A stretch of 64,000 bases of DNA, from NCBI GenBank assembly GCA_018262095.1, contig JAGTRW010000018.1:1-64000 (forward strand), given 5' to 3'. The position numbers and the translations under genes are program-made. Shown piece by piece: positions 1 to 64,000 of the stretch. The notes under the pieces are model-generated. The model had not been told where the DNA came from. It saw only the letters and a list, made by a program, of their open reading frames with translations, and searched no databases. The stretch is from Pseudomonadota bacterium (GTDB lineage: Bacteria > Pseudomonadota > Gammaproteobacteria > Burkholderiales > Rhodocyclaceae). Every line of letters begins with the position of its first letter. Positions within the stretch are counted from its first letter, which is position 1.

Positions 1-351
1 CGTTAAGGGTTGTCGGATGCCTGCCCTCGTGCGCGGACACGTCAAGCAGGCCCGGACTTGGCGGGCAGGCGTCGGACAAGCCTCGAGGGAGGAAACCGCG
101 GGATGCTGCGTTGCGGTTTGAAACGTTGATGGTCTATGGGGATTTGAAGAAACGCACGATGGCCTGAGCAGGTGATCGTGGGTCCAAGCGGACGAAGATG
201 GTGTTTAGTCGTGGGGCAGCGCCGCTGATTCGGCAGGTTTTGCGGCCGTCCGTCGGGCCAGAAACGACGGTCGGCCAGGGTAAGGCAAAGCCATCCGCTA
301 TCGGCACGGGGTGACGAAGAGCCGACGGTCGGAGGGCGTATCGGGAAGTGC

Positions 352-1554
352 TCATGGCGTGCCTCGCTGCGGTGGCGCACGGATCGGTCGTCCACGTGCA
401 CGTGCACGTGCAACGATTTCGATGATGACCATCGCCGCACCACAAGCTCGGCAAACGAAGGTCGGCTCAGAGGCGCCGTCTGGCGCGTCGGCCGCCTGAA
501 GCTGGGCCTTGGCCGGGACGACGTGAAGCAACGCACGCACCTTGGCAAGATTCTCGGTGCGCCCGCCGTTGGCGATCAGTCCGTAGTGCCGAATGCGATG
601 AAACCCGCTGGGCAGAACGTGGAGCAGGAAGCGCCGCATGAATTCACCGGCGGCGAGCGTCATAGTCTTGTAGCGCGTACGTCCCTTGGCCCGGTAATCC
701 TTCCAGCGGAAGGTGACACCGCGCTCGTCGAGGGAAACGAGCCGCTGATTGGAGATCGCGACGCGGTGGGTATAACGCGACAGATACGCCAGTACCGCCG
801 CCGGTCCGGCAAACGGGCGCTTGGCATAGACCACCCATTCGCAAATCCGCAGCGGCGCCAGCCAGTCGGCGAAAGCGGTGGCGCCGCGTAGCGGCGCAAA
901 CTCACCAAAGAACTGCAACTGGCCGGCGCGCTGCGCCTGGACAAGTTCTTCGAGGAAACGCCGGCGAAACAGCCGCGAGAGTACGCGGACCGGCAAGAAG
1001 AACCCCGGCTTGCAGGCCACCCAGCGTTCGCCATCGGGGGATAGGCCGCCGCCGGGGACGATGCCGTGGACGTGAGGGTGATGTGTCAGCGCCGATCCCC
1101 AGGTGTGTAGCACCAGCGTCGCGCCAATCTGGGCGCCCAGATGCTTGGGGTCGGCGGCGATCGTGCGCAAGGTCTCGGCGGCGACCTCGAACAGCAGACG
1201 ATAGATCACCGCCTTGTTGGTATAGGCGATGGCACTGATCGGCGCGGGCAGCGTAAAAACGACGTGGTAATACTCGACCGGCAACAGATCGGCCTGCCGG
1301 GCCTCGAGCCAGCGTTGTGCGGCTTTGGCCTGACACTTCGGGCAATGCCGGTTGCGGCACGAGTTATACGAGATCTCGATCTGCTCGCATGCTGGACAGC
1401 GCAGCACATGGCCGCCCAGTGCCGCCGTGCGGCACTGCTCGATGGCCGACATGACTTTGAGCTGACCGAGGCTCAGGTGAGCGTGCTGCGATTGGCGCCA
1501 GGCCGGTCCGTGGGCGCGGAAAATGTCCGCGAGTTCCAAGGGGGAACGCCCCAT
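352..1554 (-). mobile_element. IS91-family (HUH/Y-type) transposase with N-terminal zinc-binding domain
   Basis: 400 aa ORF; Cys motifs CPACEQIEISYNSCRNRHCPKCQ, HUH motif HPHVHGIVPGGG, YLSRYTHRVAISN; overlaps noise ORFs. Confidence 0.93.
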
Positions 1555-1563
1555 GGCATGGCT

Positions 1564-2439
1564 TTAAGCGGAGTGTAGTTTCTCCAGGGGGCTGATCACC
1601 TCGCGCAGAAGGTCGGTGGCGACCTGGGCATAAAGGGCGGTTGTTTCCAACTTCTTGTGGCCCAAGAGCACCTGAATTACACGGATATCGACCTTCTGTT
1701 CCAGCAGGTGCGTGGCGAAACTGTGCCTCAGGGTATGCATCGAAACCCGCTTGTTGATTTGCGCCGTCTTGGCGGCGGCATGGATGGCCCGGTTGAGCTG
1801 ACGGGTACTGAGCGGGTCGATCGGGTTCTGGCCGGGAAACAACCAGCCACCGTTGAGCATCTTGCCCTGGGCACGGGCGACCCGCCACCAGGCTCGCAGG
1901 CGGTCGAGCAGCACCGGCGGCAGCATGGCATACCGGTCCTTCTGCCCCTTGCCGCGCTCGACGCGCAGTGTCATGCGCTGGCTATCGATGTCGCCGACCT
2001 TCAGCCCGGCCACTTCGCCGGCACGTAATCCGGCGCCATAAGCGACCGAAAACGCGGTTTGGTATTTTAGGCTTCCCGCCGCAGCGATCAGTCGGCTCAT
2101 CTCGTCACGGCTCAGCACGACGGGCAGCGTACGGGGTACGCGGACCTTGCTCATCCGGTCCATCAGATCGCCGCGACGAAGCGTGACCTCGAAGAAAAAC
2201 GTCAGCCCGGTGATCGTCGCATTGAGCGAGACGGGGGACAGCCCGTGATCGACCAGATACAACTGATAGCGCCGCATATCCTCGTCCGTCGCCGTATCCG
2301 GCGAGCGTTTGAGAAACCGGGCCAATTGAAAGACCGCGCGAATATAAGCGCTCTGCGTCTTGTCGGAAAGCTTGCGCATCCGCATGTCGTCGATCATGCG
2401 CTGACGCAATTCAGAGATGCCTTGCGTTGATGATGTCAT
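1564..2439 (-). CDS. Tyrosine recombinase/integrase (XerC/D-like), partner ORF of the IS91-type element
   Basis: Catalytic signature AYGAGLRAGEVAGL...HTLRHSFATHLLE...LLGHKKLETTALYAQV; stop 10 bp upstream of the transposase ORF. Confidence 0.9.
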   Translation of the reverse strand: MTSSTQGISELRQRMIDDMRMRKLSDKTQSAYIRAVFQLARFLKRSPDTATDEDMRRYQLYLVDHGLSPVSLNATITGLTFFFEVTLRRGDLMDRMSKVRVPRTLPVVLSRDEMSRLIAAAGSLKYQTAFSVAYGAGLRAGEVAGLKVGDIDSQRMTLRVERGKGQKDRYAMLPPVLLDRLRAWWRVARAQGKMLNGGWLFPGQNPIDPLSTRQLNRAIHAAAKTAQINKRVSMHTLRHSFATHLLEQKVDIRVIQVLLGHKKLETTALYAQVATDLLREVISPLEKLHSA

Positions 2440-2711
2440 GATTCCGCTCCTGTCAGAAAACGAGGCGGATTGCCTCATTTCCCAACATAGTCAGAACCAC
2501 GATTTCAGCGATTCCCCAACGGCAATTTGGAGCACCCTACCGCGCGAGCGGTTTAGTCCCTTCTGGAAATCCGCATCGCCGAAACGAGTAATCAACATGA
2601 AGACATATGATAAAGGCATTGTGCTGGCCTACACTGCTATGCGCGTCGTTGATTTTGCGGCCCATGGGGCCTATCGTGTCATATTTATTTCACCAGGTAT
2701 CGGAGCGCCGA

Positions 2712-3374
2712 ATGATCATTCGTCTTCTAGTTGTACTCAGCAGCTTCTTCTCACTCCTCGCGTTCGGAGCGACGCAGACCGAGGACATTTATTCGGTCGA
2801 ATATCAAAAGCAGAAGATCGACTGCATGGCGAAGTACTACAAAGTACTGATTGATACCGCTAAGCAAAGCGGCGACGAACAAGCGCGAATTCTTGCCGCC
2901 GAAGCGAGCGGCAATTGCATGGACAAGTATGTTCCCGCCTCAACTACTCCCCGCGAGCTTTCTTCTGAGCATCCCCTTGAAGACAAGCGTCCGGCAACCA
3001 TCAAGGCGGGCGCTGAACCGAAAGCCAAATATAGTGCAACCAAGATCGGCTTCTCCGAGGAGGTAAACAGGTTCTTAGAGAACGCGCAATCCGCGTTGGC
3101 TGCCTATGGGCAAAATGATAGTGAAGCCTGGGAAAAGCTGGTGTGTCAAAGTCCGACAAAGCACACCTTCGAGTACGTGCGTCGCTTTATTGGCAACTAT
3201 GAGAACGTTCGCCTTGTTACGGTAATGGATAAGCGGTCTGCGGCCAACACATCTCCGCAGCAATGGATCGAGGTGGGGTTCGAGGGAAAGGCAGACAATT
3301 ATCCGATGCCCGATCACAAACTGGTCGTTAAGTTCGCGGATGTCGGGGCCGGATGCTTGTCCATTATGTGGTAG
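2712..3374 (+). CDS. Hypothetical secreted protein
   Basis: Start MIIRLLVVLSSFFSLLAFGA resembles a signal peptide; lower GC than flanks; no recognised domain. Confidence 0.55.
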   Translation: MIIRLLVVLSSFFSLLAFGATQTEDIYSVEYQKQKIDCMAKYYKVLIDTAKQSGDEQARILAAEASGNCMDKYVPASTTPRELSSEHPLEDKRPATIKAGAEPKAKYSATKIGFSEEVNRFLENAQSALAAYGQNDSEAWEKLVCQSPTKHTFEYVRRFIGNYENVRLVTVMDKRSAANTSPQQWIEVGFEGKADNYPMPDHKLVVKFADVGAGCLSIMW

Positions 3375-3528
3375 CAAGACAGACAAAAACCGGAGTTCTG
3401 TGACCGCGGGTTAATCTTCTCGGCTTGTGCTGACCCTCCTCCCCATCGCGGTTGGCCGCGCTAACGACCGCTTCGGGAAAAATTCGTCACGGTCCGGTTG
3501 TGGCCGCTTGCAGCCCTCGCGCCGCCCC

Positions 3529-4074
3529 CTACTTGAGCGCCAGCGGCAGTCCGGCAGCGACCAGCGTGACCTTGTCGCAGACCGCGGCGACGCGCTGGTT
3601 CAAGCGACCCTGTTCGTCGGTGAACAGGCGCGAGACGGCGCCCATCGGCACCAGGCCCCAGCCGACTTCGTTGGAGACCATGATGATGCGCCCGGGCAGC
3701 TTGGGCAGCGTCTCGATCAGCGCCTGCACTTCGCCCGAGAACAAGGCGCAATCGACCGCCTCGCCGGCCTCGGCCTGCTTGGCGGCGACGCCGGCAAAGA
3801 GCATGTTGGAGAGCCATAGCGTCAGGCAATCGACAAGCAGGCAGACGCCGGGCGCGGCGTTTGCGATCAGCGTCTCGGCCAGACCGAGCGGCGCTTCGAC
3901 GAGGCCCCAACTCGCTGGACGGCGTGCCTGATGCAGCGCGATTCGCCTTTCCATCTCGCCGTCGAGCGCCTGTGCCGTCGCCACGTAAATGACGTGCAGG
4001 CCGCTCTCGACGGCCCGTTTTTCGGCGAGCGTGCTCTTGCCCGAACGCGCCCCGCCAATGATCAGTTCTCTCAT
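3529..4074 (-). CDS. cobU: Bifunctional adenosylcobinamide kinase/adenosylcobinamide-phosphate guanylyltransferase
   Basis: [22 protein letters not shown]-loop, [11 protein letters not shown] motif; adjacent to cobT/cobS. Confidence 0.95.
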
Positions 4075-4146
4075 GGCGCAAGCTTAGCATGGGAGGCGCG
4101 GCGTATAATCGCCGGCCTTGCCCATTGCCCCAAGCCGCCCTACCCC

Positions 4147-5205
4147 ATGACCTTCGACATTCCCGCCCTCGACCACGCCCTCGATTCTGCGCTGCAAAGC
4201 AAGATCGACAACAAGACCAAGCCGCTGGGATCGCTCGGCCGGCTCGAAAAAATCGCGGTCCAGGTCGGACGCATCCAGAAGACGCTGACGCCGCAATTTG
4301 CCAATCCGCACATGCTGATCTTCGCCGCCGACCACGGCGCTGCGGCGGCCGGAATTTCGGCGTATCCGCAGGACGTGACCTGGCAGATGGTCGAAAATTA
4401 TCTGGCCGGAAGCGCCGGTGCCAACGTCTTCGCACGCCAGAACGGCTTGAAGCTCAAGGTCATCGACGGCGGCGTCGCGCACGATTTCAGCGCGAGCGAC
4501 AAGCGGCGCGTCGAATTCATCGACGCCAAGATCACGACGACCGGAACCCGCAACTATCTCGTCGAAGCGGCGATGAGCCTCGAACAATGCGAGCAAGCGC
4601 TGGCCACCGGCGCACGAATTGCCCATGACGCGGCCGACCAGGGCTGCAATGTGCTCGGCGTCGGCGAGATGGGGATCGGCAACACGGCCTCCGCGGCGTT
4701 GATCACCCACGCGCTGACCGGCGCGCCGCTCTTCGACTGCGTCGGACGCGGTACCGGCCTTGACGACAAGGGACTCGCGCGCAAGCGCAAGCTGCTGGCG
4801 CAGGCGGTCGCCCGCGCCAACCTCGCCGCCGACGCCGGCGTCATGAAGGTGCTCGCCGAGTTCGGCGGTTTCGAGATCGTGATGATGGCCGGCGCGCTGC
4901 TCGGCGCCGCCGAGCGCAGAATGACGCTGCTCATCGACGGCTTCATCGCTTCGGCATCGCTGTTAGCAAGCTCGCGCATCGCGCCGAACATTCGCGACTA
5001 TTGCATTTTCTGCCACCGCTCGGTCGAACCGGGTCACCTCGCGCAGTTGCGCGACTTGGGCGGCGAGCCGCTGATCGACATCGGCATGCGCCTGGGCGAA
5101 GGCACCGGCGTCTCGGTCGCCTATCCGTTGGTCCGCTCGGCGCTGGTCTTCGTCGAGGAGATGGCCAGCTTCGAATCGGCCGGCGTCAGCAAGGCCGTCC
5201 GTTAG
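4147..5205 (+). CDS. cobT: Nicotinate-nucleotide--dimethylbenzimidazole phosphoribosyltransferase
   Basis: [43 protein letters not shown] motifs. Confidence 0.96.
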
Positions 5206-5211
5206 ACTGCG

Positions 5212-5961
5212 ATGACGGCGCGCAGCGAACTTCACTCACTGCTTGGCGCGATCGGCTTCTTTACGCGCCTGCCGGTTCCTGGCCAGCACGGGGCGGTCGC
5301 GCTCGAACGCGCGATCCGCTACTTCCCGGCCGTCGGTCTGCTGGTCGGCGCCATCGCCGCGCTCGTTTTCGTTGCCGCCTCGCTCGTCTGGCCCAAGACG
5401 CTGGCGCTGGTCGCCGCGATCGCGGTGGCGATCGCCGTCACCGGAGCGATCCACGAGGACGGCTGGAGCGATATGGTCGACGGCTTTGGCGGCGGCGCGA
5501 ACCGCGACAAGGTGCTGGCGATCATGCGCGACTCGGCGCTCGGCAGTTTCGGCGCACTGGCGCTCGCCATGCTCATCATCGCGCGTTTCTTTGCGCTGCT
5601 CGAAATCGACGCGGCCTTGCTGCCGATCGCGCTGATCGCCGGCCACGCGGTGTCGCGGCTGTGCGCCACCTTCGTTCTCGGCGCGCTCGACTACGCGCGC
5701 AGCGAAGGCAAGGCCAAGCCCTTTGCCAATCGCCTGGGCCACGGCGAACTCGTTTTCGCGACGCTCTGCGCGCTGGCGCCGCTCGCCTTGCTGCCGCCGT
5801 GGCCAGCGCTCGCCGGCCTGCTGCTGGCGCTGATCGCGACGCGCTGGCTGGCTCGCCTGTTCAAGCAGCGCATCGGCGGCTATACAGGGGATTGCCTGGG
5901 CGCGACGCAGCAACTCGCCGAACTCGCCTTCTACGGCGGACTGCTCTGCCGGTTTTCGTAA
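5212..5961 (+). CDS. cobS: Adenosylcobinamide-GDP ribazoletransferase
   Basis: FFTRLPVP, HEDGWSDMVDGFGGGANRDKVLAIMRDSALGSFGALAL. Confidence 0.95.
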   Translation: MTARSELHSLLGAIGFFTRLPVPGQHGAVALERAIRYFPAVGLLVGAIAALVFVAASLVWPKTLALVAAIAVAIAVTGAIHEDGWSDMVDGFGGGANRDKVLAIMRDSALGSFGALALAMLIIARFFALLEIDAALLPIALIAGHAVSRLCATFVLGALDYARSEGKAKPFANRLGHGELVFATLCALAPLALLPPWPALAGLLLALIATRWLARLFKQRIGGYTGDCLGATQQLAELAFYGGLLCRFS

Positions 5962-5971
5962 GGTCGCAGCG

Positions 5972-6019
5972 TCAGGCGACTTCGACGCGGTCGCGGCCGG
6001 CAGCCTTGGCGCGCAGCAG
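5972..6019 (-). pseudogene. siaD: 3' end of the diguanylate cyclase gene (siaD), separated from its 5' part by adapter sequence
   Basis: Minus-strand translation LLRAKAAGRDRVEVA*, the usual C-terminal tail of GGDEF domains, abutting the adapter. Confidence 0.8.
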
Positions 6020-6064
6020 CTGTCTCTTATACACATCTCCGAGCCCACGAGACATCTCAGGATC
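6020..6064. other. Embedded Illumina Nextera adapter plus i7 index (assembly artefact)
   Basis: CTGTCTCTTATACACATCTCCGAGCCCACGAGAC followed by ATCTCAGG + ATC; gives translations CLLYTSPSPRD / LVGSEMCIRDS. Confidence 0.97.
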
Positions 6065-6612
6065 CCGCAGTGGTCGTATTCGCGAACGTGTTCCTGAATG
6101 CAGTGGGCGATCCGGCACAATGCCTGGTCGCCGGCGCCGTGCCCATAACTGTCGTTCACCGCCTTGAAAAAATCGATGTCCAGCATGGCAAGCGCGTAAG
6201 GTGAATTTTTTCGGTTCGCCCGCTCAGTTTCTTCATTGAGCCGATCGGCCAGGAAGCGCCGGTTGCCCAGGCTGGTCATCGGGTCGTGCAGAGAAGCTTC
6301 CCTGAGCGCTTCGCTCATCTCGCGCAGGCTGGCCTGATAGCGGTCGGAAATTCGCGCCAGCTTCTCGAGCCGCCGCAGTTGTCGGTCGTACTGCTCGGCC
6401 AGGGTCTGGCTATCGCTGCGCGCGGCGGTTTGGTAGCCGTCGGAAATCCGCACCAGGCGCTCGAGCCGATGCCGCTGGCCCTGGCTGTGCTCGAACAACT
6501 GGGCGAGCGGCTCGCGCAATGGATTATCCTGATACGCCGCCTGCGCCAGCAGTCCTTCGATGCGCAGAATCAGCGCTTCGTCATCGTGCAGCGGGCGCGG
6601 TTCACTGCTCAT
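6065..6612 (-). pseudogene. siaD: 5' part of diguanylate cyclase SiaD; catalytic GGDEF motif missing
   Basis: MSSEPRPLHDDEALILR...DPMTSLGNRRFLADRLNEETERANRKNSPYALAMLDIDFFKAVNDSYGHGAGDQALCRIAHCIQEHVREYDHCG, then adapter. Confidence 0.85.
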
Positions 6613-6982
6613 CGGCAGCGATCTCGAAGGGGAAGCTGCAGTCTTCGCGGAACTCGTCGGCCAGATCGAGTACCCGTTCGTTGCGCGGATCGTAATACCA
6701 ATTGACGCTGACCTGCCGCCCCCGGCCGTGGGCGTCTTCAAGCAGGTCAAAGATGTCCATCATGGCCTTGACCGAACTGGTATTCATGTAGACCAGGCGC
6801 AGTTCGAGGTCGAACGGCGCTGCGGATTCGCTGAGATAGCGTTCGATCCAGTCGATCACCGGGCCGAAAAATTCAAATGAATTTTCCGGGTACGAATCGC
6901 CCTGCATGATGAGGCGTCCGAGATCCCAGTCGGCAAAGATGCTGGGGGTCGATTGGCTTCCTTCGATAGTCAAAGCGTTCAT
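6602..6982 (-). CDS. siaC: SiaC family regulatory phosphoprotein (DUF1987)
   Basis: MNALTIEGSQSTPSI...LELRLVYMNTSSVKAMMDIFDLLEDAHGRGRQVSVNWYYD; from this start the Thr of NTSS is residue 68. Confidence 0.85.
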   Translation of the reverse strand: MNALTIEGSQSTPSIFADWDLGRLIMQGDSYPENSFEFFGPVIDWIERYLSESAAPFDLELRLVYMNTSSVKAMMDIFDLLEDAHGRGRQVSVNWYYDPRNERVLDLADEFREDCSFPFEIAADEQ

Positions 6983-7005
6983 TCGTTCTGCACCTGATAA
7001 CAAAC

Positions 7006-7548
7006 TCATATAACGGCACGCAGCGTAAAAAAAGAGCGCGTCTCGCTGCAGCCCACCAGGCTGGCAGCGAGCGGCTGCGCCGACTTGCGCGCCACGTCGA
7101 TCAAACCGAGCCCGGCGCCGCTCGCAGCGTCTTCGTCCCGGGGCTGGCGCAACTGGGTTTTGTAAGCGGCCTTGAGTTGCGCCTTGTCCATTTTCGCCAG
7201 TTCGTCGAGTCGCTGCAGCAAGGCCTCGCCGTCGCGCACTTCGACCAGATTGCCGGCCTGTACCACGTAGCGGCCCTCGGCGTCCCTGGCGACGACGATG
7301 GTCGCCGAGCTGTCGAGTTCGTCGTAACCGCGCGACAGCGCGTAATGGCGGATATTCTGGGTCATTTCCACATACGCGCTGAAGACATCCATCGCTGCCG
7401 AAGGCAAGACACTGTCAGCCTGCAGATAGTTCTTGAGCGCGTTGCCGATTTCTTCGATCAGGCTGCGTGAAATGGGACCGTTGAAGCAGAGCAGGATGCG
7501 GCTGCGATTGAAGTGCTCGCGCAGTCCGAAAAGATCGATGGATTCCAT
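7006..7548 (-). CDS. siaB: SiaB family protein kinase (DUF6272)
   Basis: 180 aa, MDVFSAYVEMTQNIRHYA...GAGLGLIDVARKSA (histidine-kinase-like ATPase motifs); between siaA and siaC. Confidence 0.83.
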   Translation of the reverse strand: MESIDLFGLREHFNRSRILLCFNGPISRSLIEEIGNALKNYLQADSVLPSAAMDVFSAYVEMTQNIRHYALSRGYDELDSSATIVVARDAEGRYVVQAGNLVEVRDGEALLQRLDELAKMDKAQLKAAYKTQLRQPRDEDAASGAGLGLIDVARKSAQPLAASLVGCSETRSFFTLRAVI

Positions 7549-7559
7549 GGTTTCCCTGT

Positions 7560-9560
7560 CTAGTCAAAACGGAAGGAGAGTATCGTAATGTCGTCGCGCT
7601 GCGCATAGTCGCCCTGGTAGTCCTTGAGCGCCTGGTTGAGCGCGCTGGCTTGCTCGGCCATCGGTAGCCGGGCATGGCCAAGCAGCAATTGGGCAAAGCG
7701 CGTGTTGCCAAAACCATAACCCATTTCGCCGCCCGCCTGGTCGAGAAAGCCGTCGGTCGCCAGATAATAGGTCACGCCGGAGCGCAAGCTGACCAGCGTG
7801 TCTTCATAGTCCCCCTGATGGCGATCGCCGAGCGCCCGGCGCCCGCCCTTGATCTCGCCGACCTCGTCGCCATCGCTCCAGTAGAGACTGATCCTGGCGC
7901 CGGCGTAACACAGGCGGCGCTGTTCCCGATCGATATAGGCCAGGCCGACATCCAGATTGGTCGCCAGCGCCCGCGGTTGCTCGCAATCATGCAGCATGTC
8001 GCGCATGGCGCGGTCGGTATGCGAGAGAATGGCGGCGGGGCGATCGATGCCGACCTGGTTCATGGCGTGGTCGAGCGCCGAACGCGCGAGCATGGTCATC
8101 AACGCACCGGGGACGCTGTGGCCGGCGCAATCGACGACGCCGAGCAGATAGCGCTCGTGCTCGGCGCGAAAAACGTAGAAATCGCCGCCGACGACGTCGC
8201 GCGGATGCCAGATCACGAAAAAGTGCTCACCGAGCGCTTGTCGCAGTTGCTGGTCGGGCAGGATCGCGCGCTGGATCAGACTGGCGTAGTCGATCGAATC
8301 GTTGATCTGCCGGTGGGCGAGCTGCATATTCTGATTGACCGCTTCAAGCGCCTGCGTCCGCGCTTTTATCCGGCGCTCCAATTCAGCCGTATTGCCGCGA
8401 ATCTGGTTGGCCATGACGGAAAACGCCCGGCTCAGGTCGCCCAACTCATCGCCACCGGGCGGCGGCAGCGAAACGTCGAAATCGCCCTGCGCCATCGCCG
8501 CAGCGGACAACTGCAGCTTGCGCACGGAGCGCAGTACCAGTTTTTCCACCGCGTAGCCGAAGGCCAGCAGCAGGATCACGATGACGGCCACCAGCGCCGC
8601 GATGGCGGCATTTCGCCAGTTCTTGTCGAGCACCTGAGCGGCCTGCAGGTCGACGGCGGAGACGATGTGCCATTTGAGCTCCGGAATGTACGACAGCGCA
8701 AGCAGTTGCTCTCTGCCGTCGAGCGTGACGCGCAGCGTGCTCACTGCGCCAGGGTGTTCCATCGCTCGCTGCATCGACTGCGTCAGTTCGTCGCGCTGCG
8801 GCCCTTGCGGCAACTGTCCGGCCAGTGTCTGATCGACGCGGGTCGAGCCACCGGCCTGGTTGATCGCGATCAGCGCCTGATTGCGGTGCGCCTGGATCGC
8901 GCCCGCCTGATTGACGATGATCGGCGTCACCCCGGCTTCGGCGGTCGACATGAATTCGCTGAGAAATCCGGTGAGGTCGATGCCGGCGCCGGCGATGCCG
9001 ATTTTTCGCTCGTCGTGGTCCCGGATGCTCACATTGAGCCAGACCCGCGTGACCTGGAGGTGGGCGTCGTAATTGACATTGATGTTGTAGTCGTCGGCCT
9101 GCGCCAACGACCTGAAGAACCACGAGTCGGCCGGCTTGGCCGAATTGAGCTCGTAGCGCGGCTGATCGCTGTACGACTGGTCGCTGTCGTTGGCGTAAAA
9201 ACTCCGGGACAACGCGCTGGAGATGAAATACGCGTGATCGCGAAAATCCTTGCGGTAGCCCTCGGCTTCCTCGAAGAACAGCGCTTTCTTCGCCGGATCA
9301 TTTTCGTCCACCAGCCATTGCCGAACCAGAACCGAGTTAGCAAAACGCCGCGACAGCGCCAACTCGCGCGAGAGAGGCGCCAGGATGCTCTGCCGCTTGA
9401 GCTGCGTGAAATTGACCGCGTAGGCTTCGCCAAAATGGTTGCGTACGCTGTCCAGAACTTGCCAGCCGATCAGGCCGGCCGGAACGAAAGCCAACAGCGT
9501 GGCGAACACCAGCGCCAGCATCGCTTTGGCTCGCAGGCCGAATCTCCAGGTTGCCATCAA
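7560..9560 (-). CDS. siaA: SiaA-like membrane sensor Ser/Thr phosphatase (periplasmic sensor, HAMP, PP2C/SpoIIE)
   Basis: TM, periplasmic sensor, HAMP, then PRDVVGGDFYVFRAEHERYLLGVVDCAGHSVPGALMTM. Confidence 0.87.
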   Translation of the reverse strand: MMATWRFGLRAKAMLALVFATLLAFVPAGLIGWQVLDSVRNHFGEAYAVNFTQLKRQSILAPLSRELALSRRFANSVLVRQWLVDENDPAKKALFFEEAEGYRKDFRDHAYFISSALSRSFYANDSDQSYSDQPRYELNSAKPADSWFFRSLAQADDYNINVNYDAHLQVTRVWLNVSIRDHDERKIGIAGAGIDLTGFLSEFMSTAEAGVTPIIVNQAGAIQAHRNQALIAINQAGGSTRVDQTLAGQLPQGPQRDELTQSMQRAMEHPGAVSTLRVTLDGREQLLALSYIPELKWHIVSAVDLQAAQVLDKNWRNAAIAALVAVIVILLLAFGYAVEKLVLRSVRKLQLSAAAMAQGDFDVSLPPPGGDELGDLSRAFSVMANQIRGNTAELERRIKARTQALEAVNQNMQLAHRQINDSIDYASLIQRAILPDQQLRQALGEHFFVIWHPRDVVGGDFYVFRAEHERYLLGVVDCAGHSVPGALMTMLARSALDHAMNQVGIDRPAAILSHTDRAMRDMLHDCEQPRALATNLDVGLAYIDREQRRLCYAGARISLYWSDGDEVGEIKGGRRALGDRHQGDYEDTLVSLRSGVTYYLATDGFLDQAGGEMGYGFGNTRFAQLLLGHARLPMAEQASALNQALKDYQGDYAQRDDITILSFRFD

Positions 9561-9568
9561 AGCCTCAG

Positions 9569-9604
9569 TGACGTTTTTACCGCGCCGATTATAACGTGCC
9601 GACG
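9569..9604 (-). promoter_or_regulatory. Promoter-like block upstream of siaA, copy A of a 36-bp repeat containing TATAAT
   Basis: TGACGTTTTTACCGCGCCGATTATAACGTGCCGACG (+ strand), 34/36 identical to 11079-11114. Confidence 0.65.
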
Positions 9605-9635
9605 TGACCCCGATGCGGCAGCCCGTCTTGCGTGC

Positions 9636-11033
9636 TCATGGCCGGCGTCGCGACTGACTTGTCTTGGCATCGGCTATCTGCGTCTTGAGCAGGCTCAAGG
9701 CGATCGCCATTTCGGCCACCGGCGACTCCCAGTCGCCTCGCTTGGGCTGACGGAAGAGGCGAGTTTTTGGATACCAGGGATTGTCGTTGCGCCCACGCAA
9801 CCAGCGCCAATCCGTTTTGAAATACGGCAGCAGAATCCAGCACGGCACGCCCAGGGCGCCGGCCAGATGCGCTATGGCGGTATCGACGGTAATCAGCAGA
9901 TCTAGCTGGCTGAGCAGTGCCGCCGTATCGGAAAAATCATCGATGGCCGGCGCCAGATCGAGTAAAGGAAGCCCGGAAGGAACGCCCGGTAGAAGATCAT
10001 CGCTTTTTTGCAGACTGAAAAATCGCACGCCAGCGACCGACCACAGCGGCGCCAGAACCGCCAGTCCGGGCAGCGAACGGTCGCCATCGTTCAGATGCTG
10101 CGGATTGCCTCGCCAGACGATGCCGACGCGCAGTCCGTCGCCCGCCAACAAAGTGGCTTGGGCGGCGACACGCACTGCGTCCGGCAACAAATACGGAATC
10201 TGCGCCGGAATATTCGTCAGATCCGTTCGCGCATGAAGCGGCAAGCTCAGCAGAAAAGTCCAATAATCGTGGTTTCCGATCGGCGGCTTGAGGTCGGCCA
10301 GCGAGATCACCTCGTCCGCTCCGGCCAGCGTTTCCATCAGCGCCAGCTGACTCGGCCAGCACACCAGCGTCACCCGAGACGCGCCCTGCGCCTTGAGCCA
10401 GGGAAGGTAGCGGCAAAATTGAATGGCATCGCCCAGACCCTGCTCGGGAACGACCAGAATCGACTTCCCCGGCAACGGCTCGCCCTGCCATTGTCGGCAA
10501 CTCGCATTGCTCGGTGTGCCCGGCGTGGCATGAACGAACAGACGCCCCTCGTAAAGCGGCCATCCTTCGGCAAAGCGCTCCTGCATCAACAGCAGCAGAC
10601 CCAGATTCATCCTGGCCGGCTGAAAATCCGGTTCGATCGCCAAAGCCGTACGATAGCAGGCCTCTGCCTCCGGCTCGCGCCCGAGGTCGGCAAGCAAGGC
10701 GCCAAGGTTGGAATGCGCCGCAGCATAATTCGGACTGAGCTGAAGAGCGGTCCGATACAGGGCCTCAGCCTCAGCGCTTCGATCGAGACGCTCAAGCAGA
10801 ATGCCAAGATCGCTGTAGGCATACGCTGTCGATGGCGCCAGCTCGATGACGCGTTGCCAGCAAGTCGCCGCATAGGCGTAATCGGCGAGTTGCGTGGCGC
10901 AGTTGGCGGCAAATTCCCACAGCGCCGGATCATCGCAATACAGCGCCAGCCCCATGCGGGCGATGCGCAAAGCCTCGGGAAAATCCCCCAGCAGCAGCTG
11001 TTTTTCGACCTCGGAAACAAACGGGTTAGCCAT
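9636..11033 (-). CDS. TPR-repeat protein with C-terminal glycosyltransferase (GT-B/GT9-like) domain
   Basis: Serial TPRs (AAAHSNLGALLADLGREPEAEACYRTALAIEPDFQPARMNLG) and VVPEQGLGDAIQFCRYLP ... LDLLITVDTAIAHLAGALGVPCWILLP. Confidence 0.85.
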   Translation of the reverse strand: MANPFVSEVEKQLLLGDFPEALRIARMGLALYCDDPALWEFAANCATQLADYAYAATCWQRVIELAPSTAYAYSDLGILLERLDRSAEAEALYRTALQLSPNYAAAHSNLGALLADLGREPEAEACYRTALAIEPDFQPARMNLGLLLLMQERFAEGWPLYEGRLFVHATPGTPSNASCRQWQGEPLPGKSILVVPEQGLGDAIQFCRYLPWLKAQGASRVTLVCWPSQLALMETLAGADEVISLADLKPPIGNHDYWTFLLSLPLHARTDLTNIPAQIPYLLPDAVRVAAQATLLAGDGLRVGIVWRGNPQHLNDGDRSLPGLAVLAPLWSVAGVRFFSLQKSDDLLPGVPSGLPLLDLAPAIDDFSDTAALLSQLDLLITVDTAIAHLAGALGVPCWILLPYFKTDWRWLRGRNDNPWYPKTRLFRQPKRGDWESPVAEMAIALSLLKTQIADAKTSQSRRRP

Positions 11034-11078
11034 GAAATCTCTTGCCAAACGCCATCATCCAGAGGAAACGCCTCGGCA

Positions 11079-11114
11079 TGACGTTTTTGTCGCGCCGATT
11101 ATAACGTGCCGACG
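11079..11114 (-). promoter_or_regulatory. Promoter-like block upstream of the TPR/glycosyltransferase gene, copy B
   Basis: TGACGTTTTTGTCGCGCCGATTATAACGTGCCGACG; same position and orientation relative to its gene as copy A. Confidence 0.65.
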
Positions 11115-11281
11115 GCCCGCTGGCCGGTAGACGTCCACCGCGCTGATCCGCACTGCGCGCTTGCGCTTTGGTCGTATGCCGCGGTACTGTGGCGACATCC
11201 CCGCATCGCGATGTTTCGGCCATTTCGACATCAGCTCTTCGCTGAATGAAGCACGTCCCGGCAAAGGAAGCGATTTACCCA

Positions 11282-12127
11282 ATGCATCATTGCTACTTCG
11301 ATCCAGACAAGCTGACCGACGCACAGCGGGCCCGCTGGAACCATGCCATCGCCGAATACGACAAGATTCTTAATCGCAATGTCGAGCGTCAAATCGGGCG
11401 AATGTCCGACCATGACAAGAAAAATTTCCTGCTCAGTTTTCCGACTTTCAGCGCCGGCGACGAGTCGATCGAAGAAGACGTCCGACAGGTTTTGCGGCTG
11501 TTCTATGGGATGTCCGGCGGCGCTGAAGGCAACCCCCGGTCGGCGCTGCTGGCCCGCCTGCTCGACGGAAAACCGCCACTGCGCGCGCCCCCGCCGAGTA
11601 CTTTCCACCGTCCGTGGTACGAGGTCATCGAGGATGACGGTCCGTTCGAAGTGATCGTAAGCGACGCGCATTTGTCGTGCGCACCGTCCGATCATGGCGA
11701 GCATGACGCGACCCACAGTCTTTGCATCGATCGCTGTCCGTGGCTGGTGGTGCACATGAACGGCGCGGCGCGCCGGCTCTTCGCGATGCAGCAACGACTC
11801 GACGGCAAGGCGCGCCGGGAGCGCGGCGGCACCGCTTTCGGCTGGACGTCGGCACTGCTGAGCGACGTGCTCGCCGCCTACCGGGACGGTCCCGAGTTCA
11901 TCGTGCGCCACGAAGAATGGCCGCCCTATCGTTTGGGGCTGCGCCGGCGTGAATCGATCGGTCATCCGGACCTGGTCATCCAGGACGCAACAGCGGAGTC
12001 ATTGCGGCGCACCGAAACGGTTTTTGACACGCAAGCCTTGCGCCTTGGTCACCGTGTGCTGGGTACCGAGGACGGCACCAAGCTGCGCTACGAATGGCAA
12101 GGCTGGCTGCTCGAGAAGACGCAGTAA
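11282..12127 (+). CDS. Conserved hypothetical protein
   Basis: Good codon bias from MHHCYFDPDKLTDAQRARWNHAIAEYDK; no recognised domain. Confidence 0.65.
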   Translation: MHHCYFDPDKLTDAQRARWNHAIAEYDKILNRNVERQIGRMSDHDKKNFLLSFPTFSAGDESIEEDVRQVLRLFYGMSGGAEGNPRSALLARLLDGKPPLRAPPPSTFHRPWYEVIEDDGPFEVIVSDAHLSCAPSDHGEHDATHSLCIDRCPWLVVHMNGAARRLFAMQQRLDGKARRERGGTAFGWTSALLSDVLAAYRDGPEFIVRHEEWPPYRLGLRRRESIGHPDLVIQDATAESLRRTETVFDTQALRLGHRVLGTEDGTKLRYEWQGWLLEKTQ

Positions 12128-12172
12128 AGGCGTCTTCGACCTGGCTCGCCGGGCTGCTCCGAATTCAAAGAC

Positions 12173-12634
12173 TCAAACGTCGATGACGTGGCTTTCCTTG
12201 GTTTCTTCCATCACCACATAGCTGCGCGATTCGATCGCCATCGGTAGCTTGAGCAGGATGCGGCCGAGCAGACTGCGGTAATCGCGCATGTCGGGAATGC
12301 GCGCCTTGATCAGGTAATCGAACTCGCCGGCGACCAGATGGCACTCGAGAATCTCGGGAACGAAGGCCAGTTCGCGCTTGACCGAATCGAAGATCTCGGA
12401 GGACTTCTTGGACAACCTCAGTTCGACGAAAACCAGGATGCGCAGGCCGAGGCTCTGCGGATTGAGATGCGCGTAGTAGCCGGTGATCACGTTTTCACGC
12501 TCGAGCCGCTTGACGCGTTCGCTGACCGGCGTCGCCGACAGGCCAACGCGCGCGGCCAGTTCGGTGATCGAAATTCGCGCCTCGCGCTGCAAAATCGCGA
12601 GAATCTTGCGGTCGGTTTTGTCCAACTCAATCAT
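12173..12634 (-). CDS. Lrp/AsnC family transcriptional regulator
   Basis: LDKTDRKILAILQREARISITELAARVGLSATPVSERVKRLE HTH; divergent from ald. Confidence 0.93.
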   Translation of the reverse strand: MIELDKTDRKILAILQREARISITELAARVGLSATPVSERVKRLERENVITGYYAHLNPQSLGLRILVFVELRLSKKSSEIFDSVKRELAFVPEILECHLVAGEFDYLIKARIPDMRDYRSLLGRILLKLPMAIESRSYVVMEETKESHVIDV

Positions 12635-12832
12635 TTCACTGCTCGGATCGAAATACCGACGAAATTATAGCGACATTCTCTTCAATTGATCTAAAAGCAA
12701 GTCACTTTCACTACATAGTGCTCAATATACTTCACCAAACCGCCAACGTGGTCTGGGTCGCTCGGGACCGATCGAGCCGTCCTGGCAGCAAGCCGGTCCC
12801 GTGCAGTCCTTAATCCCATTTTGGAGCATGCC

Positions 12833-13945
12833 ATGTTTGTCGGAATCCCGAAGGAAATCAAGAATCACGAGTACCGCGTCGGACTGACCCCCGCTTCGGT
12901 GCGTGAATTGGCCGAACACGGTCACACCGTTCTCGTCGAAAAATCGGCTGGAATGGGAATCGGGGCGAGCGACGACGACTATCGCACGGCCGGCGCAACC
13001 ATCGTCGCCAGCGCCCAGGAGGTCTTCGCCAAAGCCGAATTGGTGATCAAGGTCAAGGAGCCGCAGGCGGCCGAGCGCGCGATGCTGCGCGCCGATCAGG
13101 TGCTGTTCACCTACCTGCATCTGGCCCCCGATCCAGAGCAGACGCGCGATCTGTTGGCCAGTGGCGCGACCTGTATCGCCTATGAAACGGTGACCGCGGC
13201 CGACGGCAGCCTGCCGCTGCTGGCGCCGATGTCCGAGGTCGCCGGGCGAATGAGCATTCAAGCCGGCGCACATTGCCTGGAAAAGGCCGTCGGCGGGCGC
13301 GGCATACTGCTGCCGGGCGTTCCGGGCGTCGAACCGGGCAAAGTGGTGATCCTCGGCGGTGGCATCGTCGGCAGCAACGCCGCGCTGGTCGCCGTTGGCA
13401 TGGGCGCCGACGTCACCGTGCTCGATCGCAGCCCGGCGGTATTGCGTCGGCTGACGGTGCAGTTCGGCACCCGCGTCAAGACGCTGCACGCCAACCGCGA
13501 TTCGGTCGAAGCCGCGGTACGCGACGCCGACCTGGTGATCGGCGCCGTACTGGTTCCCGGCGCGGCAGCGCCGAAGCTGGTGACCCGCGCCATGCTGTCC
13601 ACCATGAAACCCGGCGCAGTGATCGTCGATGTGGCGATCGACCAGGGCGGCTGCTTCGAAACCTCGGAAGCGACGACGCACGACGATCCGACCTACGTCG
13701 TCGATAGAGTCGTGCATTACTGCGTGGCCAATATGCCTGGCGCCGTCGCGCGTACCTCGACCTACGCGCTCAACGCGGCGACGCTGCCGTTCGCGCTGGC
13801 GCTCGCCGACAAGGGCTGGCGCGCGGCGCTGCGCGACGACGTACACCTGCGCCAGGGCCTCAACATCTGCGCCGGCAAGCTGACCTACCAGCACGTCGCC
13901 GAGGCGCTGAACCTGCCTTACACGCCGGTCGACGCGCTGCTGTAG
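12833..13945 (+). CDS. ald: Alanine dehydrogenase
   Basis: [56 protein letters not shown]. Confidence 0.95.
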
Positions 13946-14032
13946 CGAACGCCCTCGGCGCCGCCACACGGCCAAGAGCTGATCGAACACGCTAGCGCAG
14001 GTGGAATCCGGACTCCGAACAGCGCGTTCGAA

Positions 14033-15211
14033 TCAAGGGGAGTCCGTGCGGCTCCACGACTTGAGCTTCCAGCCGGCACGGGTGCTGCACGCGACGGTGG
14101 CGCCGACCGCCCAGAAAACGCTGGCGACGCCGATGGTCGCGCCGACCGCGCCGAAGACCATCGGCATCAGCACGCTCGAGACGTTGATCGACATCAGGCG
14201 CAGGCCGAGCGCCTCACCCTGGCGGTGCGGCGGCGTGATCAGATGCAGCGCGCTCATCACCATCGGCTGCACCGAGCCGAGCGAGAAGCCCAGCAGTACC
14301 GAGCACAAGCCCATCGCCAGCGGCGAACGCAGCAGCGGATAGACGCTGAAAATGAGCGCGGCCGCGACCATCGCGGCGGTAATCACCGCCCACTCCTGCA
14401 GGCGCGCCGCCAGCATCGGCATCACCAGACGAACGGCGGTGGCGGCGATGGCGAAGGCGCCGAGGATGGTACCGATCGCCGAGGCGCTCAATCCGCGTTC
14501 GTAACCGAGTACCGGCAAAACGAAAGTATGCACGTCCCAGCACGAGGTCAGCACCCAGTTGATCAGCAGCAGATGCCGCATGCGCGGGTCGGCGAGCAGG
14601 TCCCAGGAACGGTCGCTCGAATCGCCGGCGGGTTCCGCCCGCTGCTGCGGAATCTCGGGCGTATTGCGCACCAGCAGCCACGAGCACAGCGCGAGCAGCG
14701 CCATCAGCGCGAAAGCGGCGCGAAAACCGAAGTGGTCGATCATCAGACCGGCAAAGAAGGGGCCGACGAAGTTGGCGATCGCCGGCGCGATCGCCAACCA
14801 GCTGAAGACCTGCTTGAGTTGCGTCGGGTCGTTCGCCAATCGCCCCGCATGCCGTTGCAGCGTGATCACCACGGCGCCGGTCGCGCCGCCGGTGAGCAGC
14901 GCCGTGACGCAGAGCACTGGGAAAACCGGCCAGACCGCGACCAGAGCGGCACCGAGCACGCAAAATCCCATGCCGATGCCGACCAGGCGCTTGAGGCTGT
15001 GACGGTCGGCATAGCGCCCGGCGGGGATGGCCAGGAACAACTGAATGAAGGCGAACAGCGCCAGCAGCACGCCGACCGCCGCCGCGCTATAGCCCTGGCG
15101 CAGGGACAGCAGCGGCGCCGCCATGCGAATCCCGGCCATGCACCCATTGATGCAGACCTGGACGCCGATCAGGCAGAGCAGCGTCCGGTTCAAGCGAATA
15201 TCGGTCTTCAT
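14033..15211 (-). CDS. MFS transporter
   Basis: 12-TM pattern, AIPAGRYADRHSLKRLVGIGM motif. Confidence 0.88.
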   Translation of the reverse strand: MKTDIRLNRTLLCLIGVQVCINGCMAGIRMAAPLLSLRQGYSAAAVGVLLALFAFIQLFLAIPAGRYADRHSLKRLVGIGMGFCVLGAALVAVWPVFPVLCVTALLTGGATGAVVITLQRHAGRLANDPTQLKQVFSWLAIAPAIANFVGPFFAGLMIDHFGFRAAFALMALLALCSWLLVRNTPEIPQQRAEPAGDSSDRSWDLLADPRMRHLLLINWVLTSCWDVHTFVLPVLGYERGLSASAIGTILGAFAIAATAVRLVMPMLAARLQEWAVITAAMVAAALIFSVYPLLRSPLAMGLCSVLLGFSLGSVQPMVMSALHLITPPHRQGEALGLRLMSINVSSVLMPMVFGAVGATIGVASVFWAVGATVACSTRAGWKLKSWSRTDSP

Positions 15212-15371
15212 TTTTATTTTTTCGATGATGCGCTGCGGCGTTGCGCAAGCGCAGACAGCGTCCTGCCCCGCGCAGACCGACACTATATACGAATGAGCGG
15301 CCCGAGACTTGAAAGCACACCAAGACGGCAGCGAATTTGCGCCACGGGTTCCCTTGGCGTAGACTCGCCGG

Positions 15372-15935
15372 ATGACATCGATACAGCACGGTCCGGCCGC
15401 TCGGTCGGGCGCAGAATATTTGGCAGGCAACGGCCGCGCCAACACCCAACTGGCTAGCCCCGAGTTCAACAACGCCCGGCGTGCCCTAGCCAGTTTTTGC
15501 AGACCGGAAAACCTGGCAGCCCTGCGTCAACGAATGGCGGCAGAAGGCCTCTACGAACAGGCGTGGCAATCCGCATCGCGCCTGCTCGGCATCACCTGGG
15601 ATGACGCGCCTGCCTACGTCAATATCGAGGTTAAAGGTGAGCTTGGTTTTTTGGTCGAGCGCCGAGTCTGGCAAAGCGCCGTCTTCGCCACTTTTGTCAA
15701 GTGCAATATCAACCCGACCTTCAGGCGTGGTGCGGTCGTTGAGTGGTGCCGGGCCGCTTTGGGCAGACGCACCGATTTTGCGATACTTCAGGAGTCAAAA
15801 CACCTGCTGCCGCGCGAAGAAAACAAGTCGCTGCCCTGGGCCCCCCGGGCAGTCCGCGCCTACCTGCGGGCGTTGGTCAAATTGGGCTTTCTTGCCGCGC
15901 GTGGCGGCGGTCACTACGAGATCTTGCGCCGCTGA
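15372..15935 (+). CDS. Hypothetical protein with possible winged-helix-like C-terminus
   Basis: 187 aa ORF, no recognised domain. Confidence 0.5.
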   Translation: MTSIQHGPAARSGAEYLAGNGRANTQLASPEFNNARRALASFCRPENLAALRQRMAAEGLYEQAWQSASRLLGITWDDAPAYVNIEVKGELGFLVERRVWQSAVFATFVKCNINPTFRRGAVVEWCRAALGRRTDFAILQESKHLLPREENKSLPWAPRAVRAYLRALVKLGFLAARGGGHYEILRR

Positions 15936-16070
15936 ATTGGAGCGGGGACTGCCGGTAGCCCCCTGACCTTGGCCGCATTGCAGCTGACTTTCGCCACGTC
16001 GTAGCGGCGATCAAGCTACGACAGTCGCCTATTGAGTTCGTCACCCGCCCTCGTGCGCCGCAAATGAAAC

Positions 16071-16102
16071 AAAAAAAATCCCAAGCCGTTAGGCTCGGGA
16101 TT
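16071..16102 (-). terminator. Rho-independent terminator downstream of the tRNA-Leu pair
   Basis: Minus strand AATCCCGAGCCTAACGGCTTGGGATT followed by a T run. Confidence 0.75.
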
Positions 16103-16252
16103 AAAGATCTCATCGTTGCGATGGATCAAGGAGGGGTCAAACATTGCCAGCGGGGGACGCTGAAGCAACGGGCGAGCACGAACACTACGCCCAAGGCGCC
16201 TCTTGCAAGACGAAAAACAGAGGGGATCTGAGTAGCAGATTTCCCGTTTAGC

Positions 16253-16337
16253 TGGTGCCGACGATGAGACTCGAACTCATACGACCGAAGTCACTACCCC
16301 CTCAAGATAGCGTGTCTACCAATTTCACCACGTCGGC
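16253..16337 (-). tRNA. tRNA-Leu (GAG)
   Basis: GCCGACGTGGTGAAATTGGTAGACACGCTATCTTGAGGGGGTAGTG...GGTTCGAGTCTCATCGTCGGCACCA-type cloverleaf, loop TTGAGGG. Confidence 0.95.
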
Positions 16338-16361
16338 TAAGAACTACGGGCTGCTCTGCGA

Positions 16362-16449
16362 TGGTGCCCAGGAGAAGACTCGAACTTCCACAGTGTTGCC
16401 ACCACCAGGACCTGAACCTGGCGCGTCTACCAATTTCGCCACCTGGGCA
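16362..16449 (-). tRNA. tRNA-Leu (CAG)
   Basis: TGCCCAGGTGGCGAAATTGGTAGACGCGCCAGGTTCAGGTCCTGGTGG...CTGGGCACCA, loop TTCAGGT. Confidence 0.95.
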
Positions 16450-16571
16450 TCGCAAGAGGGCGCGATTCTAGCGACATTTTTCGATTGTCGCAAAAGAATA
16501 TTAATTCCACGCGATGTCCGAGAGCGAAAACCTTGCCCAAAAATCGGCCAAAAAGGCTCTGCGACAGCAGT

Positions 16572-17489
16572 CTAGGCCAGGTATTTCCTGAAGTGCGCCA
16601 GCGTCCGTTGCCACGAGAGCTTGGCCGCGTCGTCGTTGTAGCGCGGCGTTGAGTTGTTGTGAAAACCGTGCTGCGTGCCGGGGTAGACGTACACCTGATA
16701 GTCGACGCCAGCCGCCTTGAGCGCGGCCTCGAAAGCCGGATAGGTCTTGTTGATCTGCTCGTCCTTTTCAGCCAAATGACACAGCAACGCCGCCTTGATT
16801 TTGCCGACGCTGGCGGTGTCCGCGGCGACGCCATAGCAGGGAACTCCCGCGATCATCGCGTCACCCAGCGCCGCGGCCAGGTAATTGACCACCCCGCCGC
16901 CATAGCAAAAACCGGTTACGCCGAGTTTGCCGGTCGACAGCGGGTGACTCTTGATGAAGCGCGCGCTGTTGAGCAGATCGATGCGCAGCTTGGCTTGATC
17001 GAGGCCGGCCTGCAAGGTGCGGCCGTCGTCGTCGTTGCCCGGATAGCCGCCGACCGGGAACAGACCGTCGGGGGCAAGCACAAGGAATCCCTCGCTGGCC
17101 AGGCGCCGGGCCACGTCTTCAATATAGGGATTGAGTCCACGATTCTCATGCACCACGAGGACGGCCGCAAACGGCCCGGCGCCGGCCGGTTGCACGAGAT
17201 AGCCACGCATCGTTCCCGAGTTGCCACCGGGCGAAGGATAGCCAACATACGACGCCTTGATGCGCGCATCGGCCGACGAAATCGTTTGTGCTTGCGCATA
17301 ACGCGGCAACAGTGCCTGCGCCATACCCAATCCGCCGACCACCGCCAAAGCCGCCGCGCGCGCCAGGAACTCGCGCCGGTCGATACGACCGTGACAGTAC
17401 TCGTCGTAGAGATCGAACACTTGCTGGTCGATTTCCAATTGCGTGATACCGCGATCCGGCGTCGTCGCGGCCACTTGCGCGTTGCCCAT
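16572..17489 (-). CDS. Dienelactone hydrolase family protein, Tat-exported
   Basis: DRREFLARAAALAVVGGLG twin-arginine-like region; VLVVHENRGLNPYIEDVARRLA, GVTGFCYGGGVV. Confidence 0.9.
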   Translation of the reverse strand: MGNAQVAATTPDRGITQLEIDQQVFDLYDEYCHGRIDRREFLARAAALAVVGGLGMAQALLPRYAQAQTISSADARIKASYVGYPSPGGNSGTMRGYLVQPAGAGPFAAVLVVHENRGLNPYIEDVARRLASEGFLVLAPDGLFPVGGYPGNDDDGRTLQAGLDQAKLRIDLLNSARFIKSHPLSTGKLGVTGFCYGGGVVNYLAAALGDAMIAGVPCYGVAADTASVGKIKAALLCHLAEKDEQINKTYPAFEAALKAAGVDYQVYVYPGTQHGFHNNSTPRYNDDAAKLSWQRTLAHFRKYLA

Positions 17490-17772
17490 GTTTTGGCTCC
17501 CTGAGTAAGCTGAATGCTGAGTCAGCGTCAGTTGAGATGCTCTGGTCAGATTCTCCAGGCGTATTGCCCGTTCTCGGCTCAAGGACCATTGACCGCCACA
17601 GCGCTTCGCCAGTTCCCCGCACCCCGGTACGCTTTCTTTCGCGTCAAGAAGACCTTGCTGCGCAAACGTCCGGCGGCACCTGTTTTGCAGTCGCAGCGCG
17701 AATCAGGCAAAGACGGCGCGCTCCCAGCCATGGTTGATGCGGGCGCTTGCCAACTTCATTCTGGACGGGCAC

Positions 17773-17808
17773 AAAAAAAGGGCCCGCGCAGTTGCAGGGC
17801 CCTTTTTT
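17773..17808 (-). terminator. Bidirectional rho-independent terminator downstream of amtB
   Basis: AAAAAAAGGGCCCGCGCAGTTGCAGGGCCCTTTTTT. Confidence 0.85.
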
Positions 17809-17856
17809 CGATTTCGCGCAAGTCCGACAGACTTTACTGCTTGCGATCGAATCAGC

Positions 17857-19059
17857 TTACCAGTTCGGTTCGCGTTCAGGAGTCGCCGTGATTCGATGGA
17901 TTGAAAGGTCAGCGCCATCGAATTCTTGCTCGCGGTCGAGGCGCAAGCCAAAGGTCGCCTTGAGCAGGCCATAGACCATCGCACTGCCGGTCAGCGCGAC
18001 CGCGATTGCCAAGCCGGTCATGATCAGCTGCGGCATGAAGGCGATGCCGCCAGCGCCGCCCAGCGCCTTCTGCCCGAAGATACCGGCGGCGATGCCACCC
18101 CAAGCGCCGCACAGTCCGTGCAAGGGCCAGACACCGAGCACGTCGTCGATCTTCCAGCGATTCTGCGTCAGCGTGAACATCATCACGAACAAGGCACCGG
18201 CGACGCCGCCGACGACCAGTGCGCCCATCGGATGCATCACGTCGGAACCGGCGCAGACAGCGACCAGCCCAGCGAGCGGGCCGTTATGCACGAAGCCCGG
18301 GTCGTTCTTGCCGAGCACCAGCGCGACTAGCGTCCCGCCGACCATGGCCATCAGCGAGTTGATCGCGACCAGGCCGGAAATCTTGTCGAGTGTTTGCGCG
18401 CTCATGACGTTGAAGCCGAACCAGCCGACGGTCAGAATCCACGCGCCGAGCGCCAGGAAGGGAATCGACGACGGCGGGTGCGCCGAGATCCGCCCTTCCT
18501 TGGTGTAGCGTCCGTGCCGCGCACCGAGCAACAGCACGGCGGGCAGCGCGATCCAGCCACCCATCGCATGCACCACCACCGAGCCGGCAAAGTCGTGGAA
18601 CTCTTCGCCAAAAGTCGCCTGCAGCCAGGCCTGGATGCCGAAGGCGTGATTCCAGGCGATCCCCTCGAAGAAGGGGTAGATGAAGCCGACGATCAGGAAG
18701 GTCGCGATCAGTTGCGGGTTGAACCTGGCGCGCTCGGCGATGCCACCCGAGATGATCGCCGGAATCGCCGCCGCAAAGGTCAATAGGAAAAAGAAGCGGG
18801 TCAGCTCGTAGCCGTTGCGCTGCATCAGGACTTCGGCGCCCGAGAAAAAATTGACGCCGTAGGCGATCGAGAAGCCGACAAAGAAATAAGCGAGGGTCGA
18901 CACCGAGAAGTCGACGAGGATCTTGACCAGCGCGTTGACCTGATTTTTCTTGCGCACTGTCCCCAGTTCGAGAAAGGCGAAACCCGAATGCATGGCGAGC
19001 ACCATGATGCCGCCCAGCAGAATGAATAATACGTCACTACCCGATTTGAGCGCTTCCAT
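17857..19059 (-). CDS. amtB: Ammonium transporter
   Basis: FEGIAWNHAFGIQAWLQA..DFAGSVVVHAMGGWIALPAVLLLG, MHPMGALVVGGVAGAL. Confidence 0.94.
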   Translation of the reverse strand: MEALKSGSDVLFILLGGIMVLAMHSGFAFLELGTVRKKNQVNALVKILVDFSVSTLAYFFVGFSIAYGVNFFSGAEVLMQRNGYELTRFFFLLTFAAAIPAIISGGIAERARFNPQLIATFLIVGFIYPFFEGIAWNHAFGIQAWLQATFGEEFHDFAGSVVVHAMGGWIALPAVLLLGARHGRYTKEGRISAHPPSSIPFLALGAWILTVGWFGFNVMSAQTLDKISGLVAINSLMAMVGGTLVALVLGKNDPGFVHNGPLAGLVAVCAGSDVMHPMGALVVGGVAGALFVMMFTLTQNRWKIDDVLGVWPLHGLCGAWGGIAAGIFGQKALGGAGGIAFMPQLIMTGLAIAVALTGSAMVYGLLKATFGLRLDREQEFDGADLSIHRITATPEREPNW

Positions 19060-19090
19060 GTGGACTCCCGAAAAACGATCCGGGCACGTA

Positions 19091-19106
19091 TGCAAGCTTC
19101 GTTCCA
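19091..19106 (-). promoter_or_regulatory. Sigma-54 promoter of amtB
   Basis: Minus strand TGGAACGAAGCTTGCA (GG-N10-GC). Confidence 0.75.
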
Positions 19107-19159
19107 CCAGACAGCACGCTATTTATTCAAAGACTTAGGGATCACCACCCGAGCCCGCC

Positions 19160-19205
19160 GCACCAATCAGGCGCACTTGGCCCAGTTTGAGCACCACAAT
19201 GGAAC
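19160..19205. promoter_or_regulatory. Two NtrC-like enhancer sites upstream of amtB
   Basis: GCACC-AATCA-GGCGC (19160-19174) and GCACC-ACAAT-GGAAC (19191-19205), centres 31 bp apart. Confidence 0.55.
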
Positions 19206-19235
19206 GCGCTTGATGAACCCGCCTTCGCTGCCTCG

Positions 19236-20453
19236 TTATGGTGCAGCACCCGGCGGCAACAGTACCCACATCTGTCCCTGCTGCTTCATTTTCCCGGCCT
19301 GGCTGCCTGCGTCTGCGCCAAAGCCCCAGAAAAAGTCGGCGCGCACCACACCGCGAATCGCACCACCGGTGTCCTGAGCCAACATCAATCGCCGCAGGGG
19401 CGCCGCGCTGGCAGGTTGCGTCGTCGCCAGGAAGACCGGCGCGCCGAGCGGGACCTGGCGCGGATCGACGGCGATGCTGCGCTCGGCGGAAAGCGGCACC
19501 CCCAGCGCGCCTTGCGGCCCCTCGTCGCCCTTTGACTGCACTTCGCGGAAGAAGACGTAGCTCGGATTGGCGTTGAGCACGTCGTTAAGTTTTTCGGGGT
19601 TGGCGCGCGCCCAGGCCTGGATGTTCTGCATCGACGTCTGCTCGATCTTGAGTTCGCCGCGCTCGGCGAGCACGCGACCGATCGCCTGGTAGGGGTAGCC
19701 GTTCTGGTCGGCGTAACCGATGCGCACCATGCTGCCGTCAGGCAATTTGACCCGACCCGAGCCCTGGATCTGCAGGAAGAAGAGCTCAACCGCGTCGTCC
19801 ACCCACAGCAGCACACGATCGGCGTAATTGGCCTCGCGCGCATTGATGTCGGCGCGCGAGTAGTACGGAATGACCTTGTTGCCTTGCAGACGGCCGCGCA
19901 AGCGCATTCCCTTGAGGTCGGGAAAAACATCGGCGAGCTCGATCGTCAACAGGTCGGACGGAACGCCGAGCACGGCCTGCGAGAAGGTCGTGCTGCGTCG
20001 GCGCGAGCCGTGCAACAACGGTTCGTAATACCCGGTGATCAAGCCGCTGGTCGTCGCGTCAGGGTTGGTCAGCAGATAGGGTTCAAAACGCGCTTCGAAG
20101 AAACGGCGTTGCGCTGCGCCGTCGTTGGTAGCGATCCCCTTGGCCTCGGTGCAGGCGGCGCGCCAGAGCAGCCATTTCGGTTTGCTGGCCAGCGCCCGGC
20201 ACGACTGCAGGAAAGCCGGCCAGGCGGCGGTCAGATCATCGTCGGCCCAGCCCGGCAGATCGGCAAAACGCGCGACCTGCATCGGTTTGGCCGGCGGCGC
20301 CGTCGGAACCGCCGCCGGACAGGGCACGCAGGCCGGGCACGCCGGACAGGCGGGTGATGCGGGCGGCGCCTTGACCGTCGTACAGGCGGCGAGCAACGCG
20401 CCGATCAGTATCGCGGCGAGCAGGGAAAATGGTCTCGTTTGGCTTTTGCTCAT
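19236..20453 (-). CDS. mltA: Membrane-bound lytic murein transglycosylase A (lipoprotein)
   Basis: GLITGYYEPLLHGSRR, IQGSGRVKLPDGSMVRIGYADQNGYPYQAIGRVL; lipobox LLAAC. Confidence 0.94.
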   Translation of the reverse strand: MSKSQTRPFSLLAAILIGALLAACTTVKAPPASPACPACPACVPCPAAVPTAPPAKPMQVARFADLPGWADDDLTAAWPAFLQSCRALASKPKWLLWRAACTEAKGIATNDGAAQRRFFEARFEPYLLTNPDATTSGLITGYYEPLLHGSRRRSTTFSQAVLGVPSDLLTIELADVFPDLKGMRLRGRLQGNKVIPYYSRADINAREANYADRVLLWVDDAVELFFLQIQGSGRVKLPDGSMVRIGYADQNGYPYQAIGRVLAERGELKIEQTSMQNIQAWARANPEKLNDVLNANPSYVFFREVQSKGDEGPQGALGVPLSAERSIAVDPRQVPLGAPVFLATTQPASAAPLRRLMLAQDTGGAIRGVVRADFFWGFGADAGSQAGKMKQQGQMWVLLPPGAAP

Positions 20454-20505
20454 GGTTTGGCTACAGTGCATGGGTTTTTGACCTCGCGAAGTATACTCTG
20501 CCCCG

Positions 20506-21402
20506 ATGAACGACCCGACCTTGCAACTTGCCAGTTTTCTCGCGCGCGCCGAAAGGCTGCTCGAACGCATCGAGCCGCTGCTGCCACCCGCCTCGCCAAT
20601 GCCCGACTGGAACGCGGCAATCGCCTTCCGCTGGCGCCGACACGGCAATTCCGGCTATCTGCAGCCGATCACCCGGCCATCATCGATGCGTCTTGCCGAT
20701 CTGCACGACATCGACGAGCAAAAAGCGCAAATCGACGCCAACACGCGGCAGTTTGTCGGCGGCCGGCCAGCCAACAACGTGCTGCTCACCGGCACCCGCG
20801 GCTCGGGCAAGTCGTCGCTGATCAAGGCGCTGCTCAACGAGTACTCGCCGCGCGGATTGCGCGTCATCGAGGTCGAGAAGGGTGAGCTCGTCGACCTGCC
20901 CGACATCGTCGACCTGATCGACGGTCGCCGCGAGCGCTTCATCATCTTTTGCGACGATCTGTCGTTCGACGCTGGCGACGCGACCTACAAGGCGCTCAAG
21001 GTCGTACTCGACGGCTCGCTCGCCGCGGCGCCCGACAACGTGCTGATCTACGCGACGTCGAACCGCCGCCACCTGATGCCCGAGTATTTCGAGGAGAACC
21101 TCAAAGGCCAGCGGGTCGGCGACGAAATTCATCCCGACGAGGCGGTCGAGGAGAAAATTTCGCTCTCCGAGCGTTTCGGTCTCTGGCTTTCGTTCTACCC
21201 CTTCGACCAGGACGCCTACCTCAACATCGTCGCGCACTGGCTCAAATCCTTCGGGTGCGGCGACAAGGAAATCGCCGGCGCGCAGCGCGATGCACTCAAC
21301 TGGGCGCTGATGCGCGGCTCGCGCAGCGGTCGCGTGGCCTGGCAGTTCGCCAAGGACTGGGCCGGAACGCACCAGCGCGCCAGCGCCAAGCGCCGAAAAT
21401 GA
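20506..21402 (+). CDS. AAA+ ATPase, DUF815 family
   Basis: NNVLLTGTRGSGKSSLIKALLNEY, FIIFCDDLSFD, IYATSNRRHLMPE. Confidence 0.9.
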   Translation: MNDPTLQLASFLARAERLLERIEPLLPPASPMPDWNAAIAFRWRRHGNSGYLQPITRPSSMRLADLHDIDEQKAQIDANTRQFVGGRPANNVLLTGTRGSGKSSLIKALLNEYSPRGLRVIEVEKGELVDLPDIVDLIDGRRERFIIFCDDLSFDAGDATYKALKVVLDGSLAAAPDNVLIYATSNRRHLMPEYFEENLKGQRVGDEIHPDEAVEEKISLSERFGLWLSFYPFDQDAYLNIVAHWLKSFGCGDKEIAGAQRDALNWALMRGSRSGRVAWQFAKDWAGTHQRASAKRRK

Positions 21403-22346
21403 CCAAGATCGTCGAGGTCGCCGCGGCGATTTTGCTGCGCGACGGTCCCGCGGGCACCGAATACCTGCTCGCCTGCCGCCCTGAAGGCAAAGTCTACGCG
21501 GGCTATTGGGAATTTCCGGGCGGCAAAGTCGAACCTGGAGAGTCCATGCGCCAGGCGCTGGTTCGCGAACTGCAGGAAGAGCTCGGAATCACCATCGACT
21601 GCGCCTGGCCGTGGCTGTCGCGCACGCACACCTACCCGCACGCCAGCGTTCGCCTCAAGTTCTTTCGCGTCACGTCGTGGCACGGCGAAATCAAACCGAT
21701 CGAGCACAGCGGCCTCGAGTGGACAAGGATCGGCGATGCAGCATCGGTCGCACCGGTCCTGCCGGCTAACGGCCCTATCCTGCGCGCACTCGAACTGCCG
21801 CCGCTCTACGCACTGACCAACGCCGAGCAAAACGGCATCGATGCCGAGCTTGCGCGACTCGCCGGCGCACTGGCGCGCGGCCTGCGTCTGATCCAGATTC
21901 GCGACAAGACACTGATTCCCGCGCAGCGCCTGCAGCTGGCGCGCGGCGCGATGGCGCTGGCCAGCGACTACGACGACGCCTGCGTGCTGGTCAATGACGA
22001 CGAAGATCTGGCGCGCGCCGTCGGCGCGCACGGCGTGCACCTGTCGTCTGGCCATCTAATGAGAACCGCTCAGCGTCCGTCGTTTGAGCGGGTTGCCGCC
22101 TCTTGCCACACGGCCGAAGACCTCGCGCAAGCGGCAGCGCTGGGCCTCGACTTCGCGCTGCTCAGCCCAGTGTTGCCGACGGCCAGCCATCCGGAAAGCA
22201 GCGGCATCGGCTGGGACGATTTTTCACGCCTGATCGAACGCGCGCCGCTACCGGTGTTCGCGCTCGGCGGAATGCGTCCGGAGATGCTCGAAACAGCGCG
22301 TTTGAACGGCGCACACGGCATCGCGCTGATGCGCGGCTGGCGCTAA
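21399..22346 (+). CDS. Nudix hydrolase (MutT) fused to thiamine-phosphate-synthase-like domain
   Basis: Nudix box GGKVEPGESMRQALVRELQEELGI, then LRLIQIRDKTL...DLARAVGAHGVHLSSGHL...GIGWDDFSRL; ATGA overlap with upstream gene. Confidence 0.9.
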   Translation: MTKIVEVAAAILLRDGPAGTEYLLACRPEGKVYAGYWEFPGGKVEPGESMRQALVRELQEELGITIDCAWPWLSRTHTYPHASVRLKFFRVTSWHGEIKPIEHSGLEWTRIGDAASVAPVLPANGPILRALELPPLYALTNAEQNGIDAELARLAGALARGLRLIQIRDKTLIPAQRLQLARGAMALASDYDDACVLVNDDEDLARAVGAHGVHLSSGHLMRTAQRPSFERVAASCHTAEDLAQAAALGLDFALLSPVLPTASHPESSGIGWDDFSRLIERAPLPVFALGGMRPEMLETARLNGAHGIALMRGWR

Positions 22347-22541
22347 CTACTCGACAGGCGGCGGTTCTGACAGCGGATCGGCGCTTTCCTGCACCGGAAC
22401 GCGGTACGCTTCGGACGCCCAGGCGCCTAGATCGATCAGCTTGCAGCGCTCAGAGCAGAACGGACGATACTTGTTGTCCGCGCTCCACAGCGACTCGCCA
22501 CCGCATTGCGGACAGCGCAGCTTGAGCGGCCCCTTGACCAT
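22347..22541 (-). CDS. yacG: DNA gyrase inhibitor YacG
   Basis: [11 protein letters not shown]...[25 protein letters not shown]. Confidence 0.93.
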
Positions 22542-23296
22542 CAGAGGTTGCAGAAGACCATGTCGAACTCGACGTCGGTCTCGGCGTGGCGCGGCCGATG
22601 GTCGTAGTCTGGACAGGTAAAGCGGATATTGAGCGCGTACTTGTTGGCGCTGATTTCCGGAACGTAGGCGATCTGCGGCTTGAGCGAGACGCGAACCATC
22701 TGCGCCGCGCTACCGCCGAGCATCATCTGGAAAGCGCCGCCTTCGGCGACCTGATGCTCCGAACGCCCGCTGGCGCGCAATAGCCGCAGCACGATCGCCA
22801 GACCGCTGCGCAGCGGCATGAACGGCTTGAGCCAGTCGAGCAGCGCCGCGCGGCGCGCCTCGGGGTCCTGGTGCTGCCAGTAGTGATACGAAGGCAGGTC
22901 GAATTCGCAGACGCCGCCCGGAATCACGGCACGGCTCTTGATCCCCATCAGCCAGTCGTTCTCGCGCAGGAACTGGCCGATCTTTCCGGTCATGCCGAGC
23001 AACGCTGCCGAGCACTGCTCGATTTCGTAGAGCGCACCCGACAAAGCCTCTTCGGAAATGTCCGGATTATTGCGAAAGATGAGCAGCGATTGACGCTGAC
23101 GTTCGAGCTCCTGAATCAGGTCCATCTTGAGGTCGGCGCGACCGGCCACTTCGAGAATTTCGAACAGTGCCAGCAGAACGGCGTGATGTTCGCGCGAGCC
23201 CTGTTGCTCGAGGAAGTAGCTCGCCTTGTCGAACAAATCCTCAAGGCGCAGCAAGGTGCGTATGCGCTCGTTGAAGGGGTATTCGTATGTAATCAC
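22541..23296 (-). CDS. zapD: Cell division protein ZapD
   Basis: [24 protein letters not shown]; cluster with coaE and yacG. Confidence 0.93.
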
Positions 23297-23369
23297 GCCG
23301 TCGCCAGGTAAAAAAACGGGAATTTGTCATTATTCTGAGGCATTTGCGACAAAACCTCAACAGTCTGCA

Positions 23370-23996
23370 TTAAGTTATACGCGCTTTCCCGGCCAGCGCC
23401 GCAAGCTCAAGGTAACGCCGATGCAGCGCCACGACCTGAGCGTTCAAGTCATCGCGCCCGCCGCCGTTGAACACCACATCGTCAGCGACCGCCAATCTTT
23501 CAGCGCGCGACGCCTGGGTCGCCATGATCGCCTGCGCTTCCTCGGCTGAAAGGCCGCTGCGCGCAATGACACGCGCAAGTTGCGTCGCTTCGTCGCAATC
23601 GACGACCAGGATCCGGTCGACGCGCTGGCGATACGCGCCAGACTCGACGAGCAGCGGAACGACCAGCAGCACGTAAGGTGCGGCCGCCGCCAACCGACAG
23701 CGCGCTTCGCTCTCGCGCTGGATCAGCGGATGCAGGATGGCCTCGATCCGGCTTTTGGCTTGCGCATCGGAAAAGACCAGGCGGCGCATCGCGACACGAT
23801 CCAGAGCGCCGTCATCACCGACCACCGAAGGACCAAAAGCGGCAGCGATCTGACCCATGGCGGCGCCTCGAACACCGGTCAACTCGTGCGCGATGACGTC
23901 GGTATCGACCACCGCGGCGCCGCGCGCGGCCAACAGATCAGCGACCGTACTCTTGCCGCTGCCGATGCCGCCGGTCAGGCCAACGATCAGGCTCAC
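23370..23996 (-). CDS. coaE: Dephospho-CoA kinase (GTG start)
   Basis: VSLIVGLTGGIGSGKSTVADLLAARGAAVVDTDVIAHELT. Confidence 0.93.
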   Translation of the reverse strand: MSLIVGLTGGIGSGKSTVADLLAARGAAVVDTDVIAHELTGVRGAAMGQIAAAFGPSVVGDDGALDRVAMRRLVFSDAQAKSRIEAILHPLIQRESEARCRLAAAAPYVLLVVPLLVESGAYRQRVDRILVVDCDEATQLARVIARSGLSAEEAQAIMATQASRAERLAVADDVVFNGGGRDDLNAQVVALHRRYLELAALAGKARIT

Positions 23997-24667
23997 GGCA
24001 TTGCCGGCTTCTTGCAGGCAAGCAGCCGGCCGTCCGGCAGCAGTTCGGCGATCGCCTTGCGCAGCGAATCGACCTGCGATTCCGGCCCGCGGATCTCGAG
24101 TTGGGCGGTCGCCGGTTTGGCGTTGCGCTCGCCAACCCGCGCCGACTTGACGCCCTGGTTGCGCAGCGCATCGAGGCGCGCCGCCGCGGCCTCCTTGGTC
24201 GAAAACAGCCCGAGCGAAATGGCCCATTTGTACGGCCCGCTGTCCTGCACGATGAAAAACTCCGGGACGCGCAGTTTTTTGAGCTCGGCGACCTTGTTGT
24301 CGGCGTCCTGTTTGCTCGCCAGCGCGGGAATATAGACCCAGTAGCTGGCGCTGCCCTCGAGCGTCGTTCGCTGCGCCTTGAATGCAGGCCACTTCTCGGC
24401 CAGCAGGCTTTCCACCCGCCCGCTGTCGGCGAGCGGCAGATCGGCGAGCGACAGGCACTGCTCGGCCACCGCTTCGGCTTTCACCGGCTTTTCAGCCTTG
24501 ACGCTTTCCGCCGGCGCTTCGTCGCGCGCCACCACCTTGATCTGATCGGCGAGCAATTGCTGTTGCAGGCGAAAGGCGTCGGGGTCGGAAGACGAACCGA
24601 AATAGCCCTGGGTCCACGCCAGGAACAGCAAATTGGCCAGGATCAGCAGGAAGACCAGCGCGCGCAT
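23993..24667 (-). CDS. SPOR-domain protein
   Basis: N-terminal TM, YWVYIPALASKQDADNKVAELKKLRVPEFFIVQDSGPYKWAISLGLFSTKEAAAARLDALRNQG. Confidence 0.8.
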   Translation of the reverse strand: MRALVFLLILANLLFLAWTQGYFGSSSDPDAFRLQQQLLADQIKVVARDEAPAESVKAEKPVKAEAVAEQCLSLADLPLADSGRVESLLAEKWPAFKAQRTTLEGSASYWVYIPALASKQDADNKVAELKKLRVPEFFIVQDSGPYKWAISLGLFSTKEAAAARLDALRNQGVKSARVGERNAKPATAQLEIRGPESQVDSLRKAIAELLPDGRLLACKKPAMP

Positions 24668-24673
24668 CGGGAC

Positions 24674-26038
24674 TCAGCCGACCTTGGGCAGGTGACGCAG
24701 CGATTCCTTGATCGCCGCTTCCGGATAGTCGAAGTCTTCGAGTTCGCCGGCGAAATAGCGATCGTACGAGCCCATGTCGAAGTGACCGTGCCCGGTGACG
24801 TTGATCAGAATCGTCCTGGCTTCGCCGCTTTCCTTGCAGCGCAATGCCTCGTCGATTCCGGCGCGGATCGCGTGATTCGATTCCGGCGCCGGGATGATCC
24901 CTTCGGCGTGCGAGAACATGACGCCAGCTTCGAAGGTGGCAAGCTGGGGAACCGACACCGCCTCGATCAGGCCTTCATGGTAGAGCTGAGAGACGAGCGG
25001 CGACGCGCCGTGATAACGCAGACCACCGGCATGGATTCCGGGCGGCATGAAGTCGTGGCCGAGCGTGAACATCTTCATCATCGGCGTGAAGCCCGACGAA
25101 TCGCCAAAGTCGTAGGCATAGTCGCCGCGCGTCAGCGACGGGCACGAGCTCGGTTCGACGGCAACCAGGCGCGTCGGCTTGCCGTGACGCCCGCCGGCGG
25201 CATTGTCGGCGATGAACGGGAAGGCGATCCCGGCGAACGACGAGCCGCCGCCACAAGGAGCGAAGACGACGTCGGGCCAGTCACCGGCGAGTTCGAACTG
25301 CTTCTTGGCTTCGAGGCCGATGATCGTCTGATGCAGTGCGACGTGATTGAGCACCGAGCCGAGCGCATAGTTGGTATCGGCACGCGAAGCGGCTTCCTCG
25401 ACCGCTTCCGAAATCGCCAGGCCCAGCGATCCCTGGTTGTCGGCGTTAGCAGCCAGCGCATCACGCCCCGACTGCGTCATATTTGACGGACTGGCGAACA
25501 CCTCGGCGCCCCAGGTCTGCATCATCGAACGGCGGTAGGGCTTCTGGCCGTAGCTGACCTTGACCATATAGACGCGCACTTCGAGACCGAACATCTGGCC
25601 GGCCAGCGCCATCGAACAACCCCACTGTCCGGCGCCGGTTTCGGTGGTGATGCGTTTGATCCCCGCCTGTTTGTTGTAATAGGCCTGCGCGATCGCGGTG
25701 TTGGGCTTGTGCGAGCCGGCCGGCGAGACGCCTTCGTTCTTGTAATAGATTTTCGCCGGAGTGCCGAGCATCGCTTCGAGCCGCGCGGCGCGAACCAGCG
25801 GCGAAGGACGCCACAGTCGATAGATCTCGCGTACCGGCTGCGGGATCGGAATCCAGCGCTCGGCCGACATTTCCTGTTCGAGAATCGCCTGCGGAAAAAT
25901 CGCCCCCATCTGCTCCGGCGTCGCCGGCTTGCCATCCGCGCCGAGCGGCGGCAGCGGCGCATTGGGCATGTCGGCGACGACGTTGTACCAGTGCGTCGGG
26001 ATTTCGGATTGGGGCAGCACGAAGCGAAGCGATTCCAT
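24674..26038 (-). CDS. TrpB2-type PLP-dependent tryptophan synthase beta-like protein
   Basis: KNEGVSPAGSHKPNTAIAQAYY, TTETGAGQWGCSMALAGQMFGL, PCGGGSSFAGI. Confidence 0.9.
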   Translation of the reverse strand: MESLRFVLPQSEIPTHWYNVVADMPNAPLPPLGADGKPATPEQMGAIFPQAILEQEMSAERWIPIPQPVREIYRLWRPSPLVRAARLEAMLGTPAKIYYKNEGVSPAGSHKPNTAIAQAYYNKQAGIKRITTETGAGQWGCSMALAGQMFGLEVRVYMVKVSYGQKPYRRSMMQTWGAEVFASPSNMTQSGRDALAANADNQGSLGLAISEAVEEAASRADTNYALGSVLNHVALHQTIIGLEAKKQFELAGDWPDVVFAPCGGGSSFAGIAFPFIADNAAGGRHGKPTRLVAVEPSSCPSLTRGDYAYDFGDSSGFTPMMKMFTLGHDFMPPGIHAGGLRYHGASPLVSQLYHEGLIEAVSVPQLATFEAGVMFSHAEGIIPAPESNHAIRAGIDEALRCKESGEARTILINVTGHGHFDMGSYDRYFAGELEDFDYPEAAIKESLRHLPKVG

Positions 26039-26138
26039 TGAAGTTCCAGGCCAGTGATTGATCGGAAAGGTGCAAGTATAGCCGCGGCCGGATGCTGATG
26101 CAGCAGGCAGCGCTTGAACGCCGCCGCACGGCGTCAGA

Positions 26139-26855
26139 TTATGGCGCGGCGCCGAAGCGCACCAAGCCATCGAGAATCAGATTCTCGACCTGCAGGAACG
26201 GGATCTTCAAGTGCGGCACCAGGCTCGGCGCCGCGCCGCCGGTGAGCAGACAGAGCGCGCCGGGTTCGGCGGCGAGCTTGGCATACATGCGTTCGATGGC
26301 GCCGAGCTGGGCGTGCAGGCAGCCGCTGACGATGGCGTCATTGGTATTGCGCGGCGCGCAGCGGAACTCGCCTTCGGCGAGCGGCAGTTGCGCCGTGTTG
26401 CGCGCCAGCGACGCGCGCATCAGGTCGACGCCGGGCAGGATCAAGCCGCCGCGAAACTCGCCGTCGGCGGCGAGCCAGTCGACGGTCGTTGCGGTACCGA
26501 CGCAGACCACCAGGCAGGCGCTGATCGTCTGCGCACGCGCGCCGATCAGCGCCGCCCAGCGATCGGCGCCAAGCCGTTCGGGTTGCTCATAAGCGTTGCG
26601 TACGCCGCAGCATTGCGCACTCGAGCGCAGCCAGCACGGCGCGCCGAAGCGACTCGTCAGCGCCGCGCTGATCGTCGCTCCCACCGCCTCGCCGGCGACG
26701 TTGCAGGCGACCACCCGCGAATCGCCAGGCCAGCCGGCCGATACTTCGGCCAAGCGTGACACTTCGCCGGTCGGCAGCGCGCCCTGTTCAACCCACGCGG
26801 CACCGTCGTGGATGCCCCACTTGATGCGCGTGTTGCCGGCGTCGATGGCGATCAT
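26139..26855 (-). CDS. coaX: Type III pantothenate kinase
   Basis: MIAIDAGNTRIKWGI, LGADRWAALIGA, GTATTVDW. Confidence 0.93.
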   Translation of the reverse strand: MIAIDAGNTRIKWGIHDGAAWVEQGALPTGEVSRLAEVSAGWPGDSRVVACNVAGEAVGATISAALTSRFGAPCWLRSSAQCCGVRNAYEQPERLGADRWAALIGARAQTISACLVVCVGTATTVDWLAADGEFRGGLILPGVDLMRASLARNTAQLPLAEGEFRCAPRNTNDAIVSGCLHAQLGAIERMYAKLAAEPGALCLLTGGAAPSLVPHLKIPFLQVENLILDGLVRFGAAP

Positions 26856-27688
26856 AAGGCGCGCAGCGTGAGGTCGCCGGACAGGCAGCGTTCAAGCCCG
26901 GTCGCCGTCTGCACCAGCAAGGCGCCGTCGACATCGGCACCACGGCAAACGCCGGTCATCACCACACGACCGTCGCGCAGCAGCCGCACTGGCCGATCCT
27001 GCCAGGCGTGACGCGCCTGCCAGGCTTCGCGCAGCACGGCAAAGCCACCGGTGGAAAAATCGTCGAAAACCTGCGCCAGTTCGATCAGCAGCCGGGCAAA
27101 CAGCAGGTGACGGTCGGGTAGCTCGGCGAGCGCGTTGGCGAGCGCCGCAACGGGCAAAGCGACGCCATCGCGCTCGATCTCTCCGTCGGGCAGCGTCAGA
27201 TTGAGGCCGATGCCGATCACCGCCAGCGCGCTGTCGGGGTCGTTCTGCGGATTGCTCTGTGCATTGCTCTGTAACTCGACGAGAATGCCGACCAGCTTGG
27301 CGTCAGCGTGCAGCACATCGTTCGGCCACTTCAGTGCAATTCCCGCCGCGCCGCAGCTTTCGAGCGCGCGGACGACAGCGAGCCCGACCGCCAACGAGAG
27401 TCCGGCCAGCCGCTCAAGACCGCCGTCGAAACGCCACAGCACGGAAAAGGTCAGGCTTGCCTGCGGGCTCGCCAGCCAGTGGCGTCCGCGGCTGCCGCGT
27501 CCGGCGCTCTGCCGGTCGGCGACGATGACGCTGCCCGACGGCGCGCCGCAAGCGGCGCGGTCGAGCAACAGCGTGCTGGTCGAGGTGCACTCGGCAAGCG
27601 AGTCGACGTCGAAGCGCCCACGCGCCGCGCCGAGCAGCGCGGACAAGCGCAAGGGGTCGATCAGCAGGGGAGAAGAGGAATCAGTCAT
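26852..27688 (-). CDS. birA: Biotin--[acetyl-CoA-carboxylase] ligase
   Basis: VADRQSAGRGSRGRHWLASPQASLTFSVLWRF, LKWPNDVLH. Confidence 0.92.
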   Translation of the reverse strand: MTDSSSPLLIDPLRLSALLGAARGRFDVDSLAECTSTSTLLLDRAACGAPSGSVIVADRQSAGRGSRGRHWLASPQASLTFSVLWRFDGGLERLAGLSLAVGLAVVRALESCGAAGIALKWPNDVLHADAKLVGILVELQSNAQSNPQNDPDSALAVIGIGLNLTLPDGEIERDGVALPVAALANALAELPDRHLLFARLLIELAQVFDDFSTGGFAVLREAWQARHAWQDRPVRLLRDGRVVMTGVCRGADVDGALLVQTATGLERCLSGDLTLRAL

Positions 27689-27727
27689 AGCGTCGGCTTC
27701 GTGCGAAGCCGGCATTATCACTGATTA

Positions 27728-29149
27728 TCAGGCGGCTTGCTCCGGATCGTTGTTGCGTCCGCCGTCCAGACCCAGATCCTGGATCTTGCGCGTGATCGTA
27801 TTACGGCCGATGCCCAGCGCCTGCGCCGCTTCGATCCGCCGTCCTCCGGTATGGACCAGCGCCCGCGCAATCAGCACCCGCTCGAAGCTGTCGGTGAGCT
27901 TCTCGTGAACCTGGCCGCTGCCGCCCGCCAGCAAGCGGTCGACCTCGAGCGCCAGGCCGCTCTCCCAGTCGGACGCGGTGGCCAGCGGCGGCGTGTCGCG
28001 CAGCTCGGGCGGCAGGTCGGCGAGGTCGACCTGTTGCCCCGGCGCCATCACCGTCAGCCAGTGGCAGATATTTTCGAGCTGCCGAACGTTGCCGGGAAAA
28101 TCGAGCGACGCCAGATGCTTGAGCGCCGCGTCGGAAAAGCGCTTGGCTTCGACGCCCAGATCCTGCGCGCTCTTTTGCAGGAAATGACGCGCCAGGATCG
28201 GGATATCCTCGCGCCGCTCGCGCAGGCTCGGCAGACGCACGCGGATCACGTTGAGGCGGTGGAACAGATCCTCGCGAAAGAGGCCTTCCTTGACCCGAGT
28301 TTCGAGATTCTGATGCGTTGCCGCGATGATCCTGACGTTGGCCTTGATCGGCGAATGACCGCCGACGCGGTAGTAATTGCCGTCGGACAGCACGCGCAAC
28401 AGACGGGTCTGCAGCTCGGACGGCATATCGCCGATCTCGTCGAGGAACAGCGTACCGCCCTCGGCCTGCTCGAAGCGTCCGCGCCGCTGCGCTGCGGCGC
28501 CGGTGAAAGCACCGCGCTCGTGGCCAAAGAGCTCGGATTCGAGCAAGTCCTTCGGGATCGCCGCGGTATTGATGGCGATGAACGGCTTGTCCGAACGCAG
28601 GCTATGCCGATGCACGGCGCGCGCGACGAGTTCCTTGCCCGACCCCGATTCGCCGGTGATCATCACCGTCGCATTGGACTGCGAGAGGCGGCCGATGGCG
28701 CGAAAAACCTCCTGCATCGCCGGCGCCTGGCCGAGGATCTCGGGAACCAGTCCCGGCTCGCTCGACGCACCAACCTGGTGCAAACTCTCGTCGATCGCGC
28801 GCCGGATCAGTTCGAGCGCCTGGTCGACGTCGAAAGGCTTGGGCAGATACTCGAAAGCGCCACCCTGGAAGGCAGCGACCGCGCTGTCGAGGTCCGAGTA
28901 GGCGGTCATGATGATCACCGGCAGCGACGGAAAGCGCGTCTTGACCTGCTTGAGCAGGTCGAGCCCCGACTCGCCGGGCATGCGGATGTCCGAGACCAGC
29001 ACCTGCGGCGGCTCGGCGCCGAGGTCGAGCTGCGACAGCGCTTCGCTGGCCGAGGCAAAACTCTTGAACGGCACCTGCTCACGGGCCAGGGTCTTCTCGA
29101 GCACCCAGCGAATTGACTTGTCGTCGTCGACGATCCAGACAGGTTTCAT
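27728..29149 (-). CDS. ntrC: Nitrogen regulation response regulator NtrC
   Basis: Receiver domain, sigma-54 AAA+ (GESGSGKELVARAVHRHS, GAFTGA), Fis HTH. Confidence 0.95.
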   Translation of the reverse strand: MKPVWIVDDDKSIRWVLEKTLAREQVPFKSFASASEALSQLDLGAEPPQVLVSDIRMPGESGLDLLKQVKTRFPSLPVIIMTAYSDLDSAVAAFQGGAFEYLPKPFDVDQALELIRRAIDESLHQVGASSEPGLVPEILGQAPAMQEVFRAIGRLSQSNATVMITGESGSGKELVARAVHRHSLRSDKPFIAINTAAIPKDLLESELFGHERGAFTGAAAQRRGRFEQAEGGTLFLDEIGDMPSELQTRLLRVLSDGNYYRVGGHSPIKANVRIIAATHQNLETRVKEGLFREDLFHRLNVIRVRLPSLRERREDIPILARHFLQKSAQDLGVEAKRFSDAALKHLASLDFPGNVRQLENICHWLTVMAPGQQVDLADLPPELRDTPPLATASDWESGLALEVDRLLAGGSGQVHEKLTDSFERVLIARALVHTGGRRIEAAQALGIGRNTITRKIQDLGLDGGRNNDPEQAA

Positions 29150-29203
29150 TGTTTTACCAGACATCATGAGGAGTATATGGAAGCTATAGCAAATAGCTTG
29201 CCA

Positions 29204-30280
29204 TCACCCTGTGATCAGTGGCATTCGGATCGTGAAGCAGGTATAGCCCGGGCGGCTCTCGCATTCGATCGTTCCCTGGTGCTGTTGAATGAAGCTCTGC
29301 GCCAGCGTTAGCCCAAGACCGCTACCGCCTTGGCGGCCGGAGACCAGCGGGTAGAACATGCGCTCGCGAATGTCTTCGGGGATCCCCGGCCCGTTGTCGA
29401 TCACCTGTAATTCGAGCGCCAGCCGGTGGCGCCGCTTGGCCAGCGTGACCTGCCGGTCGACGCGGGTGCGCAGCGTAATCTGGCCGCCCCCGGGTTCGCC
29501 GCTGGGCGCCCCTTTGATCGCCTGCGCAGCATTGCGCGCGATATTGAGAACGGCCTGAATCAATTGCTCGCGGTCGCCGATCAAGTCGGGCAGGCTGGTG
29601 TCGTAATCGCGCCGCACGGTCAACGTTTGCGGGAACTCGGCGGTCAGCAGGCTGCGCACGCGTTCGAGGATTTCGTGGATATTGACCGGCGCCGGCTGCA
29701 TCGGTCGATGCGGCGAGAGCAGCCGCTTCATCAGGTCCTGCAGGCGGTCGGCCTCCTTGATGATGACCTGGGTGTATTCGCGCAGACCCGGGTTGTTGAG
29801 TTCGTGTTCGAGCAGCTGCGCCGCGCCGCGGATGCCACCCAGCGGGTTCTTGATTTCGTGCGCCAGATTGCGGATCAGCTCGCGGCTCGCCAGTTGATCG
29901 GAAATCTGCCGCTCTTCACGCGTCGCCTTGAGCTGCTGATCGATCGGCCACAACTCGACGAGCAGGCGCGCCTGTGGCGAATCGGTCGGATTGACCGTAC
30001 AGTTCAGATGCAGCACGACGCCATCGTTGCGCGTCAGCCTGATGCTCTGACCGGTATAACTCCAGCCCTGCGTGAAGGCGTGATCAAGCGCTTCCTGGAG
30101 AGCGCCGGGGAATTCGACGACGCTGTCCAGACGAGCCCCGGCAAAGGTCTTGTTGCTGATCTCCAGCAGATTTTCGGCCGCCGAATTCATGTAGCGAATG
30201 GCAAAATTCTCGTCGAGCAGAACGACCGACGACGACAGCAGATCTAGCCCGCCAAAGGGGTTGGACGAAGTATCAGGCAT
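29204..30280 (-). CDS. ntrB: Nitrogen regulation sensor histidine kinase NtrB
   Basis: PAS, RNLAHEIKNPLGGIRGAAQLL H-box, QVIDNGPGIPEDIRERMF. Confidence 0.95.
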   Translation of the reverse strand: MPDTSSNPFGGLDLLSSSVVLLDENFAIRYMNSAAENLLEISNKTFAGARLDSVVEFPGALQEALDHAFTQGWSYTGQSIRLTRNDGVVLHLNCTVNPTDSPQARLLVELWPIDQQLKATREERQISDQLASRELIRNLAHEIKNPLGGIRGAAQLLEHELNNPGLREYTQVIIKEADRLQDLMKRLLSPHRPMQPAPVNIHEILERVRSLLTAEFPQTLTVRRDYDTSLPDLIGDREQLIQAVLNIARNAAQAIKGAPSGEPGGGQITLRTRVDRQVTLAKRRHRLALELQVIDNGPGIPEDIRERMFYPLVSGRQGGSGLGLTLAQSFIQQHQGTIECESRPGYTCFTIRMPLITG

Positions 30281-30301
30281 GTTTTTCAGGTGACCCGGGA
30301 A

Positions 30302-30790
30302 TCAACGCAGTTTTGCAATTTCTTTCTGGATGGCCTCGATATTGCGCTCGTGCAAAGCCACTTTGTCACGGTAGGGGGCAATTCGCTCCTCGACCTTGCC
30401 GCCGCTGATGCCGCCATGCTGCATTCGTTCGTTGGGCAGAATGATCGCTTCCTGCTCGGCCAGGGCCTTCTTGGCCTCGTCGAGATTCTTCTGCTCGGCC
30501 GCCAGTTCGCTGTCGAGAATGCGCCGGCGATCGGTATCACGCGCCTTCTGCGTGCTGTCGTCGACCTTCGGAAAAGTCGCCGGCGTCGGCGTTTTCGCCG
30601 CCGCCTTGGGCGCTGGAACGGTCACCGGCGCACCCAGATCCATGGCGGTGCACTTGGCCCCCTTGGCCGACGACTTGATGTTCGAAAACGATTTGTGGCC
30701 GCCTTCATCGACGCATTGGTACATGACATCCGCCTGAACCGGCAGCGCGGCCAACAAGGCGGTCAAGAGATACAGCCGCTGAAAATTCAT
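30302..30790 (-). CDS. DUF4124 domain-containing protein
   Basis: Signal peptide then VMYQCVDEGGHKSFSNI. Confidence 0.85.
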   Translation of the reverse strand: MNFQRLYLLTALLAALPVQADVMYQCVDEGGHKSFSNIKSSAKGAKCTAMDLGAPVTVPAPKAAAKTPTPATFPKVDDSTQKARDTDRRRILDSELAAEQKNLDEAKKALAEQEAIILPNERMQHGGISGGKVEERIAPYRDKVALHERNIEAIQKEIAKLR

Positions 30791-30898
30791 CGCGTTCCTA
30801 TCCTTTGGTGGTAGCCAGCATCGTGGGGCTGATCAGGGTACCAGTGTATGGGACGGCCCTGGGAAATACAAACGCGCAAAACCCGTCGACGGTAGACA

Positions 30899-30924
30899 AA
30901 AAAAGGACGGGCAAGCCCGTCCTT
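30899..30924 (-). terminator. Rho-independent terminator of glnA
   Basis: Minus strand AAGGACGGGCTTGCCCGTCCTTTTTTTTG. Confidence 0.85.
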
Positions 30925-30947
30925 CGTGCCTGCAAGCGAACGAACGA

Positions 30948-32363
30948 TCAGCAGCTGTAGTACAGGTCAAATTCGACCGGGTGTGTCGTCATGCGAACCT
31001 TGTTGACTTCTTCCATCTTGAGCGTGATGAAAGCATCGATCCAGTCGCTCGAGAAGACACCGCCCTGGGTCAAGAAGTCACGATCCTTGTCGAGCGCATC
31101 CAAGGCTTCTTCGAGGCTGGCGCAAACGGTCGGGATCTTGGCATCCTCTTCCGGCGGCAGGTCGTAGAGGTTCTTGTCGGCCGCATCGCCCGGGTGAATC
31201 TTGTTCTGGATGCCGTCGAGGCCGGCCATCAGCAGCGCAGTGAAGCACAGGTAAGGATTGGCGATCGGATCGGGGAAGCGGGTTTCAATGCGGCGCGCCT
31301 TGTCGGAAGCGACGTGCGGAATACGGATCGACGCCGAACGGTTCTTGGCCGAGTAGGCGAGCTTGACCGGCGCTTCGTAGTGCGGAACGAGGCGCTTGTA
31401 CGAGTTGGTGCCGGGGTTGGTGATGGCGTTGAGCGCCTTGGCGTGCTTGATGATGCCGCCGATATAGAAGAGCGCCAGTTCGGAGAGGCCGGCGTAACCG
31501 TTGCCGGCGAACAGGTTCTTGCCATCTTTCCAGATCGACTGGTGCACGTGCATTCCCGAACCGTTGTCGCCGACGATCGGTTTCGGCATGAAGGTCGCGG
31601 TCTTGCCGTACTGGTGTGCGACGTTATGCACGACGTACTTGAGGATCTGCGTCCAGTCGGCGCGCTTGACCAGGGTGCTGAACACGGTACCGATTTCGCA
31701 TTGGCCGGCGGTCGCCACTTCGTGGTGATGGACTTCGACCGGAACGCCAAGCGCTTCGAGCGCCAGACACATCGCCGAACGGATGTCGTGCAGGCTATCG
31801 ACCGGCGGAACGGGGAAATAACCGCCCTTGACCGTCGGCCGGTGACCCGAGCCGCCGCCGCTCTCGCTCTTCTCGCCCGAGGTCCAGGCGGCTTCCTGCG
31901 AGTAAATCTTCAGGCTGCAACCCGACATGTCGACGCTCCAGTCGACCGAATCGAAAATGAAAAATTCGGGTTCCGGGCCGAAGAAGGCCGTATCACCGAT
32001 TCCGGTCGACTTGAGGTAGGCTTCGCCGCGCTTGGCGATCGAGCGCGGGTCGCGGTCGTAGCCACTGCCATCGGCCGGATTGACGACGTCGCAGGTCAGA
32101 ACCAGCGTCGTTTCGTCGAAGAAGGGGTCGATATAGGCAGTCGAAGGATCGGGCATCAGCTGCATGTCGGAGGCTTGAATCCCCTTCCAGCCGGCAATCG
32201 ACGAACCGTCGAAGGCGTGACCATTCTCAAACTTGCCTTCGTCAAACGCGCTGACCGGAACAGTGACGTGCTGTTCCTTGCCACGGGTATCGGTAAAGCG
32301 GAAATCGACGAACTTGACGTCGTTTTCCTTGACCATCTTGATTACGTCTTGCGGGCTTGCCAT
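30948..32363 (-). CDS. glnA: Type I glutamine synthetase
   Basis: [39 protein letters not shown], adenylylation-region NLYDLPPEE. Confidence 0.97.
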
Positions 32364-32428
32364 TTTCGAAGTCTCCTCAGCGGATGCCGGTAATTTCCGG
32401 CGACAATAAAAAGGTGCTCCCGGTAATT

Positions 32429-32444
32429 AGCAGAAACCATGCCA
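32429..32444 (-). promoter_or_regulatory. Sigma-54 promoter of glnA
   Basis: Minus strand TGGCATGGTTTCTGCT (GG-N10-GC). Confidence 0.7.
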
Positions 32445-32508
32445 ATCGATGCGCGGGGAACTTTGCATTGTGCCATAAGGCCTTATCACTGACCTGGAGT
32501 ATTTTTAC

Positions 32509-32554
32509 GCACCGACATGGTGCGCAACATCCAGGAGTCGCACCACAACAGTGC
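32509..32554. promoter_or_regulatory. Tandem NtrC enhancer sites upstream of glnA
   Basis: GCACC-GACAT-GGTGC (32509-32523) and GCACC-ACAAC-AGTGC (32540-32554), centres 31 bp apart. Confidence 0.72.
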
Positions 32555-32634
32555 ACAACCGCCGCGTACCGAGGAAACGGCACGTGCCGGGCAAGTGATT
32601 TATACTTTGAACTCTCCACCAGGACCTCAATGCC

Positions 32635-33084
32635 ATGGGAAAACTCGCCGACCTTCTGAACCTTGCCCAGGCGCGCGCGCGAGAACTCGGGCTACCTTAC
32701 GCCGGCGCGCTGACGCCGCGTGAAGCCTTTGAAGTCTGGCAACTGGCGCCCGGCGCCAAGCTCGTCGACGTGCGCACCCGAGCCGAATGGGATTGGGTCG
32801 GGCGAGTTCCGCGCGCCGAGGAAATCGAGTGGATAAGCTACCCGTCAAATCAACCCAACAGCCATTTCCTGGCGCAGCTCAAGCACTGCGTCGACCCGCA
32901 ATCGCTGGTGATGTTCCTCTGCCGCAGCGGCGTGCGCTCGCACCACGCCGCCAGCCTCGCCAACGAGGCCGGTTACAGCGCCTGCTACAACGTGCTCGAA
33001 GGTTTCGAGGGCGACAAGGACGCCAACGGCCAGCGCGGCAAGACCGGCGGCTGGCGCCATGCCGGCCTGCCGTGGACAAACTGA
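32635..33084 (+). CDS. Rhodanese-like domain protein
   Basis: KLVDVRTRAEWDWVGRVP, VMFLCRSGVRSHHAASLANEAGY. Confidence 0.92.
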   Translation: MGKLADLLNLAQARARELGLPYAGALTPREAFEVWQLAPGAKLVDVRTRAEWDWVGRVPRAEEIEWISYPSNQPNSHFLAQLKHCVDPQSLVMFLCRSGVRSHHAASLANEAGYSACYNVLEGFEGDKDANGQRGKTGGWRHAGLPWTN

Positions 33085-33177
33085 GCCCCGGCATCGCAAG
33101 CACTTAAGCCACGCCTTCCGCAACCCTTTTCTGCCACCACCAGCTGCTTGACCGCAGCAACGCTCCGAGACCTGTCA

Positions 33178-34275
33178 ATGAAGACCGCCCGCATCAATTT
33201 CGAGAATTTCAACGCACTGCAGGACGACGATTGCCACCAGCGAATTCGCAGCGCGCGCGCCAAACTGGGCGAGCGCGCGGTGATCCTCGGCCACCACTAC
33301 CAACGTTCCGACGTCTATCAGTACGCCGACCTGACCGGCGACTCGCTCAAACTCTCGCGCCTCGCTTCGCAAACCGATGCCGAATACATCGTCTTCTGCG
33401 GCGTCCATTTCATGGCCGAAGTCGCCGACTTCATGTCCAAACCGCAGCAAAAGGCGATCCTGCCCGACTTGGCGGCCGGTTGCTCGATGGCCGACATGGC
33501 CAACCTGGCCAAGGTCGAACGCTGCTGGCGCGAACTTGACAGCGTGCTCGACGCCGATGAACAGTTCACCCCGGTCACCTACATCAACTCGGCGGCCGAC
33601 CTCAAGGCCTTCTGCGGAGCGCACGGCGGCATCGTGTGCACCTCGTCGAACGCCGCAGCGATCGCCGGGTGGGCTTTCGCCCAACGGCCGAAGATCCTGT
33701 TCTTCCCCGACCAGCATCTGGGCCGCTGGACGGGCCACACGATGGGAATCCCGCTCGAAGAAATGATGGTCTGGGATCCCGACCTCGAACTCGGCGGCCT
33801 GACTCCGGAACAGATCCGCAAGGCCCGACTGCTGCTCTGGAAAGGCCACTGCTCGGTGCACCAGATGTTCCAACCAACGCATATCGAGAAGTTTCGCAAG
33901 CAATATCCGGACGGACTGGTGATCGCTCACCCCGAGTGCGACTTCGACGTCTGCCAGCAATCGGACTACGTCGGCTCGACCGAACTGATCGTCAAGACGA
34001 TCCGCGAAGCCGCGCCGAACACGCGCTGGCTGGTCGGCACCGAACTCAATCTGGTCAATCGGCTGGCCGAGGAAGTCAAGGCCGACGGCAAAATCGTGCA
34101 CTTCATGGCGCCGACCGTCTGCATGTGTTCGACGATGCAGCGCATCGACCCGCAACATCTGGCGTGGGTTCTCGAAAATCTCGCCGAGGGGCAGATCGTC
34201 AACCAGATCAAGGTTCCCGAACACGAAGCCGTCCTTGCCCGCCTCGCACTTGAGAGGATGCTCGCGGTTTCGTGA
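33178..34275 (+). CDS. nadA: Quinolinate synthase A
   Basis: VILGHHYQRSDVYQYADLTGDSLKLSR, MVHFMAPTVCMCSTMQRI-like region. Confidence 0.96.
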   Translation: MKTARINFENFNALQDDDCHQRIRSARAKLGERAVILGHHYQRSDVYQYADLTGDSLKLSRLASQTDAEYIVFCGVHFMAEVADFMSKPQQKAILPDLAAGCSMADMANLAKVERCWRELDSVLDADEQFTPVTYINSAADLKAFCGAHGGIVCTSSNAAAIAGWAFAQRPKILFFPDQHLGRWTGHTMGIPLEEMMVWDPDLELGGLTPEQIRKARLLLWKGHCSVHQMFQPTHIEKFRKQYPDGLVIAHPECDFDVCQQSDYVGSTELIVKTIREAAPNTRWLVGTELNLVNRLAEEVKADGKIVHFMAPTVCMCSTMQRIDPQHLAWVLENLAEGQIVNQIKVPEHEAVLARLALERMLAVS

Positions 34276-35057
34276 GGATCATGAAAAGCCCCCAGCTCAA
34301 AGTCGTCACCTACAACATCCACAAGGGATTCTCGCAGTTCAACCAGCACCTGATGGTGCACGAGTTGCGCGAGCAGTTGCGCTCGCTCGATTCGGACATC
34401 GTCTTTCTGCAGGAGGTCCAGGGCTGCAACAGCCGCCATGCGGCAAGCATCGACAACTGGCCGGCCGAAGCGCAGCAGGACTTTCTCGCCGAAGACGTGT
34501 GGCAGGCAACGGCCTACGGCAGCAACGTGATCTACGACCACGGGCACCACGGCAACGCGATCCTTTCTCGCTTCCCGATCGAGCACTCGCACAACCAGGA
34601 CGTCACCCACCTGCGCTTCGAACGGCGCGGCCTGCTGCACTGCGCGATCAAGGTGCCGGGGCTCGATCAGGCACTGCACTGCGTCTGCGTCCACCTCTCG
34701 CTGTTCGCGCGTTCGCGGCGCCGGCAGCTCGATGCACTGGCCCATTACCTGGAAGAGATCGCCGAACCCGACGCACCGCTACTCATCGCCGGAGACTTCA
34801 ACGACTGGCGCAACGAAGCCGACGAGTTGCTGGCGCACCGCCTGGGCCTGGCTGAAGTCTTCGGCGGCCTCACCGGCAGCCCGGAGACCCCCGGCCGCAG
34901 TTTCCCGGCCAAACGGCCGGTGCTGCGCCTCGACCGCATCTACGTGCGCGGCTTCTCGGTCAGCCACGCCAAGATTCACAGCGGCGCGCCGTGGTCGAAG
35001 ATCTCCGATCACGCCGCGCTGTCGGCGCATTTGCTGCGCGCCAGCGGTGGCCGCTGA
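34272..35057 (+). CDS. Endonuclease/exonuclease/phosphatase family protein
   Basis: VVTYNIHKGFSQF, DIVFLQEVQG, IAGDFNDWRNE, SDHAALSAHL. Confidence 0.92.
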   Translation: MRIMKSPQLKVVTYNIHKGFSQFNQHLMVHELREQLRSLDSDIVFLQEVQGCNSRHAASIDNWPAEAQQDFLAEDVWQATAYGSNVIYDHGHHGNAILSRFPIEHSHNQDVTHLRFERRGLLHCAIKVPGLDQALHCVCVHLSLFARSRRRQLDALAHYLEEIAEPDAPLLIAGDFNDWRNEADELLAHRLGLAEVFGGLTGSPETPGRSFPAKRPVLRLDRIYVRGFSVSHAKIHSGAPWSKISDHAALSAHLLRASGGR

Positions 35058-36207
35058 GTTCATTGCCGGCAACCGGCTGACGCTGCTCAACAGCGGCGCG
35101 GAGTACTTTCCGGCGCTGCTCGCGGCGATCGACGGCGCGCAGCGTGACGTGCACCTGGAAAGCTACATCTTCGCCGATGACGACACCGGCCGTGCCGTCG
35201 CCAGCGCGCTGATCGCTGTCGCCCGGCGCGGCATCGCCGTGCGCCTGCTGGTCGACGGCATCGGCTCGCCGGAATTTTCCAGGACGCTGGGCCCGGCGCT
35301 GATCGCAGGCGGCGTCATGGCCGTCGTCTATCGGCCCGACCTCGCACGCTTTCGCCTGCGCCGTCATCGCCTGCGCCGCCTGCATCGCAAGCTGGCGGTC
35401 ATCGACGGCGAAATCGCCTTCGTCGGCGGCATCAATGTCGTCGACGACCTCGACCCGCAGGCGCATTTGCCGCCGCGCTACGACTACGCCGTACGGATCG
35501 AAGGCCCGCTGCTGCTGCCGATCCGCGGCGCCATGCAACGGCTTTGGGAAATCGTCATCTGGGTGCACCTGAAACGTCGCTACCGCATCGGCAAGAGCGC
35601 GGCGCCGGCCCCTTTGCCACGCGGCAAGCAACTGGCGAGCTTCGTCGTGCGCGACAACATCCGGCATCGGCGGGCGATCGAAGAAGCCTATCTGAGGGCG
35701 ATCGACGCTGCGCAAAGCGAGGTCCTGATTGCCAACGCCTACTTCCTGCCCGGACGCCGCTTCCGCCAAGCACTGCGCGACGCGGCGCACCGCGGCGTGC
35801 AGGTCAGCATCGTGCTGCAGGGACGCATCGAGTACCGCCTGCAGCACTACGCGACGCAGGCGCTCTACGGCAGCCTGCTCGCGGCGGGCATCCGCATCTT
35901 CGAATACCACCACAGTTTCCTGCATGCCAAGGTGGCGGTCATCGACCGGCAGTGGGCGACGGTCGGCTCGTCGAACATCGACCCCTTCAGCCTGTTGTTG
36001 TCGAGGGAGGCCAACGTCATCGCGCTCGACCAGGACTTTGCCGGGCAATTGCACGGTAGCCTCAAGCTGCGCATGCAGCAAGGCGCGCGCGAATTGCTGC
36101 CTGAACGCTGGCAGCAATTGCCGTGGCACTCGCGCCTGCTGCGCTGGGTGAGCTACAACCTCGTTCGCCTCGCCATCGGCATTTCGGGTTACGGCGGCAA
36201 GCACTGA
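35047..36207 (+). CDS. clsB: Cardiolipin synthase B / phospholipase D family (probable GTG start)
   Basis: Two HKD motifs HRKLAVIDGEIAFVGGINV and HAKVAVIDRQWATVGSSNID. Confidence 0.9.
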   Translation: MAAEFIAGNRLTLLNSGAEYFPALLAAIDGAQRDVHLESYIFADDDTGRAVASALIAVARRGIAVRLLVDGIGSPEFSRTLGPALIAGGVMAVVYRPDLARFRLRRHRLRRLHRKLAVIDGEIAFVGGINVVDDLDPQAHLPPRYDYAVRIEGPLLLPIRGAMQRLWEIVIWVHLKRRYRIGKSAAPAPLPRGKQLASFVVRDNIRHRRAIEEAYLRAIDAAQSEVLIANAYFLPGRRFRQALRDAAHRGVQVSIVLQGRIEYRLQHYATQALYGSLLAAGIRIFEYHHSFLHAKVAVIDRQWATVGSSNIDPFSLLLSREANVIALDQDFAGQLHGSLKLRMQQGARELLPERWQQLPWHSRLLRWVSYNLVRLAIGISGYGGKH

Positions 36208-36216
36208 GCCGCACGA

Positions 36217-37890
36217 CTAACCGTCGGCAAACAGGCTCAGGTTGGAACTCGTTGCCTGGACATTGACCCGATTGCGCCCGTCATGCTTGGCCGCATACAT
36301 GGCATGGTCGGCGCGAACCAGCAGGCTTTCGACGCTATCGTCGGCGCCGCGCCATCGCTCAACGCCGATACTGGCGGTGACACGCACCTCGATGACACCG
36401 TCGCGCACTGACGAGCACTCGACCGCGGAGCGAACTCGCTCGGCCAGTTCGACCGCACCTTCCAGCGTCGTCTGCGGCAGCAATAGCGCGAACTCTTCGC
36501 CGCCCAGCCGGCCCAGCGAATCGGACGAACGCAGGCAAGCACCGACCGTCTGCGCAAAGTGTTTGAGCAGAACGTCGCCGGCGGCATGCCCATGTTCGTC
36601 GTTAACCGCCTTGAAGTGATCGATGTCGAGCACCGCCACGCAGCAAGGGAAAGCGAAGCGCGCAGAGCGCTTGAGCTCATTGTCGACTTCCTCAAGAAAA
36701 TAGCGGCGGTTGCGGCAACCGGTCAGCGAATCGAAACAGGCGTGCACTTTCAACTCATCGTTGAGCGCGACGAGTTCTTCGTTGATCCGGGCAATTTCGA
36801 CCTGGTGCTCGCGGCCGCGCCGCAAATAGCGGATCGCGGCGCCAACGCTGGCGATCAGCGAGGCGCCCGCGACCAGCAGTACAAGCCATAACCAACGACC
36901 TTCGCGCTGGATGCGCAACAGCTCAGAGAGATCACGGAAAACCCAGATCTTGAGCATGTCGGCCTGGCTGTAAGAGAGCGCCTCGAGCATCGGCGCGCGA
37001 CGCCCCTCAAGCCGCACCAGGCGAATGCCATGCACATCGACCGGCTCGATGGCCAGCGTTTCGAACTCCCGCCGCTGGTATCGGCGCAGCTGTTCGCCCT
37101 CGCTCAAGCGCTTCACCCAGGCCCCCGGAACCGACTTCATGTAAAAACCGCGATCGCCGGCGATAATCACCACCCCGTTCTCGTCGGTAATGAAGGCATT
37201 GGCGTCGCTGACCAGCCGAGCGAGCCGCGAGACGTCGATCTTGACGGCAATCACTCCGAGAAAGCGCGATCCGGAGGTCACCGCCGCCGAGTAAAAAATC
37301 CCCGGCGTACGCGTTGTCCGGCCGACGGCGAACTGTTGCCCCACGCCATCGCGCTTGGCCTTGGTAAAGTACTCGCGGTCGAGATAGTTGACGCCAGTTG
37401 CCGTGGCGGCGCGAGGAAAACCTCCCGAGGCAATGCAATTGCCCGAATCGTCGATGACCATCACCTGGTCGACGCCAAGGTCGGCGACCATTGCCTCGAG
37501 CCGTTTGGCCAGCCTCGACAGGCCCGCATCCTTTTCCAGCAAACCCCTGAGCTGCGGCGGCGCCAGCGAAATGCGCGACATGCCGCTTCCCAGGCGCGCC
37601 AGGATCGTCTCGATTTCCGGCTGCCGGGCCAACACCTTCGGAATGTGGCTCATGTGCGCCAGGGCAAACCCGGCATTGGCGCCGACCGCCGCCGCCGCCG
37701 ACGAAACGGCATCCTGTTCGCGCTCGATCAGCAGGTTCGTCCGCTCAGAAACCAGGCGTTCGGCGAGTAGCCACGACGCAAAGCACCAGGCGATGACGGC
37801 GAGCGCAATCAGCACGCCGACGCTCAGGCGACGCCGGCGCACAAGCGGGACGCCATCGACCAGCACTCCGGAATTTCCTGCCGCAGACAT
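36217..37890 (-). CDS. Diguanylate cyclase with periplasmic Cache-type sensor
   Basis: TM, sensor region, LTGCRNRRYF...DIDHFKAVNDEHGHAAGD...GRLGGEEFALLLP. Confidence 0.92.
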   Translation of the reverse strand: MSAAGNSGVLVDGVPLVRRRRLSVGVLIALAVIAWCFASWLLAERLVSERTNLLIEREQDAVSSAAAAVGANAGFALAHMSHIPKVLARQPEIETILARLGSGMSRISLAPPQLRGLLEKDAGLSRLAKRLEAMVADLGVDQVMVIDDSGNCIASGGFPRAATATGVNYLDREYFTKAKRDGVGQQFAVGRTTRTPGIFYSAAVTSGSRFLGVIAVKIDVSRLARLVSDANAFITDENGVVIIAGDRGFYMKSVPGAWVKRLSEGEQLRRYQRREFETLAIEPVDVHGIRLVRLEGRRAPMLEALSYSQADMLKIWVFRDLSELLRIQREGRWLWLVLLVAGASLIASVGAAIRYLRRGREHQVEIARINEELVALNDELKVHACFDSLTGCRNRRYFLEEVDNELKRSARFAFPCCVAVLDIDHFKAVNDEHGHAAGDVLLKHFAQTVGACLRSSDSLGRLGGEEFALLLPQTTLEGAVELAERVRSAVECSSVRDGVIEVRVTASIGVERWRGADDSVESLLVRADHAMYAAKHDGRNRVNVQATSSNLSLFADG

Positions 37891-37992
37891 CCGCTCGTCA
37901 CAATTCGTGCAATTGAGGCAATCGTTACCGATCTTTACCGCACCGGGTATGCCATAGTACTCCTGCCCATGGCATAAGGGTCAATTGCAAAG

Positions 37993-38937
37993 CTAAGCAA
38001 CGTCGCCCGGAAACACGGCGCGCAGCGCCGGCACGCGCGCCATCGACCAGTTGGCGATTGCCCAGCGCCAAAATTCGGCGAGCGGCGCGCCGTGCATTTC
38101 GGCGGGCAGCGGCTGGCCGAGAAAACGCAGCGCGCGGGCGAGCAGCGCACTGCCGCCCGACGATGCGACGGCCGGCGCCTGGGTCTGCTTGGAAAGCTTC
38201 TCGCCGACCGCATTGACGACCACCGGCAGATGCGCGTAGCTCGGCGTCGGCAAGCCGAGGCGCCGTTGCAGCCAGATCTGGCGCGCCGTCGAATCGAGCA
38301 GGTCGACGCCGCGAACGACGGCATTGACCCCTTGCGCGGCATCGTCGACGACGACCGCCAGTTGATAGGCATACTGTCCGTCGGCGCGCAGCAACACGAC
38401 GTCGCCAACCTCACGTTGCAGATTCTGCCGCACCTCGCCCTGGATACGATCGACGAAGCGCAATTCCTGATCGGGAAGACGCAGGCGCCAGGCGCGCGCG
38501 GCTTTGCCCGCGGCCAGACCGGCGCGACAGGTACCGGGATAAAGCAGCCCGCCATCGACCGAGCGCGAACTGGATGCGGCCACGATCTCGCGCCGCGAAC
38601 AGGCACAGGGATAGACCTCGCCGTCAAGCTGCAGGCGGACCAATGCGGCGTGATAAAGGTCGAGGCGGCGGCTCTGCACCAGCACCTCGCCATCCCATTC
38701 GAAGCCGAAACCGGCGAGCGTTCGCAAAATGGCGTCGCTAGCGCCGGCCATCGTACGCGGCGCGTCGATGTCTTCGATGCGCAGCAGCCACTGCCCGCCG
38801 TGGGCGCGCGCGTCGAGATAGCTGCCGACCGCAGCGACCAGCGAACCGAAATGCAGCGGCCCGGTCGGCGAAGGCGCGAAGCGGCCGCGATAGGTCGCCG
38901 GCGCGCCGGCTAGCGAAACCGAAGAGTCATGACTCAT
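37993..38937 (-). CDS. gluQ: Glutamyl-Q tRNA(Asp) synthetase
   Basis: [29 protein letters not shown]. Confidence 0.95.
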
Positions 38938-38960
38938 CGTTCCCGCCGCTCAAGCCTGGT

Positions 38961-40052
38961 CTACACGTTGAACAGGAAGTTGAGCACGTCGCCGTCTTTG
39001 ACGACGTACTCCTTGCCCTCGGCGCGCATCTTGCCCGCTTCCTTGGCGCCCTGCTCGCCGCCGTAGGTGATGAAGTCGTCGAAGGAGATCGTCTGCGCGC
39101 GGATGAAGCCGCGCTCGAAGTCGGTATGGATGACGCCGGCTGCCTGCGGCGCGGTGTCGCCCTGATGGATCGTCCACGCGCGAACTTCCTTGACGCCGGC
39201 TGTGAAGTAGGTCTGCAGCCCGAGCAGGTGGTAGCCGGTATGCACCAGCCGGTCGAGACCCGGCTCTTCGAGTCCGAGGTCGGCGAGGAAAAGCTGCTTT
39301 TCTTCATCGTCGAGGTCGGCGATCTCGGCTTCGATCGCCGCGCAGACGGCGACGACCTCGGCCTTTTCTGCCTTGGCGTGCTCGCGCACCGCGTCGAGAT
39401 ACGGGTTGTTCTCGAAACCGCCCTCGGCGACGTTGGCCGCGTAAAGCACCGGCTTGGCGGTGATCAGGCAGAAGGTCTTGAGGCTCGCCCATTCCTCCTT
39501 GGAGAGGTCGAGCGCACGGATCGGTTTGGCCTTATCGAGCTGCGCAAAGCACTTCTCGAGCACCGCGACGAGCACCTTGGCGTCCTTGTCGCCGGCGCTC
39601 GCCGGCTTGCGGTAGCGCGCCAGCGCCTTCTCGACGACGGCCATGTCGGCGAGCGCGAGTTCGGTGTCGATGATCTCGATGTCGCGCAGCGGATCGACGC
39701 TGCCCGAAACGTGGATCACGTTGTCGTCGGCAAAACAGCGAACGACGTGCAGCACGGCGTCAGTCTCGCGGATGTTGGCCAGGAACTTGTTGCCCAGCCC
39801 CTCACCCTTCGACGCGCCGGCGACCAGCCCGGCGATGTCGACGAACTCGGTGACCGCAGCGACGACGCGTTGCGGCTTGACGATCGCGCAGAGTTGAGCC
39901 ATGCGTTTGTCGGGCACTTCGACGATGCCGACCGAAGGGTCGATGGTGCAGAAGGGATAATTTTCAGCGGCGACACCGGCCTTGGTCAGCGCGTTGAAGA
40001 GGGTGGACTTGCCGACATTGGGCAGTCCGACGATTCCGCATTTGAGGCTCAT
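38961..40052 (-). CDS. ychF: Redox-regulated ATPase YchF
   Basis: [48 protein letters not shown]. Confidence 0.97.
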
Positions 40053-40080
40053 GGTGAGATTCCTGTATTTGATGCCGAAA

Positions 40081-40223
40081 TTAACCACAACGACCACGAC
40101 GGGCACAACGCCAAGCCATTCATTGGCCTACCTGGAGTCACCCCGCCAACCTGTCCCGCAAGCATTCACTGAAAAGGCATTGGTTTCCGTCGTGTTCGTT
40201 GTGCACGTTGTGGTTCATGTTAA
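40081..40223. repeat. Short intergenic element with imperfect terminal inverted repeats
   Basis: Left TTAACCACAACGACCACGACGGGCACAACG; right end reverse complement TTAACATGAACCACAACGTGCACAACGAACACGACGG. Confidence 0.55.
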
Positions 40224-40257
40224 GCCGCTTTGACGTGCGCCCGAGTGATGCGCAGCA

Positions 40258-40833
40258 TCACGGCAAAGTACTCTTGGGGTGCAACAGCCGCTGCGCCGCC
40301 TCGTAATCGCCGGCGCCAAGCTTGGGCCAGGCGAGCAGACAGCGGTCGATCGCGCGGTCGATCAGTTCGTGCTCTTCCTTGCGCGGCGCTTTTAAAACGT
40401 AGTTGATGACCTCGTTGCGCTCGCCGGGATGGCCGATCCCCAGACGCAAGCGCCAGAAGTCGGGGGTTGCCAAGTGCGCCTGAATGTCCTTGAGACCGTT
40501 GTGGCCGCCGTTGCCGCCGCCCTGTTTGAGGCGGATGGCGCCCGGCGGCAGGTCGAGCTCGTCATGCACGACCAGGATTTCCTGCGCTTCGATCTTGTAG
40601 AAGCGCGCCAGCGCGGCGACCGCCTGACCCGAGTGGTTCATGAAAGTGGACGGCTGCAACAGCCACCGGTCGCCGTCGCGCGCGACGCGGCCAAAGAACT
40701 TGCCCTGCGCCACCGGCGACACTTTGAGATCGCTCGCCAGTCGGTCGACAAACCAGAACCCGAGGTTATGACGGTTATCCTCGTACTCGTTGCCGGGGTT
40801 GCCGAGGCCGACGATCAGGCGCGGAGGAATCAT
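40258..40833 (-). CDS. pth: Peptidyl-tRNA hydrolase
   Basis: [38 protein letters not shown]. Confidence 0.96.
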
Positions 40834-40911
40834 TGTGAGCTACCCTGAAAACTAAAAGCCGCCGCAGGCACCAAGGTACCGAACGGCGGCTGGTGATCCA
40901 GATGCGAAAGA

Positions 40912-41544
40912 TCAGGCGGCAGGAGCGGCAGGAGCAGCAGCGGCGGCTTCGCCCTCGGCCACAACTTCCTCAGCCGAGGCCTTCTTGAGCGAGATCGTCA
41001 CGACCACCGGGTCGTCGCCGCCGTGGATGTTCGACGCAACACCCTTCGGGAAAACCAGTTGCGAGACGTGGATCGAGTGACCGGCTTCGAGTTTCGAGAG
41101 GTCGACTTCGATAAACGACGGCAGATCCTGCGGCAGGCAGCTCACCTCGATTTCGACCAGCGACGGCGAAACGATGCCGCCGGACAGCTTGACGCCTGGC
41201 GCGTCTTCGGCGTTGATGAAGTGCAGCGGCACCTTCTGGTGAATCGCATGGGTGGCATCGACGCGCAGGAAATCGACGTGCAACACCAGCGGCCGGTAAG
41301 CGTGCATCTGCGAATCACGCAGCAGCACGGTTTCGGCTTTGCCATCGACCTTGATGGTCAGCACCGAAGCGTGAAACGCCTCTTTGCGCAGCGCCAGCAG
41401 CAGTTCGTTGTGCGGCAGTTCGATCATCAGCGGGGCAGCGGTTCCGCCATAAATGATGCCCGGTACCTTGTCAGCGTGACGCAGGCGGCGGCTCGCTCCG
41501 GACCCCTGCAGTGTGCGCTTTTGTGCGTTAAGTTCAAATTTCAT
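40912..41544 (-). CDS. rplY: 50S ribosomal protein L25/general stress protein Ctc
   Basis: [21 protein letters not shown]; Ala-rich C-terminus; downstream of prs. Confidence 0.95.
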
Positions 41545-41600
41545 GAATTACTCCTGGTTGATGCAAACCCCGCCCGCGACCAGGCAGGGGGTTAAGAAAA

Positions 41601-42551
41601 CTATTCGATGAACAACGAGGAAACCGAATCCTCGTTGCTGATGCGGCGAATCGTCTCGGCCAACACATCGGCGACCGACAATTGACGAATTCGCGGCGAG
41701 GCCTGCGCTTCGGCACTGAGCGGAATGGTATCGGTAACGACCAGCTCGTCGAGCTCGGAATCGTTGATCCGGCTGACCGCCGCGCCGGACAGCACCGGGT
41801 GCACGCAGTAGGCGAGCACCTTCTTGGCGCCTTTGGCCTTGAGCGCGCCAGCCGCCTTGCACAGCGTTCCGGCGGTATCGACCATGTCGTCCATGATCAC
41901 GCAGGTGCGGCCGGCGACATCGCCGATGATGTTCATGACTTCCGAGACGTTGGCCTTCGGACGGCGCTTGTCGATGATCGCCAGGTCGCACTCGAGACGC
42001 TTGGCCAACGCGCGCGCGCGAACCACACCACCGACGTCCGGGGAGACGACCATCAGATTCTTGAAATCCTTTTTCCAGACGTCGGCGAGCATGATCGGCA
42101 ACGAATAGATGTTGTCGACCGGGATGTTGAAGAAGCCTTGGATCTGCTCGGCGTGCAGGTCCATCGTCAGCACCCGGTGCACGCCCGCGGCGGTCAGCAG
42201 GTCGGCGACCAGCTTGGCGGCGATCGGCACGCGCGCCGAGCGAACGCGTCGATCCTGACGCGAATAACCGAAGTAGGGGATCGCCGCGGTAATTCGCGTT
42301 GCCGACGCGCGCTTGAGCGCATCGACCATCACCAGCAGTTCCATCAGATTTTCGTTGGACGGCGCGCAGGTCGATTGCAGGATGAAGACATCCTTGCCGC
42401 GCACGTGCTCCTGAATTTCGACGGTAATTTCGCCATCCGAAAAACGGCCGACATTAGCGCGTCCGAGCGAAATATTGAGGCGTTTGACGACGTCGGCAGC
42501 CAACCTGGGGTTGGCATTACCGGTGAATACCATCAGGCTGTCGTAGGCCAT
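41601..42551 (-). CDS. prs: Ribose-phosphate pyrophosphokinase
   Basis: [49 protein letters not shown]. Confidence 0.97.
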
Positions 42552-42626
42552 AGCGCGCATCCCCGACGCCGTGAGGGCGCCACATAGAATCGGGCAGACC
42601 CGCTGCCCGACTTGAAATAAACAGAA

Positions 42627-42703
42627 TGGCTGGGGAAGAAGGATTCGAACCTTCGAATGCCGGAATCAAAATCCGGTGCCTTAACCAACTTGGCGACTCC
42701 CCA
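42627..42703 (-). tRNA. tRNA-Gln (UUG)
   Basis: TGGGGAGTCGCCAAGTTGGTTAAGGCACCGGATTTTGATTCCGGCATTCGAAGGTTCGAATCCTTCTTCCCCAGCCA. Confidence 0.96.
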
Positions 42704-42841
42704 GCAGTCGCTCACTAAATGCGTCCTAGCAAGCGAGGCGCGGATTATACAGTGCTTTTTCCAAAAAAAACAGGGGCGCGAGAAGTCTATCAAAACAAGC
42801 CCGGTGCGCCGCACACAGGCCCGGCCTGACTGACGCGCAGG

Positions 42842-44494
42842 CTACGGCGTCAACAGGGTTTCGCGCATTTCGCGTTTGTTGATCTTGCCGACGCTGGTCT
42901 TGGCCAGCGCCTTGACGAAGCGCACCTGCAGCAGCTTGCCGTGACGCGAGATGCCGGTGCTTTCGATGAGGTGCGCAGAAAAATTGCGCACTGCATGCTC
43001 GCTGATCCGGCCCTCGCAGTCGGCTTTGAGCACCACCAGCGCCAGCGGGCGCTCGCCCCATTTCTCATCGGGAACGCCGATCACCGCCACTTCGAGAACG
43101 GCCTCGTGCTGGCCGATGACGTCTTCGAGCTGCAGCGACGAGGTCCACTCGCCGGCGGTCTTGATCACGTCCTTGATGCGGTCGGTGATCTTCACGTAAC
43201 CGCGCGCGTCGATGTTGCCGATGTCCTGGGTATGCAGATAGCCGCCCGCCCACAGTTCGGTCGACGCTTGCGCCGCCTTGAGATAGCCCTGGGTCAGCCA
43301 CGGCGAGCGCACCACCACTTCGCCGCTGGCGACACCGTCGTGCGCGACGTCGGCCATCTCCGGCGTCACCACGCGCAGATCGACGAGCGGCAGCGGCAAG
43401 CCGGTCTTGCTGCGCAGCGTCGCCTGCTGGTCGACCGGCAACTGCAGATCATCGCTCGAAAGGTGCGCGACCGACAGCACCGGACAGGTTTCGGACATGC
43501 CGTAACCGGTAAACACGTCGATGCCGCGCGCGAGCGCCGCGCGCGCCAGCGCCGGCGACATCGCCGAACCGCCGATCATCACCTTCCAGCCCGAAAGGTC
43601 GACGGCAGCGCTGGTCGGGTGGGAGAGCAGCATCTGCATGATCGGCGGAACGCAATGCGAGAAGCTCACCTTTTCCTTGGCGATCAGCTGCAGCAGCGCC
43701 GCCGGCAGATAGCGGCCGGGATAGACCTGCTTGAGACCGAGCAGCGTGGCGACGTAGGGCAAGCCCCAGGCATGCACGTGGAACATCGGCGTGATCGGCA
43801 TATAGACGTCTTCGCGGTGCAGCCGCCCCTGGCCGGCGGCAGTACCGACGCAGGTAGCGACGCCAAGCGTGTGCAGCACCAGTTGCCGGTGGCTGAAATA
43901 AACGCCCTTCGGCAGTCCGGTCGTTCCCGTCGTATAAAACACCGTCGCCTGCGCGTTCTCGTCGAAATCGGGAAAGTCGTACTGCGCGGAAGCGGCAGCG
44001 AGCAGCCCTTCGTATTCGGCGGCAAAACTGACCGGAGCATCGACCGGCGCCGCTTCGTCGTCGATCAGCACGAAGTGCTTGACGGTCGTCAGGCGCGATG
44101 CGATCGGCGCGAGCAACTCGAGGAAATCGCGGTTGATCAGCAGCACGTCGGCGCCGGCGTGATTGAGGGTGTACAGGATCTGCTCGGCCGAGAGGCGCAC
44201 ATTGACCGTCTGCAGCACCGCGCCCATCATCGGCACGGCAAAGAAACACTCGAGATAGCGGTGGCTGTCCCAGTCCATCATCGCCACGGTTTGCCCGGCT
44301 TCGACCCCCAACCCGGCGAGCCCGCTGGCCAGCCGCGCGATGCGCTCGCGCAAGGTCCGGTACGAGTAGCGCAGCTTGCCCTGGTAGGTAATCTCCTGGT
44401 CGGCAGCGGTAGCCAGCGGCGTGTGCAGCAGTTGCTTGATCAGCAGCGGATAGGCGTAGGCGTTCGGCGCACTCGGGATGATTTTCACGGACAT
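42842..44494 (-). CDS. Long-chain fatty acid--CoA ligase/AMP-binding protein
   Basis: FYTTGTTGLPKGVYFSHRQL, GYGMSETCPVLS, DRIKDVIKTAGEW. Confidence 0.92.
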   Translation of the reverse strand: MSVKIIPSAPNAYAYPLLIKQLLHTPLATAADQEITYQGKLRYSYRTLRERIARLASGLAGLGVEAGQTVAMMDWDSHRYLECFFAVPMMGAVLQTVNVRLSAEQILYTLNHAGADVLLINRDFLELLAPIASRLTTVKHFVLIDDEAAPVDAPVSFAAEYEGLLAAASAQYDFPDFDENAQATVFYTTGTTGLPKGVYFSHRQLVLHTLGVATCVGTAAGQGRLHREDVYMPITPMFHVHAWGLPYVATLLGLKQVYPGRYLPAALLQLIAKEKVSFSHCVPPIMQMLLSHPTSAAVDLSGWKVMIGGSAMSPALARAALARGIDVFTGYGMSETCPVLSVAHLSSDDLQLPVDQQATLRSKTGLPLPLVDLRVVTPEMADVAHDGVASGEVVVRSPWLTQGYLKAAQASTELWAGGYLHTQDIGNIDARGYVKITDRIKDVIKTAGEWTSSLQLEDVIGQHEAVLEVAVIGVPDEKWGERPLALVVLKADCEGRISEHAVRNFSAHLIESTGISRHGKLLQVRFVKALAKTSVGKINKREMRETLLTP

Positions 44495-44678
44495 GGAGGG
44501 GACTCGGTGGCGTTGATGGGTTGAGTGTTTGAATCGGTGGCGGCATTTTACCCCCACGATTCACTGCGGGAACGAATGAAACGTCTGAGCAGGCGACGCC
44601 GCATTTGTCAGTTTGGCATAAGCTCGCATTGATACAATCACCGCATTCTGCCTTCAACCCTCGTTCAAGAAAGACCGC

Positions 44679-45227
44679 ATGGCTCTCAACAACGTCCCAT
44701 CAGGCATTTCGCTACCCAACGATTTCAACGTCATCATCGAGATCCCGATGGACGCCGACCCGGTCAAATACGAGGTCGACAAGGCGAGCGGCGCAATTTT
44801 CGTCGACCGTTTCATGTCGACGGCGATGCACTACCCGTGCAACTACGGCTACATCCCGCACACCATCTCCGACGACGGCGACCCGGTCGATGTGCTGGTG
44901 CTGGCGCAGTTCGCGCTGCCGCCGGGCGTCGTCGTTCGCTGCCGGCCGATCGGCATCCTCGACATGGAAGACGAAGCCGGCGGCGACGGCAAGGTGCTCG
45001 CCGTTCCCGTCGACCAACTGACGACGATGTATCGCCAGGTCCTCAGCACGCGCGACGTGCAGCCGATGATCCTCGACCAGATCGCGCATTTCTTCGCGCA
45101 CTACAAGGATCTGGAACCCGGCAAGTTCGTCAAGCTCAGGGGCTGGCTCGGCGTCGAAGAAGCCAAACAGGAGATCATGGCCGGCGTCGCGCGCTTCGAG
45201 GCTGCCAAGGAAAAACCGGCGTACTGA
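44679..45227 (+). CDS. ppa: Inorganic diphosphatase
   Basis: VIIEIPMDADPVKYEVDK, YGYIPHTISDDGDPVDVLVL. Confidence 0.96.
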   Translation: MALNNVPSGISLPNDFNVIIEIPMDADPVKYEVDKASGAIFVDRFMSTAMHYPCNYGYIPHTISDDGDPVDVLVLAQFALPPGVVVRCRPIGILDMEDEAGGDGKVLAVPVDQLTTMYRQVLSTRDVQPMILDQIAHFFAHYKDLEPGKFVKLRGWLGVEEAKQEIMAGVARFEAAKEKPAY

Positions 45228-45233
45228 CCGTCC

Positions 45234-46094
45234 TTACTCGGCGAGCGCGCACAGCGGATGGCGCTCGAGCCCGGCAGCGACCCAGCCGACCATCGTCGCC
45301 GGAAGCGCGCTGACCACCGCCTGCGCCGCTTGCTGATGCGAGAACTCGGCGAAGACGCAGGCGCCGGAGCCGCTCATTCGCGCGTCGCCGTAGGCAGCAA
45401 GCCAGTGCAGATAGTCGGCGACGACCGGAAAGCGCGCCACGGCGACCGCCTGCAGGTCGTTGCTGCCAACGCCCGGCGCCCAGTCGGCAGCAAGCATCGC
45501 CGGCGTGTCGCGCACAAGTTCGGGGGCGCCGAAAATCGCCGCGGTCGGCACCGCCACCGGCGGTTCGAGAACGACGTACCAGGCCGGCGGCAAGTCGAGC
45601 GGCTGCAGCGCTTCGCCGACGCCTTCGGCAAAAGCGTTGCGGCCGCCGACGAAGACCGGAACGTCGGCGCCCAGCGTCAGCCCGATCTGCTGCAGGCGCT
45701 GACGCGGCAGTCCGAGTTGCCACAGGTGGTTGAGCGCGAGCAGCACGGTCGCCGCGTCGGAGCTGCCGCCGCCCAGCCCGCCGCCCATCGGCAAGCGCTT
45801 GTCGACGGCAATTTCGACGCCCTGGCGGCAACCGGTCTCGCGCTGCAGCAGCCGCGCGGCGCGCACCGTCAGGTCGCTTTCAGGCGCAACGCCTGGCAAC
45901 GGCGTCGCCAGCCGAACGTCGCCGTCAGCGCGCGATGAAAAGCGCAGCGCGTCGCCGTGATCGACCAGGCGGAACACCGTTTGCAGCAGATGGTAACCGT
46001 CGGCGCGACGGCCGACGACGTGCAGGAAAAGGTTGAGTTTGGCCGGCGCCGGGTAGACGCTGTGCCAGTCCCACGAACGGGTGATGGCTTTCAT
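45234..46094 (-). CDS. ispE: 4-diphosphocytidyl-2-C-methyl-D-erythritol kinase
   Basis: [46 protein letters not shown]. Confidence 0.96.
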
Positions 46095-46726
46095 AAGGGA
46101 TCCTTGGCAGACGGCAGCGCGGTCGGCAGAGCAATCCACTCGTCGATTCGCAAACGCAGTTCGAGACCGTCGTCGCGCTGCGCAAAGAGGCGGCTGGGCG
46201 GCGATTGCGGCTCGTCGCTGTCGTATTCGTAGTCGATTCGCCAGCCGTCGTGGCGCAGGCGCAGCGGCCGTCCGCTGTCGTCGAGTTCAAGGCTGCCGCC
46301 GGCGCCGCGCCCGCGCACCCAGTCGGTGAGCTGCGCGAGCGGCAACGGGTAGCCGAGCACCTGGCGCGTCAGCGCTTCGCTGTCGGCCGCGGCATAGACC
46401 TGACCGTCGCTCATCGTCAGTTGCGCGCCGCGCGCGCTGGTGGTGATTTGCGCGAGACCCTGGCCGAACGGCGAGGCGAGCAGCAGTTCGTCGTCGGCGC
46501 CGGAATGGTGCCAACTCAGCCGCCCGGAGTAGTTCTTGTCTTCATGGCGCAGCGAGAACCGCGCCTCGAGCGAAAAATCGTCGAGCGCGTCGCGCCGCGC
46601 CGCGCCAGCGGTTCCCGGCGACGAAGGCAGGACGGCGCAAGCAGCGCACAGCGTGCCGAGCAAGGCGGCCGCCAATAGCCGCCAGAAAGCGCGCTGAAAG
46701 CGCGTCAAAAGGTCGTTCCAGAGCAT
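46091..46726 (-). CDS. lolB: Outer-membrane lipoprotein LolB
   Basis: Lipobox [40 protein letters not shown] overlap with ispE. Confidence 0.9.
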
Positions 46727-46731
46727 GCGGT

Positions 46732-48477
46732 TCAGCGCGCGAACTTCTTGACGGCGTCGGCCAGCGTCTCGTTGTCCGGGTATTTTTTCTGCGCCTCAAG
46801 CAGGACTCGCCGCGCGTCGTCGCCGCGTCCGAGCGCCGACAGCACCTCGCCCAGATGCGCCGCGATTTCCGGATCGTCGCGCTGCGCATAGGCGCGTTCG
46901 AGCTGGCTCAACGCGCCGGCGAGGTCGCCCTGGCGGTAAAGCACCCAGCCCAGACTGTCGATGATGAAGGTGTCGTCGGGAGACAGCGTCAGCGCCTTTT
47001 CGATCAGCTCGCGCGCTTCGGGCAGGCGCAGATTGCGATCGGCGTACGAATAGCCCAGCGCGTTGTAGGCTTGGGCGCTGTCCGGACGCAACTCGATCAG
47101 CTTGCGCAAACGCGATTCGAGGAGCTCCATTCGCCCGAGCTTTTCGGCGAGCAGCGCACTCTCGTAAAGCAGATCGGGCTGTTCAGGCTCCTTGGCGAGC
47201 GCCTGTTCGAGCAGATCGAGCGCCGCCTGCGTCTGCTTGGCGTCGCGCAGCAGCGCCGCTTCGGCGATCAGCAGCTGGACGCGCTCGGCGGGCGTCGCGC
47301 TGCGCGCCTGCTGCAGCTGGCTGCGCGCCGCATCAAGCTGACCCTGAGCGGCAAACAGGTGGGCGCGGCGGATCTGCGCCGCGAGGTGCTGTTCGCCGGC
47401 GCCGACGTTGGCGTAATAGGCCAGCGCCTCGTCGTTGCGCTTGGCGTCTTCGGCCAGCTGACCGAGGTAATAGTAGGCCAGGCTCTTGTCCGGAACATTG
47501 AGCGTCAGCAAATGCTTGAGTTGCGCTTCGGCGAAGGCGCGGTCGTTCTGCTGCAGCGCCAGCATCGCCGCCGGGTAGACGACCTCGGGACTGTCCGGAA
47601 AGTCCTTGAGCAACTGGTCGAAATGGCGCCTGGCTTCGCCATACTGACGCTCGCCGATCAGCACCCGCGCCAGGACCAACTCGAGGTCGCGCGCTTTCGG
47701 GTTACGCTCGAGGAATCCCTGCATCAGGCTGATCGCTTCGCTCGGCGATTCGCGCAACAGCAGCTGCACTTCGAGCAGCGCCGCCATTTCCCAATCGGGA
47801 CGCAACTCGAGCGCACGCCGAATCTCGGTCAGCGCGCGTTCGCGCAGCCCCGCCGAGCTCGCCGCCATGGCCACCGAATAGTGCGCTTCGGCGATGCCGA
47901 AGAAAGGCTGACAGACCTTGTCGATCAAGCGGAAAACGGCCACCCGATCGGGATTGCGCGCGAACATTCGGTTGAGTCCGAGCAGGTTCTCGGCCAGCGC
48001 GTTGCGGTCGGACTCGAGCATGCGAACCAGCGTTGGCGCCAGCTCGTCGAGCTGATTGGAAAGGATCATGACGCTGACCAGCAACTGTTGCGCGCGCTTC
48101 GATTCGGGCTCGACATCGACCCACAGCCGCGCAGCCTCGAGCGCCAGGTCGAAACGGCGCGCGTAGCCGGCGACTTCGACCGTTCGTTCGAGCACTTTCG
48201 GGTCGCGCGTGCGCAAGGCGAGATCGGCGTAGGCCGAGCTCGCCAGTTGCACATCGCCGCGCTGCAGCGCGATTTCGGCGAGCAGCACCTGATAGACGAG
48301 CTGGCCGGGCTGATCGGCGTAGTTGGCATCGCCGGCGCGCGGCGCGGCGGCGTCAGGTCGCTTGACCTCACGTGCCGCCGGCTTGCGCGCGACAGTCATG
48401 CCGTCGGCGGCCAGTGCGGACAGGCTGAAGGCCAGGATTAGCGCGGCGAAAGAGAGAGTCGGTCGAATGTGTGTCAT
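46732..48477 (-). CDS. Tetratricopeptide-repeat protein
   Basis: Signal peptide and multiple TPRs; upstream of lolB as in other betaproteobacteria. Confidence 0.88.
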   Translation of the reverse strand: MTHIRPTLSFAALILAFSLSALAADGMTVARKPAAREVKRPDAAAPRAGDANYADQPGQLVYQVLLAEIALQRGDVQLASSAYADLALRTRDPKVLERTVEVAGYARRFDLALEAARLWVDVEPESKRAQQLLVSVMILSNQLDELAPTLVRMLESDRNALAENLLGLNRMFARNPDRVAVFRLIDKVCQPFFGIAEAHYSVAMAASSAGLRERALTEIRRALELRPDWEMAALLEVQLLLRESPSEAISLMQGFLERNPKARDLELVLARVLIGERQYGEARRHFDQLLKDFPDSPEVVYPAAMLALQQNDRAFAEAQLKHLLTLNVPDKSLAYYYLGQLAEDAKRNDEALAYYANVGAGEQHLAAQIRRAHLFAAQGQLDAARSQLQQARSATPAERVQLLIAEAALLRDAKQTQAALDLLEQALAKEPEQPDLLYESALLAEKLGRMELLESRLRKLIELRPDSAQAYNALGYSYADRNLRLPEARELIEKALTLSPDDTFIIDSLGWVLYRQGDLAGALSQLERAYAQRDDPEIAAHLGEVLSALGRGDDARRVLLEAQKKYPDNETLADAVKKFAR

Positions 48478-48572
48478 GGATTCCTTGCATTGCTCGGTCA
48501 AATCACGTGAGCTTGGAGCACTTTGCGGCATAATGGTTTTATGCATGTTATGGACTTTTGCCGGTAGCAGCA

Positions 48573-49400
48573 ATGCCAGAACTCCCTGAAGTCGAAGTCA
48601 GCCGCCTCGGATTGTTGCCTTTCATCGCCGGGCAAACCATCGCCGGCGCCATTTTTCGCACGCCCAAGCTGCGCCACGAGCTGCCGCCAGGCCTCGTCGC
48701 GCGCCTTAGCGGCCTGCGCGTCGACGCCATTTTGCGGCGCGGCAAGTATCTGCTCTTCGACTGCCAGAGCGCGCATGGTGGCGGCTGGCTGATCCTGCAC
48801 CTGGGCATGTCGGGCAGTCTGCGGCTGATCGCGCCGGCAACCCCGGCGCAGAAGCACGACCACGTCGACCTCATCTTTGCCAAGACCAGCTTGCGCCTGC
48901 GCGACCCTCGCCGCTTCGGCACGCTGCTCTGGCACGAAGGCGACGGCGTCGAAGCTCACCCGCTGCTGGCCAGCCTCGGGATCGAACCCTTGAGCGATGA
49001 TTTCGACGGCGACTGGCTGTTCAGACAGACGCGTAAACGCAACGCGCCGATCAAGCCGCTGCTGATGGACAGCCACCTGGTCGTCGGCATCGGCAACATC
49101 TACGCCGCGGAGAGTCTGTTCCGCGCCGGCATTTCGCCGCTGCGCGCGGCCAACCGGATCAGCCGAAAACGCTATCAGATTCTCGTCGCGGCGATCCGCG
49201 CGACGCTCGAAGACTCGATCGCCGCAGGCGGTGCTAGCGTTCGCGACTACGTCCATAGCGACGGCGGCGCCGGCAGCTTCCAGCTGTCCTGCGCCGTCTA
49301 TGATCGCGCAGCCGAGCCCTGCCCGAGCTGCGGGCAGCCGGTTCGCGCGCTACGCCAGGCCGGCCGATCGACCTTCTACTGCCCGCGCTGCCAGCGCTGA
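48573..49400 (+). CDS. mutM: Formamidopyrimidine-DNA glycosylase
   Basis: MPELPEVEVSRLGL, HLGMSGSL, zinc finger CPSCGQPVRALRQAGRSTFYCPRCQR. Confidence 0.97.
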   Translation: MPELPEVEVSRLGLLPFIAGQTIAGAIFRTPKLRHELPPGLVARLSGLRVDAILRRGKYLLFDCQSAHGGGWLILHLGMSGSLRLIAPATPAQKHDHVDLIFAKTSLRLRDPRRFGTLLWHEGDGVEAHPLLASLGIEPLSDDFDGDWLFRQTRKRNAPIKPLLMDSHLVVGIGNIYAAESLFRAGISPLRAANRISRKRYQILVAAIRATLEDSIAAGGASVRDYVHSDGGAGSFQLSCAVYDRAAEPCPSCGQPVRALRQAGRSTFYCPRCQR

Positions 49401-49405
49401 ACCTG

Positions 49406-51244
49406 CTACACCGATGTCGCGACCACTCGATCGCCCATGGCCAATTCATCGCCAACGCTTTTCCAGACCTCGTCGGGCCAATTGCCAATCCATGCCGGCA
49501 GGGCTTGCGCCGGCATCGGGCGGGCGATGCCATAGCCCTGCACCAGCGCGCACCCCAAGTCGAGCAACGACCTGGCATGGGCGATCGTTTCAACCCCTTC
49601 GGCGATCACCGTGCGCTCAAAGGCCGCGGCCAATCCGATCACCCCGGAAATAATGGCCTTGTCGCCCGCATCGACCATCATATTGCTGACAAAGGAGCGA
49701 TCGATTTTGAGCGTATCGGCCGAAAGCCGGCGCAGATAGGTCAGCGAGGAATAGCCGGTACCAAAGTCGTCGAGCGAAAAACCGACGCCCAATTCGCGGC
49801 ACGCGACGATGATTTGCTCGACCCGGACGACGTCTTCCAGTGCCGAGGTTTCAAGCAGCTCGATTTCAAGGCGACCGGGGGGAATCGCCGGGTGCTCGGC
49901 GAGCGAGGCTTGCAGACGAACCATGAAATTGGGCTCAAGCAAATGCTGCGCCGCGATGTTGACGCTGATCGCCAGATCAAGCCCCGCCTCGCGCCAACGA
50001 TCCATTTGCGCCAGCGCTTCGCCGATCACCCAGTAACCCAGATCGATCATCACCACGTGGTCCTCGATCATCGGCAGAAAAGCCCCCGGAGGCAATACGC
50101 CGCGCTCAGGGTGCTGCCAGCGGATCAAGGCCTCGGCGCCGACGACCTGCATCCGTCTAAGGTCAACCTTGGGCTGGTAATCGAGGAAAAATTCGCCACG
50201 CGCCAGCGCCATGCGCAGCTTGTCGATCGTTTCCCGCTTGGCGCGCACCCGCTTGTCGCTCTCTGGATCGAAACGGCGGAACAGCCCTTTGCCGCCTTGC
50301 TTGGCCAAAATCATCGCCTGCAAGGCATGGCGCAGCAAGGTGTCTGAATCAGCATCGTCGCGCGGGTAGGCCGTCACCCCGATCGTCGCCGACAAGGTCA
50401 CGGCAGCGGTGTCCGAAATGAACGGCTCGGCAAGCCGTGCCTGCAAATCGACCAGAAAGCGATTGACCTCGTCGTCGCTGCGGGTTCCCAGCACGAGCAG
50501 CGCAAATTCGTCGCTGCCGATCCGCACCAGGGTATCGCCGCCGCGCAGACATCGGCGCAGGCACTCGGCCGTGTTGATCAGCAGGTGGTCGCCAACCGTC
50601 CGGCCATAGGTTTCGTCAAGGACAGAAAAATCGTCGATATCGAGGTAGCAGACGACCATCCAGCAACCGGTCAATTGCGCCTGGAGCAGACCCTGTCGCA
50701 TGCGCTCGTCGAGCAGTGTCCGATTGGGCAAGCCGGTCAAGGCATCGTAGTGCACCGACAATTCGAGTTGCTGGCGATGCTCCTTGGTCGCCAAGCGCAA
50801 CTGCTCTTGCGCTTTCCGGCGTTCGCTGGTGTCCTGCAAGATCAGGATTTGCGCGCGACAGCCCGGGGTGTCGAAGCGCTGAACGACGCCCTCGGTTTCG
50901 ATCCAGGAGCCATCGCCATGCTGAAATCGCAACAGCCCGGTCGCTACCGCCTCGGTGGCACCGCCGGAGAGCTCGCGGGCCAGCGAATAAAGCGCTTCAC
51001 GTTGCCCACTCTCGACGGCAAAGCCCAGCGGCTGTTCGAACCAATGTTGCGCCGAATAGCCGAGGCTCCGGCGGCAAGCCGCATTGACTTCCAGAACTCG
51101 CCAGTTGGCGGGGTCATAGACCATCAGCAGCAACGGGCTTTCTTCAAACAGCACGCGGTTGCGCGACTCGCTCTGCGCCAACGCCCGCTCGAGCTTGGCG
51201 AGCTCAAAGCGGTGCGTCGGGATCTCGCCGAACTCATCCATCAA
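49406..51244 (-). CDS. PAS-GGDEF-EAL protein
   Basis: LTGLPNRTLLDERM...RIGSDEFALLVLG (degenerate GGDEF), EAL motif present as GAEALIRWQHPERG. Confidence 0.93.
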   Translation of the reverse strand: MMDEFGEIPTHRFELAKLERALAQSESRNRVLFEESPLLLMVYDPANWRVLEVNAACRRSLGYSAQHWFEQPLGFAVESGQREALYSLARELSGGATEAVATGLLRFQHGDGSWIETEGVVQRFDTPGCRAQILILQDTSERRKAQEQLRLATKEHRQQLELSVHYDALTGLPNRTLLDERMRQGLLQAQLTGCWMVVCYLDIDDFSVLDETYGRTVGDHLLINTAECLRRCLRGGDTLVRIGSDEFALLVLGTRSDDEVNRFLVDLQARLAEPFISDTAAVTLSATIGVTAYPRDDADSDTLLRHALQAMILAKQGGKGLFRRFDPESDKRVRAKRETIDKLRMALARGEFFLDYQPKVDLRRMQVVGAEALIRWQHPERGVLPPGAFLPMIEDHVVMIDLGYWVIGEALAQMDRWREAGLDLAISVNIAAQHLLEPNFMVRLQASLAEHPAIPPGRLEIELLETSALEDVVRVEQIIVACRELGVGFSLDDFGTGYSSLTYLRRLSADTLKIDRSFVSNMMVDAGDKAIISGVIGLAAAFERTVIAEGVETIAHARSLLDLGCALVQGYGIARPMPAQALPAWIGNWPDEVWKSVGDELAMGDRVVATSV

Positions 51245-51334
51245 AACCTCTCAATGCTCTTTCATCACCGACCCAACGAAAGCCGTCACCAGGACGAAGC
51301 GACCGACCCCGCCGTCAGCCACCCGGCCCAACGG

Positions 51335-52279
51335 CTAGGCTGCTGAAGCGCTGTTCGCGCGGCGCAGCTCGTAAGCCTGCAGATGCGAGTACGCGAGGCG
51401 CAGCAACGGAACCTCGACGCCCTGGGCCTGGGCACGGCTGACCATGTCGCCGAGGATATGATCGGCCTCGGTCGCGCCGCCGCGTTCGACGTCGCGCAAC
51501 ATCGACGCCATCAGGCCCGAGCCCGCTTCGGTGAGCTGCTTGCCGTAGGCCGCCAGCGGCGCCGGCCCGACCGGATGGCCGCAGGCCGCAGCGACGCTCA
51601 CGCATTCGCCGAGCAGGCCGTTGATGAATTGCTCGCCGGCGACCGTGCGCAGAATGTCGCCGACGCTGGCGCGCAGCGTGCAGGTCGCCGCCGCGAGCGT
51701 CGTCAGGAAGACGAACTTGTCCCACATCGTCTGCTCGATATTGTCGGCGAGAACGAACTCGAATCCCGACTCAGCGAACAATTGCGCCAGCGGTGCTAGC
51801 CACGCTGACGGCGTCGCCGTCAGCGAGCCGGCGGCCAGCCGGTGCATCGCGTTGAGGTGTCTGATTTCGCCCGACGGCGCGAGCATCACCGAGATGAAGG
51901 CGACGCCGCCGAGAACGCGCGCCTCGCCGAAGCGCGCAGCCAGCGTCGCGATGTGCGAAACGCCGTTCAAGAGCGGCAGAATCACGCTCTGCTCGCCGAC
52001 CGCCGGCGCGATGGCATCGATCGCCGAAGCCAGATCGTAGGACTTGCACGACAGTACAATGACGTCGAAGTGACCGCCGCCAGCCAACAATTCGTCGCGA
52101 GTCACGACCTGCGGACTGATCTTGATGTCGCCGTGCGGGCTGAAAACCTGCAGCCCCGTTTTACGCAACTGCGCCGCCCGTGCGGGGCGCACCAGAAAAG
52201 TGACATCGCCGCCGGCAGCATGAATCCGACCGCCAAAATAGCCCCCGATGCCGCCCGCCCCCAAGACAAGAATACGCAT
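51335..52279 (-). CDS. panE: 2-dehydropantoate 2-reductase
   Basis: MRILVLGAGGIGGYFGGRI, NGVSHIATLAARFG, WDKFVFLTTLA. Confidence 0.92.
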   Translation of the reverse strand: MRILVLGAGGIGGYFGGRIHAAGGDVTFLVRPARAAQLRKTGLQVFSPHGDIKISPQVVTRDELLAGGGHFDVIVLSCKSYDLASAIDAIAPAVGEQSVILPLLNGVSHIATLAARFGEARVLGGVAFISVMLAPSGEIRHLNAMHRLAAGSLTATPSAWLAPLAQLFAESGFEFVLADNIEQTMWDKFVFLTTLAAATCTLRASVGDILRTVAGEQFINGLLGECVSVAAACGHPVGPAPLAAYGKQLTEAGSGLMASMLRDVERGGATEADHILGDMVSRAQAQGVEVPLLRLAYSHLQAYELRRANSASAA

Positions 52280-52435
52280 CGCCAACCTTTCAAGAACAGT
52301 GATAGAAGCGAAACTCTACTCCATTTGCCTTCGCCACGACGCTCAGCTGAGCTTTCCGGAAATCGACCGTCGACCGTCAAGTCATCCCGCGGTGGTCAGC
52401 CGGCCGGCGGTCGGCGGCGCTGACGCGCCGCCGCG

Positions 52436-53419
52436 CTATTCGGAACGCAGAATGCTCAAGACCGTCGCCATGTCCTGGGGGTTGGTCACGTATTTCGAAT
52501 AGAGCTTGACCGCGTAGGTCTCGATCCCGCCGACACCCATCTGATGCTTTTCGATGATCACCACGCCCTCCTTGCGCGCCTTGGCGAGCGCCTGGCTTTC
52601 CGCTTCGGCCCACAGCTTCTTCATGTACTCGGACGATTCGGCGGCGGCACTTTTGACCGCTTTCTGCTGTTCCGGGGTCAGACTGTCCCAGGTTTTCTTC
52701 GCCATCAGCAGCACTTCAGGAACCGACGAATGCTCGTCGAAGCTGTAGTAGCGCGCGTATTTGTAATGCTCGGCGGCCATGTACGACGGCAGATTGTTTT
52801 CGGCACCGTCGATCTCGCCGCTCTTGAACGCATCGACGACCTTGTCGTAGCCGACGACCACCGGCGTGCCGCCGAGCAAAGAGATCAAGTCCTTATATAC
52901 CGGGGAATTTTGCACCCGGATGCGCTGGCCTTCGAAATCGGATCGGTAGCGGATCGGCTTCTTGGTCGTGTAGAACGAGCGGCTGCCACTGTCGTAGTAG
53001 GCGAGAACGACCGCACCGGTCTTCTCGACTTCGGCGTCGATACGCTTGCCGAGTTCGCCGCCGAGCACATGCCACATGTGCTCGCGCGAACGGAAAAGGT
53101 AGGGCAGGCTCAGGATTTTTGCAGCAGGCACATCATTGACCAGCACGCCGAAGTTGATTCGCGTGATGTCGAGCGAGCCGTTGCGGACATTGTCCCAATA
53201 CTGGTTCTCGTTGCCCAGTTGCGCGCTGTGCTTGAGCTGGATCTTGAGATCACCTTTGGTCAATTCGGCGAGGCGACTGGCCATCAGTTCTTCCGACTTG
53301 ACGATGACGTGCCCCGGGGCGAAGACTTCCGCTACCACCAGATCCCGAGCCGACGCCGCCGACATTCCGGCCAAAACCAGCACGGACACGCCGAGCCACT
53401 GCTTCCAGACTTGTTTCAT
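52436..53419 (-). CDS. TRAP transporter substrate-binding protein (DctP family)
   Basis: Signal peptide, GQRIRVQNSPVYKDLISLLGGTPVVVGYDKVVDAFKSGEIDGAENN. Confidence 0.92.
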   Translation of the reverse strand: MKQVWKQWLGVSVLVLAGMSAASARDLVVAEVFAPGHVIVKSEELMASRLAELTKGDLKIQLKHSAQLGNENQYWDNVRNGSLDITRINFGVLVNDVPAAKILSLPYLFRSREHMWHVLGGELGKRIDAEVEKTGAVVLAYYDSGSRSFYTTKKPIRYRSDFEGQRIRVQNSPVYKDLISLLGGTPVVVGYDKVVDAFKSGEIDGAENNLPSYMAAEHYKYARYYSFDEHSSVPEVLLMAKKTWDSLTPEQQKAVKSAAAESSEYMKKLWAEAESQALAKARKEGVVIIEKHQMGVGGIETYAVKLYSKYVTNPQDMATVLSILRSE

Positions 53420-53779
53420 CAAGGCCTCTCCTGTTCTTGTCGAAAATGCGCCCCCTGCCGCAGGCGTCGATTATCCGCTCTTCGCGCGGCTTGCGACTCA
53501 AATATCGGCAAACGCCTGGTCCAGACCCGGGCAGTATATCGAGCGGTCTTAGCCCCCGGCTTTCAAGGGTATACTCGTCGCCTTCGCCACCCGTCTGCCG
53601 ATCGAAATGTCCGACCTGTCAGCAGCATCCCCGAGGATGCCCAGGAAATCTCAGAGCAAACGGAGATTTAGGCAGAATCAGCGGCCGCGCAGTGACCGGA
53701 GTGCTGGCGCTTTCGGCGGTCATGTCGTGCGAGCACAATCGGTGCAATAGGCCAAGAGCCTTTTGCCTCGTCCTGCTAG

Positions 53780-55012
53780 CTAGACGACTTTTCGGCGACT
53801 CTTTGCTACCGACAGAGCCACCGGCACAGACTTCACCTCTCTTGGCTTCCGCAACTCATTAAAAACTTCCGGCAGCATAACTGTCTGAAGGCTGCGCTGG
53901 CTGAAGACAAAGCGTCCATCAACAACAAACCCTAAGTCCGACCAAGGCACAGAAGTGTTCAGCAGCTCGATGGCTCGGGGGATATTCATCCCTTCGATCT
54001 TTGGGAAGAGCGCCAGGATGGACCCATCGTAGGCCTCACATACGTGCGTAAAGAATGGTGCCAATCTGCGCGTTCGTCCGTTCACATAGATCCGCGGGCT
54101 ACCAGTCGCATCATGGAAAACACGCCCCCACATCCACCAATTGGTTTCATCGAATGTCTTGACCCGGCGCCGGAGAAGCAAACCCTTATGCCGCCTTAGC
54201 GCAGGATGCCTAGCGTTGTAGATCATTCGCCGAGTCTGCCCCGTATCAATGGTCTTCGAGCAGACGAATTCGCGATTACCTTCGGGATGTTCAAACACGC
54301 GGTCAGCACCAGAGACCGCTCCCACCTTAACGTCAAATAGGCTTGCCAACGGCACGCTCAGCTGCTGCTTGGGAAACGTCAGCTGCCCGTCCATCGCCAC
54401 GAACTTGCGCGTCTCCCATACCCCTGACCATTCACGGTACTCAGTATTTCGACTAAAGTTGCCAAGTTCGTATCGAAAGATCGCGCAGTTGGGTACTGCG
54501 CCCTCGAACAACCGGGTGTCCCCCGTCTCAATCCAGTGCGTGATTGTTCCTTGTTCAAACAACCACTGGTTGAGTTTCCGGGCTGCTGTAAGTTTGATGA
54601 ATTCGCGAGGCACGATGAAAATCAGCTCTCCACCCGCCCGTAAATGCCGTACAGCTTTCTCGATGAAAAACAGTGCTAGGTTGGAACGGCCATCAAAGAG
54701 CGTTCCATCAAGCAATCGCTTGGTTTCGGGCCCGATATCTTGGTACTTCACATAAGGAGGGTTGCCGATGACCGTCTTGAACCGCTCGGTTAGGGGGTAT
54801 GCGAAGAAGTCCAGATTGAGTGCGTACTCAGGCGCAACGCGCGAGTCCAGCTCAATTGCAACGCAACCGGACAAATGACGCGAAAAAGCGCCGTCACCAC
54901 AGCTAGGCTCCAGCACTCGGCCACGGTACTTCCGCAAGCCCAACATCAGTTCGACGACTTGCGTCGGCGTAAAGACTTGGCCGAGCCCTTCAACATCTAG
55001 TTTGCGCTTCAA
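53780..55012 (-). CDS. Type II gamma-class N6-adenine DNA methyltransferase
   Basis: LGQVFTPTQVVELML, motif I LEPSCGDGAF, motif IV NPPYVKY, C-terminal DLGFVVDGRFVFSQRSL. Confidence 0.92.
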   Translation of the reverse strand: MKRKLDVEGLGQVFTPTQVVELMLGLRKYRGRVLEPSCGDGAFSRHLSGCVAIELDSRVAPEYALNLDFFAYPLTERFKTVIGNPPYVKYQDIGPETKRLLDGTLFDGRSNLALFFIEKAVRHLRAGGELIFIVPREFIKLTAARKLNQWLFEQGTITHWIETGDTRLFEGAVPNCAIFRYELGNFSRNTEYREWSGVWETRKFVAMDGQLTFPKQQLSVPLASLFDVKVGAVSGADRVFEHPEGNREFVCSKTIDTGQTRRMIYNARHPALRRHKGLLLRRRVKTFDETNWWMWGRVFHDATGSPRIYVNGRTRRLAPFFTHVCEAYDGSILALFPKIEGMNIPRAIELLNTSVPWSDLGFVVDGRFVFSQRSLQTVMLPEVFNELRKPREVKSVPVALSVAKSRRKVV

Positions 55013-55758
55013 TCCGACTCCCCCTCAACAACGGGTCCGTCACCACCCCACTCCATACGCAGCTCAGTACTCAGTTTGGGCACGATATGATTCTTAAAAG
55101 ACTGGAGGGCTTTAGCTCTCAGCACGAAAGTCTGACCGACAACGCTCAGCAGGTAGTCGACCGCCTCAGACCGATCCCTGCCAGAACGCTCCATGTTCTG
55201 GCTCCAGCATGCCTGGAACGGTGGGTTGCTTCCATTCGGTGTCACAGCACTCAACTGCAGTAAGCTCGTCCAGAATACCCGTCCAACGCCCGCCACGCTC
55301 TTCTCCACGACTAGGAAGTAGTAGTCACTCGCGCAGTTCTCACGCTCAAGCTTGGTTGCGAGGTTCTCGCAGAACACATCCCAGTTGCGGATTACTGAGT
55401 TACTCGGGCGTACCCCGGTCATGGCGTAGAACAAGCCAGCCTTGGATGCCACATTGTCGTTGCCCAGAAGGTTGGAGACCTTCAGATTGATAGGCATCCA
55501 AACGCTGCCATCTGGAGATTCAACCAGAAAGTCATACCAAGCCCCATTGGTAGCTACAGAGAATTTCAGGTTTTCCTGAAACCAAGGATGGCCTGCAGCA
55601 AAAGCCCTCAAGGAGTTTCCGATGATCTCCTCATTCTCCGTCGACTCGCGTCGAGCTTGTCCCCTCCCGTACGTAACAAGGGTGATGAAGCCTTGTTCCA
55701 AGCCGCGCCGAAGCTGCGTCGCAAGAGTGTTGAGGATTTCGTCGGCCGTTATAGGCAT
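55009..55758 (-). CDS. Putative Type II restriction endonuclease
   Basis: 4-bp overlap with the methyltransferase gene; WYDFLVESPDGSVWMPINLKVSN resembles PD-(D/E)xK core. Confidence 0.72.
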   Translation of the reverse strand: MPITADEILNTLATQLRRGLEQGFITLVTYGRGQARRESTENEEIIGNSLRAFAAGHPWFQENLKFSVATNGAWYDFLVESPDGSVWMPINLKVSNLLGNDNVASKAGLFYAMTGVRPSNSVIRNWDVFCENLATKLERENCASDYYFLVVEKSVAGVGRVFWTSLLQLSAVTPNGSNPPFQACWSQNMERSGRDRSEAVDYLLSVVGQTFVLRAKALQSFKNHIVPKLSTELRMEWGGDGPVVEGESD

Positions 55759-55835
55759 GAAGCGACAGTAAAAGGGGAGACAGCGTATTTTCCGAGCTTC
55801 GCGAGAAACAATCAACGCTTCGATCGCATCTGCAT

Positions 55836-56045
55836 TGAATTGCCTAGGGAATTGAGGAGACTCCAGTCATGAACAAGTCAAACAGGTATTCACCGAAAGT
55901 CAGAGAGTGCGCGGAACGGATGATACAGGAAGCGTGCAAGAACTACTCATCGCAATGGGCGGCGGTCGAATCGATTGCACCCAAGATTGGCTGTGCGGCG
56001 GTCACACTGCATGATAAGGTGAAAAAGCGCGAAATCGATGCAGGC
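55836..56045 (+). pseudogene. IS3-family left end: probable IRL plus truncated OrfA
   Basis: TGAATTGCCTAGGGAATTGAGGAGACTCCA then [60 protein letters not shown]; similarity then stops. Confidence 0.75.
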
Positions 56046-56142
56046 CGATGTGACAGTGGGACGATATCGGATAGAGGAGGAAATCTGCGAGTGCAAGATG
56101 GAAGGCAAATCAGTGTCTTTGATAAAATGGGCTATGAACTAG

Positions 56143-56352
56143 TGGACAATTCGCCTGCGGCGAACTGAGGCGCTTGCGGTAGACAACCCTTTGGGTTACC
56201 TACCGCACAGGGCCGACCTGGGCTTCATCTGCGACGGGCGCTTCCTCTTTACCCAGCGTTCGCTCGAGCAGACGCCGTTGCCGCGGGCCTTCGAGTCGTT
56301 CCTGCCGCAAGCCGGTGTAACATGGTGGGACAAACTCAAGAAGCTGTTCTGA
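56143..56352 (+). pseudogene. C-terminal remnant of a second gamma-class adenine methyltransferase
   Basis: Open frame without ATG: ...RADLGFICDGRFLFTQRSLEQTPLPRAFESFLPQAGVTWWDKLKKLF*; 16/29 identical to the C-terminus of the intact MTase. Confidence 0.78.
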
Positions 56353-56394
56353 CACTGATCAATCGCGCGTTGGCGCGCGATGGAGAGATACACC

Positions 56395-57690
56395 ATGGTT
56401 CCACATCTGAAAACAGCACTCTGCGGCCCGCTGCTCGCGCTCGAGGCGAAATTCCTCGACTCCGCGCCGACCATCGAGCGCTGGCTGCGTGGCCAATGGC
56501 AGGAGCACACGCCGCCGTTCTACGGCTCGGTCGACCTGCGCAACTCGGGCTTCAAGCTGGCGCCGGTCGACATGAACCTGTTTCCGGGCGGTTTCAACAA
56601 CCTCGATTCGGCCTTCCTGCCGCTCTGCGTCCAGGCCGCGATGAGCGCGATCGAGAAGATCTGCCCGAACGCCAAGAGCCTGTTGCTGATCCCCGAAAAC
56701 CACACGCGCAACCTCTTCTACCTGCAGAACGTCGCGCAGCTCGTCACCATCCTGCGCCTGACCGGACTCGACGTTCGCCTCGGTTCCTTGCTGCCCGACA
56801 TCGTCAAGCCGACGACGGTCGAGCTACCCAACGGCAGCTCGCTGCTGCTCGAACCGCTGGTCAGAAGCAAGTATCGTCTCGGCCTCGCAGGCTTCGACCC
56901 GTGCGCGATCCTGCTCAACAACGACCTGTCGGCCGGCATCCCGGAGATCCTCACCAATCTCAACGAACAGTTCCTGCTGCCGCCGCTGCACGCCGGCTGG
57001 GCGGTACGCCGCAAGTCCACCCACTTCGCCGCCTACGACGAGGTGGCTGGCGAGTTTGCCAAGCTGCTCGACATCGACCCCTGGCAGATCAACCCTTACT
57101 TCTCGGTCTGCGACAGCGTCAATTTCCACGAGCGGCAGGGCGAGGACTGCCTGGCCGCCAACGTCGACGCGGTGCTCGGCCTGATGCGCGAGAAGTACAA
57201 GGAATACGGCATCAGCGAGACGCCGTACGTGGTCGTCAAGGCCGACGCCGGCACCTACGGCATGGGCGTGATGACGGTCAAGGACGCTTCCGAGATCACC
57301 GGCCTTAACCGCAAGCAGCGCAACAAGATGTCGGTGATCAAGGAAGGCATGAGCGTCTCGCAGGTGATCATCCAGGAGGGGGTGCACACCAACGAGCGCG
57401 TCAGCGACGGCGTCGCCGAGCCGGTCGTCTACATGATCGACCGCTTCGTCGTCGGCGGCTTCTACCGCGTGCACTCGGGCCGCGCCAAGGACGAGAACCT
57501 CAACGCGCCGGGAATGCACTTCGAGCCGCTGGCGTTCGAGACGAGCTGCTGCCTGCCCGACCAGTGCCAGACCCCCGACGCGCCGCCCAACCGTTTCTAC
57601 GCCTACGGCGTCGTCGCGCGCCTGGCGCAGCTCGCCGCGTCGCTGGAGTTGGAACGCACGGCGCCAGTCGAAGAAGCGCTGGCTTCATGA
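56395..57690 (+). CDS. gshA: Glutamate--cysteine ligase (proteobacterial GshA type 2)
   Basis: NSGFKLAPVDMNLFPGGFNNL, VVVKADAGTYGMGVMTV; upstream of gshB. Confidence 0.94.
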   Translation: MVPHLKTALCGPLLALEAKFLDSAPTIERWLRGQWQEHTPPFYGSVDLRNSGFKLAPVDMNLFPGGFNNLDSAFLPLCVQAAMSAIEKICPNAKSLLLIPENHTRNLFYLQNVAQLVTILRLTGLDVRLGSLLPDIVKPTTVELPNGSSLLLEPLVRSKYRLGLAGFDPCAILLNNDLSAGIPEILTNLNEQFLLPPLHAGWAVRRKSTHFAAYDEVAGEFAKLLDIDPWQINPYFSVCDSVNFHERQGEDCLAANVDAVLGLMREKYKEYGISETPYVVVKADAGTYGMGVMTVKDASEITGLNRKQRNKMSVIKEGMSVSQVIIQEGVHTNERVSDGVAEPVVYMIDRFVVGGFYRVHSGRAKDENLNAPGMHFEPLAFETSCCLPDQCQTPDAPPNRFYAYGVVARLAQLAASLELERTAPVEEALAS

Positions 57691-57695
57691 AAATA

Positions 57696-57752
57696 TTAAC
57701 CACGGAGAAAAAACCAGTCTTTTGCCTTTCTCCGTGCACTCCCTGGTTCCAT
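57696..57752. repeat. Inverted-repeat element between gshA and gshB
   Basis: CACGGAGAAA (57701-57710) / TTTCTCCGTG (57727-57736), outer AACCA / TGGTT. Confidence 0.55.
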
Positions 57753-57767
57753 TTTTAAGGTATTTCT

Positions 57768-58718
57768 ATGCGCTTTGCTTTCATTCTCGACCCGCTCGAC
57801 TCGCTCAAGGCCTACAAGGATTCGAGCATCGCCATGATGCGCGCGGCGCAGGCGGCCGGCCACGCGGTGTGGGCGATCGAGCAGCCGGCGATCCACTGGA
57901 GCGCGCTGCACGGCGTCTGCGCCGAAGCGGTGCACATCGAGCTGCTCGACGGCGACGCGCCGTGGTTCACCGAGATCGACCGCCATATCGTCCCGCTGCG
58001 CGACTTCGCCGCGGTCGTCATGCGCAAGGACCCGCCATTCGACATCGAATACGTCACCACCACCTGGCTGCTGTCGCGCGCGCAAACCGAGGGCGCACGC
58101 GTTTTTAACCGGCCGCAGGCGCTGCGCGATCATTCGGAAAAACTCGCGGTGATGGAGTTCGCTCAGTTTTCGGTGCCGACGCTGGTGGCGCGCGACGCTA
58201 AAGAGATCCAGGCCTTCGTCGATCGGCACGGCGACACCATCCTCAAACCGCTCGACGGCATGGGCGGCAGCCAGATTTTCCGCGTCCGCGAAGACGACCC
58301 CAACCGCAACGTGATCGTCGAGACGGTGATGCACGAAGGCGCGCGGACGATCATGGCGCAACGCTACATCCCCGAAATCAGCGCGGGCGACAAGCGCATC
58401 CTGATCGTCGGCGGCGAACTCGTCCCCTATTGCCTAGCGCGCATTCCCAAGGCCGGCGAAACGCGCGGCAACCTCGCGGCGGGCGGCACCGGCGTGGCGC
58501 GCGAGCTCTCGGCGCGCGACCGCGAAATCGGCGAGACGCTGGCGCCGGTGCTCGCCGCACGCGGCCTGCTCTTGGTCGGCATCGACGTGATCGGCGACTA
58601 TCTGACCGAAATCAACGTCACCAGCCCGACCTGCATGGTCGAAATCGCCAACCAGACCGGCTTCGACGCGGCGCTGATGTTCATCACCGCGCTCGAGCGC
58701 GAGTGCCGGAAAAATTGA
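57768..58718 (+). CDS. gshB: Glutathione synthetase
   Basis: MRFAFILDPLDSLKAYKDSSIAMMRAAQAAGH, KPLDGMGGSQIFRV. Confidence 0.96.
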   Translation: MRFAFILDPLDSLKAYKDSSIAMMRAAQAAGHAVWAIEQPAIHWSALHGVCAEAVHIELLDGDAPWFTEIDRHIVPLRDFAAVVMRKDPPFDIEYVTTTWLLSRAQTEGARVFNRPQALRDHSEKLAVMEFAQFSVPTLVARDAKEIQAFVDRHGDTILKPLDGMGGSQIFRVREDDPNRNVIVETVMHEGARTIMAQRYIPEISAGDKRILIVGGELVPYCLARIPKAGETRGNLAAGGTGVARELSARDREIGETLAPVLAARGLLLVGIDVIGDYLTEINVTSPTCMVEIANQTGFDAALMFITALERECRKN

Positions 58719-59122
58719 TGCGAAAACATGAAGCGCGTCGATGCGAACCTCCGAACCACGAGAAGTGGTGCATCTGCGTTGACGGCCTACCCGGCCCAGA
58801 GTTTTGGACAGAGGGACAAGCTAGAGCAGAAGCTGAGCACCTCCAGGCATCTTGGGACGCAATGCTTGAGCGGGTCAAAGATAAAGCTGGCGTGTTGCAA
58901 GAGATCAATATCGGAAAGGGGTTGTACATTGGCAAAGTACTCAATGCCGACGAGCAGCACGCGTTGCAATGCGTTGGCCCATTGACCTCTACCTACGCAG
59001 TCCACTTGCAGGCCGCGTTATCTCAACCGTTGGTTGTTGGGACAATTGCCAAAACCACCAACCGAAACGGTCGCGGTTTCATCGCAGGAAACCAAGAGCA
59101 CGACATCGCTCGTGGTCGCTAG
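58718..59122 (+). CDS. Hypothetical protein
   Basis: 134 aa frame whose ATG overlaps the gshB stop; lower GC; no recognised domain. Confidence 0.4.
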   Translation: MRKHEARRCEPPNHEKWCICVDGLPGPEFWTEGQARAEAEHLQASWDAMLERVKDKAGVLQEINIGKGLYIGKVLNADEQHALQCVGPLTSTYAVHLQAALSQPLVVGTIAKTTNRNGRGFIAGNQEHDIARGR

Positions 59123-59180
59123 CTTGGGAAACGGGACCTGGCTCACATTCAATAATCTCCACAAACGCATGGCGCGTCAC

Positions 59181-59208
59181 CGTCATTCCCGCGCAGGCGG
59201 GAATCCAG
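59181..59208 (+). repeat. REP-like hairpin, left copy
   Basis: CGTCATTCCCGCGCAGGCGGGAATCCAG. Confidence 0.85.
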
Positions 59209-59235
59209 AAAGACCGGAAGGAAAGGGGCGCCACG

Positions 59236-59529
59236 ATGGAGAAACAGGCTGCGGTATACCTCCTTGCCAGTCAACGCAACGGGACGCTCTATATCGGTGT
59301 GACCTCCAATTTGGTCAAGCGTATTTGGGAACACAGGAACAACGCCGTCGAAGGTTTCACTAAGCGCTATGGCGTGCACACTCTGGTGTACTACGAGCCA
59401 CACGCCACGATGGAGGCCGCCATCACGCGCGAGAAGCAGCTCAAGAAATGGAATCGTGCGTGGAAACTCAGGCTTGTCGAAGAACGCAATCCAGACTGGC
59501 GTGACCTATGGCCCGAAATTGTCGAATAG
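59236..59529 (+). CDS. GIY-YIG nuclease family protein (97 aa)
   Basis: AVYLLASQRNGTLYIGVTSNLVKRIWEHRN...KRYGVHTLVYYE...ITREKQLKKWNRAWKLRLVEERNPDWRDL. Confidence 0.93.
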   Translation: MEKQAAVYLLASQRNGTLYIGVTSNLVKRIWEHRNNAVEGFTKRYGVHTLVYYEPHATMEAAITREKQLKKWNRAWKLRLVEERNPDWRDLWPEIVE

Positions 59530-59570
59530 GTGACTGGATGAGCTCGTTCACCGCCGACGAGCCACGAACA

Positions 59571-59599
59571 CTGGATTCCCGCCTTCGCGGGAATGACCG
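59571..59599 (-). repeat. REP-like hairpin, right copy in inverted orientation
   Basis: CTGGATTCCCGCCTTCGCGGGAATGACCG; reverse complement matches the left copy apart from the loop. Confidence 0.85.
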
Positions 59600-59715
59600 G
59601 ATCTTTGCACGGGCGCAGCGGGATATGAATGAAAGCATGGCCCGGTCTGGCGTCGGCACGCATTTCGCTACGCACTGCTCAGCACGCCCCCGTGCGCCAA
59701 AACCGGAGTAATTGT

Positions 59716-60786
59716 TTGCCTTTGTCGTCATTCCTGTCGCCTTTGCGACCATCCCGCCTTGGCGTTTTTGCGCTCGGCTGTTGCCTTTTGCTGCTCTCTG
59801 GCTGCGCCAAGGCGCCGCTCTATCGGCAGGAGTCGTTCGTCTTCGGCACTCGCGTCGAGCTTTTGATCGCCGGGCTCGACGAAGCGCAATCGCGTCCGGC
59901 GGCGACCGCCGTGCTGCGTGAATTCGACCGCATGCATCGCACCTACCATGCCTGGAAGCCGTCAGAGCTCAGCGAGCTTAACGCGGCGATCGCCGCCGGC
60001 AAGAGCGCCACGGTGAGCGCTGAAATGGCTTCCCTGGTTGCCGACGCGCAGCGCCTCGCAAAGCTCGGCGACGGGCTTTTCGACCCCGGCATCGGCCGCC
60101 TGATCGGCCTCTGGGGCTTCCAGTCCGACGAATTCAAGGCGCAGTTGCCCGATCCGGCAGCGCTCGCCCAATGGCGCGCCAGCCGGCCGGGAATCGCCGA
60201 TCTGCAGCTTGACGGTACGCGCGTGAGCAGCCGGAGCCGTGACGTTGCGATCGATTTCGGCGGCTATCTCAAAGGCGTCGCGCTCGACCGCGCGGCGCAG
60301 ATCCTCAGGGCCAACGGCGTCAATAACGCGCTGATCAACATCGGCGGCAACGTGATGGCGCTCGGCACCAAGAACGGCGAGCGCTGGCGCGTCGGCATCC
60401 AGCATCCGCGCCGGCCTGGACCGCTGGCGACGGTTGCGCTCGAAGACGGCGAGGCGATCGGCACCTCGGGCGATTACCAGCGTTTCTTCGAGCTTGACGG
60501 CAAGCGCTACTGCCACCTGCTCGACCCGCGCAGCGGCGAACCGGTGACGCACACGCAGGCGCTGACCGTTCTCGTCACCGCGCGCCCGGCGGCGGGGACG
60601 CTCTCCGACGCGGCGTCGAAGCCGCTGTTCATCGCCGCTACGGGCTGGCCGGCGCTGGCCAAGAAACTGGACATTGACCAGGTCCTGCGCGTCGATCAAG
60701 ACGGCCACATCCAGGTCAGCGCGGCGCTGCAGCGCCGCCTTGAATTTGTCGACATTGACGCAAAAATGCTCGAAATTATCCGCTGA
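59716..60786 (+). CDS. apbE: FAD:protein FMN transferase (ApbE), lipoprotein; probable TTG start
   Basis: Lipobox LLLLSGCAK, DFGGYLKGVALDRAAQIL, NIGGNVMALG. Confidence 0.9.
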   Translation: MPLSSFLSPLRPSRLGVFALGCCLLLLSGCAKAPLYRQESFVFGTRVELLIAGLDEAQSRPAATAVLREFDRMHRTYHAWKPSELSELNAAIAAGKSATVSAEMASLVADAQRLAKLGDGLFDPGIGRLIGLWGFQSDEFKAQLPDPAALAQWRASRPGIADLQLDGTRVSSRSRDVAIDFGGYLKGVALDRAAQILRANGVNNALINIGGNVMALGTKNGERWRVGIQHPRRPGPLATVALEDGEAIGTSGDYQRFFELDGKRYCHLLDPRSGEPVTHTQALTVLVTARPAAGTLSDAASKPLFIAATGWPALAKKLDIDQVLRVDQDGHIQVSAALQRRLEFVDIDAKMLEIIR

Positions 60787-60855
60787 GGCGATTGCGGCGC
60801 TGCCGAATCGCCCGGAAACCCTTAGAATAAGGGCTGGTTTCCACAGGAACGCGAG

Positions 60856-61245
60856 ATGATTGGCATTCTGCTGATAACGCATGGCACGTTTGGCGAAAGC
60901 CTGATTCAGAACGTCTGCCACGTTCTCAACAAACGCCCGCCGCTGATCGGGCAGTTCGGCGTCGCCGCGCAGGACGATCCGCTCGACATTCTGCCGATGG
61001 CCAGGCTGCTGCTGGGCGAAGTCGATGGCGGCAAAGGCGTGCTGATCATGACCGACATCCTCGGCGCGACGCCGTCCAATCTCGCGCTCAAACTGCTCGA
61101 TCCGGGCCGCGTCGAGGGCGTTGCCGGGGTCAATCTGCCGATGCTGCTGCGCGCCCTGACCTATCGCAAGAACGGCATGGAAACGCTCGTACAAAAGGCC
61201 ATCAGCGGCGGCCACGATGGCATCATCAACATGCAACGGCGCTAA
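60856..61245 (+). CDS. PTS mannose-type EIIA
   Basis: GILLITHGTFGESLIQ, DILGATPSNLALKL; followed by ptsH and ptsI. Confidence 0.93.
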   Translation: MIGILLITHGTFGESLIQNVCHVLNKRPPLIGQFGVAAQDDPLDILPMARLLLGEVDGGKGVLIMTDILGATPSNLALKLLDPGRVEGVAGVNLPMLLRALTYRKNGMETLVQKAISGGHDGIINMQRR

Positions 61246-61269
61246 TTTAGCAATCAACAGGACCTTTCA

Positions 61270-61539
61270 ATGGCACGTGCTGAAATCGAAATTTCCAACA
61301 AGCTGGGCCTGCATGCCCGCGCTTCGGCCAAACTCACGCAGCTGGCCGGCAGTTTTGCTTCCGAAGTCTGGATCGAGAAGGGAACTCGCCGGATCAACGC
61401 CAAGAGCATCATGGGCGTGATGATGCTGGCCGCCGGCAAGGGCTCGCTGATCGCCGTCGAGACCTCGGGCAGCGACGAGCAACCGGCGCTCGAATCGCTG
61501 CTCAAACTAATCGCTGACAAGTTCGGTGAAGGGGAGTAG
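61270..61539 (+). CDS. ptsH: Phosphocarrier protein HPr
   Basis: NKLGLHARASAKLTQLAGSF, KSIMGVMMLAAGKGS. Confidence 0.96.
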   Translation: MARAEIEISNKLGLHARASAKLTQLAGSFASEVWIEKGTRRINAKSIMGVMMLAAGKGSLIAVETSGSDEQPALESLLKLIADKFGEGE

Positions 61540-61546
61540 TCAACCT

Positions 61547-63289
61547 ATGAGCTTCACTCTGCACGGGCTTGCCGTTTCAAGCGGCATTGCGATCGGCCAG
61601 GCGCACCTCATCTCGCAGGCCACGCTCGAGGTGTCGCACCTGGTGATTGCGCCGCGCCTGGTGGAGAAAGAGGTCGCGCGCTTCGACGCGGCGGTGGCGC
61701 AGGTGCGCAACGAGTTTGTCTCGATGAAGGCGAGCATGGAAGGTTCGCCGACCGACATCGGCGCCTTCATCGACCTGCACCTGATGATCCTCGCCGACCC
61801 CGAACTGTCCGAAATGCCCAAGCAGATCATCCGCGAGCGGCGCTGCAACGCCGAATGGGCGATCGTTCAGCAGATGGAAGTATTGGTCGCCCAGTTCGAG
61901 AAGATCGACGACATTTACCTGCGCGAACGCAGTTACGACGTTCGTCAGGTCGTCGAACGCGTCGTCCGCGAACTCTGCGGCCGCCCCGGCCACGTGGGAG
62001 TCAAAGCGCCGAAAACGGCCAAGGGCGAAAACCTGATCGTCGTCGCCCACGACCTGTCGCCGGCCGACGTGATGGCCTTCAAGGACCAGCATTTCGCGTC
62101 CTTCGTCACCGATGTCGGCGGCGCCACCTCGCACACCGCGATCCTGGCACGCGGCATGGGAATCCCGGCGGTGCTCGGCCTGCACAACGCGCGGCAGCTG
62201 ATTCGCGACAAGGAAACGATCATCGTCGACGGCACGCGCGGCGTGCTGATCGTCAATCCGGACCCGCGCATCCTTGAGGAATACGAACTCAAGAAGAGCC
62301 AACTCGAGATCGAGCGATCCAAGCTCAGACTGCTCAAAACCGCGCGCGCGACGACGCTCGACCGCGTCAAGATCGACCTCCTGGCCAACATCGAGGAGCC
62401 GAGCGACGTCGGTGCGATGATCGAGTCCGGCGCCGACGGCGTCGGCCTGTTCCGCACCGAGTTCATCTTCCTGGGCCGCGGCGACATGCCCAGCGAGGAA
62501 GAACAGTTCGAGGCCTACCGCAAGACGGTCAAGGGCATGCAGGGACGGCCGATCACCATCCGCACCTTCGACCTGGGCAACGACAAGCGGGTGCTTTCGG
62601 ACGATTCGGCCGGCGAGCGCAAGCGCGACAACCCGGCGCTCGGGCTGCGCTCGATCCGCCTCTCGCTGGCCGACCCGAAGAGCTTCCTGGCGCAGTTGCG
62701 CGCCATTTTGCGCGTCTCCAAGCTGGGCAAGGTCAAGATCCTGATCCCGATGCTCTCGCACGCGGTGCAGATCGACCAGACGCTGGCGCTGCTCGAACAG
62801 GCCAAGTCGAGCCTGCGCGGCGAACGCGTCGCGTTCGACGAAAACATCGAAATTGGCGGGATGATCGAGGTACCGGCGGCGGCGCTGGCGGTCGGAATGT
62901 TCCTGCGGCGACTCAATTTCCTGTCGATCGGTACCAACGACCTGATCCAGTACACGCTGGCCATCGACCGTGCCGACGAGCAGGTCTCGAACCTCTACGA
63001 TCCGCTGCACCCGGCGATCCTGATGCTGCTCGCGCACATCATCAGCACCGCCGAGAAAGTCAATATGCCGGTCTCGATGTGCGGCGAAATGGCCGGCGAC
63101 CCCAACCTGACCCGCCTGCTGCTGGGAATGGGATTGCGCCAATTTTCGATGTACCCGGCGCAGATCCCGGCGGTCAAGCAGAAGATCAAGCAGAGCGACA
63201 TTTCCGAAATCACGCCGATCGTCCGCCGCATCCTGCGTCTTGAGGAGCCGGGAAAAATCCAGGAACAGCTCGACCGCCTCAATATGTGA
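61547..63289 (+). CDS. ptsI: Phosphoenolpyruvate--protein phosphotransferase (EI)
   Basis: [43 protein letters not shown]. Confidence 0.97.
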
Positions 63290-63333
63290 CGCACCGCACC
63301 GGGCAAGGAATGGACAAGGCACAAGCCAAGTCG

Positions 63334-63371
63334 GCCCGGACCACCTATTGATGCCGACCGGGCATTTTTTT
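63334..63371 (+). terminator. Probable terminator between ptsI and metX
   Basis: GCCCGG...CCGGGC followed by T7. Confidence 0.55.
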
Positions 63372-63386
63372 AATTTACGAATGCAT

Positions 63387-64000
63387 ATGTCACCAGAAAA
63401 TTCTGTCGGAGTCGTTGCCGAGCAGCGGGTCCGTTTCAACGCGCCGATGACCTTGAAAAGCGGCGCACAGTTGCCCGGTTTCGAGCTCGCCTTCGAGACC
63501 TACGGCACGCTCAATGCGGCGCGCAGCAATGCCGTTCTGGTCTGCCACGCGCTCTCCGGCGGCCATCACGTCGCCGGCGTCTACGCCGACCAGCCGCAAA
63601 ACGTCGGCTGGTGGGACAACCTGATCGGTCCGGGAAAAGCGCTCGACACCAACAAGTTTTTCGTCGTCGGCGTCAACAACCTGGGCGGCTGCTACGGATC
63701 GACCGGGCCGCTGTCGATCAATCCGCAGACCGGCAAACGCTACGGCGCCGATTTCCCGATGGTCACCGTCGAGGACTGGGTCGCCGCGCAAGCGCGGCTC
63801 GCCGACCACCTCTCGATCGACACCTGGGCCGCGGTGATCGGCGGCAGTCTGGGCGGCATGCAGGCGCTTGAGTGGTCGCTGCAGTTTCCCGACCGCATCC
63901 GCCACGCGCTGGTGATCGCTTCGGCGCCCAAGCTCTCGGCGCAGAACATCGCGTTCAACGAGGTGGCGCGCCAGGCGATCATTTCCGACCCCGACTTTCG
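63387..64000 (+). CDS. metX: Homoserine O-acetyltransferase (truncated by window end)
   Basis: [29 protein letters not shown]...[17 protein letters not shown]...[14 protein letters not shown]; absent from the ORF track because it has no stop in the window. Confidence 0.92.

Follow-up and report, generated by a model that had tools for sequence, protein, structure and literature searches.

In the 64,000-nucleotide stretch of a Rhodocyclaceae genome analysed here (the window), a methyltransferase gene resident upstream of gshA has almost certainly been disrupted and replaced by a restriction-modification (R-M) cassette. The best overall explanation, which we consider likely, is that the R-M system replaced a resident orphan methyltransferase (MTase) and, more probably than not, took over its methylation mark. 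The event is a clear case of known processes, R-M mobility and gene replacement; its interest lies in the victim, a near-universal orphan from the same family as the incoming MTase, in a nuclease family that has no public model, and in the apparent existence of solitary nucleases.

Two ends of one gene around a foreign cassette

The relevant features of the window, from left to right, are:

53562-53577, + strand: promoter box of the resident MTase, TTCAAGGGTATACTCG, with a -10-like TATACT; TTCAAGnGTATACT stands at the matching place before the intact congener gene
53608-53635, + strand: 5′ end of the resident MTase, ATG and about 8-9 codons (MSDLSAASP) followed by the junction; aligned to the congener start-codon region
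53636-53779, no strand: left filler, 144 bp running from the left junction to the stop of the R-M MTase; no recognisable origin
53780-55012, - strand: R-M methyltransferase of 410 aa with a TTG start, Eco57I-type N6-adenine MTase (Pfam Eco57I E=1.7e-17; PADLOC MTase_II E=4e-121)
55009-55761, - strand: predicted restriction endonuclease of ~249 aa, starting at about 55761; homologues adjoin the same MTase in L063-L065
55852-56032, + strand: IS3-family (IS1416-like) fragment, the start of orfA (ORF 55869-56168); tblastn to IS3 transposases 60% identity, E=1e-17
56033-56206, no strand: right filler, 174 bp of degenerate or unassigned DNA that extends to the right junction and closes with an imperfect palindrome (56175-56207)
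56209-56352, + strand: 3′ remnant of the resident MTase, the final 46 codons and stop; 83% identity to the intact congener protein over its residues 379-424
56380-57690, + strand: gshA, glutamate-cysteine ligase (Pfam GshA E=7e-198), syntenic with the intact MTase in congeners

The plus-strand translation of 56143-56352 ends in RADLGFICDGRFLFTQRSLEQTPLPRAFESFLPQAGVTWWDKLKKLF and a stop. An earlier, sequence-only reading had matched this fragment to the C-terminus of the window's intact R-M MTase, and BLASTP bears the match out (16/30 residues identical, 21/30 positive, E = 3e-10); the MTase homology belongs to 56209-56352, while the first part of the supposed fragment, 56143-56208, is not MTase sequence. 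Every congener DNA alignment to the right flank starts at 56207 or later and runs on into gshA. Of the 28 congeners, 27 have the 46 residues of the remnant in an open frame that is nearly always full length, usually 430-490 codons, with identities of 67-89% and E-values from 1e-12 to 7e-26, far above chance, the sole exception being G001, a 75% complete genome; and a full-length MTase is present in relatives at exactly the homologous place upstream of gshA. The same reading was right about the host-like codons of the fragment (GC3 83%, compared with 90% for gshA and 62% for the R-M MTase) and about the two outward-pointing MTase C-termini that bound the R-M block, and the TWWDKLKKLF tail it remarked on is indeed present, as the ordinary tail of the congeners' intact MTase. 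The remnant is, by homology, the C-terminus of an Eco57I-type N6-adenine methyltransferase. That it merely resembles one by chance, or is a piece of some unrelated intact protein, is so improbable that we regard it as ruled out: 46/47 residues align to the end of the intact MTase in those 27 congeners, beside gshA, and nothing was found in favour of such an accident.

The left end of the resident gene, which had escaped the earlier reading, lies to the left of the R-M block and consists of the promoter box and start codon. The box columns GTATACT are invariant across the aligned congeners, and the box has a single match in the window against 0.08 expected when up to 2 mismatches are allowed. 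The N-terminal MSDLSAASP resembles congener starts such as MSPTISAAA and MSAPLALSP, a short in-frame similarity that places the left junction only to within a few bases. Since the box and start stand to the left of the block and the 3′ remnant to its right, the resident gene encloses the R-M block, with codon ~9 on one side and codon 379 on the other, and ~2.57 kb of foreign DNA (53636-56206) has thus taken the place of resident codons ~10-378, a deletion-substitution in which about 1.1 kb of the resident gene was exchanged for about 2.57 kb of foreign DNA. The gene order panE, dctP, MTase, gshA is common to the window locus and congeners L024 and L033.

A search of this genome with the intact congener protein returned only the R-M MTase and the remnant, so that no other intact resident copy exists in the assembly. 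With an intact gene at this place in relatives, both ends surviving here, and no other copy, the earlier proposal holds: an older methyltransferase gene that stood upstream of gshA has been overwritten. One could argue instead that a foreign R-M contig was joined into the MTase gene during assembly, because the event is carried by only one assembly, a draft of 82 contigs with 2% contamination, and is found in no other genome; but the flanks are the two ends of one gene, in the correct order and on the correct strand, within a contig of 113,897 bases, and the lack of an intact resident copy elsewhere also speaks against such a chimera, which we consider highly improbable.

The cassette and its nuclease family

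The cassette comprises a two-gene minus-strand R-M operon and an IS3 orfA fragment. The nuclease TGA overlaps the MTase TTG start (TTGA), as it also does in L063 and L064, and closely similar pairs (80-90% nuclease identity) occur in Aromatoleum diolicum (L063), a Pseudomonadota MAG (L064), and a Dactylopiibacterium MAG (L065), where the neighbours of the pair differ and the contexts are unrelated. The R-M MTase, which scores 64.5 bits against PF07669 (cut-off 25.3), is 87% identical to the A. diolicum homologue, there beside the same nuclease, and similarity to L063 spans only 53828-55793. The R-M genes have a GC content of 54% versus 63% for the window, and a GC3 of 62-64% versus 83-90% for the remnant and gshA. 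None of the other 28 congeners has the cassette, making the event unique among 29 congeners; the R-M pair is kept together in 13 genomes, in varied contexts.

An insertion sequence had been reported beside the R-M genes, and IS3 sequence is present, though as a fragment of orfA rather than a full element: blastn gives 71% identity to IS1416-like elements over 55852-56032, the protein match to IS3 transposases ends at residue 68-74 of ORF 55869-56168, and a complete element with orfA, orfB, and terminal inverted repeats is ruled out, as only the start of orfA matches. The fragment is single copy in this genome. The left filler has no plasmid match, and its own-genome matches, in ABC-transporter and N-acetylglutamate synthase-like genes, are short and weak and look like chance; the right filler has no congener DNA match, and plasmid and own-genome searches with it gave nothing useful. 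The imperfect 15-base palindrome at 56175-56207 (TGCGGTAGACAACCC / GGGTTACCTACCGCA) abuts the right junction exactly; it is not a repeated element, as the genome has only one copy of its core and viral contigs have none. A search for an RNA element found none. Elsewhere in the window, gshB and apbE enclose a small GIY-YIG domain ORF (59239-59526) with copies of a GTCATTCCCGC..GCGGGAATCCAG-like repeat on both sides (59180-59600).

Searches with the nuclease against Pfam, NCBIfam, and PADLOC models gave no match. Homologues were found in 17 of 399 genomes of the family (13 of 68 genera), one weak relative was found beyond the family among 369 genomes of the class, and there were none in the phylum sample and none in viral contigs or plasmids. 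W75, D77, N92, and K94 are invariant in the 17-row alignment. An AlphaFold model built from these 17 sequences is confident (pLDDT 90.4, pTM 0.88), where an earlier one built from 5 sequences (pLDDT 37) was useless. The best Foldseek matches of the model are R.SwaI (E = 3e-6, probability 1.00, TM-score 0.50-0.61) and HincII, EcoRV-like PD-(D/E)XK endonucleases of similar length; the identity is only 11-16%, and the catalytic motif here is D77...N92-x-K94. Judged by its modelled fold, the protein is a PD-(D/E)XK restriction endonuclease, and the window pair is very probably a functional type II R-M system. Its nuclease brings to light a restriction-enzyme family unrecognised by the annotation libraries that were searched.

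The resident methyltransferase as a family-wide orphan

Aligning 36 loci places an intact protein of about 424 aa immediately ahead of gshA and gshB, with panE, dctP, or mutM on the other flank of the congener gene. The intact resident protein scores 59.5 bits against PF07669 (Eco57I), for which the cut-off is 25.3, and the NPPY motif is present in all aligned MTase rows shown, including the intact resident protein and the window R-M MTase. For the N-terminal half of the MTase the closest solved relative is M.TaqI (phmmer E=7e-18), a match limited to residues 17-190 that leaves the recognition half unmatched by sequence.

Among 111 sampled genomes of the family, each at least 95% complete, 107 have an MTase homologue, nearly always once; the homologue-free genomes are the three of genus g316 and G466. 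In 66 of the 104 genomes having both genes, the counterpart of the resident METHYLTRANSFERASE precedes gshA on the same strand at a distance of at most 8 kb, and in 55 the distance is no more than 250 bases. No nuclease adjoins the gshA-linked MTase in congeners with the region assembled, nor does an adjacent nuclease of the same family accompany the MTase homologue in the four other genera inspected. On this distribution, the resident MTase is an orphan, conserved and vertically kept in the lineage. A search of openly accessible papers for orphan methyltransferases or methylomes of Accumulibacter or Rhodocyclaceae gave nothing relevant. The locus also brings out a methyltransferase near-universal in one betaproteobacterial family, of which we met no description in that literature.

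The remnant had been seen as the ghost of an older methylation gene in a defence hotspot. A resident MTase it is, but a near-universal orphan rather than an older defence system, and the hotspot is not supported, as no other congener has the cassette and this place is otherwise occupied by the orphan. Succession of R-M systems at one site could account for an R-M system and an IS fragment found there together; against it, the congener MTase, where the region is assembled, stands without a nuclease between panE, dctP, or mutM and gshA, the nuclease is in no other congener sampled, the R-M pairs of other genera sit away from gshA, and no varied defence cargo was seen at the site among the congeners examined. 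We find such a succession scarcely credible.

A probable shared target site and a proposed transfer of the mark

Whether the incoming enzyme could have assumed the role of the resident one depends on their specificities. Four lines of evidence bear on this: i) the incoming R-M MTase is a distant homologue of the resident type, ~50% identical, target-recognition half included (48% in the recognition half, 46-61% in the catalytic half); ii) G448 and G705 each have an intact nuclease gene without an adjacent MTase, and the sole MTase homologue of each genome is gshA-linked; iii) an R-M pair and a gshA-linked MTase occur together in G542, G608, and G537; and iv) the R-M MTase is the only homologue in 7 of 13 pair-bearing genomes, whereas 4 of ~103 others have no homologue (Fisher 1e-5, ignoring phylogeny and with counts from different genome draws). 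Taken together, they are consistent with an orphan acting on the R-M system's own site, in the way that Dcm acts on that of EcoRII. On balance we favour the view that the two MTases act on one site or on overlapping sites and that the incoming enzyme took over the resident's function, because solitary nucleases are accompanied by the gshA-linked MTase only, R-M carriers often lack a separate copy, and the recognition half is about as conserved as the catalytic half.

The two MTase types are distinct in a tree, where the gshA-linked MTases (26 rows and 2 solo) split from the R-M MTases (13 rows and 5 solo) at 99/92, and the window R-M MTase groups with those of Aromatoleum and the two MAGs. Congener L045 (G004) has, besides its gshA-linked copy, a second MTase of the R-M clade without a nuclease (1372-2538).

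On the favoured reading, a mobile type II R-M operon entered the resident gene between panE or dctP and gshA, perhaps with the help of an IS or by illegitimate recombination, with the IS3 element, now a fragment, probably either carrying the operon in or arriving later. A chromosome already methylated at the R-M site on arrival would have rendered the nuclease harmless and establishment easy; the resident orphan would have become redundant and could have been disrupted at little cost, the mark being maintained by the incoming MTase, and the cell would have gained restriction. Alternatively, an R-M system of different specificity may have landed in a dispensable orphan, in which case this species just lost the old mark. 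At about 50% identity, MTases can have different specificities, and the mark is not strictly essential, given that four genomes of the family have no homologue; but the pairing of solitary nucleases with only a gshA-linked MTase in two genera, the enrichment of genomes with the R-M MTase only, and recognition and catalytic halves that are conserved to a like degree make such a loss rather unlikely, and we continue to prefer transfer of the mark.

The proposed logic is that of Dcm, a chromosomal orphan MTase of E. coli which can protect cells from the EcoRII nuclease (PMC3874152): in both cases a chromosomal orphan meets a mobile R-M system with a homologous MTase. The cases differ in that the shared site of Dcm and EcoRII, CCWGG, has been demonstrated (PMC3874152) whereas here we infer shared specificity; in that the R-M system here destroyed the orphan gene and sits physically within it; and in that Dcm and EcoRII are cytosine-5 enzymes whereas those here are of the N6-adenine type.

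The G448 and G705 nucleases also resemble the separated R-M systems of Ershova et al. 2012 (PMC3488263), in which nuclease genes have no adjacent MTase and the presumptive cognate MTase lies elsewhere, except that the proposed partner here is a near-universal, gshA-linked family orphan. An active nuclease without a protecting MTase would be highly toxic (PMC3488263). In both solitary nucleases Gln replaces a mostly conserved Glu44, and to judge from that residue the proteins might be weak or dead. The solitary genes, all intact, lie at 5585-6490 in L096 (G448), 1892-2653 in L098 (G705), and 3405-4187 in L094 (G435), and the three loci are candidate separated R-M systems relying on the core MTase. 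An integrase-like gene (9455-11164) lies near the G448 nuclease and a resolvase-like fragment near that of G705.

Orphan methyltransferases are often regarded as leftovers of R-M systems; here the traffic is reversed, and a conserved orphan is displaced by an R-M system whose MTase is of the same family. The chances seem to us about even that the family keeps a core orphan MTase, usually adjacent to gshA, which has its target site in common with a mobile R-M family; that the mark makes the lineage permissive for R-M systems and solitary nucleases; and that in this genome the R-M system replaced the core gene inside its own frame with the mark preserved. If the specificities match, the locus would be a natural test of handing a core epigenetic mark from one enzyme to another, and would bear on why solitary nucleases survive.
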